Shown piece after piece: positions 1 through 43,624 of a stretch of 43,624 bases of DNA. Each line of letters opens with the position of its first letter. The stretch's first letter is position 1. The notes beneath the pieces are model-generated. The model was not told the origin of the DNA. It did no database searches and saw only the letters and a program-made list of their open reading frames with translations. The stretch is from a virus. The DNA is taken from the IMG/VR virus record IMGVR_UViG_3300036826_000101, positions 1-43,624 of that record. One strand, given 5' to 3'. A program made the position numbers and the translations under genes.

Positions 1-2756
1 ACTGGGAGGGGTTCAACGACGAGACCAAGAAGAACAAGGAGTTCGAGAAGGGTCTCGACGAGAAGGTGATGCGGTCACGCGGCAAGGTGACCGCGCTGGG
101 TCGGGCGATGGGTGGCCGGTTGGCCGACGGGACCGGGGAAGGGTTCCAGGACCGGATTACCCGGTTGTTGACGCCGATGTTTCGTGATGCCGGATTTGGT
201 GACCGGGCCGAGGCGATGGGTAAGCAGGCTGGGGAGGTCTGGGCCGATAACTTTGTCAGGTCTGGGTCGAAAGAGTTCGATGCGGAACGGCTGTTCGCCA
301 CAGTGATCCGGCAACAGCATGAGTTCGAGACCAAGTGGCGAGCCTCCTTCGATCGCACCGGGAAAGACATCAGCAATCTTGTCACTGGTGCCCGCACCGA
401 CTTGTCGAAGATGAAGACCGCACTCGGTGACGCCGGAGACGCAGTTGGTGATCTGGATACGATCACGTCGTCGTTCACGTTCAACTTCCGCCAGGGCTGG
501 CAGAAGATAAACCCACCGCTAAAGGAAGGCGAGCGTCGCATCGACCGGGTAGGGGACGTGATCGGCCGGTCGTTCGGGAAGGGCTCTCGTAACGACTTTC
601 TCAACTTCGTAGGCTCCGTCATCGGCGGCGGGACCAAGGGTCTGCTCGGGTTGACGAAGGTGGTTACCGATGCCGGTAAGGGTCTGTTCAGGATGGCGAC
701 CGGGTTCGGCAAGAACGCTGAGGAGGCTCAGTCGTTCTCGCAGAAGTTCGCCACCGTGCTCGGGGAGATGGGTGGATTCGCGGCCAGGTCTGGGCCGGTG
801 GTGATCGGCATCGTGACCGCACTGGTGGAGATCATCGGACCGGCCGCCTCTCTGATCTCGACACTTGCCGGGGCGATCACCGCCCTGGCCGCATCAGTGG
901 CGTACGCGCTCGGGGCCGGACTCGGTGTGTTCGCGGGTCTGCTGCCGATCGTCGCCACCGGGATCGCTGGGATTGCGCTGGCGATCAAAGGGCTGCCGAA
1001 GAAGCAGGTCGGCGAACTGTTCGCACCGATGAAGAAAGATTTGGAGGACTTGCAGAAGACGCTCGGCAAGGACCTGTTCGCCGGGATCAAGGCGGCGATG
1101 CCGGGGATCAAGACGGCATTCAAGGAGATGAGTCCGGTCATCGAGGATGTCGGTGACTCGTTCGCGTTCGTCGGCGCCCAGATTGGATACCTGTTGGGCA
1201 GTGCCGACTTCCGGCAGTTCGCTAAGGTGCTCGGAGAGCAACTCACCAACACGCTCAACGAACTGTCCACCGCCTTTGTCCAGGTGTTCCGGGGATTCAT
1301 GGGCGTGGCGCGGCAGGCGATGCCACTGGCGGAGGACTTCGCCGGATGGATCGCCTCCATCGCCACTGAGTTCGGTGACTGGGCCAACTCGGTGGAAGGC
1401 CAGAAATGGCTGGCGGACTTCTTCGACGATGCTGCTGACTCGGCCAAATCCATCGGCGGGTTCTTGAAGTCGATCTGGGACTTCCTCGGACCGATCCTGT
1501 CTTCGGGTCGGGAGACCGGCGACACGATCATCGACAAGATGGCGGATGCGATCGAGCGGGCCGCGAAGTGGTTGGAGTCCCCGGCCGGGCAGAAGGCGTT
1601 GAAGCAGTGGTTCGAGGATGCGAAGAATGTCGCGTTCGCCATCGGCGACATCATCAAGTCCGTCATCCATTTCATCGACGTGTTGGACACCCCGGAGAAC
1701 CGGAAGAAGGTGCAGAAGTTCTTCCAGGCGATCGCGTGGATCATCAACTTCGTCGCCGACCACTGGAACGTGGTCAACTTCTTCTTCAAGTGGCTGACCC
1801 CGATCGGACAGGCTATTCAGGCGTTCAAGTTCCTGCGATTCGCATTGGGAAAGATCATCGACGCCTTCAACTTGCTGCGCGAGAAGGGTGGTCAGGCGAT
1901 CAAGTTCGTCCGCGACAAGTTCGGTGATCTCCGAGACTGGGTGAAAGACAAGTTCGACGACATCAAGGACAAGATCAAGAGTGCCGCCCAGTGGCTCATC
2001 GACAAGTTCGAGAACGCCTGGGAGTGGTTCCGGGGCAAGTTGGCGGACGTGGCCGGTTGGGTGCGTGACAAGTTCGGCGACATCAAGGACAAGATCGCTG
2101 ACGCAGCGTCGTGGGTGAAGACGAAGTTCTCGGCCGCCTGGGACTGGCTGCGTGGTGCTGCCGCCAACATCGCATCCGACGTGAAAACCAAGTTGGGTGA
2201 CATCATCGACTGGTTCCGTGACTTGCCGGACAAGATTCGTGGCTACGCCACCTCGCTGTACAACGCCGGGAACACGCTCGGCAGCAACATCATCGACGGT
2301 CTCCGTAACGGCATCAGCAAGGTCGGCGGGCTTGCGTCCTCTATCGGCAGCACGGTCGCCAACGCGGTCAAGGACGCGCTCAACGACCTGCTCGACCTGC
2401 CGCTCGATGTGCACCTGGACCCACCGGGTCCGTTGGGGCCATGGGACTTCACGGTGATCCCACGGTTTGCCTCCGGTGGGGTGTTCAACAAGCCGACGCT
2501 GGCGATGGTGGGTGAGTCCGGGCCAGAAGCAGTGGTGCCGATGGCGCGGAGTCTGGCCCAGGTGGACCCATCGGTACGGCAGTTGTCGGCGGTAGCGCAA
2601 GGCATCCCCGGACCTCCCGGTGCAGCCGCGATGGTGACGGTGCCAACCGGCAAGACGGTCGATGTTGGCAGTATCACCATCATCACTCCCACCGAGGACC
2701 CGAGGGCGGTGGCCGCTGAGACAGTGAGCCGCATCGTGGCCGCTACATATTTCTGA
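1..2756 (+). CDS. tape measure protein, C-terminal part (5' end outside window)
   Basis: The reading frame is open from the first bases of the window, so the ATG at 66 is internal and the gene is cut at its 5' end. The visible part is about 917 residues. It has hydrophobic Gly/Ala-rich segments (about residues 240-310 counted from the ATG at 66), then amphipathic repeats built on DKF-DIKDKI and W-D/E-W-R units, and a C-terminal ASGGVFNKPTLAMVGESGPE segment, which is typical of actinophage and siphovirus tape measures. The protein sets tail length and threads the tail lumen. It is followed directly by the tail-tip genes. The identification is strong; the upstream boundary cannot be seen. Confidence 0.93.
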   Translation, partial: WEGFNDETKKNKEFEKGLDEKVMRSRGKVTALGRAMGGRLADGTGEGFQDRITRLLTPMFRDAGFGDRAEAMGKQAGEVWADNFVRSGSKEFDAERLFATVIRQQHEFETKWRASFDRTGKDISNLVTGARTDLSKMKTALGDAGDAVGDLDTITSSFTFNFRQGWQKINPPLKEGERRIDRVGDVIGRSFGKGSRNDFLNFVGSVIGGGTKGLLGLTKVVTDAGKGLFRMATGFGKNAEEAQSFSQKFATVLGEMGGFAARSGPVVIGIVTALVEIIGPAASLISTLAGAITALAASVAYALGAGLGVFAGLLPIVATGIAGIALAIKGLPKKQVGELFAPMKKDLEDLQKTLGKDLFAGIKAAMPGIKTAFKEMSPVIEDVGDSFAFVGAQIGYLLGSADFRQFAKVLGEQLTNTLNELSTAFVQVFRGFMGVARQAMPLAEDFAGWIASIATEFGDWANSVEGQKWLADFFDDAADSAKSIGGFLKSIWDFLGPILSSGRETGDTIIDKMADAIERAAKWLESPAGQKALKQWFEDAKNVAFAIGDIIKSVIHFIDVLDTPENRKKVQKFFQAIAWIINFVADHWNVVNFFFKWLTPIGQAIQAFKFLRFALGKIIDAFNLLREKGGQAIKFVRDKFGDLRDWVKDKFDDIKDKIKSAAQWLIDKFENAWEWFRGKLADVAGWVRDKFGDIKDKIADAASWVKTKFSAAWDWLRGAAANIASDVKTKLGDIIDWFRDLPDKIRGYATSLYNAGNTLGSNIIDGLRNGISKVGGLASSIGSTVANAVKDALNDLLDLPLDVHLDPPGPLGPWDFTVIPRFASGGVFNKPTLAMVGESGPEAVVPMARSLAQVDPSVRQLSAVAQGIPGPPGAAAMVTVPTGKTVDVGSITIITPTEDPRAVAAETVSRIVAATYF

Positions 2757-2769
2757 TTTACGGCGTAAA
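2757..2769. promoter_or_regulatory. TTTACKSMGTAAA palindrome (TTTACGGCGTAAA)
   Basis: Perfect copy of the window-wide 13-bp palindrome. It begins on the base after the tape-measure stop and runs into AAAGGAG, the Shine-Dalgarno of the next gene, whose ATG is at 2778. Confidence 0.85.
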
Positions 2770-2777
2770 GGAGCGTC

Positions 2778-4109
2778 ATGGCCTGGATCGGGTATTTTGA
2801 GTTCAATGGTGAGGAAATCGTCAATGCATCCCGCACCGAGGCGTACGCGAAAGCGGCCGGGGTGGGTTGGTTCCGACCCGTCTACGGCAACGACGCGATC
2901 GGTCCGATCATGGGTGACCGGTACGACTCGCCGATGCAGGATGATGCCCCCTGGACCGATCCGGACAACCTCGATACCTACGACTTCTGGGGCTGCTACC
3001 CGCTGGATGTGACCGGGATCGAGGATGCCACTACGTCGGCGAGTGTCACCGAGTCCACTTTGGACGGCGGCGTGGTCGGCCGTGCCCGTCGTACCACAAA
3101 GGCGGTCGTGTTCAGCCTGTTGCTGGTCGGGATGAGCGAATGTGGGGTGGAGGCGGGGTTCCGATGGCTGAAATCGGCACTCGGTGGGAACCCGTGCGAA
3201 GGACAAGGCCAGTCGTCATGCGCTGGCAACGACTTGTGCTACTTCTCCTGTGAGCCGTGCATCGACTGGGAGCACTGTGACGACCCGTCCGATGCGGACG
3301 GCTGTCTGGCCCGCTACTTCCGGTCACTGCGGAAGATGGGTGTCACCACTGGTCCCACCGTCACCGGGAAACGGGTGATGGTCGACGGCGGCTGTTCATG
3401 GACGGTGACGGTGACGATGGTCGCCGGGAACCCATACGAGTACAGCGGTGAACGGCGGCTCATCAAGAACTTCATGAAGACCGGAGTGACGAACCCGTAC
3501 GTGCCGTCGGCACCGACGAAGAACGGGACTCCGTACCCGTACGACATGACCGGTCACATCGAGACCGAGCAGCGATGCCCGACCAGGGTGTACGTGCCGT
3601 TGGAGGACCCGGACTGTCCAGCCACCATATTGCCGCCGAACGTACCGTCGAACGTGCGGCTGTCTTGTTTCACCTTCCCGGTCAATTACACCCGCCGGTC
3701 GTTCGTGATCCCACCAGAGGTGGTGCCGCTGTGGACCGATGTGGTGCCGTACCTGGTGGTGAAGGCTAAGAGCGAGGTGCGGAGTCTGCGGCTACGGTTC
3801 TATCCTGATGTGCTGGGTCGGCTGAATCCAAAGGACGATCCGTGCGCCTACTGCGGTGACATCGTGTTCTCCTACATCCCGCCGAACTCGACGCTGGTGT
3901 TCGACGGTGCCGACGAGACGGTGTACGTGGAACGTGGTGGTGGGGTGCGGCAGCGTGCCGACACGATCGTGTTCGACTCTGATGGCGGCCCGTTCGACTG
4001 GCCGCAGTTGACCTGCGGCTACGCCTACATCGTTGCGCTCGACATGCCGAAATCGCAGGACGACGATCTTCCGGTGGTCGACTTCTCGCTGTACGCCAAG
4101 GTCGCCTAG
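2778..4109 (+). CDS. minor tail protein, distal-tail (Dit)-like position
   Basis: A 443-residue protein starting 8 bases after a strong AAAGGAG site. It lies between the tape measure and the Gp37-like protein, where siphoviruses encode the distal tail or tail-tip protein. About residues 130-180 form a Cys-rich insertion with many CxxC-like spacings, and the flanks are beta-rich. The stop codon abuts the next ATG (4109/4110), showing translational coupling. The role as tail-tip protein is inferred from position and general character; no enzymatic motif is visible. Confidence 0.8.
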   Translation: MAWIGYFEFNGEEIVNASRTEAYAKAAGVGWFRPVYGNDAIGPIMGDRYDSPMQDDAPWTDPDNLDTYDFWGCYPLDVTGIEDATTSASVTESTLDGGVVGRARRTTKAVVFSLLLVGMSECGVEAGFRWLKSALGGNPCEGQGQSSCAGNDLCYFSCEPCIDWEHCDDPSDADGCLARYFRSLRKMGVTTGPTVTGKRVMVDGGCSWTVTVTMVAGNPYEYSGERRLIKNFMKTGVTNPYVPSAPTKNGTPYPYDMTGHIETEQRCPTRVYVPLEDPDCPATILPPNVPSNVRLSCFTFPVNYTRRSFVIPPEVVPLWTDVVPYLVVKAKSEVRSLRLRFYPDVLGRLNPKDDPCAYCGDIVFSYIPPNSTLVFDGADETVYVERGGGVRQRADTIVFDSDGGPFDWPQLTCGYAYIVALDMPKSQDDDLPVVDFSLYAKVA

Positions 4110-6497
4110 ATGTCTGAGACTCCGTTCTTCGAGCCGGTCCCGTTGGAGGCGGACGGTGGTACTCCATTTCGTCCGACGACACCGACGAACCTGCGATTGA
4201 ACGACAAGAAGGCCGTCGACAACCAGGCCACCAAGTCGAAGGGCAACTTGAAGATCACCGCCGACACCCGCGATCCGCAGGGGAAAGATGTCCGCATCCA
4301 TGTCTGCATCGACGTGGTGGCGCCTGGCAACCCGTACCGGCAAGGACAGGCGAAGTGCCGGTTTCGCTCCAACTGGCGCAACACCCCCGACAAGGGCCTC
4401 GCCACCTGCACGGTGTTCCTGACCGGGCTTTCCCAGAACACCAGGTACATCATCCACGTCTGGGCCGAAGACAAGGATGGCCGTCAGTCGGTTCGGTTCA
4501 ACTCGACTTCGTTCTGGACGAACCGGTTTCCGACCGAGCCGAGGTTGCAGACTCCGCACAACAACTATCAGTTCGACGCTGACACGCCAATGTGGTTCAC
4601 CTGGATACATCAAGACCCAGACCCGCAGGATGACCAGGCGAAGTTTCAACTGCGCTATCGCACTGTCGGGTCAGGTGGGGCGAAGGGTCAGTGGCATACG
4701 GTCACCGTCGACAACGGCAAGGATGCGAAGAAACAGCAGTGGCAAGCACCTGCGAAGCGGTTCAAAGGCAACACGTTCTACGAGTGGACAGTACGGACCG
4801 CCGATGAGACCTCCGGTCGATACGGCGACTGGGCCGATCCGCCGTTCTCGTTCTTCGCCACCGGACTCACCCAGCCGCCGCTGCTGCTGGAACCGATTCG
4901 CAACACCGCCGTCGACTGCTCACAGGGCATCCTGTTCGACTGGCAGTTCCGTGACCCAACTCGTACCGATCGGCAGGTGCGGGCTGACATCCGATGGCGG
5001 GCAGTGGACCGGGACGCGAATCCGGATGCGGACGAGCCACCGTACTGGAATGTCCGCTACGGTGCCACCGATCCGGGCACTCCCGGCACCCACACGTTCT
5101 GGACGCTGCCTGTGGGAACGTTCACCGGTCCCGGCTATCGGTACGAATGGCAGGTCCGTACCTATGACTCGACGGTCGGCCAGCCGTCGGACTGGTCGTC
5201 TTCGGCGTTCTTCTACACGGTGAAGGCTCCGGGTGGGGCGATCCCGATCCCACCGGTGCTGGACCCCAACTTCATTCAGGGCTCACTCGGCTGCGGGAAG
5301 TACCGGGTGTGTCTGTACGACCAGGGTGGAGAGGTGTACCGGGGCGAGATTCAGCCGATCTCGTCGTTGCAGTTCGGGCGGCTACGTGACGACATCTCCA
5401 CTGCGCTGGTACAGACCATCGGATTCGGTGAGGACTGTGGCACGATGTTGCGCCGGATCAGGTCATGGATGCACGAACTGGTGGTCTTCCGGGACGGGGT
5501 ACGGGTGTGGGAGGGGCCGATCACCCGGATCGCCTACACCCGTGACTCGGTGGAGTTCGAAGCGAAGGATTGCATGGCGTACCTGTACCGGCGGATCATG
5601 CGGCAGGGCTACAACGACGGGTTCGGTGGGCTCCCCGGTCCCGGCAAGAAGGTGCTCGGCGGGGAGACCCCGCACGGTCGCAGCGTGGTGTTCCGGGCCT
5701 ATCAGATCGCGTTGAACGCACTCGCCTACCATGACCCAAATCTGTTGCCGTACATCACCGCGCTCATCTACGACAACGATGCCCACCAGTCCCGCAACGT
5801 GCCCGACTACTCGCAGACCGCGTGGCAGCAGATCGACGACCTGGCCGCGAACGCAGGCTTGGACTATGTGACGGTCGGCCGCCGGATCATCTTCAACGAC
5901 ACCCATCGGCCGATCGGGCGACTGCCGATGATGACCGACGGTGACTTCTCCGACCCGCCGATCGTGACCGAGTACGGGATGCAGTTGTGCACTTACTCGG
6001 CGGTCACCAACAACACCGGTGTGTGGGCGGCGATCGACAAGGTGACGGACCGGAACCGGTACAAGCACGACCGGCACGGCAAGGTTGTTCATGATGCGGC
6101 CGGGAATCCGGTGCAGAATCCTGACTTCAACGACTGGTATGGGCCGGTGGAGATGGTGGCGTCGTCGTATTCGGAGACGGAGAAGTCGACCGACACCATG
6201 TTGAAGCAGGCGAAGCGCAATGTGGCGCACCGGTGGCCGACTCCGCTGGTGGTACGGGTGCCGGACAACTCGACGTTGAATCCGGATGTGAATCTCGGGT
6301 TCCAGCAGTTGATCCCTGGGGTGTGGATTCCTTTACTCAGTAAAGCGACGCTGCGTGAGGTGAGGCAGTGGCAGAAGTTGGACTCGGTGACGGTGACGTT
6401 CAGTGGTGGCGTTGAGGCGGTGGCGGTGGTGATGTCTCCGGCTCCGAACGGGGGGGCTGACCCGGACGCGGAGAGCATCGAGGAGAGCGAGGAATAG
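4110..6497 (+). CDS. minor tail protein, ReqiPepy6 Gp37-like
   Basis: 795 residues. The N-terminal half holds two or three fibronectin-III-like beta domains (W and Y landmarks such as YEWTVRT and YEWQVRT near residues 225 and 345). The C-terminal half, from about residue 395, matches the Siphovirus ReqiPepy6 Gp37-like family by its RVCLYDQGGE start, DGVRVWEGPI and EAKDCMAYL stretches. In that family the protein is a tail-hub or baseplate component. It starts on the base after the preceding stop. A perfect TTTACKSMGTAAA palindrome lies inside the 3' part of the gene and is read as Leu-Leu-Ser-Lys. Confidence 0.85.
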   Translation: MSETPFFEPVPLEADGGTPFRPTTPTNLRLNDKKAVDNQATKSKGNLKITADTRDPQGKDVRIHVCIDVVAPGNPYRQGQAKCRFRSNWRNTPDKGLATCTVFLTGLSQNTRYIIHVWAEDKDGRQSVRFNSTSFWTNRFPTEPRLQTPHNNYQFDADTPMWFTWIHQDPDPQDDQAKFQLRYRTVGSGGAKGQWHTVTVDNGKDAKKQQWQAPAKRFKGNTFYEWTVRTADETSGRYGDWADPPFSFFATGLTQPPLLLEPIRNTAVDCSQGILFDWQFRDPTRTDRQVRADIRWRAVDRDANPDADEPPYWNVRYGATDPGTPGTHTFWTLPVGTFTGPGYRYEWQVRTYDSTVGQPSDWSSSAFFYTVKAPGGAIPIPPVLDPNFIQGSLGCGKYRVCLYDQGGEVYRGEIQPISSLQFGRLRDDISTALVQTIGFGEDCGTMLRRIRSWMHELVVFRDGVRVWEGPITRIAYTRDSVEFEAKDCMAYLYRRIMRQGYNDGFGGLPGPGKKVLGGETPHGRSVVFRAYQIALNALAYHDPNLLPYITALIYDNDAHQSRNVPDYSQTAWQQIDDLAANAGLDYVTVGRRIIFNDTHRPIGRLPMMTDGDFSDPPIVTEYGMQLCTYSAVTNNTGVWAAIDKVTDRNRYKHDRHGKVVHDAAGNPVQNPDFNDWYGPVEMVASSYSETEKSTDTMLKQAKRNVAHRWPTPLVVRVPDNSTLNPDVNLGFQQLIPGVWIPLLSKATLREVRQWQKLDSVTVTFSGGVEAVAVVMSPAPNGGADPDAESIEESEE
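6332..6344. promoter_or_regulatory. TTTACKSMGTAAA palindrome inside a coding region (TTTACTCAGTAAA)
   Basis: Perfect copy within the Gp37-like tail gene, with no gene start nearby. It is the only copy inside the structural genes. Confidence 0.6.
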
Positions 6498-6503
6498 TCG
6501 CGA

Positions 6504-9500
6504 ATGGGTGCTTCTGGGCAAACCAACTGGCGTATCGCTCAGTCGTTCTACGACTGGTCGATGGACATGGAGAAGCGGCTCATGCACGAGGAGCGGCGCA
6601 AGCCTGCTCCACCGGACGGCCACACCTACGTGGATGGACTGGGAGCCTGGTCACAGCGGGTGTACGACTGGAACGACCCAGCCCCACAGATGAACGGATT
6701 CTGGTTCTCCCAGCCGGGAGCGATCAACTCACCCGATCCGGCGAACTCCACCTACTATCTCGGCCACACCGAGGTCGATGAGAACGGCGACGGTATCCAG
6801 CGAGTGACCGCGTACCGACCACCTGACCTGGCTGACGGCACCCCGGTGGACGAGCCGATGCAGTGGCCGCAGCCCACTTACATGCGCCGGTTCTACTTCG
6901 ACGAGGACGCCGGGATGTCGGTGTTCTCGGACTGGGAGATCGAATCCGGTGGTGGCGCGGTCACTCAGGTGCTCCGCAATGTCGGAGTTTCGACCCGGAC
7001 CACGAGCACGAACAACAGCACCAGTCCGTACGTGATTTTGTCGTTCCTGCTGCCACCAGAGATGTGTGTGGTTGGGAAACGGTTCCGCATCACCGGGTTC
7101 TGCAACATTGAGCCGGACTCGACCGGTATCTGGACGAACCTGTCGATCCGGGTCGGCGTCACGGCCGCCTCGTCAACTAGCGGCTCTTCAGTCGCTGAAC
7201 AGATCGTCGACCATCGAGTCGCCAGTCGAACCGTGCAGGCATCGGCCGTTGGGGAGTGGACCTATGACCAGGCTGCCGGAGCAACGAACCAGCGGATCAA
7301 CCTGATCGGGGTGCCGAACAACGGTGGGTCGTTCATCTCCGCTGATGCGTCCAGACCGGCCTGGCTGCTTGTTGACGAGGTTGTCACCGAGGCGATTGGT
7401 GCCGTCTCCACCGACAGTGGCGGTGGCGGTCCAGCCACCCCCACCGGTCCAGCCGGTGGTGATTTGACCGGTACCTATCCGAACCCGCAGGTCGGCGACA
7501 ACGCGATCACCAGCGCGAAGATCGCCGACGGTAGCGTCACCGCCGCCGATCTTGCGCCTGGCACCATCCCAGCGAGCCTTCCCCCGTCTGGCCCAGCCGG
7601 TGGCAGCCTGACTGGGACATACCCGAATCCGACGATTGCAGCAGGTGCAGTCGGTTCCGCACAGATCGCTGATGGATCGGTGAGTGTGGCCGATACCGAC
7701 CCTGCTTTCACTCTGGACGCACTTGCCAGCCAGCATCCAGCCACCGGCCCAGTGTCGGTCAACGGCCAGAAGGTCACCGATCTGGCTGCTCCAACGAATC
7801 CGACCGACGCGGCGAACAAGGGCTATGTGGATGCGGCGGCACAGGGCCTGGATGCGAAAGCCTCGGTGAAGGCTGCCAGTACGGGGAACATCGTCGTCAG
7901 TCCTCCGCAGACTCTTTCCACCTTGGACGGAGTGACCGTCACGAACAGCGACCGGGTGCTGTTGAAGAACCAGGCCAACCCGGCCGAGAACGGCATCTAC
8001 TACGTCGACCCTGGCGACTCTAAGGTCTACCGAGCCACAGACATGAACACCTGGGGTGAGGTGCCGTCTGCGTACGTGTGGGTGGAGCAGGGCACCGTCA
8101 ACGCCGATACCGGCTGGGTGTGCACGTCCGACCAGGGTGGCACGTTGGGCACCACCCCGGTCACCTGGGTGCAGTTCGGAGGGGCAGCCTCCTACACCGC
8201 CGGTCCCGGCCTGCAACTGACCGGGAGCCAGTTCTCGATCGCCCCAGGTGGGGTGACCTCGGCAATGGTCGCCGACGGCGCCATCACTGACACTGATGTG
8301 GCACCAGCGAACAAGGACGGTGCGGCCGCTACCCCCAGTCTGCGGACTCTTGGTACGGGGGCGCAGCAGGCAGCCGCCGGAAACGATCCTCGTTTCACCG
8401 ATTCGCGTCCCCCGTCGGGTGCGGCGGGCGGCGACCTCACCGGGACGTACCCGAATCCGACCATTGGGCCTGGGAAGGTACTCACCACGTCGCTAGCCGA
8501 TGATGCTGTCACGTCGGCGAAGATCAAGGACGGCACCATCACCAGCGCCGACCTCGCTCCTGGCACGATTCCGGCACCACCGACGAGCCTGCCGCCATCT
8601 GGCCCTGCTGGTGGCTCACTGACCGGCAACTATCCCAACCCGACGATCAAGTCGAATGCCATCGGGTCGTCGATGATCGTGGATGGCAGCATCACCGCCG
8701 CTGACCTGGCAGCCGGCGTGATCCCGACGACGCTTCCGCCGTCCGGTCCGGCTGGCGGGGTGCTGGACGGTACCTACCCGAACCCCGGCATCAAAGACGG
8801 CGCGGTCACCGCCGCCGACATCGCGCCGGGGGTGATCCCGGCACCGCTGACGACGGTCGGCTACGACTACACCGTGTTTCCGACGACTCGGTTGGTGTTC
8901 GTGGAGCCGCTGTCGGCAGTGGAGACGGCACCAGGTGAGATGACGGTGGACAGCCATGCGTCCGGATTGGGCTCGGTGAAGGACGAAGGCTCCCTGGTCA
9001 ACAGCGAGCCGGTGCTCGCACTCAACTTCATCGGCGACGGGGTGACCGCCACCCGTGACGACACTCAGGCCGATCAGGTCAACGTCACCGTCACTGGCCC
9101 CGACCAGGAGGTCGAGGACGAAGGCGACAATATCGCCGTCGACCCGAAGATCACCTGGAACTTCGTCGGTGATGGCGTGACGGTGACACCTACGCCCGGT
9201 ATTGACGACGGGGCAGGGGTCACGGTAACGATCCCTGGTGGCGGTGCCACTGGCGGCCCACCCACTGGTCCGGCAGGTGGCGATCTCACTGGCACCTATC
9301 CGAACCCGGAGATTGGGCTGGGCGCAGTCGGCACCAATGAGATCGCCACGGGGGCGGTCAACGGCAGCAAACTCGCCAACGGTGCGGTCACGCTCGGCAA
9401 GATCGCCACCGATGCAGTCACAACGCTTCAGATCGTGGATGGCACGATCCAGGGCGGTGATCTGGCGACTGGTGCTGTCGGTACCGGGCAGATCGCCGAC

Positions 9501-10829
9501 GTGGCTGTCACTACGGCGAAACTCGCAGATGGCGCGGTGTCGTCTAGCAAGATTCTTGACGGCACTGTCCAGGCCGTCGATGTGGCGGCGGCAAACAAGG
9601 ACGGGACTGCCGCCACTCCATCCATGCGGACCCTCGGGACAGGTTCCCAGCAGGCGGCAGCCGGTGACGACGCCCGGTTCACCGATGCCCGCACACCGAC
9701 CGGTCCTGCAGGCGGCGACCTGGCAGGCACCTACCCGAACCCGACCATCGGGGCCGGGAAGGTGACGAGCACGGCCATCGCCGACGGCACCATCCAGGCT
9801 GGCGACATCGCTGCCGGGGTGATCCCCACGGTTCCGACCAGCCTGCCGCCGTCGGGTCCTGCCGGGGGGTCGCTGACCGGCACCTACCCGAACCCGACCC
9901 TCGGCGTCGGCGTCGTCGGTTCAAACGAGTTGGCGACCGGGGCTGTGACGGCGGTCAAACTCGGCAACAACGCGGTCACGTCGGCGAAGATTCTGGACGC
10001 GACCATCGTGGACACTGATGTGGCGGCGGCGAACAAAGACGGAGCCGCTGCCACACCTTCGATGCGGACCCTTGGCACCGGGGCACAGCAGGCGGCAGCC
10101 GGAAATCACACTCACCCCGCTACGGGTGGGCCACCGACCGGGCCTGCTGGTGGATCGCTGTCCGGTACCTACCCAGACCCGTCGTTGGCGGCGAACAGTG
10201 TCGGAGCGAGCCAGGTCACCGACGGCAGCATCGGTACCGCAGAGTTGGCGGACGGTGCGGTCACGTCTGTCAAGATCGCCGACGGCACGGTGGCTGTCAC
10301 CGATCTTGCGGCGGCGGTGGCGCTGGCGCTCACCCCGGTCGGCACGATCATCGCCTACGCCCCAGCGACCGGTACCCCGGCCGGATGGCTCACCTGTGAC
10401 GGCTCGGTCTGCCCGCCCCAGTACACCGCGCTGATCGCGCTGCTCGGCACCACCTACGGGTCGACGCCCGGGACGCTGCCGGACCTGCGGGCCAGGTTCC
10501 CGTTCGGGGCGGGCACGTTCCCCAACGCTGGCGCGTTCGCAGCAGGGCAGACGGTCGGGGCGGACCAGCGGGCGCTGACGGCTGGCAACCTGCCGACACA
10601 CACCCATGCGATGGGGCACACCCACCCGATCAGCAGCCGTGAAACCGGGCCGGGATCGCAGAATAATCTGGTGACGAACGCGGGTGGTGCCGGGACCACG
10701 CACGGCGACAACACTGCTGTGGGCGCGACCACCACCACCTTCACCGGCGACGGTCCCGGCACGAGTGCGCCGTTCTTCACGCTGCCGCCCGGCCTCGCGG
10801 TCCGGTACCTGATCTACGCCGGACTGTAG
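6504..10829 (+). CDS. tail fibre protein with PAGG repeats and tail-collar domain
   Basis: 1441 residues. The N-terminal ~300 residues are a tail-attachment region. Then come nine modules of GPAGG-x-L-x-G-T/N-YP-N/D-P, each followed by short beta-helix-like strings such as GAVGSAQIADGSV. A segment near residues 430-560 (DAANKGYVDAAAQGLDAKAS, then VLLKNQ and ENGIYYV) is a common phage tail-fibre unit. The C-terminus (about 1270-1441) is a phage tail-collar domain: GTIIAYAPATGTPAGWLTCDG, PDLRARFPFGAG and a His-rich THTHAMGHTHP stretch. The protein probably forms a trimeric receptor-binding fibre. The start at 6504 lies 6 bases after the previous stop, downstream of GAGGAA. Confidence 0.9.
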   Translation: MGASGQTNWRIAQSFYDWSMDMEKRLMHEERRKPAPPDGHTYVDGLGAWSQRVYDWNDPAPQMNGFWFSQPGAINSPDPANSTYYLGHTEVDENGDGIQRVTAYRPPDLADGTPVDEPMQWPQPTYMRRFYFDEDAGMSVFSDWEIESGGGAVTQVLRNVGVSTRTTSTNNSTSPYVILSFLLPPEMCVVGKRFRITGFCNIEPDSTGIWTNLSIRVGVTAASSTSGSSVAEQIVDHRVASRTVQASAVGEWTYDQAAGATNQRINLIGVPNNGGSFISADASRPAWLLVDEVVTEAIGAVSTDSGGGGPATPTGPAGGDLTGTYPNPQVGDNAITSAKIADGSVTAADLAPGTIPASLPPSGPAGGSLTGTYPNPTIAAGAVGSAQIADGSVSVADTDPAFTLDALASQHPATGPVSVNGQKVTDLAAPTNPTDAANKGYVDAAAQGLDAKASVKAASTGNIVVSPPQTLSTLDGVTVTNSDRVLLKNQANPAENGIYYVDPGDSKVYRATDMNTWGEVPSAYVWVEQGTVNADTGWVCTSDQGGTLGTTPVTWVQFGGAASYTAGPGLQLTGSQFSIAPGGVTSAMVADGAITDTDVAPANKDGAAATPSLRTLGTGAQQAAAGNDPRFTDSRPPSGAAGGDLTGTYPNPTIGPGKVLTTSLADDAVTSAKIKDGTITSADLAPGTIPAPPTSLPPSGPAGGSLTGNYPNPTIKSNAIGSSMIVDGSITAADLAAGVIPTTLPPSGPAGGVLDGTYPNPGIKDGAVTAADIAPGVIPAPLTTVGYDYTVFPTTRLVFVEPLSAVETAPGEMTVDSHASGLGSVKDEGSLVNSEPVLALNFIGDGVTATRDDTQADQVNVTVTGPDQEVEDEGDNIAVDPKITWNFVGDGVTVTPTPGIDDGAGVTVTIPGGGATGGPPTGPAGGDLTGTYPNPEIGLGAVGTNEIATGAVNGSKLANGAVTLGKIATDAVTTLQIVDGTIQGGDLATGAVGTGQIADVAVTTAKLADGAVSSSKILDGTVQAVDVAAANKDGTAATPSMRTLGTGSQQAAAGDDARFTDARTPTGPAGGDLAGTYPNPTIGAGKVTSTAIADGTIQAGDIAAGVIPTVPTSLPPSGPAGGSLTGTYPNPTLGVGVVGSNELATGAVTAVKLGNNAVTSAKILDATIVDTDVAAANKDGAAATPSMRTLGTGAQQAAAGNHTHPATGGPPTGPAGGSLSGTYPDPSLAANSVGASQVTDGSIGTAELADGAVTSVKIADGTVAVTDLAAAVALALTPVGTIIAYAPATGTPAGWLTCDGSVCPPQYTALIALLGTTYGSTPGTLPDLRARFPFGAGTFPNAGAFAAGQTVGADQRALTAGNLPTHTHAMGHTHPISSRETGPGSQNNLVTNAGGAGTTHGDNTAVGATTTTFTGDGPGTSAPFFTLPPGLAVRYLIYAGL
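7441..10185 (+). repeat. nine imperfect PAGG modules in the tail-fibre gene
   Basis: The DNA coding for GPAGG-x-LTGTYPNP recurs nine times at irregular spacing, separated by variable beta-strand repeats. The copies are imperfect at nucleotide level but close enough to allow unequal recombination and length change in the fibre. Confidence 0.85.
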
Positions 10830-10913
10830 GTGCTGCTGACGTTCGGCCTCGGCTTCGTCGCCGGGGTGTGCCTGTGTGTGCTGCTTTTCCTGTCCTGGTG
10901 GAACGGCGGCTGA
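10830..10913 (+). CDS. 27-residue single-span membrane peptide
   Basis: A GTG start follows the tail-fibre TAG with no gap. The peptide begins MLLTFGLGFVAGVCLCVLLF and ends LSWWNGG, almost all of it one hydrophobic helix. Its position just after the tail fibre would suit a small membrane or holin-like factor, but nothing proves translation, and coupling to the upstream stop is the main support. Function unknown. Confidence 0.5.
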   Translation: MLLTFGLGFVAGVCLCVLLFLSWWNGG

Positions 10914-10949
10914 GGGGTCTACGCTGAGCCCAGATCGACGGCCGGTCCC

Positions 10950-10962
10950 TTTACGCCGTAAA
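10950..10962. promoter_or_regulatory. TTTACKSMGTAAA palindrome (TTTACGCCGTAAA)
   Basis: Perfect copy in the 88-bp gap ahead of the 11002 gene. It is followed by AGAGGACAGGAG, then about 26 bases to the ATG. GGGTCTACGCTG just upstream (10915-10926) resembles the GGGTCTACCGTG ahead of the portal gene and could be a late promoter -10 region, though no good -35 is seen. Confidence 0.8.
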
Positions 10963-11001
10963 GAGGACAGGAGCCCAGACCGGGAAGATCGGTGATAGCA
11001 G

Positions 11002-12012
11002 ATGTCCCGCTGCGGCTGTGCAAGCGCACTGTGCACGTGCACGATCCAGTCCGGTAGCGCCAATGTCACTGTCGGGGGCCTTGGTTCCGCATCGAATCCG
11101 TACGTCATCCAGGTCGACCAGCCGAAGATCACTGCCGGTTCCGGGATCAGCGTGTCCGGTGCCGGTACCTCCGGGAACCCGTTCGTCATCACTGCGACTG
11201 GTCCAGCGGCGACGATGACGATCAACACCTACACCTCATCTGGCACCTGGACGAAGCCGTCCGGCAAGACCTATGCCCGTGTCACCGTGATCGGTGGCGG
11301 TGGTGGTGGTGGTTCTGGACGCCGGGGTGCGGTGTCGTCACAGCGCGGTGGCGGCGGCGGTGGTGCCGGTGGTGGCCGTTCGGTGATCGAGTTCGACCTG
11401 GCGAATCTGTCGGCGACTGAACCGTATGTGGTCGGCGCGCAGGCTGCCGGTGGGGCAGCGGTGACTGCCAATGACACCAACGGGAGCCCTGGCACGGCTG
11501 GGAACCAGTCGTCGTTCGGAACCGGCGCACATCAGGTGGTCGCATCTGGCGGTGGTGGCGGTGCCGGTGGTGTTGCCGGGGCTGGCGCTGCCGGTGGAAC
11601 AGCGCCTGCGGTCAGCATGACTGCTGGAACAGCAGGTGGTGCTGGCGGGCTCGCACCGTCGGTGCCTACGTCGTCGAACACCGCTGGGCCTACTTCGGGT
11701 GGTGGTGGTGCCGGGATCGGGACTGGGAACGCCGGGGAGTCTGGTGGGAATGCACAGGCCAGCGGGGTGCTAGGGATCACCGGCGCGGCTGGTGGTGCTG
11801 GTTCTGCGAACGGAGCCACCGGAACTGCCCATGCGTCCGGTGTTGGCGGTGGTGGCGGCGGTGGTGGCTCGAACGGGACCCTCGGTGGTGCCGGTGGTAC
11901 GGGCGGACTCGCCGGTGGCGGTGGTGGTGGCGGTGCGGCGTCACTGAACGGCAACGCCTCGGGGACCGGTGGTGCTGGTGCCCGTGGCGCAGTGATCGTC
12001 GTCGTGTGGTGA
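11002..12012 (+). CDS. glycine-rich minor tail protein
   Basis: 336 residues. The N-terminus has a CGCASALCTC cysteine cluster followed by short beta repeats (GSANPYVI-like strings). From about residue 95 to the end the protein is very rich in Gly (GGGGGGGSGRRG, GGGGGGGAAS), as in glycine-rich phage adhesin or tail-fibre domains. It shares the Cys N-terminus with the next gene, so the two may attach to the virion in the same way. It probably belongs to the host-recognition apparatus; the receptor is unknown. Confidence 0.75.
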   Translation: MSRCGCASALCTCTIQSGSANVTVGGLGSASNPYVIQVDQPKITAGSGISVSGAGTSGNPFVITATGPAATMTINTYTSSGTWTKPSGKTYARVTVIGGGGGGGSGRRGAVSSQRGGGGGGAGGGRSVIEFDLANLSATEPYVVGAQAAGGAAVTANDTNGSPGTAGNQSSFGTGAHQVVASGGGGGAGGVAGAGAAGGTAPAVSMTAGTAGGAGGLAPSVPTSSNTAGPTSGGGGAGIGTGNAGESGGNAQASGVLGITGAAGGAGSANGATGTAHASGVGGGGGGGGSNGTLGGAGGTGGLAGGGGGGGAASLNGNASGTGGAGARGAVIVVVW

Positions 12013-12022
12013 AGGAGGACGG

Positions 12023-12976
12023 ATGAGCCCGAACTGCTGTGGCGGTGCCTCTTGTGCCTGCAAGTTCGTCGAAGGTAACGGGATCACCATCACTGGGTCC
12101 GGGTCGAGCCAGGACCCGTTCCTCATCACTGCATCGAACACGGTGACACCGGTCGACAACTCGACGTTCGATGTGAACCTGACCCCGGTGGTGATTCCCG
12201 GCGGCGGCACCGAGTACCGGCTCGAAGTGAAATACGCCCCGACTGCGAAACTCGACGACATCCCGGATGTGCAGGCACCTGCTCCGACGAACGGTCAAGT
12301 GCTCGGCTGGGACAACTCTCTACAACGGTGGACGCCACGTCCACCGACGACAGCGGCAGCCGGGTCGGTCTCGCATGACACGTCGCTGACCGGGGACGGC
12401 TCCGTCGGCACCCCGCTGGGGGTGCAGGTGAACCCGGCCCGTGGGCTGGGGGTGGCGACTGCCGGGCTCGGGTTGACTGACACGTCGATGCGGCAGTTGG
12501 TGCGGACGTTCACCGATGCTTCTGCTCGGTCGGCGATGGACCCGACGCCGGTGCTGAACGAGTTGACGATGCTGGACTCGAACCCCGGCAACATCGACTA
12601 CTGGACCGGTTCACAGTGGCTGTCGATCCAGAACAATCTGGTCGGGCGTCTGCTGTCGACGGAGTTCCTGCAACTGTCGGGGCCGTGGAACGGCGTCAGT
12701 CAGTTGACGCACCTGATGAAGAACGTGGTCACTGCGACTGATGCCACAGGTCTGTTCGAGGTGCTGGCGGCAACCGATCTGACCGGCCGGGGTGGCGTGT
12801 TGACGGTGCAGTTCACTCCGGCTGGGATCGACCCATCCACGGCGACACCGTGGATGGCGGCGGTGTTCCCATCGGCTACCGGGGACTCGGTGAACGCGAT
12901 GGCATGGTCGGGCGTGGACGGGTCGGCGTTGGCGTCGCTACCGGTGATCGGTGTGGTCGACGCCTGGGTCTACTGA
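12023..12976 (+). CDS. minor tail protein with N-terminal Cys motif
   Basis: 317 residues, ATG preceded by AAGGAGG. It begins MSPNCCGGASCACKFVEGNG, resembling the preceding gene (CGCASALCTC), then has beta-rich repeats and a C-terminal globular part. It is last in the rightward tail operon and ends 7 bp inside the convergent leftward gene at 12970. The structural role is inferred from position and the shared N-terminus. Confidence 0.72.
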   Translation: MSPNCCGGASCACKFVEGNGITITGSGSSQDPFLITASNTVTPVDNSTFDVNLTPVVIPGGGTEYRLEVKYAPTAKLDDIPDVQAPAPTNGQVLGWDNSLQRWTPRPPTTAAAGSVSHDTSLTGDGSVGTPLGVQVNPARGLGVATAGLGLTDTSMRQLVRTFTDASARSAMDPTPVLNELTMLDSNPGNIDYWTGSQWLSIQNNLVGRLLSTEFLQLSGPWNGVSQLTHLMKNVVTATDATGLFEVLAATDLTGRGGVLTVQFTPAGIDPSTATPWMAAVFPSATGDSVNAMAWSGVDGSALASLPVIGVVDAWVY

Positions 12977-13113
12977 CTCTTCTTCTTGTCATTCTTCTCG
13001 TCGGTGTCGTCGTCTTTCATCACGTCTGGGTCGACGATTCCGCCGGAGCGGGCGTCGTCACCAGCGTTGGTGTCGGTGGTGTCGTCGGGCTGTTCAGGCT
13101 GAGTTTCGGTCAT
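12970..13113 (-). CDS. 47-residue acidic peptide, last gene of leftward operon
   Basis: ATG at 13113 overlaps the stop of the upstream gene as ATGA. The peptide is strongly acidic with a Lys-rich end (MTETQPEQPDD, then DDDTDEKNDKKKSQ). It ends 7 bp inside the convergent tail gene. It is probably intrinsically disordered and no family is recognised. ATGA coupling and coding-like composition support it. Confidence 0.6.
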   Translation of the reverse strand: MTETQPEQPDDTTDTNAGDDARSGGIVDPDVMKDDDTDEKNDKKKSQ

Positions 13114-13430
13114 GATTCGTCTGTACCCTCTTCGTCCTCGTCGAACACGGCCAGCACCTCATCGAATGGATACGGCTGGTTGGAGTCGGCTCGAACGTCG
13201 GACACGAAGGTGACAACCAGTCCGTCGCCGGTGTCGTCGATCTGGCTGATCCGGTCGTCGTCGAAGGCTCGCAGGACCATGGTGAGCCATCTCGCGGTGG
13301 CTGCGTCGAAGGTGACTTCGCGGTGGCGCCCGTACCCGTCGCGCTCACCGGTGACCCGGTAGAAGTTGTCGTGCTCGGCGTAGGTGTCAACCTGGGCGAT
13401 AAGTTGCTTTGCGGCGTTTGGGAGTGGCAC
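13110..13430 (-). CDS. hypothetical protein, 106 residues
   Basis: I chose GTG 13430 because AAAGGGG lies 5 bases upstream; a TTG at 13454 in the same frame would add 8 residues. The N-terminal half has a beta-rich core (FYRVTGERDG, HREVTFD) and the C-terminus is acidic (VFDEDEEGTDES). Overlaps its neighbours on both sides. It belongs to the Rad52/Cas4 operon but no function is recognised. Confidence 0.65.
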   Translation of the reverse strand: MPLPNAAKQLIAQVDTYAEHDNFYRVTGERDGYGRHREVTFDAATARWLTMVLRAFDDDRISQIDDTGDGLVVTFVSDVRADSNQPYPFDEVLAVFDEDEEGTDES

Positions 13431-13770
13431 GGCTGCCCCTTTCTGCTTGGTCAAACAGTGCCAGTTGGTCGGGTGGGTTGTCAGGTCCGTGAAGCCGGTG
13501 TCGGATTTCGTCGGCCATCTGTGTGAACAGCAGTCTGGCGTCCTCAGACAGTTCCGGGTTCGCGGCGGCTTCGTCGAACAGTTTGGCCGCCTGTTTCAAC
13601 GTGGGCTGTCGTTCCAGGGCGAGCCGGATACGCTCGATCTTCTTCCGATGCTCACGTCCCCACCGGTCGGCGTCGGAGTGGTCCTCTTCAATCGGCCCGG
13701 CCTCCCGGCAGGAACACTTCCCTCGCCAGCAGGAACCGACGGTGACAACGGTGACGACGTGCTGCTTCAT
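13387..13770 (-). CDS. hypothetical protein, 127 residues, Cys-containing N-terminus
   Basis: Starts at ATG 13770 behind AAGGAGAGCACC; a longer frame upstream lacks a good site. Residues 13-21 hold a Cys cluster (CWRGKCSC). The remainder is helical and charged (KKIERIRLALERQPTLKQAA) with a basic C-terminus (RATPKRRKATYRPG). No family recognised. Confidence 0.65.
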   Translation of the reverse strand: MKQHVVTVVTVGSCWRGKCSCREAGPIEEDHSDADRWGREHRKKIERIRLALERQPTLKQAAKLFDEAAANPELSEDARLLFTQMADEIRHRLHGPDNPPDQLALFDQAERGSRATPKRRKATYRPG

Positions 13771-13798
13771 GGTGCTCTCCTTACAAGGTTTAGGACGG

Positions 13799-13817
13799 TT
13801 TATCCGATCTGGATAAA
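13799..13817. promoter_or_regulatory. inverted repeat TTTATCC-N5-GGATAAA
   Basis: A 7-bp arm perfect dyad in the 120-bp gap upstream of the 13770 start. This gap otherwise holds no gene. It could be an operator or a leader hairpin. Confidence 0.4.
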
Positions 13818-13889
13818 GTGCGGGTCTGCCCTCCGATCCCGCTGGTCGTGGCACATTACCCACTGCCCACCAGTCCACGGCTCCCACTG

Positions 13890-13902
13890 TTTACGGCGTA
13901 AA
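13890..13902. promoter_or_regulatory. TTTACKSMGTAAA palindrome supplying a stop codon
   Basis: Perfect copy. On the - strand it is read TTT ACG CCG TAA, so the gene at 13891 ends Phe-Thr-Pro-stop inside the palindrome. Confidence 0.85.
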
Positions 13903-14202
13903 GCCGATGTCTTTCACCAGTTCTGCTACCAGGTCCGGCGACACGCCGGTGAGGATGGCGGTGCCGTCGATGACGAGGTGGACGCCGGTGAGCCAGACCA
14001 GGGCTTCACGAGCACGAGGATTCGTTTCGGTATGCGGGTTGGAGACGGCGAACGTAACGGTGCCACCGGGTTCCCCATCGACGGTGAAGTCAAGGGTGAC
14101 GGGGGTGCCGCCTTCGTACAGCGCCAGGATGGCCTGAGCAGAGTTGTCGGTGTGCAGGAGTTCCAGGTCACCGGTGGTCGGGATCAGCAGATGATGCGGC
14201 AT
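13891..14202 (-). CDS. hypothetical protein, 103 residues
   Basis: A beta-rich protein (LYEGGTPVTLDFTVDG, GTVTFAV) with a C-terminal helical part (SPDLVAELVKDI). Its last three codons and stop lie in a TTTACKSMGTAAA palindrome. The Shine-Dalgarno is weak. It lies 45 bp downstream of the Cas4-like nuclease in the same operon. Function unknown. Confidence 0.65.
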   Translation of the reverse strand: MPHHLLIPTTGDLELLHTDNSAQAILALYEGGTPVTLDFTVDGEPGGTVTFAVSNPHTETNPRAREALVWLTGVHLVIDGTAILTGVSPDLVAELVKDIGFTP

Positions 14203-14247
14203 CGTCTTCGGTCTCTCGGCAAGGACAAGGACAGGGTGCGCGCCCCT

Positions 14248-15228
14248 TCACTTGAGCCTGCGGATATCGAGTTTCTCGTAGGACTTCCGGTCGTACTCGA
14301 CGTGGCCCGCGTTGACGTGGGTCCACCTGACGGTGAACTCTCCGGTGGAGCCGGTGATGCCGGACAAGTTCGCCTTCGCCTCGTCCTTCAACTGTCGCCC
14401 GCGCTTCTCCAACTGGATGCCCTCCTGGTACATGTCCACGGCGGCCAGCACGGTGTCGTCGCTCAGCAGTCCTTCCACGTCGGTGTCGAGAGCCCGGCAC
14501 GTCTTGTAGAACCCACACACCGCCTGGCACATCTCACGCGGCGGCTCTTTCCGGGCTTCCTCGTTGTTTACGAAACTGTAACTCACTTCGTCGAGCCACC
14601 AGGTCGCCTGCTGCACCACTTCGCTGTCGTACTGCTCGGCGTGGACGTACAGGTCGGTGTAGTCACCGGCTCGGTCGATCCACACGTTCGCCACCACCAC
14701 GTCGGCCAGGTCGATGTGCGGCTCGAACAGTCCTTTGGCGTGACAGGCGAGGGCGTAGACGTGGCGCTGGAACTGTTGCTGTTGCGAGGGTCCGGTCCGG
14801 CGTGGAGCGGACAGTCCTCGGGCGGACTTGAAGTCGATGACGATGCCGGAGGGACGCACCAGATCGGGGTGTCCGGGAACGTGGTAGTCGTGCTGGTCAC
14901 CGTGCAACACGGCTTCGACTTCGGGCTGGATGATGGCGTCCGGCCACCAGATGGAGCAGGCACGTTCGAGATGGTCGCCGAGTGCGGTGCCGATGAACGC
15001 CTTCGTGTAGTCCTCATGGTCGGGGGTCATCTTCGCCAACATGCGACGGGTGCGTTCGGAGCACCAGCCGAGGTCGGAGATACCGACTTTGAACGCACGG
15101 GACTGAAGAGACCGTTCAGACTCACCGGAGTATGCCTGCAATGCGGCTTTCACGTCGTCGGCGACCTGGTGTTCGTAGTCGTTCATGGCCCGTTCGGGGG
15201 CGGCTTCGGTCAGGTTGAGTTCGGTCAT
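14248..15228 (-). CDS. Cas4/RecB-like PD-(D/E)XK exonuclease
   Basis: 326 residues. The nuclease motifs are GTALGDHLE (about 80-88), GHPDL with Asp122, IVIDFKSA with Asp132 and Lys134, and a QFQRHVYAL motif near 152-160. Cys56 plus a C-terminal CQAVCGFYKTC triplet form a probable Fe-S cluster, as in Cas4/AddB-type nucleases. I chose ATG 15228 because GGAG lies upstream and the preceding gene stops 3 bases before. With the Rad52-family protein two genes upstream this forms a resect-and-anneal recombination pair, like lambda Exo/Beta. No CRISPR array is present, so a spacer-acquisition role is not indicated. Confidence 0.82.
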   Translation of the reverse strand: MTELNLTEAAPERAMNDYEHQVADDVKAALQAYSGESERSLQSRAFKVGISDLGWCSERTRRMLAKMTPDHEDYTKAFIGTALGDHLERACSIWWPDAIIQPEVEAVLHGDQHDYHVPGHPDLVRPSGIVIDFKSARGLSAPRRTGPSQQQQFQRHVYALACHAKGLFEPHIDLADVVVANVWIDRAGDYTDLYVHAEQYDSEVVQQATWWLDEVSYSFVNNEEARKEPPREMCQAVCGFYKTCRALDTDVEGLLSDDTVLAAVDMYQEGIQLEKRGRQLKDEAKANLSGITGSTGEFTVRWTHVNAGHVEYDRKSYEKLDIRRLK

Positions 15229-15230
15229 CA

Positions 15231-15431
15231 CTAGTACAACTCCGTGAGCAGTAGGTCGATGTGGAACATGGCGTCGGCGACGAGATCGGTGAGCAGGTCT
15301 TCCAGGTTGTCGCCGGTCACTACATCGAAGGTGGCGAGGGTGACGGTCATGTCGTTGCGGAGCCGGTGCTCGATTTCGCGTTGCCGGTTCCGGGCCAGCA
15401 CCTCTTTGCTCCGGTCCGGGCTGTCGGTCAT
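15231..15431 (-). CDS. hypothetical protein, 66 residues
   Basis: Sits between the annealase (ATGA overlap) and the nuclease (2-bp gap), so it is translated with both. It is charged at the N-terminus (RNRQREIEHRLRND) and has a hydrophobic acidic C-terminal helix (DLLTDLVADAMFHIDLLLTE). A small accessory recombination factor is plausible but unproven. Confidence 0.65.
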   Translation of the reverse strand: MTDSPDRSKEVLARNRQREIEHRLRNDMTVTLATFDVVTGDNLEDLLTDLVADAMFHIDLLLTELY

Positions 15432-16165
15432 GGCTTCGCCGCCTTCCGGTTCCGGATGTCATCGAGAGCCTTCTCGGTGGCTTCGGGAGTGTCGATCTGT
15501 CGGTCAAACTGCGGACCGTCAGCAGGAGGGCTATCCTCCGCAGCCTGCTGGGGTGCAGGAGCAACTTCGGTGGCACCCAGGCTGTCCTTCAGCGCCTGGG
15601 CCGCCTCGTCGCTCAGCGGGGCGTCTGTGGCTTCCTGTGGGGTGGCGGCTTCCATCCCTTTCGGGGTGACAAGGGTGGTTTTGACGACTTCACGGGTGGA
15701 GCCGTTGTCGTACAGCGACAACCCGAACTGGGAACCGAGGTTGATGGCGCACCGTTTCAGCGCATCAGAGGCAGCCTGCTTGATCGCGTTGTCATGCAGG
15801 TCGCCGTAGTTGACCGATCCGGTGGCGGAGCCGACAGAGGATTCGGAGAACCGGCAGATTTCCCGGCCACGCCCGTCCCGGAGCACCAGTCGCAGGGTGA
15901 CCTGCCAGGCGCATTCGATGCCGTCTTTCTCCCGGTCCCCGGAACCGATCTTGACGGCCCGTTCGAACACCGGCTGGGCCTCGGTCACCTCGGCGTCGAA
16001 GTTGCCGAACCCGAAGGTGCGGAGCAGATGTGCCCGCACGTCCCAGGCTTCCAGGTAGGACAGGTCTTTGCCGCCTTGGCTGCGCTTGGCGATCCGGTGT
16101 GGGCGGATCGGAGACATCAGTGCGGCGTACTGCTGGGGGGTGATGTGGCCTCGGTCGCTGGTCAT
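15428..16165 (-). CDS. Rad52-family single-strand annealing protein
   Basis: 245 residues, ATG preceded by GGAGCAACC. It carries the Rad52/Rad22 signature: SYLEAWDVRAHLLRTFGFGN (about 36-55) and a DALKRCAINLGSQFGLSLYD segment (about 130-150), with a beta-sheet of variable strands between. The C-terminal third is acidic, Pro-rich and probably disordered, which suits recruitment of partners such as SSB. It likely anneals complementary strands during recombination-dependent replication or repair, with the Cas4-like nuclease. First gene of its operon, with a palindrome just upstream. Confidence 0.85.
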   Translation of the reverse strand: MTSDRGHITPQQYAALMSPIRPHRIAKRSQGGKDLSYLEAWDVRAHLLRTFGFGNFDAEVTEAQPVFERAVKIGSGDREKDGIECAWQVTLRLVLRDGRGREICRFSESSVGSATGSVNYGDLHDNAIKQAASDALKRCAINLGSQFGLSLYDNGSTREVVKTTLVTPKGMEAATPQEATDAPLSDEAAQALKDSLGATEVAPAPQQAAEDSPPADGPQFDRQIDTPEATEKALDDIRNRKAAKP

Positions 16166-16184
16166 GGTTGCTCCGTTCGATGGG

Positions 16185-16197
16185 TTTACGCAGTAAA
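16185..16197. promoter_or_regulatory. TTTACKSMGTAAA palindrome (TTTACGCAGTAAA)
   Basis: Perfect copy in the 5' leader of the Rad52-family gene, about 40 bases downstream of a TAGAAT -10-like box. CTGCTTT overlapping its edge can pair with AAAGCAG further upstream in the leader. Confidence 0.85.
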
Positions 16198-16237
16198 GCA
16201 GGGAGGGCGGACAGTTCCTGACTGCTTTCTCCCCGTC

Positions 16238-16266
16238 ATTCTACCAGTTTCTCGCCTACTTATGGT
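16238..16266. promoter_or_regulatory. divergent promoter region
   Basis: On the - strand, TAGAAT (16238-16243) could be the -10 of the recombination operon, although no good -35 is seen. On the + strand, TATGGT (16261-16266) ends 6 bases before the ATG at 16273, the spacing expected for a leaderless mRNA. The gap is AT-rich compared with its neighbours. Confidence 0.4.
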
Positions 16267-16272
16267 ACTGTA

Positions 16273-16530
16273 ATGGGCATGTTGCTGGACCTTTCCTCTG
16301 CGCCATCCGACCCTATCGAGCGGCTGATGTGGCTGTCCGGGGTGAAAGAGCAGGTCGCCAAAGAGATGGACGCACAGTGGTCAGAGGCGTACTTCCGCGC
16401 CAGGTTCACCGGGCGGCTCGACGCTGCCGTCAGGCTCGGCCTGCACGGGCGGAAACGGATCATGGCGTACACCCGTGCCGCCAACGAGGCCAAGGGCCGC
16501 ACCGTCCGATGGGGTGACGGGCAGACGTAG
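16273..16530 (+). CDS. lone rightward hypothetical protein, 85 residues (probably leaderless)
   Basis: The only convincing + strand gene between 12.98 and 36.9 kb. It is helical and charged (PIERLMWLSGVKEQVAKEMD, then LDAAVRLGLHGRKRIMAYTR) and looks like a small DNA-binding or regulatory protein, though no family is certain. A second in-frame ATG lies two codons on. Its 3' part runs antisense to the leftward gene at 16381. Being divergent from the recombination operon makes a regulatory role possible. Confidence 0.55.
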   Translation: MGMLLDLSSAPSDPIERLMWLSGVKEQVAKEMDAQWSEAYFRARFTGRLDAAVRLGLHGRKRIMAYTRAANEAKGRTVRWGDGQT

Positions 16531-16743
16531 CCAACGCCCACCCCGGCGTTCTACCCAACGAGCACACTTCGGCCACTCCTTCTGCCGCATCCAACGGGCG
16601 ATCGGGGCCGCCTCCACCACGAACCCGCCCTGCACTCGTACCCCGAAAGTGGCGTACGGCAGCGACACCCACAGCCATCCCGCGTCATGTTTCACGTGAA
16701 ACCTCGTCTCTTCGGTAAGGGGGAGGGAGGGACGAGTTACCAT
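16381..16743 (-). CDS. conserved-type small phage protein, 120 residues, 3' end antisense to a + gene
   Basis: ATG 16743 follows GAGGGAGGGGCG. The core (WVSLPYATFGVRVQGGFVVE, then PIARWMRQKEWPKCARWVER) resembles a small protein of unknown function common in actinophages, whose usual ending is near the ERRGG stretch. The last ~50 residues overlap the oppositely oriented gene 16273-16530, and their coding value is doubtful. Either the reading frame has been extended by loss of a stop, or the two genes truly overlap tail to tail by 150 bp. Confidence 0.6.
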   Translation of the reverse strand: MVTRPSLPLTEETRFHVKHDAGWLWVSLPYATFGVRVQGGFVVEAAPIARWMRQKEWPKCARWVERRGGRWLRLPVTPSDGAALGLVGGTGVRHDPFPPVQAEPDGSVEPPGEPGAEVRL

Positions 16744-16760
16744 CGCCCCTCCCTCGGCGC

Positions 16761-16868
16761 TTACTCTTTGCGGCGGAGGTAGCCGACTGCTGCGGCGACC
16801 ACCATGATGAGCAGGCACAGTCCGGCCCAGCACAGACCGATCAGCACCACCCACTGCCAGAAACTCAT
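16761..16868 (-). CDS. 35-residue single-span membrane peptide
   Basis: ATG overlaps the stop of the preceding gene (ATGA). It has one hydrophobic helix (WVVLIGLCWAGLCLLIMVVA) ending in a basic YLRRKE tail, predicting a cytoplasmic C-terminus. Such peptides can be holin- or exclusion-type proteins, but no function can be assigned. Confidence 0.6.
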   Translation of the reverse strand: MSFWQWVVLIGLCWAGLCLLIMVVAAAVGYLRRKE

Positions 16869-17050
16869 CGGTGTTCCCCGGCGTACGGCTCATACTCGAT
16901 GTAGAGGTAGCCGACGCGACCCTCATAGGCGACCGCCGACTCGGTATCGGCAGGGTCCAGCCGGTGTGTACGACACCAGGCTTCGTAGGCTTCCTCCTCC
17001 TTGCGCTGGCTGGTGACCTCCCATGGGGTCAACGTTCGTCGGTGGCTCAT
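16865..17050 (-). CDS. hypothetical protein, 61 residues
   Basis: Coupled at both ends by ATGA overlaps. N-terminal basic helix (RRTLTPWEVTSQRKEEEAYE) and an aromatic C-terminus (VGYLYIEYEPYAGEHR). No family recognised. Confidence 0.6.
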   Translation of the reverse strand: MSHRRTLTPWEVTSQRKEEEAYEAWCRTHRLDPADTESAVAYEGRVGYLYIEYEPYAGEHR

Positions 17051-17358
17051 GACGACTCCTTCGCAGACTCAGGGATGGGGCGGAGTTCCTGCCAGTCGGT
17101 GTCGGCCACATCGAGTTGGAACACGGTCGGTCCATCTGCGCCGGTCATCTTCGCCAGCACCCTCACCCGGTGGTGCAGCACCGGGGCATGGTCGACGTTG
17201 TGACCCCACAGCAGGATGGAGAGGACGTTGACCCCATCCGGGTCGAGGTTGACCTCCAACCTGGGGATGCTGGTCTGCCGGTTGAAACGGTGCCGCTTCG
17301 CCCGCTTCGCCAACTCGACCAGATCATCCCGACTGCACATGCGTATGTCTTCACTCAT
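17047..17358 (-). CDS. hypothetical protein, 103 residues
   Basis: ATG lies one base after a GGAGCAACC leader. N-terminal basic helix (RDDLVELAKRAKRHRF) followed by a beta-rich domain (PRLEVNLDPDGVNVLSILLW). ATGA overlap with the gene downstream. Function unknown. Confidence 0.65.
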   Translation of the reverse strand: MSEDIRMCSRDDLVELAKRAKRHRFNRQTSIPRLEVNLDPDGVNVLSILLWGHNVDHAPVLHHRVRVLAKMTGADGPTVFQLDVADTDWQELRPIPESAKESS

Positions 17359-17368
17359 CGGTTGCTCC

Positions 17369-17662
17369 TCATCTCAGGTCTTCCATCACTTGATCCCATT
17401 GCGAAGGCCGCCACAGTCGGTAGTAGTCACCGAGCGCACTCCCCCACACTGCCTGCTCTGTTGCTACCCGGCCCTTGTCGGACTTCAACTCCACCAGCAG
17501 CACCCGGCCGTCACGGGCCAGGATCAGGTCGGGTGCGCCCCGATGCCCTTCCAATGCGGTACGCCAGCCCTTGTCGGTACGGGCTGGCCGGTAGTGGGCC
17601 ACCAGCCAGCCGCGCAGCATGGCGTAGTCGATGACGCGGGACTTGAAGGCGTCCTCACTCAT
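17369..17662 (-). CDS. VRR-NUC domain nuclease
   Basis: 97 residues from ATG 17662. It shows the compact PD-(D/E)XK pattern of the VRR-NUC family: a GHRGAPDLILARDGRVLLVE stretch with the catalytic Asp, then Glu-x-Lys in ELKSDKG, and a C-terminal Q-x3-W helix (TEQAVWGSALG). Such stand-alone domains resolve Holliday junctions or nick branched DNA during recombination and packaging. The start overlaps the upstream gene by 8 bp. Confidence 0.8.
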   Translation of the reverse strand: MSEDAFKSRVIDYAMLRGWLVAHYRPARTDKGWRTALEGHRGAPDLILARDGRVLLVELKSDKGRVATEQAVWGSALGDYYRLWRPSQWDQVMEDLR

Positions 17663-17855
17663 CGACGTGCGGGTCCAGTCCGATTCCACGGTTCAGCATC
17701 TCCTGCAATCTGATGGTGGCTTCCAGGACGGCCATCATGGTGCCTTCCACGAAGAAGTCCTGGTCGGCACAGCCGTTCGGCTCGACCACCCTTCCTTCAT
17801 TCACCAGGTCGATCAATGGACGAGGTTCCGGTCCTGGCTTACCTGATGAGCGCAT
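17655..17855 (-). CDS. hypothetical protein, 66 residues
   Basis: I chose ATG 17855 because it lies inside the end of the preceding gene with AAGG just upstream; the open frame extends further but reads as noise. An acidic helix (FFVEGTMMAVLEATIRLQEM) is followed by DPHVDE. Function unknown. Confidence 0.6.
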   Translation of the reverse strand: MRSSGKPGPEPRPLIDLVNEGRVVEPNGCADQDFFVEGTMMAVLEATIRLQEMLNRGIGLDPHVDE

Positions 17856-18909
17856 TGACCTTATCCCGATGTAAAAGAGGTTTGTCCAAATCTCCCTTAA
17901 GGTATGGCGCGATGAGTATCTGTCGGTGAACGGTAACCTTCTCTCCGTTCTCATCGAGTTCACGGTACGGCTGGTTGCGCCAGTGCGACCGCACCACCCA
18001 ATGGTGCTGCCACTCCACATGGGTCTCCCCGTCGGACCGGGCGACATCGGCGTACCGGCGCAGGTTGATGACGGTGATCGGCTTCACCGGCACATGTGCC
18101 CTGGTCATTCGCCTGCGGGCTGGACGAGACGGTTCGTCGACCAGTCGGGATGCGATCGACTGTTGGCAGAGCCGCCACAGGCAGACGATGAACGCCGCCA
18201 TCGGGGACCGGACAATCTCTGGGTCCTTTCCCATCGCCAAGTCGTCGATCGGCTGATCGGACGACATCAGCATGGTGTAGGAGCCGTCATCGTTGTCTTC
18301 CGTCGTCCATTTCACCTGCGCATCGAACGGGAGTGGGGTCTCGAACGAGATGCCTCTGGGCAACTTGTGGTGGAGGTCCATCTCGAACACATGATTGATG
18401 GAGAGCACCGGTAGCCGATTCAGGAACTCTTGTCGGTAGTGCATTTTCGCCCACTGGTTCACCCAGTCGCTTTCGTTGTTCTTGTGGGTGAAGTGCCAGA
18501 TGCGGACCTTTCCGGAGGCGACGTGCCACATGAGGCAGTCCACCGACATTGTTTTTCGTCGAATGTCGATTTGCCGAAACGGCTCAGCCAGCCACATGAA
18601 TCCGACGTTGGAGGGCAGATCGTGTGGCAGTAGGTCTTCGTCCGGCATGGCGGGAGCGACTTCGTTGGCGAGCCGGACCATCTGCGGAGCCACGTAGAAG
18701 TTCTCGGAGTCTCGCAGTACGTCGAGCATGTAGTCGATTTCGGCGTTGGGATCGTCGGTGTTCGTGAAAGTGGGCGCCCAGACCGCTTTGAACTCAGAGT
18801 TGATCTCGGACTCCATCCAGAACCCGAACATGTCGCGGAAGAATGTCGCTGCCATGTCTTCGGCCAGCAGAGTCTTCATATGGACCACATCTTCGGCTGC
18901 TCTCGTCAT
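17839..18909 (-). CDS. conserved phage protein of unknown function, 356 residues
   Basis: ATG preceded by an excellent AGGAGGTGA site. The C-terminal region (VINLRR, then HHWVVRSHWRNQPYRELDEN and IAPYLKGDLDKPL, about 270-350) resembles a domain widespread in actinophages and actinobacterial genomes with no known activity. The gene uses more A+T-rich codons than its neighbours, which may mark recent acquisition. A regulatory or HTH-linked role has been guessed for relatives, but I see no catalytic motif. Confidence 0.7.
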   Translation of the reverse strand: MTRAAEDVVHMKTLLAEDMAATFFRDMFGFWMESEINSEFKAVWAPTFTNTDDPNAEIDYMLDVLRDSENFYVAPQMVRLANEVAPAMPDEDLLPHDLPSNVGFMWLAEPFRQIDIRRKTMSVDCLMWHVASGKVRIWHFTHKNNESDWVNQWAKMHYRQEFLNRLPVLSINHVFEMDLHHKLPRGISFETPLPFDAQVKWTTEDNDDGSYTMLMSSDQPIDDLAMGKDPEIVRSPMAAFIVCLWRLCQQSIASRLVDEPSRPARRRMTRAHVPVKPITVINLRRYADVARSDGETHVEWQHHWVVRSHWRNQPYRELDENGEKVTVHRQILIAPYLKGDLDKPLLHRDKVNALIR

Positions 18910-19271
18910 CGTTCACCTCCTCGTGTGACTGCGATTTCCCATAGATGGAACGTGGTCTGGTGCACGTTGACGTACTCGTCTCCCGGGGGCAGCAGCATCG
19001 CCATCGTCACATCGGGTGGGGCGAACAGGTAACGAGCGTCGACGATCTCGTCCCAGGTCGGATACCGCCCTGGCATCGGCCGACCGTTGGGTCCGAGCAC
19101 GTTGGTGCGGTGACTGATCGACAGATGCCAGCCTGGTGGTTCGTGGGAGAGGAACACCGACAGGTGCCCGTCGTCGGTTTCACGCTGCCACACCCGAACG
19201 CCGTCACCGACAACGGCTGCGGTCTCAGCGTTGGAGACTTCCTGCCAGCGCCGGATTCGTTGTTCAGTCAT
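18906..19271 (-). CDS. small conserved phage protein, DUF7694-like
   Basis: 121 residues from ATG 19271 (GGGAGG upstream). The conserved-looking segment is HLSISHRTN, RYPTWDEIVDARYLFAP and a YVNVHQTTFHLWEI ending, matching a small phage family of unknown function that I tentatively take as DUF7694. ATGA overlap with the next gene. The family name is from memory and unverified. Confidence 0.65.
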   Translation of the reverse strand: MTEQRIRRWQEVSNAETAAVVGDGVRVWQRETDDGHLSVFLSHEPPGWHLSISHRTNVLGPNGRPMPGRYPTWDEIVDARYLFAPPDVTMAMLLPPGDEYVNVHQTTFHLWEIAVTRGGER

Positions 19272-19434
19272 CGGTGACCTCCCACTCCTCCCACGTTCGT
19301 TTTTCATCGAGATTCCACTCCGGGTGTTCGAGCGCGGTAGACGCGACCGCCTCCGTCGCGGTGAAGATGTCCGAGCCAGCCAGGAGGAGTTGCGTTGTCA
19401 GCCACTGGCGGTAGGTGTAGGTCTGCTCAGTCAT
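19264..19434 (-). CDS. hypothetical protein, 56 residues
   Basis: Begins MTEQTYTYRQWLTTQLLLAG and ends TWEEWEVTDD. Start and stop overlap its neighbours through the same GATGACTGA junction seen at 19427-19434, a sign of compact coupled translation. No family recognised. Confidence 0.6.
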   Translation of the reverse strand: MTEQTYTYRQWLTTQLLLAGSDIFTATEAVASTALEHPEWNLDEKRTWEEWEVTDD

Positions 19435-19813
19435 CGGTGGTGACCTCCCCGCACGAGCAGCGCAGGTCGCCGGAACGAACCACCCCGCCCGCGCTCATCG
19501 GGTCCGGCAGGTACTCGACCTTCCACTCGTGGACATGTGCGTCACCCTCGATAGGTTCGGCCTCGGGCGATGCGGCCAACGGGAGAGCCAGATAGTCATG
19601 ATCCAGTAAGCCGAACACGACGGACTCGGCCCACCGGTTGTCGCCACCGCGAGATCGGAGGAAACGGTAGAGCGAATCAGCATCCAGTTCGGCGATGTTG
19701 GCGCTGGCCCAGTTGTCGCCGTCTTTGGCGCGAACATAGAAGCCGGTTGAGTTGTGCCGGTCTCGACGTGCTGGGTCCACCCGGAAGGGGGTGCCGTTCT
19801 CGGTGTCAGTCAT
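19427..19813 (-). CDS. hypothetical protein, 128 residues
   Basis: Mixed alpha/beta protein with a C-terminal CSCGE zinc-like motif (RCSCGEVTTDD). Overlaps both neighbours by 8 bp. An aromatic acidic middle (FGLLDHDYLALPLA) is present. Function unknown. Confidence 0.65.
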   Translation of the reverse strand: MTDTENGTPFRVDPARRDRHNSTGFYVRAKDGDNWASANIAELDADSLYRFLRSRGGDNRWAESVVFGLLDHDYLALPLAASPEAEPIEGDAHVHEWKVEYLPDPMSAGGVVRSGDLRCSCGEVTTDD

Positions 19814-19970
19814 CAGTGTCCTCTACGACAACGACGAACGCTTCCGGGTGTACCCCGAACGGGTCGTCAGGGTAGAGGTCGATGAAACAGTCGCATCGCC
19901 ATTCAGGGCAGCGGGTTCGGCCAGGCTCGGCATAGGGGCATTGGAAGTCGTCGGGTTGTTGTTCAGGCAT
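19806..19970 (-). CDS. small Cys-rich protein, 54 residues
   Basis: ATG 19970 is favoured over ATG 19976 because AAGGA is correctly spaced from it. Five cysteines in the first 25 residues (FQCPYAEPGRTRCPEWRCDC) suggest a zinc site. The C-terminus is acidic. Function unknown. Confidence 0.6.
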   Translation of the reverse strand: MPEQQPDDFQCPYAEPGRTRCPEWRCDCFIDLYPDDPFGVHPEAFVVVVEDTDD

Positions 19971-20301
19971 CGACATTTCCTTCGTACGGATTCTGTACTG
20001 GAACGGCTGGCCTTGGCGGTGTCGGGGAGTCGCACCAGCGGGCTGCCTCGAAGGCTGCCCCGGCTTTGTAGCCGATCTCCCACGCTTTGGCCATCGCATG
20101 TTCGAGGGTGGGGATGGCTTCCAATTCTTCGATACGTTCCAGCGCAGCATCGAACAGGTTCTCGTGGTGACCACAGCCGATCTGCCACCACCAGTTGTCG
20201 TCATGCTCGTAGGCGGTGACGAACTCCATCAACGGTGCAGTCGGTGCTTTCGGGTCATGGGCCATCGCCTCGACGGCCGGGGTCGCCGCCTGTTCAATCA
20301 T
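19963..20301 (-). CDS. hypothetical protein, 112 residues
   Basis: Has a WWWQIGCGHHENLFDAALER segment that could bind metal (Cys-His-His) and a helical C-terminal half. An internal ATG (20265) is a possible alternative start. Overlaps both neighbours. Function unknown. Confidence 0.6.
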   Translation of the reverse strand: MIEQAATPAVEAMAHDPKAPTAPLMEFVTAYEHDDNWWWQIGCGHHENLFDAALERIEELEAIPTLEHAMAKAWEIGYKAGAAFEAARWCDSPTPPRPAVPVQNPYEGNVDA

Positions 20302-20437
20302 GGCCGACCACCAGACCGACGAGGTAGCCGACGGTGAGCATGGCGACGGCGACGGCCCAGTAGCCGCCGATGGCGACCACCAGCGCAGCGGCGATCACGT
20401 AGCCGTGGTAGAGGCCCGGCCAGTCGAGCGGTCTCAT
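20294..20437 (-). CDS. 47-residue membrane protein
   Basis: MRPLDWPGLYHGYVIAAALV continues into a hydrophobic stretch ending LVGLVVGHD, long enough for one or two spans. Start shares one base with the upstream stop (TGATG). Together with the next gene it forms a tandem pair of membrane peptides. Confidence 0.6.
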   Translation of the reverse strand: MRPLDWPGLYHGYVIAAALVVAIGGYWAVAVAMLTVGYLVGLVVGHD

Positions 20438-20526
20438 CACAGGATCACCACCAGGAAGGTGGTGACTCCGGCGACAATGAGGACGAGGAGGCTGCATCCG
20501 CAGCCGCAGCAGTTGACTCCGGGCAT
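20437..20526 (-). CDS. 29-residue Cys-rich membrane peptide
   Basis: MPGVNCCGCGCSLLVLIVAG followed by VTTFLVVIL: four cysteines, then one hydrophobic helix. Start and stop share bases with both neighbours (TGATG at 20437-20439). A lipid- or metal-linked N-terminus is possible. Confidence 0.5.
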   Translation of the reverse strand: MPGVNCCGCGCSLLVLIVAGVTTFLVVIL

Positions 20527-20732
20527 CAGCGGACCCTCATTCGGCCGATCATCTTCGCTTGCGCGATCTCGATGTGCAGACGTGCCAGTGCGGTCGCGTT
20601 TGCCATTCCGTCGGCGGTGCCGAGTTGGGCACTCTCCACCAGATCGGCGAGTTCGCAGGCCCGGTCGATGTGGACGTGCGCAACCCAGGTCACACAGGAC
20701 TCGGGGGCGTCTTTCTTGACTTGCGATTTCAT
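20526..20732 (-). CDS. hypothetical protein, 68 residues
   Basis: ATG directly follows ACGGAGCAACC, with a palindrome 10 bp upstream. Helical with a basic end (ARLHIEIAQAKMIGRMRVR). It starts the coupled run of small genes reading down to 16381. Function unknown. Confidence 0.65.
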   Translation of the reverse strand: MKSQVKKDAPESCVTWVAHVHIDRACELADLVESAQLGTADGMANATALARLHIEIAQAKMIGRMRVR

Positions 20733-20742
20733 GGTTGCTCCG

Positions 20743-20755
20743 TTTACTCCGTAAA
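20743..20755. promoter_or_regulatory. TTTACKSMGTAAA palindrome supplying a stop codon
   Basis: Perfect copy, read on the - strand as TTT ACG GAG TAA. The HNH gene ends Phe-Thr-Glu-stop here, and the 3' half merges with CGGAGCAACC ahead of the next ATG. Confidence 0.87.
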
Positions 20756-21064
20756 GCGGTAGGTGCCGTCACAGCCGTGCAGTCGTGGGCCCCACGAGGT
20801 GGTGAGCGGTACCAGTTCTGGTTGTTTCGTCCACTGGCTGAGTATCCAGCCGATGGACTGGGCGGGGGTTGCGTGCACCTGTTGGTGGCAGGTGGCACAC
20901 AGCCAGACGATGTTGCAGCAGCAGTGCTGGTGCCTGTCTTGGACTCGTCGGGACCGTCGGTGGTGGGCGTGCCCGACAGGGGTGGGCACGCCGCACCGTT
21001 CGCACCGGTGGTGGGCACGGTGTCGCACCCTGGTGCGAGTCTCAGCGGGGATGTCGTTGCTCAT
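20744..21064 (-). CDS. HNH endonuclease
   Basis: 106 residues from ATG 21064. Classic HNH fold signature: CERC (about 22-25), a HAHHRRSRR first His pair, Asn in NIVWLCATC, and the final His in HQQVHATP; the two CxxC pairs bind the structural zinc. Phage HNH proteins of this size act as homing nicking enzymes or, when beside the terminase, in packaging. Here the gene is far from the terminase, so a free-standing nuclease is more likely. Its stop lies in the palindrome at 20743. Confidence 0.83.
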   Translation of the reverse strand: MSNDIPAETRTRVRHRAHHRCERCGVPTPVGHAHHRRSRRVQDRHQHCCCNIVWLCATCHQQVHATPAQSIGWILSQWTKQPELVPLTTSWGPRLHGCDGTYRFTE

Positions 21065-21248
21065 GGTCGCCGACCACCCGCAGGCGACGGGCGTCGGTCT
21101 TGGCCTTGTAGTAGCGGTTGGCATGCGGATACCCGGTCCACTGGCCAGTCTTGGTGACGCACCATTGTCCGACGGGTGCACCGCACCAGTCGCAGTAGTA
21201 GCGGAGTTCGGCTTCCTCGAATGCGGACAGGTCGGAGCGGCTCACCAT
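21042..21248 (-). CDS. small zinc-finger protein, 68 residues
   Basis: YYCDWCGAPVGQWCVTKTGQ is followed by YPHANRYYKA: CxxC-x6-C with His-x3-Arg-Tyr. This matches a zinc-binding domain common in small phage DNA-binding proteins (a Phage_zn_bind type, by memory). It overlaps the HNH gene by 23 bp. Role unknown. Confidence 0.65.
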   Translation of the reverse strand: MVSRSDLSAFEEAELRYYCDWCGAPVGQWCVTKTGQWTGYPHANRYYKAKTDARRLRVVGDHEQRHPR

Positions 21249-21739
21249 TGGCCTTCGGTGGCGAGGGCGAACGCCCGGTAGTTGCCGTAGGCGACGTTCA
21301 ACTCGATCTTGTGCTCCAGTGACAGGTTGTTGATGTCCCACTCGGCCTGCTGGGCGGCGTCGAACAGTTCTCGGCTGATCGGCCAGCAGTGTGCTCTGTG
21401 GGTGTCGCCGGGTTCTCCGGTGGGTTCGATGATCGAGTAGGCCATGCCGTACATGTAGCCGTTGTCGAGGGCGTCGATGAGCCGGGGCACCGTGTACTCG
21501 TCCCATTCCTTGGCGGTGCATCCGGCGGCTTTCTCGATGGGCTCGAACTCGGCGAGGGTGTGGCAGTGGCCGAAGATGACGAGCAGGTCGCCTGCCCCGG
21601 CGTCCCAGAACCGCACCCAGTCCGATCCCCAGGTGAGGCTCTTTTGTTCGTCGGTGAGGATGGCGTTGGCTTTGGCGGTCTGCTGTTGTTGCCAGTCGAC
21701 CAGTTCTTCGAACGAGTCGAACTCTTTGAACTCTGTCAT
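21242..21739 (-). CDS. hypothetical protein, 165 residues, first in operon
   Basis: ATG follows ACGGAGCAACC, and the open frame upstream is promoter DNA. The protein is acidic and aromatic (FEELVDWQQQQTAKANAIL, LLVIFGHCHTLAEFEPIEKA). It is the first gene downstream of the promoter gap at 21.8 kb. No family recognised. Confidence 0.7.
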   Translation of the reverse strand: MTEFKEFDSFEELVDWQQQQTAKANAILTDEQKSLTWGSDWVRFWDAGAGDLLVIFGHCHTLAEFEPIEKAAGCTAKEWDEYTVPRLIDALDNGYMYGMAYSIIEPTGEPGDTHRAHCWPISRELFDAAQQAEWDINNLSLEHKIELNVAYGNYRAFALATEGQW

Positions 21740-21751
21740 GGTTGCTCCGTC

Positions 21752-21764
21752 TTTACGCCGTAAA
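21752..21764. promoter_or_regulatory. TTTACKSMGTAAA palindrome (TTTACGCCGTAAA)
   Basis: Perfect copy in the 5' leader, 33 bases downstream of the TAAACT -10-like box and 13 bases before the ATG at 21739. Confidence 0.87.
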
Positions 21765-21797
21765 AATAGGTCTGGTTCCGATTTCCGAGATACCTCT

Positions 21798-21822
21798 AGT
21801 TTACCACACTTCATCCACTAAT
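21798..21822 (-). promoter_or_regulatory. operon promoter with shared 22-bp signature
   Basis: The - strand reads ATTAGTG-N6-GTGTGGTAA, with TAAACT (21803-21798) as candidate -10. The same 9+7 identical bases at the same spacing recur at 31769-31790. The -35 is not of sigma-70 type. The surrounding 74-bp gap has no gene. Confidence 0.5.
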
Positions 21823-21838
21823 CACACCTGCCATCCCA

Positions 21839-23119
21839 TTAGAGGGTGGCTTCGTGCATCGCCAGATCAAACCCGTGGCTGCCCCCGTCTGCCCATTCCG
21901 GCACCCACGACGGCTCCCCCAGTGTGCCCCGGCGCAGATGTGTCGGTGCGATCTTGCGTTCGTCCCGCCGGGTCGCCTGCCACTCCAACCGTTGCCATGG
22001 CGGACCCTTCCCCTTCGGCACCAGCGACACCTGATAGTCCAGCCAGCGTGCCCACCTCGACGACCCGATGGCACGGATTTCCCGCATCCCCTTCTCCCCC
22101 CACGGCGCATGATGTTCCAGCCAGATCGCCAGGTTGTGCTCTTCCCGCAGTTTGTCCAACGGCTTCTGCACCCCGAACGCCTGCTCCTCCCAGGACCGGT
22201 CCAACCCGTCGTACGCCTTGTAGATGGGAAAGATGCACAACAGGTCCGGCTCGGTCCGTTCCACCACGTTCCGCAACAGCACCCGGTCGTTCTTGTCGCC
22301 AAGATGGATGCCGGACGGTTTGTGCCAGATGTAGGACCGCAGGTTGTCGGTCGCCCACAGGCCGTCCATCTGGTCGACCTGGCGGCGGAAGTCACGCCTG
22401 GCTACCGCTGCCGGGTTCTCCAAGTCGACGAGTAGCGTCGTCATCGGCGGCACCTGTTCGGTGGCGCAGAACGGGTGCCGTCCCGCCGACAGCAGCAGCG
22501 CCACCTGTCGGGTGAACACCGATTTCCCAGCCTTCTCCGGGGCCACGATCATCAGCCGTTCCTGTCGTTCCAGCAGTCCGGGGATCACCCATTCGTAGGC
22601 GGAGTCGGTGGCTTCCATGAACGCGCCGACGCCTGACAGTCCGTCGATGGGTCGCCAGCCCGGTTCAGCATGAGCGGCTTCCATCGCCGCCATGTACACG
22701 GCTTCGACCAACTCGGTTTTCTCGTCCAGGTCACGGTCGGAGTTGACGATCTGCTGCATCTTGATGACCGCCATCGACAGGTCGTTGTGTTGTCGGGTTT
22801 CGAGGACGGCGCGGGCGTAGGAGTCGGCGAGGATGCCGATGGCGGGGTAGGTGTCGGTGAGTTTCATCAGCCTGGTGAGGGCTTCGGTTTTGCCGTATTC
22901 GATGAGCAGGGTGCGGACCCTGGTGAGCAGCAGGTCGGCGTCGGTGATCTTGGGTTCGTGTTCCATCACCCAGCAGATCGCCACCCAGATGTGCCGGTTG
23001 GTGGCGTTGACGAGGTAGTCGTCGTCGACCCACCGGACGGTTTCGTACTGGGTGGGCTGGTAGAGGACGGCGGCGCAGAGCATCGCTTCGGGCAGGTAGA
23101 GGGGTTCGGTACGTTCCAC
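21839..23119 (-). CDS. RecA-fold replicative helicase (DnaB/RepA-like)
   Basis: 426 residues. Residues 1-150 form a helical DnaB-N-like domain. A P-loop APEKAGKS lies at 193-200 and a Walker B LLVDLEN at about 229-235. A later EPDLLCIFPIYKAYDG segment and a C-terminal WLEHHAPWGEKG stretch fit the RecA/DnaB ATPase core of the RepA-like helicase group. It probably unwinds DNA at the phage origin together with the HTH initiator three genes upstream. The start is GTG 23119 after GGAGCAGCC, a variant of the common leader. Last gene of the replication operon. Confidence 0.85.
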   Translation of the reverse strand: MERTEPLYLPEAMLCAAVLYQPTQYETVRWVDDDYLVNATNRHIWVAICWVMEHEPKITDADLLLTRVRTLLIEYGKTEALTRLMKLTDTYPAIGILADSYARAVLETRQHNDLSMAVIKMQQIVNSDRDLDEKTELVEAVYMAAMEAAHAEPGWRPIDGLSGVGAFMEATDSAYEWVIPGLLERQERLMIVAPEKAGKSVFTRQVALLLSAGRHPFCATEQVPPMTTLLVDLENPAAVARRDFRRQVDQMDGLWATDNLRSYIWHKPSGIHLGDKNDRVLLRNVVERTEPDLLCIFPIYKAYDGLDRSWEEQAFGVQKPLDKLREEHNLAIWLEHHAPWGEKGMREIRAIGSSRWARWLDYQVSLVPKGKGPPWQRLEWQATRRDERKIAPTHLRRGTLGEPSWVPEWADGGSHGFDLAMHEATL

Positions 23120-23132
23120 GGCTGCTCCTGGG

Positions 23133-23145
23133 TTTACGGCGTAAA
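23133..23145. promoter_or_regulatory. TTTACKSMGTAAA palindrome (TTTACGGCGTAAA)
   Basis: Perfect copy between the 23189 gene and the helicase gene. Its TTTAC half extends the T-run of the stem-loop at 23154-23180. Confidence 0.87.
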
Positions 23146-23153
23146 AAGGGAGT

Positions 23154-23180
23154 GACCGGGCAGAGTGCGGCTGCCCGGTC
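23154..23180 (-). terminator. intrinsic terminator ahead of the helicase gene
   Basis: A 10-bp perfect stem GACCGGGCAG/CTGCCCGGTC with a 7-base loop, followed on the - strand by ACTCCCTTTTTAC. The T-run overlaps the palindrome at 23133, so a protein bound there could alter termination. Confidence 0.6.
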
Positions 23181-23188
23181 CAACGGTT

Positions 23189-23665
23189 CTACGGCTTGAC
23201 GACGATGCTGTCCACGGTGTCCTTCACCCACTGTGGCCGTGCCTGGGGTGCCAGGTCGAGCAGCACTCTGTCGATGCCGTAGCCGAGCCAGGCACCAGCA
23301 GTGACGGCGACGGAGACCAGATGCTTGCACTGGTCCTCGAACACCTTGTGTGGGGCCAGCGCCATGTGGGCACGGCACGCCTCGGCGTAGAAGTCGGCGA
23401 TGACCCGGCGGCCCCACTCATCAGCCAGTGCCTTGTCGGCGTCGAGCAGCAGGTACCACACGGTGTCTTCGCCTTTGCGGTTGGCGTAGATGGCGACACC
23501 CATCTGACGCAGCCAGCGTGCGGCGGACTGTCGAAGGACACCGGAGCCACCCGGCATCATGTAGGCGTACACGCCTTCGGCTTTGGTGGCGGCGTTCGCC
23601 AACTTTTCCAACATCTGTCGGGCATGGTCGCGGACTTGCGGTCCGGCGTTGACTTTCACCTTCAT
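23189..23665 (-). CDS. hypothetical protein, 158 residues, replication operon
   Basis: Starts with ATGA overlap to the gene upstream. N-terminal helical segment (VRDHARQMLEKLANAATKAE) and a middle part with WYLLLDADKALADEWGRRVI. It lies between the helicase and the gene at 23662. No family recognised; a replication accessory role is inferred only from position. Confidence 0.65.
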   Translation of the reverse strand: MKVKVNAGPQVRDHARQMLEKLANAATKAEGVYAYMMPGGSGVLRQSAARWLRQMGVAIYANRKGEDTVWYLLLDADKALADEWGRRVIADFYAEACRAHMALAPHKVFEDQCKHLVSVAVTAGAWLGYGIDRVLLDLAPQARPQWVKDTVDSIVVKP

Positions 23666-24426
23666 CGTTCGATCCCTTCTGGGGTGTCTGGGACGGTCTC
23701 GGTTCGGGCCACCCCGTCGATGAGTACCTCACGCAGTTCGGTGAGGGCTTGGTTCGCCAGCGAATACTGGCCGTCGTCACGGAGGTTGCCGATTTCGGTG
23801 AGGACGGCACGGATGTCACCGGCGATGTTCAGCGTGATCCGGCGCCATCGAGGAGTCGGATCAGGTACCTCTTGGTATGGCTGCAACGGTGGATGCCCGG
23901 CGGAGGTGAGTTCTTTGTTGATCTTTGCGATGTTGATCCGCTCGTCGGCTTCGTTGTCGGCGACGATTGCTTCGGCCAGGTTCGGTGACTGCCGGACGGC
24001 TTCGACGACGGCTTTCGGGTTGTTGGCGATGTCGGCGATCTTCGACTTCTCCGATTCGCCGTTGCCGTCTTCCTCGAACCAGGACCGGTTCGGGTAGTCG
24101 ACATCGTGGTCGGCGTCGGCTGGGGTCAGCGTGTTGCTGGTGGGCAGCCCGTACTCGGGGGCCACTTTGTCCCACTTGCGGAGTGCGGCCCGGACACCGT
24201 GCGGTCCCATCCCGTACACCTTGCCGTTGGCGGCGGCTTTGATGAGTCTGGCGAACTCCTCGCCACTGACCTTGCCGCCGATCAAACGCGAATTCGCGTT
24301 TGATCGGCGGTCGCCGCCGCGCTCCTCGATCCGTACCGAGCAGGCGATCACGTAGGCGTTTCGCCATGCGCTCGCCAACCCGTCAGCAACAATCTCGGCG
24401 TTGCGTCTGATCTGTCGGTCTGTCAT
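23662..24426 (-). CDS. hypothetical protein, 254 residues, contains a 36-bp DNA palindrome
   Basis: Starts ATG 24426 with AAAGGAAGCAG upstream. N-terminal helical region (RRNAEIVADGLASAWRNAYV), a possible HTH around HGVRAALRKWDKVAPEYGLP, then a segment reminiscent of phage ParB/regulator proteins (KIADIANNPKAVVEAVRQSP). A perfect 36-bp palindrome (24275-24310) is read through near residues 39-50 (RSNANSRLIGG). In the replication operon it could be an origin- or partition-binding protein, but this is inference. Confidence 0.65.
   Translation of the reverse strand: MTDRQIRRNAEIVADGLASAWRNAYVIACSVRIEERGGDRRSNANSRLIGGKVSGEEFARLIKAAANGKVYGMGPHGVRAALRKWDKVAPEYGLPTSNTLTPADADHDVDYPNRSWFEEDGNGESEKSKIADIANNPKAVVEAVRQSPNLAEAIVADNEADERINIAKINKELTSAGHPPLQPYQEVPDPTPRWRRITLNIAGDIRAVLTEIGNLRDDGQYSLANQALTELREVLIDGVARTETVPDTPEGIER
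24275..24310. repeat. perfect 36-bp palindrome
   Basis: The arm CCGCCGATCAAACGCGAA is followed immediately by its exact reverse complement, centred on an EcoRI site. It lies inside the 254-residue gene. Such a long perfect dyad is not expected by chance and could extrude as a cruciform or bind a dimeric protein. Confidence 0.95.
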
Positions 24427-24438
24427 CTGCTTCCTTTC

Positions 24439-24451
24439 GTTGCTCCGTAAA
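24439..24451. promoter_or_regulatory. degenerate palindrome (two mismatches)
   Basis: GTTGCTCCGTAAA combines the right half of the palindrome with the reverse of the GGAGCAAC leader, 12 bp upstream of the 24426 start. Confidence 0.4.
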
Positions 24452-24501
24452 CGTGGCTGTGCCACCATTTCACTCTGGCTCGTCGGTGCGCACCAGCCTG
24501 A

Positions 24502-24723
24502 CTACGCGGCCGGTGCTTCGCCTTCCGGGCTGTCTGCACGACCCACCTTGACGATGCTGCGGTGAATGTGTGCATGCTGCTGTTCCGACCAGTCGACCGA
24601 GGTGGCACGCAGCCAGTCGGCCGCGTCCTTTTTGGTCCGGAACAGGTACACCTGAACCTGTTGGTCCAGGTCGTCTGCGGTGCGGTCGTTCAACACGACC
24701 GCCCATCCTTCGTTGGTTGCCAT
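24502..24723 (-). CDS. hypothetical protein, 73 residues
   Basis: AAAGGAAG precedes the ATG by about 8 bases. Compact alpha/beta protein (VQVYLFRTKKDAADWLRATS) with an acidic tail. In the replication operon; function unknown. Confidence 0.65.
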   Translation of the reverse strand: MATNEGWAVVLNDRTADDLDQQVQVYLFRTKKDAADWLRATSVDWSEQQHAHIHRSIVKVGRADSPEGEAPAA

Positions 24724-24750
24724 GATGCTTGCTTCCTTTCGTTGCTGATC

Positions 24751-24763
24751 TTTACTGCGTAAA
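24751..24763. promoter_or_regulatory. TTTACKSMGTAAA palindrome (TTTACTGCGTAAA)
   Basis: Perfect copy in the 63-bp gap between the HTH initiator gene and the 24502 gene. Confidence 0.87.
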
Positions 24764-24786
24764 CACGGCGGGTGCGACGAGGTGGT

Positions 24787-25314
24787 CTATGGGTCCGGTG
24801 CAGGCTCCCACCCGAATCGGTCCTTCATCATCTGAGCAAACGTCTGTTCCGCCCCCGCCCCGAGGGAGGAGGAGGAGGAGGAACGAAGTGACGACGACGA
24901 CGACGACCGAGTGTTCCTACTGGTCTTGTTCCTACTGGTCTTGTTCTGTGGCTCACCAGCGAGCCCCTCGGGGGGATCGTCAGTGCGCCCCTCGGGGGGG
25001 TCGTCAGTGACACCCCGGTGGCGCACGTCACTGCTGGACTCGACGAGACGGGTGATGCTGGTCGTCTGCCGTCCCTCGACGAATCTTGGCTCACGCACCA
25101 GAACGCCATGGTCAGCCAACTCCACGAGCCACCGCTTCACGCTGGCTCGTGAGCCAAGAGCCTGCGCCAGCGTCTCGTTCGACGGCCAGCAGACGCCATC
25201 GTCGTCTGCGTAGGTGCACAGCAGGGAGTACAGCGCCTTGGCTGAGGTGCTGATGTTCGGGTCGCGGAGCACGTCGGCGCTCACGGTGCCGAAGGCACGT
25301 CGCAGGCGCGTCAT
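24787..25314 (-). CDS. HTH replication-initiator-like protein (lambda O type)
   Basis: 175 residues from ATG 25314; a GTG at 25419 in frame would add 35 less convincing residues. Residues 15-75 form an HTH_36-type winged helix (ISTSAKALYSLLCTYADDDG, CWPSNETLAQALGSRASVKR, then a LADHGVLVREPR wing). The rest is low complexity: a DDPPEG duplicate, NKTSR duplicate and runs of Ser. Lambda O and its relatives share this plan and carry the origin within the gene; here the repeat-rich DNA at 24864-25008 could serve the same purpose. Transcribed from the promoter at 25441-25469 and followed by the helicase operon. Confidence 0.7.
   Translation of the reverse strand: MTRLRRAFGTVSADVLRDPNISTSAKALYSLLCTYADDDGVCWPSNETLAQALGSRASVKRWLVELADHGVLVREPRFVEGRQTTSITRLVESSSDVRHRGVTDDPPEGRTDDPPEGLAGEPQNKTSRNKTSRNTRSSSSSSLRSSSSSSLGAGAEQTFAQMMKDRFGWEPAPDP
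24864..25008. repeat. cluster of short tandem repeats inside the initiator gene
   Basis: Contains (GGA)n at about 24864-24883, (ACG)n at about 24889-24907, a tandem 15-mer GTTCCTACTGGTCTT (24913-24927 and 24928-24942), and two copies of GCCCCTCGGGGGG(A)TCGTCAGTG (24963-24985 and 24987-25008). A candidate origin, or simply slippage-prone coding DNA. Confidence 0.75.
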
Positions 25315-25440
25315 GAACGTGCCGTTTCGTGCGTTCCCGTACCGTCTGATGCGCTGTAGTCTGTGACCACGGCGATACTCCAATCTCTCGCCGTCAGCCT
25401 CCCGGCCGGTTCGCGCCACCGGGGGGCTTCTATGTTCCGG

Positions 25441-25469
25441 AACCTACGGATGCCCTACCCTTGTGTCAA
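25441..25469 (-). promoter_or_regulatory. sigma-70-type promoter for replication operon
   Basis: On the - strand TTGACA (25469-25464), a 17-base spacer, then TAGGTT (25446-25441). It lies after a strong terminator and before the initiator gene, giving a leader of about 120 bases if that gene starts at 25314. The best -35 match in the window. Confidence 0.65.
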
Positions 25470-25491
25470 GGGCATGGGCTGACTCGCTCAT
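25444..25491 (-). CDS. possible 15-residue peptide with GGAGCAACC leader
   Basis: An ATG two bases after a perfect GGAGCAACC reads MSESAHALDTRVGHP and stops. The leader is one otherwise seen only ahead of genes, but the reading frame overlaps the promoter at 25441. It may be a leader peptide expressed by read-through, or the remnant of a deleted gene. Confidence 0.3.
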   Translation of the reverse strand: MSESAHALDTRVGHP

Positions 25492-25510
25492 TCGGTTGCT
25501 CCGATAGCCC

Positions 25511-25555
25511 GCGACGGACCCCGGTTTTGGTGATGCTTGCACCGGGGTCCGTCGC
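25511..25555. terminator. strong stem-loop between operons
   Basis: A 14-bp perfect stem GCGACGGACCCCGG/CCGGGGTCCGTCGC with a 17-base loop, starting 4 bp after the stop of the 25559 gene. It lacks a clear T-run but separates the SSB operon from the next promoter. Confidence 0.6.
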
Positions 25556-25558
25556 ATC

Positions 25559-25822
25559 TCACTCAGCCTCGGCGTCCTCACGGAACAGGTCCGCCAGATG
25601 CGGATACGCAGCCAACAGGTCACGCATCTCCGTCTCCGCCTTCTGTTCCGGGGTCGGACGCGGCGACCACTCCACCCCCAGCGCGGCAGCACGTTCGGCG
25701 TAGTAGCCGTTGAACTCGTCGGTGTGCTTGTTCCGCAGCATCGCGTTCGCCTGCCCGTACGCCTTGGACAGCAGCCGTTCCCGGTCCTGCTGACCGGTCT
25801 GGTCGTTCTTCTTCGCTGACAT
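25559..25822 (-). CDS. hypothetical protein, 87 residues
   Basis: ATG preceded by AGGAAGG. A charged helical protein (QQDRERLLSKAYGQANAMLR, EMRDLLAAYPHLADLFREDA). Last gene before the terminator, downstream of SSB. Function unknown. Confidence 0.68.
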   Translation of the reverse strand: MSAKKNDQTGQQDRERLLSKAYGQANAMLRNKHTDEFNGYYAERAAALGVEWSPRPTPEQKAETEMRDLLAAYPHLADLFREDAEAE

Positions 25823-25843
25823 GGATGACGCCTTCCTGTGAGA

Positions 25844-25856
25844 TTTACTGAGTAAA
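25844..25856. promoter_or_regulatory. TTTACKSMGTAAA palindrome (TTTACTGAGTAAA)
   Basis: Perfect copy with fully complementary centre, in the gap between SSB and the 25559 gene. Confidence 0.87.
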
Positions 25857-25879
25857 GTTGGGTAGGTGTGGCAGATGTG

Positions 25880-26308
25880 TCAGAAGGGGGGTTCCTCCGG
25901 CTGGTCGCCCCGACCCCACGGATCATCGTCATCACGACCAGACGACCGCGACGCCTTCTGCCCATGCGGAATCTGCCGGAACTGCATCGACGCAGACACC
26001 GTGTCGGCGATCATGGCGATCTTGCTGCGCTTCTCGCCGTCCTGGGTCTCCCACGACTCGGTGCGAATCTTCCCCGTCACCACCAACAGGTCACCCTTCA
26101 CCACCGACTCCGCCACGTTCTCCGCCAACTGCTTGAAACACGTACAGTCGATCCACAACGTGTCCGCATCCTCCCAGTCACCGGCCTCGTTCTTCCGCCG
26201 ATCCGACGCCACCAGCCGCAACCGGCCCACCGCAACCCCGCTGCTGGCGAACCGCAACTCCGGATCAGCCACCGCCCGACACTCCACCGTGATCCTCGGC
26301 AACGGCAT
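25880..26308 (-). CDS. ssb: single-stranded DNA-binding protein
   Basis: 142 residues with an OB-fold SSB pattern: TVECRAVADPELRFASSGVA, VGRLRLVASDRR, then the Trp-containing LWIDCTCFKQLAENVAESV and GDLLVVTGKIRTESWE. The C-terminal linker ends in an acidic tail, DDDDPWGRGDQPEEPPF, comparable to the partner-binding tip of bacterial SSBs. It coats single strands during replication and Rad52-type annealing. Its ATG abuts the upstream stop. Confidence 0.92.
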   Translation of the reverse strand: MPLPRITVECRAVADPELRFASSGVAVGRLRLVASDRRKNEAGDWEDADTLWIDCTCFKQLAENVAESVVKGDLLVVTGKIRTESWETQDGEKRSKIAMIADTVSASMQFRQIPHGQKASRSSGRDDDDPWGRGDQPEEPPF

Positions 26309-26623
26309 CTACTTCCCCTTCTTCCTGCTCGTGTTGTTGCTCGACTTCGGGTTGTACCGCATGAACAGCGTGCACATCCGAACCGGCGCCCTGGTGTTGT
26401 TGCGTGTCCTGGTCTCGAATCCGTCGTCCGGACGCAGCGCCTTCACGCTGCCCTGCCGAACCGCATTCGCCACACTGGTCCGGTCCCAGTCGAAAATCTT
26501 CGCCCACTCGCCAGGACGCGACCGCAGTTGCTCCGCAATCGACTCCCAGTCGTAGATGACCTCCTTGCTCGACGGCTGCTCCCATCCCGCCACCCGCGAG
26601 ACGTAGCGCCAATCCTCAGCCAT
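26309..26623 (-). CDS. hypothetical basic protein, 104 residues
   Basis: GGAGCAGC lies directly before the ATG, a variant leader. Possible HTH around WAKIFDWDRTSVANAVRQGS, a basic C-terminus (NPKSSNNTSRKKGK) and an RTRNNTRAPVRMCTLF segment. Small DNA-binding protein is plausible; it is coupled directly to SSB. Confidence 0.65.
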   Translation of the reverse strand: MAEDWRYVSRVAGWEQPSSKEVIYDWESIAEQLRSRPGEWAKIFDWDRTSVANAVRQGSVKALRPDDGFETRTRNNTRAPVRMCTLFMRYNPKSSNNTSRKKGK

Positions 26624-26641
26624 GCTGCTCCTTCCCGGTGC

Positions 26642-26729
26642 GTAGACCGGGAGGCGCAGGTCTCGGTCTACTACGCCCCCCGGCGATGGGAAGATGCCCG
26701 GCCCGTTGTCTTCCCCACCGGACCGGGCA
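26642..26729. other. two stem-loops in the 115-bp gap upstream of the 26623 start
   Basis: GTAGACCG/CGGTCTAC (26642-26649, 26664-26671) and TGCCCGG/CCGGGCA (26695-26701, 26723-26729). No gene in this gap. They could be a terminator or processing site between the 26739 gene and the SSB pair. Confidence 0.4.
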
Positions 26730-26738
26730 CCTCGCTTG

Positions 26739-27062
26739 TCAGCCGATCAGTCCGTCGATCCGCTCCATCAGCGTCGACAGGTCGTGCCGGATCGAGGCCA
26801 GTTCGTCCGCCTCCGACTCCGACAGCGACGCGCCGTTGCCGCCGACCGCAACAACCGGGGGAGCCGTCAGACCCGCCTCGGTCAGCACCAGCCGCACGTC
26901 CTGGCTGCTGTAGCCGCCGTCCACAGCGGCTGCCACGATGTCGCTGAAGATGGCCTGCTCACGCCGCACCAGGGCAGCGATGACGGGCTCTGCGTACGAC
27001 AGGTACGAGCCCTGACCACGAGCGGTCAAAGCGTCGGCCACGGTTTCTTGGATGCTTGCCAT
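26739..27062 (-). CDS. hypothetical protein, 107 residues, paralogue of the 29132 gene
   Basis: First gene of its operon, behind GGAGCAACC. The pattern AALVRREQAIFSDI, EAGLTAPP and STLMERIDG matches AALVEREDIMADL, EAGLGTEPS and AALMERLRR in the gene at 29132, so the two are paralogues by duplication. Helical; function unknown. Confidence 0.65.
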   Translation of the reverse strand: MASIQETVADALTARGQGSYLSYAEPVIAALVRREQAIFSDIVAAAVDGGYSSQDVRLVLTEAGLTAPPVVAVGGNGASLSESEADELASIRHDLSTLMERIDGLIG

Positions 27063-27094
27063 TGTTCGGTTGCTCCTTGATTGGTTGGGTTGGA

Positions 27095-27107
27095 TTTACT
27101 GCGTAAA
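27095..27107. promoter_or_regulatory. TTTACKSMGTAAA palindrome (TTTACTGCGTAAA)
   Basis: Perfect copy in the 5' leader of the 27062 gene, 35 bases downstream of the TAAACT box at 27143-27148. Confidence 0.87.
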
Positions 27108-27130
27108 CCAGACGAGCCCAGGCTTCCACC

Positions 27131-27148
27131 TAGACACGTCTAGTTTAG
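27131..27148 (-). promoter_or_regulatory. candidate operon promoter/operator
   Basis: The - strand has TAAACT-AGA (27148-27140) like the operon head at 21.8 kb. It overlaps the small dyad CTAGAC-AC-GTCTAG (27131-27144). TAGACGTG is repeated upstream near 27168-27175. No convincing -35. Confidence 0.35.
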
Positions 27149-27192
27149 CAGATGAGGCATGTTGGGTAAACAGGCCCCACGTCTAAGAGGTG

Positions 27193-27534
27193 TCAGGCCG
27201 CGTCCCCGTAGTCGCGCAGCATCTTGTTGTGCACCCGCCGGGTGTGCATCCCCAGTCCGGCCCGGCCATGCCCACCACCGACACACCCAGGCTCCGGACA
27301 CGTCATCCACACGTTCACGGTGGTACCCGTCTTCGGACCAGGCTTGCCCTTCGCCACCGGAGCCCCACGGTCCATCAGCACCCGCACCCGCTGGATCAAC
27401 TGGTCGTCGACCTCACACAAGTCCAGCACCACCGGAGCCGACCCGTCCAAACTCAACGTCCGCTCCACCGTCGACCTGACCGGCTGCTCATGTTCGCCAT
27501 CGCACCATCCGATGACCTGTACCTGCTTACTCAT
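27193..27534 (-). CDS. C2H2 zinc-finger protein with possible Lsr2-like N-terminus
   Basis: 113 residues from ATG 27534 (GGAAAGGCAGCAG upstream). The N-terminal part (VERTLSLDGSAPVVLDLCEV, then DQLIQRVRVLMDRGAP) recalls the beta-hairpin and helix of Lsr2 oligomerisation domains, though weakly. The C-terminus has CPEPGCVGGGHGRAGLGMHT followed by RRVHNK, a C2H2 finger in place of the usual AT-hook. A phage nucleoid or silencing-type DNA-binding protein is possible. Confidence 0.55.
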   Translation of the reverse strand: MSKQVQVIGWCDGEHEQPVRSTVERTLSLDGSAPVVLDLCEVDDQLIQRVRVLMDRGAPVAKGKPGPKTGTTVNVWMTCPEPGCVGGGHGRAGLGMHTRRVHNKMLRDYGDAA

Positions 27535-27616
27535 CTGCTGCCTTTCCGCGCACACTGGCGCTTACCACGATGCGGCCACCTTGACCGACACCTTCAACCA
27601 CCATCACGACGACACG

Positions 27617-27997
27617 TCACCCAGGCATCTGCGTGACGTTCACTCCCGTGATGGAGACCCTGAAAATCGCCGCCATCCCGTCCTTGTCGATCCGGCCCAG
27701 CGACCTGCCTTCGTCGTCCAGCATCCGGTACCGCTTCGCCGCATCCGACGAATAGTCCGGTCGCCAGCCACGCACCATGTAGCCCCGCTGGTTGAACGTC
27801 GCCCGTCGCGCCACCCCGCACTCGCGGGTGCACAACTGGCTCACCTCATACCAGCCCTCGCCCATCGTCACCACCGTCATGCCGTGCCGCAGCGACGGCC
27901 ACGCATGGAACCGGTTGAACCGGCAGGCCAGTTGACCCTCCGACCAGCCCGCAGCCTTCTCGGCGACAGTGCGTGGGTCGGCCCAGTGCACAGTCAT
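27617..27997 (-). CDS. hypothetical protein, 126 residues
   Basis: AAAGGAGCAACG precedes ATG 27997. Has a CTREC pair and a basic aromatic segment (RRATFNQRGYMVRGWRPDYS). Beta-rich C-terminus (GMAAIFRVSITGVNV). A terminator and near-palindrome lie just upstream. No family recognised. Confidence 0.63.
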   Translation of the reverse strand: MTVHWADPRTVAEKAAGWSEGQLACRFNRFHAWPSLRHGMTVVTMGEGWYEVSQLCTRECGVARRATFNQRGYMVRGWRPDYSSDAAKRYRMLDDEGRSLGRIDKDGMAAIFRVSITGVNVTQMPG

Positions 27998-28012
27998 CGT
28001 TGCTCCTTTCCG

Positions 28013-28025
28013 TTGACTGCGTAAA
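28013..28025. promoter_or_regulatory. near-palindrome (TTGACTGCGTAAA, one mismatch)
   Basis: One base differs from TTTACKSMGTAAA. It lies between the terminator at 28028 and the AAAGGAGCAACG leader. Confidence 0.6.
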
Positions 28026-28027
28026 AG

Positions 28028-28074
28028 GCCAGGGCGGGGCGGAAAGGCATCCCGGCCAAACACCCCGCCCTGGC
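28028..28074 (-). terminator. terminator whose loop is complementary to gene leaders
   Basis: A 12-bp perfect stem GCCAGGGCGGGG/CCCCGCCCTGGC with a 23-base loop, followed on the - strand by CTTTTAC. The loop RNA contains CGGGATGCCTTTC, the exact complement of the GAAAGGCATCCCG leader of the genes at 31674, 34620 and 35560. Likely terminates the 28081 gene and may also act as an antisense element. Confidence 0.7.
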
Positions 28075-28080
28075 GGCCCA

Positions 28081-28902
28081 TCAGTCCGCGCACCCGACCT
28101 GGTAGTCGAACGAGTCGACTTCGCCAGCCTCCGGCAGATACTCCCGCGCCGTGTCCCGGTCATAGTCCTCACACAGACAGCCGATCCCGTCGGCTTCCAG
28201 CGAAACCACCCGGCGCCACGACACCTCCGTCCCAGCGCCGATCTCCTCGATCTCGAAGTCGTCGGCCAGCACCCGCCGAACCTGTCGCCGGTCATGGGTC
28301 AGAATCGAGACCCCGGTGATCGTCATCGTGGACCGGTGGGTGACCGGCCGGGCAACCCCGTAGTCGTCCAGCAGTCGGTTCACCCGGTCCGCATCATCAG
28401 GACTCAGGTCATCGAGAACGCTGTGAACGTCGGCCACGAACCTGTCCGGGAACGGCTGCACTGCTGCCAGCCTGCGAGCCAGGTCGAACACCACCCGCTG
28501 CCACGGCTGCACATCCACACCAGGGACCGGCTGCCAGCCCTGACTGGTGGCCAGCGAAGTCGCCGGGACCCAGTGGAACGTCATCGGATGGTCCGGGCCG
28601 TTGTACTGGCCCACCTGCCAGCGGGTCGGATCGTCCGGGTCGATCGCCAGCAGCACCCGCAGATACGGGTCGTACTGCTTCCACCACTGACCAGGTTCCG
28701 GAACCTCGCCCACCATCGAGAACACCTGTCCGGCATCGACGGCACCGATGAACATCTCATCGGTCAGTACTGTCGACCCGTCCGACCAGCCGCCGTCGAC
28801 CCGCTTCCACATCTTCACCCCGGCCGGAGAACCTGAAGTCACCCGAATCTCGGTGTCCAGCCGATGCTCGCGCAGCGCCTCCATCGTCGCCACCGTGCTC
28901 AT
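28081..28902 (-). CDS. hypothetical protein, 273 residues
   Basis: Starts at ATG 28902, overlapping the upstream stop. Mixed fold with Trp-rich middle (EPGQWWKQYDPYLRVLLAID, MTFHWVPATS) and an acidic C-terminus. The repetitive-looking AADVHSVLDDLSPDDADRVN helix region is ordinary. Shine-Dalgarno weak. No family recognised. Confidence 0.65.
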   Translation of the reverse strand: MSTVATMEALREHRLDTEIRVTSGSPAGVKMWKRVDGGWSDGSTVLTDEMFIGAVDAGQVFSMVGEVPEPGQWWKQYDPYLRVLLAIDPDDPTRWQVGQYNGPDHPMTFHWVPATSLATSQGWQPVPGVDVQPWQRVVFDLARRLAAVQPFPDRFVADVHSVLDDLSPDDADRVNRLLDDYGVARPVTHRSTMTITGVSILTHDRRQVRRVLADDFEIEEIGAGTEVSWRRVVSLEADGIGCLCEDYDRDTAREYLPEAGEVDSFDYQVGCAD

Positions 28903-29120
28903 GACTGACTCTCGGTCCAGTAGGTGCGGTTGCTTTGTGCGCACTGCTTGTCCGCGAGGACAGCCACGTCCGAGTCATGGATGGTGATGAACACCCGCTC
29001 GTCGGTAACGTCGTCATCGACGTACGGCACCGCCCAGAAGATGACGTTGCCGATCTGAGCGAACTGCTCATCGGTGAGTGGACCGGTCACCGTGTAGGTG
29101 ACCGTCTTGGTCTGATCCAT
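28899..29120 (-). CDS. hypothetical protein, 73 residues
   Basis: ATG one base after AAAGGAGCAACC, itself fused to a palindrome. Beta-rich (KTVTYTVTGPLTDEQFAQIG, ERVFITIHDSDVAVLAD). Coupled to the next gene by overlap. Function unknown. Confidence 0.65.
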   Translation of the reverse strand: MDQTKTVTYTVTGPLTDEQFAQIGNVIFWAVPYVDDDVTDERVFITIHDSDVAVLADKQCAQSNRTYWTESQS

Positions 29121-29130
29121 CGGTTGCTCC

Positions 29131-29143
29131 TTTACTCCGTAAA
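29131..29143. promoter_or_regulatory. TTTACKSMGTAAA palindrome supplying a stop codon
   Basis: Perfect copy. The 29132 gene ends Phe-Thr-Glu-stop inside it, and it continues as GTAAAGGAGCAACC into the next gene's leader. Confidence 0.88.
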
Positions 29144-29461
29144 CCCTTGCTCTCTACGCAGCCGCTCCATCAGGGCTGCGTAGTTGGCCTGAATCATCGA
29201 CAGCGCCTCCGGCGACGGCTCGGTACCAAGACCTGCCTCCGCGATCACCGCCGCCACAATCTCCGGGAACAGTCCGTACTGCACCCCGGCCAGACGGAAC
29301 AGGTCCGCCATGATGTCCTCCCGCTCGACCAGCGCAGCCTGCAACTCGTCCAGCATCGGCGGAGGGAACATCCGATCCGGATACTTGCTGTGCCAGGAAT
29401 GGATGACCTCACGCAGCGACGGCGGCCGAGGCATCTCCATCTGAAACGACGCCGTGGTCAC
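29132..29461 (-). CDS. hypothetical protein, 109 residues, paralogue of the 26739 gene
   Basis: I chose GTG 29461 because it overlaps the upstream stop as GTGA and has AGGTG at the right distance. Helical, with ELQAALVEREDIMADLF, VIAEAGLGTEPS and AALMERLRRE aligning with the gene at 26739. Its stop is in the palindrome. Function unknown. Confidence 0.63.
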   Translation of the reverse strand: MTTASFQMEMPRPPSLREVIHSWHSKYPDRMFPPPMLDELQAALVEREDIMADLFRLAGVQYGLFPEIVAAVIAEAGLGTEPSPEALSMIQANYAALMERLRREQGFTE

Positions 29462-29670
29462 GTCGTCACCTGTGCCCACATCGCCGCATCGGTGGCCTCG
29501 ACCCCGACGTACTCCCTGACCGCCGGGTACGCCGATGCTGCCGCCAGTGCCAACGTCGCATGAACCTGCGCTTTGGCGATCAGTCGATCCACCACCTCGA
29601 TCGCCGTGTCTTGCCCCATCGCCTGCTCGGCTAACTTCTCTGCCAACACGAAGTGTTCAGGACCGCTCAT
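29458..29670 (-). CDS. hypothetical protein, 70 residues
   Basis: ATG 29670 lies inside the end of the upstream gene. Entirely helical (VLAEKLAEQAMGQDTAIEVV, VHATLALAAASAYPAVREYV). Function unknown. Confidence 0.62.
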   Translation of the reverse strand: MSGPEHFVLAEKLAEQAMGQDTAIEVVDRLIAKAQVHATLALAAASAYPAVREYVGVEATDAAMWAQVTT

Positions 29671-30394
29671 CGAGCACCTCCCGGCTGATCCCGGCCTCCG
29701 CCACGATGGCGTCATAGGTGGGGCACCATTCATGTTCGGACTTCAAGTTCATGCCGACCTCGTACGCGGTGCGCTTGAACGCCCTGATCGCCTCCGCGTC
29801 CTTCGCGGTCGGAGTCTCCGTCACCCACGGCGCAGGCTGCCTGCTGCCGTTCATCTCGACCACCCACACCGCCTGCTGGACCACCAGCGCGCCGTTCCCG
29901 CCGAGAACATGCCGCCACCCGTTGTTCACCTTGCAGAACACGCCGAACGACCACCAGTTCTCCGGGTCGCCCTTCATCACGATGCTCCCGTCCGGGAGAC
30001 TGTTGCGCATCGTGTACGACCTGATCTGCATGCCCGGTCCGATGGGGTAGTCGTCTTGGTGGTAGCCCATGTCGGAGAGCGCATCGACAACCTCATCGAA
30101 GGACACACTGTGGCGTTCCGCACCGGTGAAACAGATGTCGGCGTACCGCCACTGGTACTGCGCCAGCGTCTCCGGCGGAACGACGACAGGAAGGAAGTTG
30201 ACCCGCCACCGTCCGGCGTCCTCTCCCTCGCCCTGACCGATGGTCGAGAAAAAACTGTCGTCACTGTCCCGCCAGCCCTCAGCGGTCCGAGTCCACAGCA
30301 CATCCTCCTCCTCGTCGTAGACGAGGGCACCGACCGGCATCTCCCGTAACAGTTGTTCGGCGGTAGCGAACTCGCCGACATTCGGGATGCTCAT
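29657..30394 (-). CDS. hypothetical protein, 245 residues
   Basis: Leader AAAGGAGCAACC with a palindrome upstream. Acidic, beta-rich protein (VGALVYDEEEDVLWTRTAEG, RWRVNFLPVVVPPETLAQYQ) with a helical C-terminal fifth. No family recognised. Confidence 0.68.
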   Translation of the reverse strand: MSIPNVGEFATAEQLLREMPVGALVYDEEEDVLWTRTAEGWRDSDDSFFSTIGQGEGEDAGRWRVNFLPVVVPPETLAQYQWRYADICFTGAERHSVSFDEVVDALSDMGYHQDDYPIGPGMQIRSYTMRNSLPDGSIVMKGDPENWWSFGVFCKVNNGWRHVLGGNGALVVQQAVWVVEMNGSRQPAPWVTETPTAKDAEAIRAFKRTAYEVGMNLKSEHEWCPTYDAIVAEAGISREVLDERS

Positions 30395-30408
30395 TTCGTG
30401 GTTGCTCC

Positions 30409-30421
30409 TTTACTCCGTAAA
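30409..30421. promoter_or_regulatory. TTTACKSMGTAAA palindrome supplying a stop codon
   Basis: Perfect copy. The 30410 gene ends Phe-Thr-Glu-stop here, and GTAAAGGAGCAACC leads to the gene at 30394. Confidence 0.88.
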
Positions 30422-30601
30422 CCTGTGATTCGACTGGCGCACGATTGCGTCAGCCATGTAGACGGTGCGCCAACACAAGGCACACGTGACCTCGGGCGGC
30501 TTGTTCGACCAGTGCCGAGGGTCCTTCAGTCCGCAGGCGGCAGTCCGCCGAGACCGCCACCGGCGACCCGGAAGATGCACCTTTCCAGCGGCCGGTGTCA
30601 T
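30410..30601 (-). CDS. small zinc-motif protein, 63 residues
   Basis: A basic N-terminus (LPGRRWRSRRTAACGLKDPR) and a CALCWRTVYMADA CxxC motif. Ends FTE in the palindrome. Overlaps the upstream stop. Function unknown. Confidence 0.58.
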   Translation of the reverse strand: MTPAAGKVHLPGRRWRSRRTAACGLKDPRHWSNKPPEVTCALCWRTVYMADAIVRQSNHRFTE

Positions 30602-30798
30602 AGGTCATCAGGCCAGGTGTCCACCAGTGCCTTGACCCGGCGCATCGAGTGCTGCATCTTCTCGATCGTGTTCGCGTCGCCGATCATCTGCGCCTCCACC
30701 AGAAAGTCAGCCAGATGGTCCTCCACGAACCCGAACACGTCGTCGTCGGTGAGCGCGTCCACCTGCTGTCTGGTGAACAGGTGGATGACCTCGCCCAT
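30598..30798 (-). CDS. hypothetical protein, 66 residues
   Basis: GGAGCAAG precedes the ATG, a leader variant. Acidic and helical (QQVDALTDDDVFGFVEDHLA, DANTIEKMQHSMRRVKALVD). Start shares a base with the upstream stop (TGATG). Function unknown. Confidence 0.63.
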   Translation of the reverse strand: MGEVIHLFTRQQVDALTDDDVFGFVEDHLADFLVEAQMIGDANTIEKMQHSMRRVKALVDTWPDDL

Positions 30799-31301
30799 CA
30801 CTTGCTCCTTTGCTCGTAGTGCCGGATCAGATGGTTGGCCCGGCAGGCCGTGCAGTTGATGAGGTCCGGGTCGGCAGCCCGATGCCTGCACGACGGGGCA
30901 AGCAGCCCGAGCAGGTCAACCGCCTCCCGCAGCATCCGGGTGGTCTCGGTCTCACCCTGCTTCTCGGTGGCCCGCCCGTTGACGTGCCGGGATGCCACAT
31001 AGATGGCACACCGTTTACGCCGTAAAGTCAGCCGGACGATCCGGCCCGTCTTGTGCAGCCCGGACAGTGCGCCGGACGCCTGTCCGTGATGCCAGCCTTG
31101 GATGCGGGCCAACTCCTGCCAGGTCAGGCCCATCGGCCCAGCCTGGTCGAGTGCCACCAGTGTCTCCCGCTGCCGCAGCGCGGTCACCCCGCCGTTGTCT
31201 TCACTGCGCGCCCGGTCCTCACTGGACCCGCCTTTGATGAAGCCAGAGTTCGGGTCGCGTTCCCCGCCGTACGGGAAAGACCCCTGTACTACCTCACCCA
31301 C
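30798..31301 (-). CDS. winged-helix DNA-binding protein, 167 residues
   Basis: GTG 31301 follows AAGGAGCAGCACA. Residues 40-100 form a winged helix (RQRETLVALDQAGPMGLTWQ, QELARIQGWHHGQASGALSG, HKTGRIVRLTLRRKRCAIYV). The C-terminus has a probable zinc site (CRHRAADPDLINCTACRANH). A transcription regulator or initiator-like role is likely. A perfect TTTACKSMGTAAA site lies inside the wing coding region (Leu-Arg-Arg-Lys). Confidence 0.7.
   Translation of the reverse strand: MGEVVQGSFPYGGERDPNSGFIKGGSSEDRARSEDNGGVTALRQRETLVALDQAGPMGLTWQELARIQGWHHGQASGALSGLHKTGRIVRLTLRRKRCAIYVASRHVNGRATEKQGETETTRMLREAVDLLGLLAPSCRHRAADPDLINCTACRANHLIRHYEQRSK
31014..31026. promoter_or_regulatory. TTTACKSMGTAAA palindrome inside a coding region
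   Basis: Perfect copy within the winged-helix gene, far from any start codon. Confidence 0.65.
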
Positions 31302-31674
31302 TGTGCTGCTCCTTCCGTTGATGTTTCCCGAGCCATGCCGCTGCGCTGAACAGCAGACGGCTGGCATCTTTCAGGTTGATCGCCGCCTCCCACTGTTCCT
31401 TGCTGCCACCGGCAATCTCCGCCTCGTACCCACGTGCCAGTGAGTCGAGGGCGTCGGACAGACGGCGCAGCCGGTACGGGTCCAGCACCACTTCGGGTGG
31501 GAACCGGCCAGCCAGGTCGAGTTCTGTTTCGACGGCTTGCAGTTTCGTGGCCAGATCGGCCAGCGACACGATGTGGATGTCAGCGAAGTCGGTCTCGGAC
31601 ATGGCTGCGATCCGTCGTGCCTGTTTCAGTACGTCCCTGGCGAATGCTGCGCGCAGGACATTGAACCGTTCCAT
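31294..31674 (-). CDS. hypothetical protein, 126 residues, first in operon
   Basis: ATG 31674 directly follows GAAAGGCATCCCG. Helical throughout (RAAFARDVLKQARRIAAMSE, LADLATKLQAVETELDLAGR) with a C-terminal AAAWLGKHQRKEQ. The leader is complementary to two stem-loop loops elsewhere. Function unknown. Confidence 0.65.
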   Translation of the reverse strand: MERFNVLRAAFARDVLKQARRIAAMSETDFADIHIVSLADLATKLQAVETELDLAGRFPPEVVLDPYRLRRLSDALDSLARGYEAEIAGGSKEQWEAAINLKDASRLLFSAAAWLGKHQRKEQHSG

Positions 31675-31687
31675 CGGGATGCCTTTC

Positions 31688-31700
31688 TTTACTGAGTAAA
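31688..31700. promoter_or_regulatory. TTTACKSMGTAAA palindrome (TTTACTGAGTAAA)
   Basis: Perfect copy between the long leader hairpin (31705-31755) and the GAAAGGCATCCCG leader of the 31674 gene. Confidence 0.88.
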
Positions 31701-31704
31701 CCGG

Positions 31705-31755
31705 CCAAGCCACCACCTGACCTGTACGGGGGCTGTGAGCCTGGTGGTGGCTTGG
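31705..31755 (-). promoter_or_regulatory. leader hairpin / candidate attenuator
   Basis: A 13-bp perfect inverted repeat CCAAGCCACCACC/GGTGGTGGCTTGG with a 25-base loop. It lies between the promoter and the palindrome and is followed on the - strand by CCGGTTTAC. Confidence 0.6.
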
Positions 31756-31765
31756 AATACTTCCC

Positions 31766-31790
31766 ATCTTACCACACCTGCCACACTAAT
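31766..31790 (-). promoter_or_regulatory. operon promoter with shared 22-bp signature
   Basis: The - strand reads ATTAGTG-N6-GTGTGGTAA then GAT, with TAAGAT (31771-31766) as candidate -10. Same arrangement as at 21801-21822. The 11-mer CACACCTGCCA also occurs at both heads, at a different offset. Confidence 0.5.
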
Positions 31791-31828
31791 GACAGAGGGC
31801 AGACGGATAGGAGCGACAGTCGCCCTCC

Positions 31829-31918
31829 CTGCGTCCCGGCAAGTGACCGGGACGCAGAGGCTACGACCGTAGCGTCCGGCGACAGAGGAAAGGCATCCCA
31901 ACCGACCCTGCCGCCGGA
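31829..31918 (-). ncRNA. two-hairpin structured RNA / operon end with anti-leader loop
   Basis: Immediately after the stop of the 31920 gene. Hairpin 1: TCCGGCGGCAG/CTGTCGCCGGA as - strand RNA (31918-31908 with 31885-31875), 11 pairs including a U-G pair that forms only on this strand; its loop contains GGGATGCCTTTCC, the complement of the GGAAAGGCATCCC-type leader. Hairpin 2: an 11-bp perfect stem CTGCGTCCCGG/CCGGGACGCAG (31829-31857). It could be a terminator region, a processed antisense RNA or both. Confidence 0.5.
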
Positions 31919-31919
31919 G

Positions 31920-32189
31920 TCATCGGCGCCGCACCGAGTTGTACACCCGGTGCGCCTCCGTACAGTCTGCACACCGGCAGCCCCAGTTGGAGTAGGTCGA
32001 CTCGGTGCCATGCTCAGCCGGGGCGTCCCGCGCCAGCGTCGAGGCGGCTGAGGAGGCTTCTCCGTTCAGCCGTGCTCGCCGGTTCGCCCGCTGTCGCTGG
32101 CACTCGTCTCGCCAGGCGTTCCTGCACCGCTGACACCGGCACTTGTGGTTCGTGTACCCGCCGGAGGTGCCATGCCAACGCTCACTCAC
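31920..32189 (-). CDS. small protein with tandem HGT-x-CRCxxC zinc motifs
   Basis: GTG 32189, 89 residues. Two copies of one unit: WHGTSGGYTNHKCRCQRCRN (about 4-23) and HGTESTYSNWGCRCADCTEA (about 60-80), joined by a basic linker. Each has the His/Cys-rich pattern seen in small actinophage proteins. An internal duplication; probably a zinc-binding nucleic-acid protein. Confidence 0.65.
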   Translation of the reverse strand: MSERWHGTSGGYTNHKCRCQRCRNAWRDECQRQRANRRARLNGEASSAASTLARDAPAEHGTESTYSNWGCRCADCTEAHRVYNSVRRR

Positions 32190-32349
32190 TGGTCCAGTCT
32201 CCCTCCGGCAACGGCACCTCTGTCGTGCCCGGCGTGTCGACGAACGTGACCGACTCCACGATCTTCTCCAACGCATCAGCGATCCGCTCGCTGTTCTGTG
32301 CGATCGCGGCGATATCGTGGTACATCTTCACTTCGAACCCGGTAGGCAT
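32182..32349 (-). CDS. hypothetical protein, 55 residues
   Basis: AAAGGAGCGGCT precedes ATG 32349. Helical N-terminal half (MYHDIAAIAQNSERIADALE) and an acidic tail. Overlaps the 32189 start. Function unknown. Confidence 0.62.
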   Translation of the reverse strand: MPTGFEVKMYHDIAAIAQNSERIADALEKIVESVTFVDTPGTTEVPLPEGDWTSE

Positions 32350-32371
32350 AGCCGCTCCTTTCCTGCGTACA

Positions 32372-32560
32372 TCAACGCTTCCTCCTGATGGTCGGACCGT
32401 CGTAAGAAGTCGACTTCGGCGTGGTGAACAGGTCATCACCCAGTCGCAGGTCCAGCGGCGACATCCACCGGTCCTCCACGTACACGGCTTTGTAGACGGC
32501 ACCGTTCCTGCGTTCGGTGACCCTCCACACCTCTCGCAGCACCTCGATGTCGTCGATCAC
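32372..32560 (-). CDS. hypothetical protein, 62 residues
   Basis: GTG 32560 overlaps the upstream stop as GTGA. Alpha/beta protein (EVLREVWRVTERRNGAVYKA, VYVEDRWMSPLDLRLGDDLF) with a basic end. Function unknown. Confidence 0.6.
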   Translation of the reverse strand: MIDDIEVLREVWRVTERRNGAVYKAVYVEDRWMSPLDLRLGDDLFTTPKSTSYDGPTIRRKR

Positions 32561-32793
32561 GACCCCACCTGCTCGGCCACGATGTAGGCCACCTGTGCCT
32601 CGGTGAGCAGGTTGAAGCGTTCCGGGTAGAGGGACTTCATCAACCGGCACGCCGACTGCGCCACGTCCGGCGTGATATTGGCGGCGAGGAACGCCATCAA
32701 CATCACCTGGTCGTGCAGGCTCACCGGCTCCTTGCCGTCGAGCATCATGTCCATGCCTGCCTGCACCATCTCGTTTGGGCTCTTCATCTTCAT
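32557..32793 (-). CDS. hypothetical protein, 78 residues
   Basis: Leader GAAAGGTATCCCG, a one-base variant of the second leader family. Met-rich helical protein (QAGMDMMLDGKEPVSLHDQV, MLMAFLAANITPDVAQSACR). Function unknown. Confidence 0.63.
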   Translation of the reverse strand: MKMKSPNEMVQAGMDMMLDGKEPVSLHDQVMLMAFLAANITPDVAQSACRLMKSLYPERFNLLTEAQVAYIVAEQVGS

Positions 32794-32810
32794 CTCGGGA
32801 TACCTTTCGT

Positions 32811-32823
32811 TTTACGGAGTAAA
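32811..32823. promoter_or_regulatory. TTTACKSMGTAAA palindrome (TTTACGGAGTAAA)
   Basis: Perfect copy in the 40-bp gap ahead of the 32793 gene's GAAAGGTATCCCG leader. Confidence 0.88.
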
Positions 32824-32833
32824 CGGACCGGCA

Positions 32834-33034
32834 TCAGTGCCAGTCCTCGCTCGTGCGGCAGGCACAGTCGTCCGCGTGGTAGGCCAGTGAAGGCCGGGCT
32901 GGGTCGCCCACGTAGGTGTGCCCGTCGATCCCGACCCAGCGGTCACGGCGCTCCGGCACCGGCAGATCGTCAGGTCCACAGGCGCACTGACTCCGGAACT
33001 GGGTGCCACAGTCCTCACACCACATGCCCGTCAC
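32834..33034 (-). CDS. small zinc-ribbon protein, 66 residues
   Basis: GTG 33034 overlaps the upstream stop; ATG 33025 is an alternative. Cysteines MWCEDCGTQFRSQCACGPDD near the start and HADDCACRT near the end suggest one or two zinc sites. Function unknown. Confidence 0.6.
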   Translation of the reverse strand: MTGMWCEDCGTQFRSQCACGPDDLPVPERRDRWVGIDGHTYVGDPARPSLAYHADDCACRTSEDWH

Positions 33035-33330
33035 TGCATCGGCTCGATCAGGACAAGTTGCTTGTCGATCCAGTGCACGGCCCGCCACCCGCCGTCACGG
33101 TTCTGCGCGATGTGGCGACGAGCGCCGTCCCAGGTGCCACGGGCGTAGTCCATCCAGCGGGCAGGCTCGTCGGGGCGAGACAGGTCGGTCCGCCACACCT
33201 GCACCAGCACGGTTTCGCTGTGCCAGGCCGGGCATCCGGCGAAGCAGTCCTCACCGGGATGCAGGTTGATGTGCCAGTTCGGGTCTGCGTCCGCGATGGT
33301 GTGGAACTCCAACTCTGGTTCGTCACTCAT
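33031..33330 (-). CDS. hypothetical protein, 99 residues
   Basis: AAAGGAGGCCGGAG before the ATG, fused to a near-palindrome. A Cys/His/Trp-rich middle (HPGEDCFAGCPAWHSETVLV) and a beta-rich end (WRAVHWIDKQLVLIEPMQ). Function unknown. Confidence 0.65.
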   Translation of the reverse strand: MSDEPELEFHTIADADPNWHINLHPGEDCFAGCPAWHSETVLVQVWRTDLSRPDEPARWMDYARGTWDGARRHIAQNRDGGWRAVHWIDKQLVLIEPMQ

Positions 33331-33661
33331 CTCCGGCCTCCTTTACGGCGCAAAGCGCCGTCGTGATGAGCACCGTGACCTTGATCGTGTCCGGCTCAGA
33401 GTCGGAGCCGTCGACAGTCTCGATCCGCAGATGCGTCCGACCCAGGTCCAGTTGCAGTGGGCAGCCGTACTGGTCGACGTAGGACCAGAGGGCGCGGGCT
33501 TGACCTGCGGGGGAGATGAACAGAAGGAGTTTCTGGTCGTTCAGCGCCGCCAGCAGGTCCGCCGGGGACAGGTCGGGTCCGGTGACAGCGATCGTGTGCA
33601 TGTACCGGGCGGGGGTGCCACGTTCCACCGTCGGGTGGATGTGGGTGAGGATGTTTTCCAT
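33323..33661 (-). CDS. hypothetical protein, 112 residues
   Basis: ATG 33661 directly follows GAAAGGTATCCCG; an ATG five codons upstream is part of the leader. Alpha/beta protein (TGPDLSPADLLAALNDQKLL, THLRIETVDGSDSEPDTIKV). Overlaps the next start by 8 bp. Function unknown. Confidence 0.63.
   Translation of the reverse strand: MENILTHIHPTVERGTPARYMHTIAVTGPDLSPADLLAALNDQKLLLFISPAGQARALWSYVDQYGCPLQLDLGRTHLRIETVDGSDSEPDTIKVTVLITTALCAVKEAGDE
33342..33354. promoter_or_regulatory. near-palindrome (TTTACGGCGCAAA, one mismatch)
   Basis: One mismatch to the consensus. Lies in the overlap between the end of the 33323 gene and the leader of the 33330 start. Confidence 0.6.
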
Positions 33662-33689
33662 CGGGATACCTTTCATGGTCGTGTTCCTT

Positions 33690-33989
33690 TCATTTGCACT
33701 CGGGACAGGTGCAGTCGGCGAGATGGGTCATGCCTTTGGCCGCACGTGCGCGACCCCAGGCGGATAGAGTGGGTGGTCTGGCTCGGTCGGGCCATTCGAC
33801 GGTGCCGTCGGACAGCCACGCCACGAACAGGTGCGAGTAGCGGCCCGTCCCCCACGGTTTCGGCTGCGAGGTGAGCGCGGCGATCGCGGCCCGTGGCACC
33901 TGGTGGTCTTTACGCAGTAAAGCCAGGTAGGTCTGGTGCACGGCGTCTTCGGCGACCGACAGTTCGACGCCGCCTCTGATCTTTCTCAC
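33690..33989 (-). CDS. hypothetical protein, 99 residues, C-terminal zinc motif
   Basis: Helical N-terminus (VELSVAEDAVHQTYLALLRK), Trp/Pro-rich middle and a CTCPECK ending. A perfect palindrome is embedded and read as Leu-Leu-Arg-Lys. Overlaps the upstream stop. Function unknown. Confidence 0.63.
   Translation of the reverse strand: MRKIRGGVELSVAEDAVHQTYLALLRKDHQVPRAAIAALTSQPKPWGTGRYSHLFVAWLSDGTVEWPDRARPPTLSAWGRARAAKGMTHLADCTCPECK
33909..33921. promoter_or_regulatory. TTTACKSMGTAAA palindrome inside a coding region
   Basis: Perfect copy within the 33690 gene, about 70 bp after its start codon. Confidence 0.65.
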
Positions 33990-34324
33990 ATGTACTCCTC
34001 GATGTCGTCGTCGCCGATCAGGTCGAATGCATCCTCGAAGTCACCGGCCCGGATCGCTGCCCGGATCGCGGCCTTGCGGACCTTCTCCGCCTTGGCGACG
34101 ATCGCGGCAGCCTCCGGACCGAGCACGATCGGCACAGCGGAGGCGAACCGGTAGCCCACCGCCTCAGCGTGCGGCTGGCCGTACTCACGTTCGTGGATCG
34201 GACAGCAGTTGGCCCACGCACCAGGCATCGAGTGGACGGGGATGTCGCACACGGCAGGCTCGTCGGGAACCGACAGCAGCAGACGGCAGATGTCGCAGGG
34301 TGCGGTCTTGGTGATGGTCTTCAC
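33986..34324 (-). CDS. hypothetical protein, 112 residues
   Basis: GTG 34324 overlaps the upstream stop as GTGA. Cys-containing N-terminus (TAPCDICRLLL, later WANCCPIHEREYG) suggests zinc binding, followed by a long helix (EAAAIVAKAEKVRKAAIRAA) and an acidic end. Function unknown. Confidence 0.63.
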   Translation of the reverse strand: MKTITKTAPCDICRLLLSVPDEPAVCDIPVHSMPGAWANCCPIHEREYGQPHAEAVGYRFASAVPIVLGPEAAAIVAKAEKVRKAAIRAAIRAGDFEDAFDLIGDDDIEEYM

Positions 34325-34620
34325 TGGCCGCACCCTGCACCGAGGCTGCCGTGCTCGCACGGGTAGTTGCCGGGGACGCAGCCGCACCAGCAGGCCGGGT
34401 CACCGCAGCCACAGGTTGCTGGCTTGCGGTTGACGCCGTAAAGGTGGTCGCTGGCCCGCTCCACCATCTCGTTGACGACGTGGTAGTCCTTCGCGTCGAG
34501 CGCCTGCAACGCGGTGGTCAGCAGGTCCATCGCCCGGCGGTTGGCTCGCTTGTACTTGGCGAGTTTGGCTTCGAGGTCTGCGATCTGTTTGTACAGACCT
34601 TGTGGTGCTGGTTGCTTCAT
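34321..34620 (-). CDS. coiled-coil and Cys-rich protein, 99 residues, first in operon
   Basis: Leader GAAAGGCATCCCG two bases before the ATG. Residues 8-45 form a coiled coil (LYKQIADLEAKLAKYKRANR). The C-terminal 30 residues hold seven cysteines (CGCGDPACWCGC, then PCEHGSLGAGCGQ). First gene after the elaborate control region at 34.65-34.80 kb. Function unknown. Confidence 0.65.
   Translation of the reverse strand: MKQPAPQGLYKQIADLEAKLAKYKRANRRAMDLLTTALQALDAKDYHVVNEMVERASDHLYGVNRKPATCGCGDPACWCGCVPGNYPCEHGSLGAGCGQ
34430..34442. promoter_or_regulatory. near-palindrome (TTGACGCCGTAAA, one mismatch) inside a gene
   Basis: One mismatch, within the coding region of the 34321 gene. Confidence 0.4.
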
Positions 34621-34635
34621 GGCGGGATGCCTTTC

Positions 34636-34648
34636 TTTACGGAGTAAA
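34636..34648. promoter_or_regulatory. TTTACKSMGTAAA palindrome (TTTACGGAGTAAA)
   Basis: Perfect copy between the leader hairpin and the GAAAGGCATCCCG leader of the 34620 gene. Confidence 0.88.
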
Positions 34649-34657
34649 TCGGTTCGG

Positions 34658-34683
34658 TTCGATGGCCTACCTCAACCATCGAA
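34658..34683 (-). promoter_or_regulatory. 5' leader hairpin
   Basis: TTCGATGG/CCATCGAA, 8-bp stem with 10-base loop. It would form at the very 5' end of the transcript from the promoter at 34691-34719. Confidence 0.5.
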
Positions 34684-34690
34684 TACTACT

Positions 34691-34738
34691 ATTCTATCAT
34701 AGTTTGGGTGCTATTGGAATACTTTGACCGAATAGCAC
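34691..34738 (-). promoter_or_regulatory. promoter with dyad operator over the -35 region
   Basis: On the - strand TTCCAA (34719-34714), 17-base spacer, TAGAAT (34696-34691). The inverted repeat GTGCTATT/AATAGCAC (34708-34715, 34731-34738) spans the -35. The stretch is strikingly AT-rich. Confidence 0.55.
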
Positions 34739-34755
34739 GTGCATGGCTGACCGGA

Positions 34756-34801
34756 TTGGATGACTGGTCCCAGGTTGGATGAGCGCGGCCACGTTGGATG
34801 A
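34756..34801. repeat. three TTGGATGA iterons at exact 19-bp spacing
   Basis: TTGGATGA at 34756, 34775 and 34794. On the - strand they lie about 72, 91 and 110 bp upstream of the inferred start site, as a TCATCCAA array. A related TTGGAATA at 34714 overlaps the -35. Confidence 0.75.
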
Positions 34802-34895
34802 CCGGCCGCAACCGAGCGACTCGGGTAGGCTGCGCGGTCGCGGGTGGACGGGGGGATCGGCTGGCGTGAGCCGTTCAGCCGGTTCTACGCGCGTA

Positions 34896-34935
34896 AAAAC
34901 CCCCGCTCCGCCGGTGCGGGCAGAGCGGGGGTTTT
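34896..34935. terminator. bidirectional intrinsic terminator
   Basis: A 13-bp perfect stem AAAACCCCCGCTC/GAGCGGGGGTTTT with a 14-base loop, five bases after the stop of the secreted-protein gene. On the - strand it runs into TTTTTACGCGCGTA, which resembles a broken TTTACKSMGTAAA. The 320 bp between the genes at 34620 and 34941 hold only this and the control elements listed to its left. Confidence 0.88.
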
Positions 34936-34940
34936 GTCGG

Positions 34941-35423
34941 CTACAGGTAGACCTGCTGCCCGTCCGGGCACATCTTCACCAGTGGTGGGCTGGTGAGGAT
35001 GGCGCATTCCGGGTCGTGCCGTGACCAGACCACCCGTGACCCGTGGTAGGAGCGGGTCGGGTCCGACGGCCACAGGTAGTGCACCGTGTCGTGGCTGTCG
35101 ACCCAGTACGACAGACCGTGCCGGTTGCCGTCGACATAGCCGAGCCACAGACAGCGGCCCTGATCCGACCCGTCCTCGTACCGGCAGTGCGGCAGCCGGT
35201 GAGCACGCAGCACCGCATGCGGTCCGACGACGATGCCTGAGTTGACGGTCCAGCCGTGGCGTCGGCACCAGTCCGCACCAGCGGAGGTGGGTGCCTGCCA
35301 GGCTTCAGCACAGCCACCGTAGGGTTTTACGGAGTAAACCTCCGCTTTGGCGGCGAGGCTGCCGAACAGGATCGTCCCGGCGATACAGGTTCCGGCCGCG
35401 ATCGCGGCCACCAGCCGCCTCAC
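34941..35423 (-). CDS. predicted secreted protein, 160 residues
   Basis: GTG 35423 overlaps the upstream stop as GTGA. The first 27 residues are a signal peptide (MRRLVAAIAAGTCIAGTILF, then GSLAAKA with an AxA cleavage site). The mature part has several Cys (GGCAEAW, DWCRRHGW, HCRYEDG, GRCLWLG, ECAILTS, MCPDG) fit for disulfides, and a beta-rich Trp/Tyr-rich body. Export suggests action at the host envelope, for example superinfection exclusion. A palindrome lies in the first mature codons. Ends at a strong terminator. Confidence 0.7.
   Translation of the reverse strand: MRRLVAAIAAGTCIAGTILFGSLAAKAEVYSVKPYGGCAEAWQAPTSAGADWCRRHGWTVNSGIVVGPHAVLRAHRLPHCRYEDGSDQGRCLWLGYVDGNRHGLSYWVDSHDTVHYLWPSDPTRSYHGSRVVWSRHDPECAILTSPPLVKMCPDGQQVYL
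35326..35338. promoter_or_regulatory. TTTACKSMGTAAA palindrome inside a coding region
   Basis: Perfect copy in the secreted-protein gene, read as Val-Tyr-Ser-Val-Lys just after the predicted signal-peptide cleavage site. Confidence 0.65.
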
Positions 35424-35560
35424 GCCTCGACCCCGAACGGTGCCACCCGGTCCACGGTCCAGCCGCGTGACCGGTAGGCGTCGATGACCTCGACGGTCGC
35501 CTCCGGGGTACAGGTGACGATCATGGTCGCGCCATGCAACGTCACAGTGATGTCGATCAT
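35420..35560 (-). CDS. hypothetical protein, 46 residues
   Basis: GAAAGGCATCCCG precedes ATG 35560 by one base. Beta-hairpin-like protein (MIDITVTLHGATMIVTCTPE, VIDAYRSRGWTVDRV). Its stop overlaps the secreted-protein start as GTGA, so both are made from one message. Function unknown. Confidence 0.62.
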   Translation of the reverse strand: MIDITVTLHGATMIVTCTPEATVEVIDAYRSRGWTVDRVAPFGVEA

Positions 35561-35578
35561 GCGGGATGCCTTTCACTT

Positions 35579-35591
35579 TTTACGCCGTAAA
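35579..35591. promoter_or_regulatory. TTTACKSMGTAAA palindrome (TTTACGCCGTAAA)
   Basis: Perfect copy between the terminator at 35635 and the GAAAGGCATCCCG leader of the 35560 gene. Confidence 0.88.
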
Positions 35592-35634
35592 ACCGTACGG
35601 CAACGGTGGCACGTCACGCTGACGGACCACGGCT

Positions 35635-35664
35635 CAGGGCCGGAGGATGGTCCCTCCGGCCCTG
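35635..35664. terminator. stem-loop terminator after the 35676 gene
   Basis: A 12-bp perfect stem CAGGGCCGGAGG/CCTCCGGCCCTG with a 6-base loop, 11 bp past the stop. It has no T-run, so it may be partial or protein-assisted. Confidence 0.6.
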
Positions 35665-35675
35665 ACCGTGACCGG

Positions 35676-36359
35676 TCAGGATGCGGCCGACTCCGCGAGC
35701 GCCTCAGCCTCAGCCTTCGCGGCAACCTCGACGTGGTGGTCCTCCACGGCGTCGATCATCTTGTGGATCGCAGCCTGGACGGTCTGCCACTCGGCGTAGT
35801 CCATCGTTTTGCCCTTCTCGCCGATGGTCTCCACCAGCGCGAGAGCAACCTGCTTGGCGGTCTTGCGCGTGCCCGGCCCACCGTTGTCAGCGGCGACCTT
35901 GTTGCCCTTCTCGTCGACGAACTTGCGAACCTCCGCCTCGATGTCGGCAGCGGTCGAGGTGTCGTCTGCGAGCAGCGCGGCAATCTCCTTCTTGTTCGCC
36001 AGCGTGGAACCGTTCAGGTCCCGCATGAACAGGTCGGAGTCCTCGTCGATGCCCTTGACGAACAAGGCCAGCGAGAGGTTCTTCCACTTCGTCACGGTCG
36101 AAGCGCTGACCTTGTAGTCCAGCGCCATCGCACCCTTGGAGTCGTACTGCGACTCCGCGTCGGGTCCGTAGTTCAAATGGTACGCGAGCGCACCGGACTT
36201 GCCGGTCTGCTTGCGTGCCTTGTCCTCACTGCGCACGGCACTGCGCACCGTGGTACGAAGCGCCAGGTTGGCAGCCTTGACGGCAGCCTTCCGCTCCGCC
36301 TCGTCAGTGATGGCGAGCGCAGCGAGAACGTCGGATGTGGTGATGCTTGCCTTAGCCAT
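35676..36359 (-). CDS. HTH-containing protein, 227 residues, first leftward gene
   Basis: ATG 36359 follows GGAAGG. An Ala/Lys-rich helical protein (DEAERKAAVKAANLALRTTV). The stretch ALDYKVSASTVTKWKNLSLA near residues 84-103 is a plausible helix-turn-helix. The C-terminal half is helical (ADIEAEVRKFVDEKGNKVAA, AALAEAEAL-like end). It sits alone between its own structured leader and a terminator, the layout of a strongly and separately expressed early gene. It is a candidate for the protein that binds the palindromes, but nothing in the sequence proves this. Confidence 0.7.
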   Translation of the reverse strand: MAKASITTSDVLAALAITDEAERKAAVKAANLALRTTVRSAVRSEDKARKQTGKSGALAYHLNYGPDAESQYDSKGAMALDYKVSASTVTKWKNLSLALFVKGIDEDSDLFMRDLNGSTLANKKEIAALLADDTSTAADIEAEVRKFVDEKGNKVAADNGGPGTRKTAKQVALALVETIGEKGKTMDYAEWQTVQAAIHKMIDAVEDHHVEVAAKAEAEALAESAAS

Positions 36360-36375
36360 GATGTGTCTACCTTCC

Positions 36376-36417
36376 GGGGGTATCCCCCGATCTGCCATCC
36401 CGCCTTGTGCGGGATGG
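36376..36417 (-). promoter_or_regulatory. two leader hairpins before the 36359 gene
   Basis: CCATCCCGC/GCGGGATGG (36395-36403, 36409-36417; 5-base loop) and GGGGG-TAT-CCCCC (36376-36388), the second directly before the GGAAGG site. They may stabilise the mRNA or gate translation. Confidence 0.6.
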
Positions 36418-36435
36418 TCACGGCGTGCCGGTCGT

Positions 36436-36448
36436 TTTACGGCGTAAA
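36436..36448. promoter_or_regulatory. TTTACKSMGTAAA palindrome (TTTACGGCGTAAA)
   Basis: Perfect copy in the leader of the first leftward gene, upstream of the two hairpins. Confidence 0.88.
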
Positions 36449-36759
36449 GCGACCAGCCACCGTGATTCGGCTAGTCCACAGTGTGCGAGGCAAGCGCAAT
36501 CCCTTGTGTGTCCACTGTTCAATTCGAGCGAGGCAACGGCAACCGTCGGTCCTATCACAGCCACAGCCGACGATCCTCAGCGAAAAAGACCTACACGACG
36601 CCATGACTGGCCACGCGACACCACACACCCTTACAGGTTGCGACGTCCCGGAGGACCGGGGGCCGTGGTGACAGGGAGAACATTGCCGTACCTGCCTCAC
36701 TAAGTCAACCCCTAGGGCAAACTGCCAGGTCACACCGCGTGTCGTGATCCCAGCCGGGC
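36449..36759. promoter_or_regulatory. divergent control region without a convincing gene
   Basis: Lies between the leftward early genes and the rightward packaging genes, bounded by two palindromes. On the - strand TTGACT (36708-36703), 17 bases, CAATGT (36685-36680) is a possible promoter for the 36359 gene. GCGAGGCAA occurs twice (36485 and 36528). A 98-codon frame on the - strand here has no start signal and unlikely composition. Origin or packaging signals cannot be excluded. Confidence 0.45.
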
Positions 36760-36772
36760 TTTACTCAGTAAA
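36760..36772. promoter_or_regulatory. TTTACKSMGTAAA palindrome (TTTACTCAGTAAA)
   Basis: Perfect copy with a fully complementary centre, about 75 bp upstream of the promoter of the ribbon-helix-helix genes. Confidence 0.85.
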
Positions 36773-36845
36773 GGACACCCCACCCCAAAGACTCCCAAAA
36801 CGGACGGGGGGCCTTCGCGCTATGGTTTTTGGTGGGTGGGTGTGG

Positions 36846-36875
36846 TTGCCGTGGGGTTGTGTCGAACGGTATGGT
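36846..36875 (+). promoter_or_regulatory. candidate rightward promoter
   Basis: TTGCCG (36846-36851), 18-base spacer, TATGGT (36870-36875). GTCGAACGG is repeated at 36861 and 36886, either side of the -10, and may be an operator. Confidence 0.45.
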
Positions 36876-36905
36876 GGTGGATTCCGTCGAACGGAAGGGG
36901 CATAT

Positions 36906-37073
36906 GTGGTGGGTCGTCCCGTGTCGGTGCCTGGTGGGAGACCTGTTCGGGTCGCTGTGCGGTTGTCGGTGATGGAGGCGCAGAGGTTGGATCAGGTGCG
37001 GGGGAGCCTGTCGCGGGGGGCGTGGTTGCGATATCAGATTCACCGATCACGTGATATCACCGGCCCGAAGTGA
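36906..37073 (+). CDS. ribbon-helix-helix protein, 55 residues
   Basis: GTG 36906 with AAGGGG upstream. A beta strand RPVRVAVRLS followed by two helices (VMEAQRLDQVRGSLSRGAWL, then RYQIHRSR) matches the RHH/CopG fold. Its stop lies inside the operator array in front of the next RHH gene. Likely an autoregulatory DNA-binding dimer. Confidence 0.68.
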   Translation: MVGRPVSVPGGRPVRVAVRLSVMEAQRLDQVRGSLSRGAWLRYQIHRSRDITGPK

Positions 37074-37114
37074 TATCACCTCGTGATATCACCGGCAGTG
37101 ATATCGTTTCTGAT
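37030..37114. promoter_or_regulatory. array of GTGATATCAC operator boxes
   Basis: Perfect GTGATATCAC at 37051, 37070 and 37083; GTGATATCGT at 37098; partial GATATCA at 37030 and TGATAT at 37111. The last boxes overlap TATCGT (37102-37107), which ends 7 bases before the ATG at 37115, so bound protein would cover the promoter. A typical site array for an RHH repressor. Confidence 0.8.
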
Positions 37115-37330
37115 ATGAGTACCCAGGTTGCCATCCGGTTCCCCGACGACCTCGTAGCCGCCATCGACGCCCGAGCCAAGCAAGTGGGACTGTCCCGCAA
37201 CGAATGGATCGTGCGATGCTGCGGATGGCTCGTCGACAACGCGCCCCTCGCCAACACTCCCGAGGCCACCGACCCAAAAGTGAAGATGCGAATCCTCGCC
37301 GAAGCCACCACCCACGTCGAACATCACTGA
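37115..37330 (+). CDS. ribbon-helix-helix repressor-like protein, 71 residues (probably leaderless)
   Basis: MSTQVAIRFPDDLVAAIDAR continues AKQVGLSRNEWIVRCCGWLV: the beta strand TQVAIRF and two helices of an Arc/MetJ/CopG-type RHH, with Gln/Ala/Arg positions for base contacts. The ATG abuts the box array, so the protein most likely represses its own promoter. A longer frame from 37070 is only the operator DNA read through. Second of two tandem RHH genes; could be a repressor of the rightward genes or a partition-type regulator. Confidence 0.82.
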   Translation: MSTQVAIRFPDDLVAAIDARAKQVGLSRNEWIVRCCGWLVDNAPLANTPEATDPKVKMRILAEATTHVEHH

Positions 37331-37344
37331 TCGTGCAAGGCAAC

Positions 37345-37431
37345 GTGGTCACCGCTGCTACCGCCGTCGTCTTCGCACAACGTGCCCGAGGTGAACGCAC
37401 CTTCACCCCGGCATCGGAACGGAAGCCATGA
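37345..37431 (+). CDS. possible 28-residue peptide
   Basis: GTG 37345 with CAAGG 5 bases upstream; the stop overlaps the next ATG as ATGA. Sequence MVTAATAVVFAQRARGERTF then TPASERKP. Supported mainly by coupling. Confidence 0.4.
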   Translation: MVTAATAVVFAQRARGERTFTPASERKP

Positions 37432-37613
37432 GTGAGGTCCACGTCACCGCCATCCCCACCCGGAACCCTGACGGCTACGTCATCGAATGCTGTGTCTGCG
37501 GACCACTCGCACCCGTGGCAGGAGACGACCACGACGCTGCCCGAGCCTGTGTCGACCACCTGATGGCCCACGGGGTCCCCATCCCACCCGGATACGGGGT
37601 GCACATCCGATGA
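37428..37613 (+). CDS. hypothetical protein, 61 residues
   Basis: ATGA overlaps on both sides. Contains a CCVCGPLAPVAGDDHDAARA segment (CxxC-like, His) and ends PPGYGVHIR. Small zinc-type protein of unknown role. Confidence 0.62.
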   Translation: MSEVHVTAIPTRNPDGYVIECCVCGPLAPVAGDDHDAARACVDHLMAHGVPIPPGYGVHIR

Positions 37614-37861
37614 TCCGGCAACTCACCTGCTGCGACAAAAAAGCCGGACAACACGCTAAGAACGCCGTAAAAGAGGCAAGCAAGGCTTCTCGGGCAGCAT
37701 CGAAGGCAGCCCGCAGCAAAGCCCTCAACGACGCCCTCGCCCTCGTCGCTGCCGGAAAAGTCCGGCCCCGCCGCCCCCACCACAAACCCACCCCCACCAA
37801 ACCCCGACCCGAACACTGCCACGGCTGCCCGCAGAAGACCAAAACCCATGCCGTGCGATAA
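37610..37861 (+). CDS. histone-like basic protein, 83 residues
   Basis: Starts MIRQLTCCDKK, then Ala/Lys/Ser repeats (QHAKNAVKEASKASRAASKA) and a Pro/Arg/Lys tail with a CHGCPQK motif. The composition resembles histone H1 tails and bacterial AlgP/HupB tails. ATGA overlap upstream, 14-bp overlap with the next, similar gene. Probably binds DNA non-specifically. Confidence 0.65.
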   Translation: MIRQLTCCDKKAGQHAKNAVKEASKASRAASKAARSKALNDALALVAAGKVRPRRPHHKPTPTKPRPEHCHGCPQKTKTHAVR

Positions 37862-38081
37862 ATGCGCCCCCAAGAAAGGTCGCGGCAAAGCCGCCGCAGC
37901 AGCAGCCCGGGCCGCATCGGCAAAAGCCAGTGCAGCCGCAAGGAAAGCCGCCCACGGCTGCCCACCCGGTGGCTGCAAGAAAGCGAAGAAGAAAAACGCC
38001 CACAAGCACAAGGCGAAAGCCAGCAAAGCAAAACCCTGCCGATGCGGGAAAGCCGCTGGAAAAAATCCTGGAAGACACTGA
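37848..38081 (+). CDS. histone-like basic protein, 77 residues
   Basis: MPCDKCAPKKGRGKAAAAAA, then long Ala/Lys stretches and a CRCGKAAGKNPGRH end. Nearly half of the residues are Lys, Arg, His or Ala. CxxC pairs at both ends may bind zinc. With its neighbour it forms a tandem pair just before the packaging genes, suggesting a role in DNA condensation or packaging. Confidence 0.65.
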   Translation: MPCDKCAPKKGRGKAAAAAARAASAKASAAARKAAHGCPPGGCKKAKKKNAHKHKAKASKAKPCRCGKAAGKNPGRH

Positions 38082-38093
38082 GAAGACATTCGA

Positions 38094-38678
38094 ATGGACA
38101 TGATCCGCTCCGGGCTCGTCACCTACCATCCGGCGCTGGCCGACCTGATGGTCGACATCGACAGCGTGCGCCAGCATCCGCTCAACGCCAACAACGGCGA
38201 CACCGACGCCATCGCCGCCTCCATCGAGACCAACGGCATGTACCGGCCCATCACCGTCCAGGCATCCACCGGCCACATCCTGCTCGGCAACCACGTGTGG
38301 GAAGCCTGCCAGGCCCTCGGTGCCGAGACGATCCCGGTCGTGACAGTTGAAGTCGACGACATCCATGCGCTGCGCATTCTGATGGCCGACAACAAGATCG
38401 CTGCACTGGCCCTGATGGACCCCAGCCAGGAACTCGCCAACCTCGAACAGATCGAACAGGTCGACTCCCTGCTCGGCACCGGCTACGTCGAAGCCGACCT
38501 CGAAGCACTCCGCAGACTCGCCGAGACCCCGCTCACCCCGGTCGATGTCGACACACCCTGGCCCACCATCTGCGTCCAAGTCTCCCCCGAGACCGAACAG
38601 ACCTACCGCAGTCTCACCGCAGCCGCTGGGGGAGACCGGGAGCGGTTCGAGATGTTGCTGAGACTCGCCGGAGGCTAG
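38094..38678 (+). CDS. ParB-like nuclease domain protein
   Basis: 194 residues. ParB/Srx-type domain: VDIDSVRQHPLNANNGDTDA, IAASIETNGMYRPITVQAST with GHILLGNHVWEACQALG (the GNHRxxA-like box) and DIHALRILMADNKIAALA. Such proteins sit beside the terminase in many actinophages and may methylate-guide, nick or regulate; the true activity is unknown. Followed 18 bp on by the small-terminase candidate. Confidence 0.82.
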   Translation: MDMIRSGLVTYHPALADLMVDIDSVRQHPLNANNGDTDAIAASIETNGMYRPITVQASTGHILLGNHVWEACQALGAETIPVVTVEVDDIHALRILMADNKIAALALMDPSQELANLEQIEQVDSLLGTGYVEADLEALRRLAETPLTPVDVDTPWPTICVQVSPETEQTYRSLTAAAGGDRERFEMLLRLAGG

Positions 38679-38696
38679 CATCTCGATAGTCCGCAC

Positions 38697-39257
38697 ATGA
38701 CGGAGAACACGATGGCTCACGCCCAAGACCCCACCGACCCCACCGGCGTCTCCAACACCTACCGGGGCACCCGAGGTCACATCAACCCCGAGAACGCCAC
38801 TCGGGCCCGACAGCGCAAAACCCATGCCGCCATCGCCATGCGACTCGGTGGCGGCACCTGGGCCGAGATCGCCCTCACCCTCGGCTACCCCACCCCGCGA
38901 GCCGCCTGCGTCGCCGTCGAACGCAGCCTGGAGAAAGAACTCGACACCGCCGACCGGGAACATCTGCGCCGGTTGGCCGGAGCCCGGCTGGACCGGCTGC
39001 TGCGCAGCGTGTGGCCGAAAGCGGTCGACGAGAACAGCCCCGAACAGATGGTGGCGGTCTCCCGGGCTCGTGACCTGGTGGCCGACCACCGCAAACTGTT
39101 CGGCCTGGACGCCCCCACCGAAGTCGTCGTCCACAACCCCACCCAGGCCGAGATCGAAGCCTGGGTCGCCACCGTCGTGTCCGTTCAGCCCTACGTCGCC
39201 GAACACGACATCATCGACGGCGAGGTGGTCGAGACCCATGCCCTTCCGACTCGCTGA
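38697..39257 (+). CDS. terminase small subunit-like HTH protein
   Basis: 186 residues. An N-terminal HTH (KTHAAIAMRLGGGTWAEIAL, then GYPTPRAACVAVERSLEKEL) is followed by a long helical segment (ADREHLRRLAGARLDRLLRS). This is the plan of small terminases, which bind the packaging site and load the large subunit. Gene order ParB-like, this gene, large terminase, portal supports the call; sequence similarity to any one family is not checked. Confidence 0.65.
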   Translation: MTENTMAHAQDPTDPTGVSNTYRGTRGHINPENATRARQRKTHAAIAMRLGGGTWAEIALTLGYPTPRAACVAVERSLEKELDTADREHLRRLAGARLDRLLRSVWPKAVDENSPEQMVAVSRARDLVADHRKLFGLDAPTEVVVHNPTQAEIEAWVATVVSVQPYVAEHDIIDGEVVETHALPTR

Positions 39258-39516
39258 GCACTACCCGGCGCCACGGGCGAAGATGCAGTTCATCACGTCC
39301 GCCGAAATGCCCTATCTGTGCTATCAGGCCCGGCTCGCCACCGGCTACGACTCCACCACCAAGTACATCCAGCATGTGCTGTGCGCGGCACTGGCCCGCG
39401 ACCTCGGGCTCGACGAGACCGCCCTCACCTCTCGGCTGCCACCGGGCCGAGGCATCGACCGGAGCCGACCTCTGCCGCTGCGCAGCGGAAGGGTCGAGGA
39501 AGAAGTCCGAGAATGA
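39238..39516 (+). CDS. conserved protein of the packaging region, 92 residues
   Basis: Overlaps the end of the previous gene by 20 bp. Core KMQFITSAEMPYLCYQARLA and YIQHVLCAALARDLGLDETA resembles a small protein found beside terminase genes in actinophages, probably helical and DNA-binding. Ends in a charged tail. Function unknown. Confidence 0.65.
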   Translation: MPFRLAEHYPAPRAKMQFITSAEMPYLCYQARLATGYDSTTKYIQHVLCAALARDLGLDETALTSRLPPGRGIDRSRPLPLRSGRVEEEVRE

Positions 39517-39532
39517 TCGGGGGTCAACTGGG

Positions 39533-39538
39533 TACACT
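39533..39538 (+). promoter_or_regulatory. candidate -10 of a leaderless gene
   Basis: TACACT ends 6 bases before the ATG at 39545, the usual spacing of an actinobacterial leaderless mRNA. No clear -35. Confidence 0.35.
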
Positions 39539-39544
39539 TGCCGC

Positions 39545-39904
39545 ATGGCGAAGGTCCGATGGACGACCCGGTGCGCTGGCGGCTGCGGCGACACGCTGCG
39601 GGTCGGCACCCACGCCACCCGGCTCCACGGAGGGTGGTTCTGCTCGTCCTGCTTCGCAGCGCACAAGCCGACCTGCCTGGTGTTCAGGGAACAGCAGAAG
39701 CGGTATGGCGGCTCGTATGTGCAAGGAGATACCGCTGAGTCGGGGCCTGGTGGCTCTGGTGGACGACGCAGACTACGAGCCGCTGACGACCGGACACAAG
39801 TGGTTCGCCAGCCCACACCGGAACACGTTCTACGCCAAACGGATGACGACCAGCCCGAGTGGGAACCGGAGTACCGAGTACCTGCACCGGCTGCTTCTCC
39901 CTGA
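39545..39904 (+). CDS. zinc-ribbon protein, C-terminus altered by endonuclease insertion
   Basis: Residues 1-50 form a zinc ribbon: TTRCAGGCGDTLRVGTHATR, then WFCSSCFAAHKPTCLV. After about residue 46, where the first 20-bp direct repeat falls, the frame runs into and overlaps the AP2-HNH gene, and the residues look out-of-frame (GSGGRRRLRAADDR). The native C-terminus has probably been replaced. Function unknown. Confidence 0.55.
   Translation: MAKVRWTTRCAGGCGDTLRVGTHATRLHGGWFCSSCFAAHKPTCLVFREQQKRYGGSYVQGDTAESGPGGSGGRRRLRAADDRTQVVRQPTPEHVLRQTDDDQPEWEPEYRVPAPAASP
39662..39681 (+). repeat. 20-bp direct repeat, left copy
   Basis: CACAAGCCGACCTGCCTGGT, identical to 40232-40251, 570 bp away (a multiple of three). 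The repeats bracket the AP2-HNH gene. Confidence 0.9.
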
Positions 39905-40226
39905 CGCACCCCGGATCGACCACTGCAACGGCAACGGCCTGGACAACCAGCGGGCCAACCTTCGTGTCGCTACCGGCAGCCAGAACCAGATCAACCGAGG
40001 ACTTGACCGCACCAACAGCACCGGTTTCAAGGGAATCTCCTTCCACCGCAAGACCGGACTCTGGCACGCCTGCCTGATCTGGCAGGGCGTCAAACGCAGC
40101 GGCCAGTACCATGCCACCCCCGAGGACGCTGCCCGCGCCTATGACGCCTTGGTCCGCCAGCACGCGGGCGAGTACGGCAGGTACAACTTTCCCCAGTCAG
40201 GCGAACGTGGTGTTCGCCATGCCTGA
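39717..40226 (+). CDS. AP2-HNH homing endonuclease
   Basis: 169 residues; the AAGGAG four bases after ATG 39717 is internal, so initiation may be coupled to the overlapped gene. HNH core: YLHRLLLPDAPRIDHCNGNG, then LDNQRANLRVATGSQNQINR (His-Asn-His-type with conserved N-N-R-x-N-L). The C-terminal AP2-like DNA-binding domain reads GFKGISFHRKTGLWHACLIW and ends with the AAR-AYD helix. Such free-standing enzymes invade genes beside conserved phage targets. It lies between 20-bp repeats just upstream of the terminase, and its stop overlaps the terminase ATG. Confidence 0.88.
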   Translation: MCKEIPLSRGLVALVDDADYEPLTTGHKWFASPHRNTFYAKRMTTSPSGNRSTEYLHRLLLPDAPRIDHCNGNGLDNQRANLRVATGSQNQINRGLDRTNSTGFKGISFHRKTGLWHACLIWQGVKRSGQYHATPEDAARAYDALVRQHAGEYGRYNFPQSGERGVRHA

Positions 40227-42384
40227 TCGTCCACAAGCCGACCTGCCTGGTCTATCGGACTACCGGAACTGGAAGCCGGAGGCACAACAACGCGCCCTCG
40301 CCCTCCTCCGCGAGCATTCTGAGTCCACCTGGCAGCCCTTCTACTGCCCCAGCCCCGGCTGTGACGGACACCCGCACGACGACTGGGGATGGGAGCATGC
40401 CCGAGCCGACCAGCACCCCCCCGCTTGGAGCGATGGCTGGCTGACCTGGTTCATGACCGGTGGCCGAGGCTCCGGGAAGACTCGTACCGGCTCCGAGGTC
40501 ACCCACCGGGTCACCAGGAAAGTCGGCTGGATCGGACTGGTCGCCGCCACCGGACCCGACCTGCGAGAGATCATGGTGGAAGGAGAATCCGGCATCCTCG
40601 CCACCGCCAGACCCGGTGAACGACCACTGTGGGAGCCGTCGAGGAAGAAACTCACCTGGCCCAACGGCGCCATCGGGCAAGGCTTCTCCGCCGAAGAACC
40701 GGACCGGCTGCGTGGTCCCCAGCACGGGTTCGTCTGGGCCGACGAGCCCGCTCACTGGCCGCTGGTGGTCGAATGCTGGGACAACATCAGTTTCGGGCTG
40801 CGCATCGGCAGCCACCCCAAGATCGTCGCCACCTCCACCCCACTGCCGACCAAATGGGTGAAGAAGACGCTGAACGAGCCCACCACCATCCGCACCCGCG
40901 TCTCCACCTATGCCAACCTCACCAACCTGGCCCCGCCGTTCGCCGAACTGATCCTGGCTCGCTACGAAGGCACCCGCACCGGCAAACAGGAGTTGCACGG
41001 CGAAGTCCTCGAAGATGTCGAAGGAGCCCTGTGGACCTGGGACATGTTCGAGTGGGTCGAGAGCCCCCCGCCACTGCAACGAATCGTGGTGGGTGTCGAC
41101 CCGGCCGGAAGCAAGAACAAGTCGTCGGACGAGACCGGCATCATCACCGTCGGCATCGGTACCGACCGATGTCTGTACGTGCTCGACGACGGCTCCGGCC
41201 GGTACACTCCGGCAGGCTGGGCCGCGAAGGCGAACAGCCTGTACGAAGACACCTCCGCCGACTGCATCGTCGCAGAGAAGAACTACGGCGGCGACATGGT
41301 GCGGCACACGCTGGAAACCTCCGGCCACACCGGGGGGAGGATCAAACTCGTCACCTCCCGGCGCGGCAAGGAGATCAGGGCCGAGCCGATCGTCGCGCTG
41401 TATGAGAAGCACCGGGTCAAGCATGTCGGCGAACGCGGTGACCTGTCGGTGCTGGAAGAGGAACTCTGTCTGGTCGCCGGAACCATGATCGAGACTCGGC
41501 GGGGGCACGTCCCGATCGAACAAGTCCGAGCCGGAGACGAGGTGTTGACCAGGACCGGGTTCGCCCCGGTCGAGTGGGCCGGGCAGACAAAACGGGAGAG
41601 CACGCTCACCCTTGTCACCCATGAGGCAGGGTGTGTACTTTCGACGGTATGGCACCGAGTGTGGACTGCGAACCGAGGGTTTGTGCCTGCCTGGAATGTG
41701 CAGCCTACGGACCGCCTCGTCGTAAGGCCCAGCCCGGCAAGTACGGCCCACCTGTTGCCTGGCGCGGTCACTGGTACTCCCGGATGGGCGAGGGCGGCTA
41801 CTTCCGGCATGCCAGAGGTGCCCTCCTCCACCGGCTCATCTGGGCAGCCCACCACGGACCCATCCCGCCGGGCATGGTCGTCCATCACCGCGACGAGAAC
41901 AAGGCCAACAATGACCCCGCCAACCTGGAACTCCTCACCGACGCCGAGCACAAGTCCCTGCACGGACCTGAGCGTGGTGGCTTCGTGGACTGGTCCACCG
42001 AGCGACGATCCGAGAACGGTCGTGCAAGTTGGGTCAGTCGAGAGCCCCGTGTATTCGTGTGTCAGCGATGCGGTGCGTCCTTTGAGTCGACGTGCACCCG
42101 CGCTCGCTGGTGTTCGCGCAAGTGTGGACGACTGGCTCGCGGCGACTGAGGTGCCGGTCTACGACATCAAGGTCGCTGACCGCTACCTCCCGGAGTTCTT
42201 CGCCAACGGGGTGCTGGTCCACAACACCACCTGGGTGCCCGGCCGGTCCGACTCCCCCAACCGACTCGACGCCCTCGTGCACGCAGCCACCGAACTGGCC
42301 CGGCATGCGATGCCAGCCGCCATCGCCGTTCCCACTCAGACCGATCGCACTGTACCGGTACCAAGACATCTACGTGCCGTCTGA
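40219..42384 (+). CDS. terminase large subunit with intein
   Basis: 721 residues before splicing, 468 after. ATG 40219 overlaps the AP2-HNH stop. Walker A GGRGSGKT at 81-88; Walker B near GFVWADEPAHW; nuclease Asp in IVVGVDPAGSKNK and Glu in CIVAEKNYGG; the last nuclease Asp in SPNRLDALVHA, after the intein. It drives DNA translocation into the prohead and cuts the concatemer. The intein (residues 417-669) interrupts EEEL/TTWVPG just ahead of the final catalytic motif, so packaging depends on splicing. The first residues (PDRPQADLPG) come from the right 20-bp repeat. Confidence 0.93.
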   Translation: MPDRPQADLPGLSDYRNWKPEAQQRALALLREHSESTWQPFYCPSPGCDGHPHDDWGWEHARADQHPPAWSDGWLTWFMTGGRGSGKTRTGSEVTHRVTRKVGWIGLVAATGPDLREIMVEGESGILATARPGERPLWEPSRKKLTWPNGAIGQGFSAEEPDRLRGPQHGFVWADEPAHWPLVVECWDNISFGLRIGSHPKIVATSTPLPTKWVKKTLNEPTTIRTRVSTYANLTNLAPPFAELILARYEGTRTGKQELHGEVLEDVEGALWTWDMFEWVESPPPLQRIVVGVDPAGSKNKSSDETGIITVGIGTDRCLYVLDDGSGRYTPAGWAAKANSLYEDTSADCIVAEKNYGGDMVRHTLETSGHTGGRIKLVTSRRGKEIRAEPIVALYEKHRVKHVGERGDLSVLEEELCLVAGTMIETRRGHVPIEQVRAGDEVLTRTGFAPVEWAGQTKRESTLTLVTHEAGCVLSTVWHRVWTANRGFVPAWNVQPTDRLVVRPSPASTAHLLPGAVTGTPGWARAATSGMPEVPSSTGSSGQPTTDPSRRAWSSITATRTRPTMTPPTWNSSPTPSTSPCTDLSVVASWTGPPSDDPRTVVQVGSVESPVYSCVSDAVRPLSRRAPALAGVRASVDDWLAATEVPVYDIKVADRYLPEFFANGVLVHNTTWVPGRSDSPNRLDALVHAATELARHAMPAAIAVPTQTDRTVPVPRHLRAV
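40232..40251 (+). repeat. 20-bp direct repeat, right copy
   Basis: Second copy of CACAAGCCGACCTGCCTGGT, inside the first codons of the terminase gene. Confidence 0.9.
41467..42225 (+). mobile_element. intein in the terminase large subunit (253 residues)
   Basis: Begins with Cys1 in CLVAGTMIETRRGHVPIEQV (block A) and RAGDEVLTRTGFAPV. Block B is TVWH within STVWHRVWTANRGFVPAWNV. The C-terminal blocks are VPVYDIKVADRYLPEF and FFANGVLVHN, with penultimate His and terminal Asn, followed by Thr as the +1 nucleophile. The central ~140 residues are Ser/Thr/Pro-rich, featureless and merely the out-of-frame reading of an HNH gene. All residues needed for class-1 splicing are present. Confidence 0.9.
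41631..42149 (+). CDS. HNH endonuclease nested out of frame inside the intein
   Basis: Encoded in a different frame from the terminase and lying wholly inside the intein. GTG 41631 has GAGG upstream; ATG 41649 is an alternative. HNH core LLHRLIWAAHHGPIPPGMVV, HHRDENKANNDPANLELLTD and EHKSLH; an N-terminal CACLEC pair and a C-terminal CQRCGASFE ... WCSRKCGRL zinc ribbon. Its own TGA (42147-42149) falls exactly where the intein's C-terminal splicing block begins, and its start overlaps block B. Presumably cuts intein-free terminase genes to spread the intein. Confidence 0.85.
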   Translation: MCTFDGMAPSVDCEPRVCACLECAAYGPPRRKAQPGKYGPPVAWRGHWYSRMGEGGYFRHARGALLHRLIWAAHHGPIPPGMVVHHRDENKANNDPANLELLTDAEHKSLHGPERGGFVDWSTERRSENGRASWVSREPRVFVCQRCGASFESTCTRARWCSRKCGRLARGD

Positions 42385-42397
42385 TTTACGGAGTAAA
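42385..42397. promoter_or_regulatory. TTTACKSMGTAAA palindrome (TTTACGGAGTAAA)
   Basis: Perfect copy starting on the base after the terminase stop. The GGAG at its centre is the only Shine-Dalgarno for the next ATG at 42401. Confidence 0.87.
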
Positions 42398-42400
42398 CCA

Positions 42401-42637
42401 ATGCGCCTGTTCTTCCTGGTCCGTGACGAGGACCCGACCGGCATCTCCGGCACCGGCACCGTCGCCGAAGGGGTCGAGTTCACCGACGGCACCGTCGCCT
42501 GCCGCTGGATCGGCCCCATCGAGCATCCGTGGGGAACTGTGTACCCGACCACCGTGCTGCACCCCGACATCGAGAACGTGACCAGCCTGCACGGCCACAA
42601 CGGGTCCACCCGGATCGTGTGGACCGACGGTGACTGA
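42401..42637 (+). CDS. hypothetical protein, 78 residues
   Basis: ATG 42401 behind the palindrome's own GGAG. Beta-rich (MRLFFLVRDEDPTGISGTGT, VACRWIGPIEHPWGTVYPTT) ending IVWTDGD. It overlaps the next gene by 8 bp. Resembles small proteins that lie between terminase and portal in actinophages. Function unknown. Confidence 0.65.
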   Translation: MRLFFLVRDEDPTGISGTGTVAEGVEFTDGTVACRWIGPIEHPWGTVYPTTVLHPDIENVTSLHGHNGSTRIVWTDGD

Positions 42638-42941
42638 CTTCCAGTGGGTCGCCGCCGTCGCTGTTGCCGTCGCCTCCATCGCTCGCACCGCCCGTCTGCT
42701 CATCCACGACTCGCTGCCACCGATGGTGTGGCTGCGGAGCAGGATCGTAGCCAGGTACAAGGCCGACTCGGACTGGGCCACCCTGTGGGAGTGCCAATAC
42801 TGCATGACGCCGTACCTGGCAGCCGGGATGGGGCTGTGGATGTGGGTCTCGGACCTGAACACGGTCTGGTGGGTTGTCAACGGCGGCTGGGCTGCTTCCT
42901 ACGCTGCCGCGATCGTCGTCTCGTACGATCAGCCCGAGTAG
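42630..42941 (+). CDS. DUF1360-like membrane-associated protein
   Basis: GTG 42630, 103 residues. ARTARLLIHDSLPPMVWLRS followed by WECQYCMTPYLAAGMGLWMW and a C-terminal hydrophobic segment match the DUF1360 pattern (R-x-x-R-L-L...D, CxxC, aromatic span), a frequent neighbour of phage portal genes. Two probable membrane-contact segments. Function unknown. Confidence 0.7.
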   Translation: MTDFQWVAAVAVAVASIARTARLLIHDSLPPMVWLRSRIVARYKADSDWATLWECQYCMTPYLAAGMGLWMWVSDLNTVWWVVNGGWAASYAAAIVVSYDQPE

Positions 42942-43001
42942 CACAGGCGTGACTCGCACACCGCCACGGGTCTACCGTGCTGGTAGTCGACAGGAGCAGT
43001 G

Positions 43002-43624
43002 ATGCCTCGGCAACGTGTCGTCAAGTCCCGTGAGGTCGTCATCCCCACGCATTCCCTGGTGGCGTCCTCCACCCGATACCCCGGCAAAGCCGCCCGCATC
43101 TACGTGCCCCGGGCAGACTGGCAGGCCGAATGCTACCGGCACTACTCGATCTGCGGTGAAGCCCGGTTCGCGGCCCGGTTTTTCGGCCATGCCTGCTCCC
43201 GTGCCACCTTCGGGGTTGCTGAACTCGTCGGTGGCACCCTGGTGTCGGACACCACCGGCCCGGCCTGGGACCTGCTGCAAGCCCTGTTCGCCGGAAAAGA
43301 CGGCCAGTCGCAGATGTCGGATGCGATCGGCACCCATCTGACCGTGGCCGGAGAATGCTACCTGGTGGGTCGCCAGGTAGCAGGCGGCGACGTGTGGGAA
43401 GTCGTGTCGGTGATGGAGATGGTGGTCGCCGGGGACACCTGGCAGATCAACTACGGAAACGGGCTTCCGGCGGTCCCACTGGGTGCCGACGACGTGGTGA
43501 TCCGGATTTGGACCCCGAACCCGGCCCGTCGAATCGAACCCGACTCGCCGTTCCGGGCGCTGTTGCCGGTACTCGGTGAGATCGAATGGCTGACCCGGCA
43601 CGTGTTCGCACAGATCAGTTCCCG
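43002..43624 (+). CDS. portal protein, N-terminal part (3' end outside window)
   Basis: ATG behind AGGAGCAGTG. The frame stays open to the window edge (207 residues). The text MPRQRVVKSREVVIPTHSLV, RYPGKAARIYVPRADWQAEC, GTHLTVAGECYLVGRQVAGG and VIRIWTPNPARRIEPDSPFR is typical of actinophage portals: HL-x-V-x-GE-x-YLVG and the WxPxPxRR-x-EPDSP motif are landmarks. It forms the dodecameric channel at the head vertex and receives the terminase. GTGACTC-N17-TACCGT upstream (about 42949-42977) may be a promoter. Confidence 0.9.
   Translation, partial: MPRQRVVKSREVVIPTHSLVASSTRYPGKAARIYVPRADWQAECYRHYSICGEARFAARFFGHACSRATFGVAELVGGTLVSDTTGPAWDLLQALFAGKDGQSQMSDAIGTHLTVAGECYLVGRQVAGGDVWEVVSVMEMVVAGDTWQINYGNGLPAVPLGADDVVIRIWTPNPARRIEPDSPFRALLPVLGEIEWLTRHVFAQISS

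Follow-up and report, generated by a model that had tools for sequence, protein, structure and literature searches.

A phage terminase intein that overlaps a predicted HNH endonuclease gene in another reading frame

In the usual picture, inteins gain their endonucleases as in-frame domains, a step that requires precise fusion. Dassa et al. reportedly described, in 2009, fractured genes with split inteins, in which a free-standing endonuclease lies between the two halves. Inteins of mycobacteriophage TerL proteins have been described from the ATPase domain; the five that were tested spliced, and two that were tested had endonuclease activity, and an out-of-frame endonuclease goes unmentioned in the part of that paper considered here (Kelley et al. 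2016, PMC5050341). An out-of-frame HNH gene with zinc fingers is found in the ShiLan element, an insert of disjunct distribution that keeps its host frame open and for which an internal start has been proposed (PMC11855218). The authors of that study found no intein splicing motifs, intein-like structure, or Shine-Dalgarno site and expect the insert to remain in the protein (PMC11855218). In the papers searched, we found no description of an out-of-frame endonuclease inside an intein; a preprint on actinobacteriophage inteins (10.1101/2025.01.02.630785, "Actinobacteriophage Inteins ... Non-Canonical Architecture") may overlap with the present analysis.

The window, that is, the whole stretch of DNA analyzed here, is an IMG/VR virus record of 43,624 bp, in which terL and its insert lie on the + strand. 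The terL frame runs from an ATG at 40219 (an alternative start at ATG 40111 is possible) to a stop at 42384 as a single unbroken ORF, in which Pfam recognizes Terminase_6N, Terminase_6C, and then a Hint domain from residue 417. The N-extein (40219 to 41466) takes in the ATPase domain and the greater part of the nuclease domain (Terminase_6N, E 9e-23; Terminase_6C, E 7e-9). It is followed by an intein of 253 codons in the terL frame, from Cys1 to Asn253 (41467 to 42225), and by a C-extein that begins at Thr+1 (42226 to 42384; TTWVPGRSDSPNRLDAL) and was identified by alignment to intein-free terL. The original prediction had placed all of the splicing blocks in the terminase frame, and this holds to the base: Cys1 is encoded at 41467 to 41469, the TxxH motif (TVWH) at 41644 to 41655, the His-Asn pair at 42220 to 42225, and Thr+1 at 42226 to 42228, so that the residues of a class 1 intein are all present. 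The N-terminal splicing half (41467 to 41724) matches the family profile at E 1e-30 and Pfam Hint_2 at E 2e-9, and the C-terminal half (42151 to 42225, VPVYDIKV...VLVHN) matches the family C-block profile at E 1e-10; with the TIGR01443 model of intein C termini the C-block scores 12.5 bits, under the cut-off of 15.6.

In AlphaFold models built with family alignments, the intein frame adopts a Hint fold formed by residues 1 to 89 and about 214 to 253, with pLDDT values that are mostly 81 to 97 over the N half (mostly above 85 in the N-terminal splicing half) and 71 to 93 over the C half. Residues 90 to 213 (41734 to 42105), a linker whose DNA is shared with the HNH gene and which contains no stop, are predicted to be disordered (pLDDT about 40 to 64). 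Foldseek matched the model to the DnaB, gp41-1, and NrdJ-1 inteins, and the Hint profile likewise matches the split inteins gp41-1 and NrdJ-1. Unlike a split intein or a fractured gene, the window intein is unsplit, within the one ORF from 40219 to 42384. Exact empty sites are present in the intein-free terL genes of Arthrobacter phage SilentRX (LETQM/TDWVPA) and Streptomyces phage mu1/6 (LEDEM/TSWVPG), which can be compared with the window junction, LEEEL/intein/TTWVPG. By its residues, its predicted Hint fold, and its empty allele, the insert is a class 1 intein, which would be removed from the protein by splicing.

Across the middle of the intein, a second ORF of 172 codons (41631 to 42149) is read in the -1 (+2) frame relative to terL. 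It encodes an HNH endonuclease (HNH_3, E 1.8e-19) with a predicted I-HmuI-like fold, which bears out the prediction of a complete HNH protein in a different frame, and its TGA stop (42147 to 42149), also as predicted, ends immediately 5' of the C-terminal block VPVYDIKV. The HNH_3 catalytic domain assigned by Pfam (41823 to 41951) retains the conserved HH..N..H residues, which are invariant columns in the family alignment. Two zinc motifs had been proposed. One stands as a zinc ribbon, CxxC...CxxxC (42060 to 42125), in which C144, C147, and C161 are invariant and C165 is at least 90% conserved among 55 relatives. The other, an upstream CACLEC, is not supported: its DNA encodes the intein's own block, relatives do not keep it, and the model shows it as disordered, at a pLDDT of about 48. 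The window protein is without the second zinc ribbon that most relatives have. The HNH C termini of three relatives are alike (L009, VQPDC; L032, LQPDGG; L037, VQPDG), and these ends run into C-terminal block DNA, which suggests that the overlap can reach into the splicing domain itself.

The HNH-frame model is confident from about residue 35, with pLDDT of at least 90 in 99 of the 172 residues. A phmmer search against the PDB gave matches no better than chance, but the fold search was informative, with the homing endonuclease I-HmuI as the best PDB match (E 1.4e-3). Since I-HmuI is an intron enzyme and group I introns often carry HNH homing endonucleases, the insert might be thought to leave as RNA, as a group I or group II intron in which the Hint-like frame is incidental. 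We regard this as highly improbable. No Rfam intron family was matched between 40000 and 43000 at E values up to 10, on which ground a group I or II intron core was rejected; moreover, all of the splicing residues and a confident Hint fold are present, and the Hint halves are under protein-coding constraint in the terL frame.

Directly upstream of terL, an ORF at 39318 to 40226 overlaps the terL start by 8 bases and has weak matches to HNH_3 (E 1e-4) and AP2 (E 2e-3), both under the Pfam cut-offs. This is probably a second, free-standing homing endonuclease of the HNH-AP2 type adjoining terL.

The same architecture was found in other phages. A tblastn search with the HNH led to three annotated terminases, those of Tetrasphaera phage TJE1, Rhodobacteraceae phage LS06-2018-MD07, and Acinetobacter phage Highwayman, each of which has a Hint domain in the terL frame and an HNH in the same +2 frame. 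Further cases, with the same offset throughout, came from viral contigs scanned with the Hint profile, and a Hint-profile search of genome contigs gave 14 loci, none of which had the nested HNH arrangement. In a scan of viral contigs for the HNH family only, at least 423 relatives were found, and the best 80 loci were kept. About 63 of these 80, made up of 59 distinct loci, 2 duplicates, and 2 whose Hint matches are weak, have both Hint blocks, N and C, in a single terminase ORF and, between the blocks, the HNH in the -1 frame. About 9 have a Hint N-half ORF that stops ahead of any C-half, and at the other 8, which are HNH genes, no intein was detected. None of the best 80 has the HNH in the intein frame. 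The original prediction had suggested looking for this offset in other terminase inteins, and doing so decided the matter: the family extends far beyond the one case first noticed, and the offset is -1 in all 70 distinct nested terminase copies analyzed, the window included.

Among the 67 aligned N-exteins, the Pfam families listed are those of terminases only. Most insertions split a nuclease motif (..DNH/C...HN/CIDALRY..); the window insertion lies a few residues upstream of this usual site, and that of L037 lies in the Walker B region. A mini-intein with similar splicing halves, about 70 nt between them, and no HNH was observed in L018 (3001 to 3402) and identically in L019. Terminases with an N-half only are followed by the HNH gene in L109, L110, L121, L122, L137, L140, L141, L142, and L146. 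In several of these, such as L109, L110, and L121, the C-half is readable in a separate downstream ORF; the group as a whole comprises candidate split inteins in fractured genes, akin to the nested copies. No Hint domain was detected near the HNH relatives in L087, L088, L127, L128, L129, L131, L138, and L144; in L087, L088, L129, L138, and L144 the HNH follows an intein-free terminase gene and is a free-standing form of the family. In a family A DNA polymerase gene (L071, 3001 to 3837), an intein is accompanied by an HNH_3 domain in the other alternate frame (+1), apparently an independent out-of-frame case in a nonterminase gene.

Where a lone locus has its intein in one frame and its HNH in another, the difference could originate from two compensating indels in an intein whose HNH is truly in frame. 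For the window, such an assembly or sequencing artifact is practically excluded. Over 4,994 bp, two other IMG/VR contigs align to the window without a gap, one with 0 mismatches and one with 3, and none of the 3 substitutions is inside the intein; because of these gap-free matches, indel errors are very unlikely, and the independent sequences contain no indel that would restore a single frame. The isolate genomes of TJE1, LS06-2018-MD07, and Highwayman share the offset, and at least 70 distinct copies include none in frame. The original prediction, which disfavored two compensating frameshifts from the position of the HNH stop, is therefore upheld on broader grounds, and the artifact was ruled out by the gap-free copies together with the isolate genomes.

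It had also been suggested that the linker is kept open by base composition. When the HNH codons of each of the 70 nested copies were resampled synonymously and stops in the intein-frame linker were counted, about 260 stops were expected with extein codon usage, or about 127 with each gene's own codons shuffled, against 0 observed in these copies, which had been chosen for an unbroken intein ORF. The third frame, as a control, contained 1078 stops against 1026 expected. Free of this conditioning, the share is high but not total: about 63 nested loci among roughly 72 that the HNH scan found and that have Hint evidence. For the window alone, the probability of no linker stop, given the HNH protein and codon usage, is 0.07 to 0.20, so that base composition could suffice for this copy; as the cause of open linkers family-wide it was rejected on the stop counts.

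Substitution patterns in eight close pairs, three of which share members and are thus not independent, point the same way. In the N-half, 265 of 468 substitutions fall in the third codon position of the intein frame, as do 80 of 130 in the C-half, whereas in the linker 490 of 959 fall in the third codon position of the HNH frame. Because the third-position excess changes frame there, the selected frame switches at both linker borders. Taken with the stop depletion, these sequence comparisons show both coding layers to be under selection across the family. The host frame that is used carries about four times fewer forced stops per copy than the alternative (3.7 expected versus 14.6), so that the same phase would be expected even without a single ancestry.

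How the HNH protein might be produced is indicated by the family more clearly than by the window. Of 70 copies, 61 have an ATG no more than 60 nt upstream of the HNH domain, near where the N-terminal splicing half ends. A well-placed Shine-Dalgarno match of at least 4 nt precedes the HNH start in 48 of 68 copies, compared with 40 of 191 control ATGs (21%) in the same frame of upstream terL (P = 4e-13). The HNH might instead be the product of a -1 ribosomal frameshift where the N-half ends, which would give a TerL-intein-HNH fusion; in favor of this, the HNH is in the -1 frame in every terminase copy, and in the window its frame stays open for a long way upstream and the domain has no good start close by. 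We consider this improbable. In about half of the copies a stop in the HNH frame lies 1 to 5 codons ahead of the start, so that a frameshift would have hardly any space in which to occur, and Shine-Dalgarno sites show strong enrichment. The fixed offset is accounted for by the lower density of stops in that frame, and inspection of the window junction by eye revealed no classical slippery heptamer.

For internal initiation in the window itself, the candidate starts are a GTG at 41631 (GAGG 4 nt upstream), an ATG at 41649, and a GTG at 41661. The prediction that the HNH has a start of its own thus holds insofar as the ORF offers candidates, but these are weak and none is where relatives start. 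With no ATG near the domain and a GAGG at 4 nt that is only a weak Shine-Dalgarno sequence, the window copy may be weakly expressed or decaying. Whether the family architecture is real and the window HNH a decaying remnant, so that only the intein still works here, has to be weighed at this point: the lost second zinc ribbon and the nonsignificant openness of the linker in this copy would agree with it, against which the protein keeps its HNH motif residues and its first zinc ribbon, no internal stop is present, and the predicted fold is confident. We judge such a remnant possible but unlikely.

The reading that we prefer, and hold to be very probable, is that of a mini-intein in terL that carries an overprinted HNH homing gene made by an internal translation start. 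The terL frame would be translated through the entire insert, and protein splicing would excise the intein to restore LEEEL-TTWVPG. An I-HmuI-like gene for an HNH and zinc-ribbon protein would be overprinted in the -1 frame over the loop within which ordinary inteins hold their endonuclease in frame, the same DNA when read in the intein frame giving merely a tolerated disordered loop. The HNH would be a separate protein, produced by internal initiation on the terL mRNA, and would cut intein-less terL alleles, whose repair would copy the unit in. We infer splicing, HNH synthesis, cleavage, and homing from the two coding layers and the selection on both, the empty alleles, and the start sites across the family. 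The overlapping gene-within-intein homing unit of the original prediction is in this form sustained by the stop depletion, the frame switch, and the Shine-Dalgarno starts, with its homing presumed.

Mean identity between phages is 20% for host TerL, 40% for Hint, and 39% for HNH, and this greater likeness of Hint and HNH would be as expected for horizontal movement. Mantel tests were positive but weak, with distances near saturation. In Acinetobacter phage BP10, the annotated terL is uninterrupted and a free-standing HNH that is 51% identical to the nested HNH of Highwayman lies upstream of terS.

Because it recurs in at least 70 distinct phage sequences, the double-coded design is a conserved way to build a mobile element and not a sequencing oddity. 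On balance, we lean toward a wider proposal, that of a large unrecognized class of phage inteins with a -1 overprinted homing gene expressed by internal initiation, which would link free-standing HNH genes beside intein-free TerL, mini-inteins, overprinted inteins, and fractured states in one evolutionary series. Such a series, if true, would explain how inteins gain endonucleases without an in-frame fusion. For an overprinted gene, a start codon, a ribosome-binding site, and a host frame that stays open are enough, and by this easier route a free-standing homing gene could capture a mini-intein, or a mini-intein such a gene. Since one host gene presents all four states (free-standing, mini-intein, overprinted, and split), the joining and parting of inteins and endonucleases become testable. 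The family also offers a natural collection of long genes that overlap on the same strand in one fixed phase, of a kind that annotation overlooks, as with the HNH unannotated within the terL of TJE1.

Compared with known systems, the locus resembles fractured genes in that a homing gene lies between intein halves as a gene of its own, and about 9 relatives resemble them further; unlike fractured genes, the window and most relatives are unsplit, with one ORF overlapping the HNH gene. The HNH catalytic fold is shared with I-HmuI of the phage SPO1 intron (PDB 1u3e), which is carried by an RNA intron, whereas the window HNH lies out of frame in an intein. With the mycobacteriophage inteins, as far as the part of that paper considered here describes them (PMC5050341), the family shares its location in phage terminase large subunits and differs in that most of its inteins lie in a nuclease-domain motif and have the HNH out of frame. 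The likeness to ShiLan consists of an alternate-frame HNH with zinc fingers in an insert that leaves the host frame open, of a disjunct distribution, and of a proposed internal start; unlike ShiLan, the window insert is a complete intein, with a Hint splicing domain, in a terminase, and most copies of its family have a Shine-Dalgarno site.
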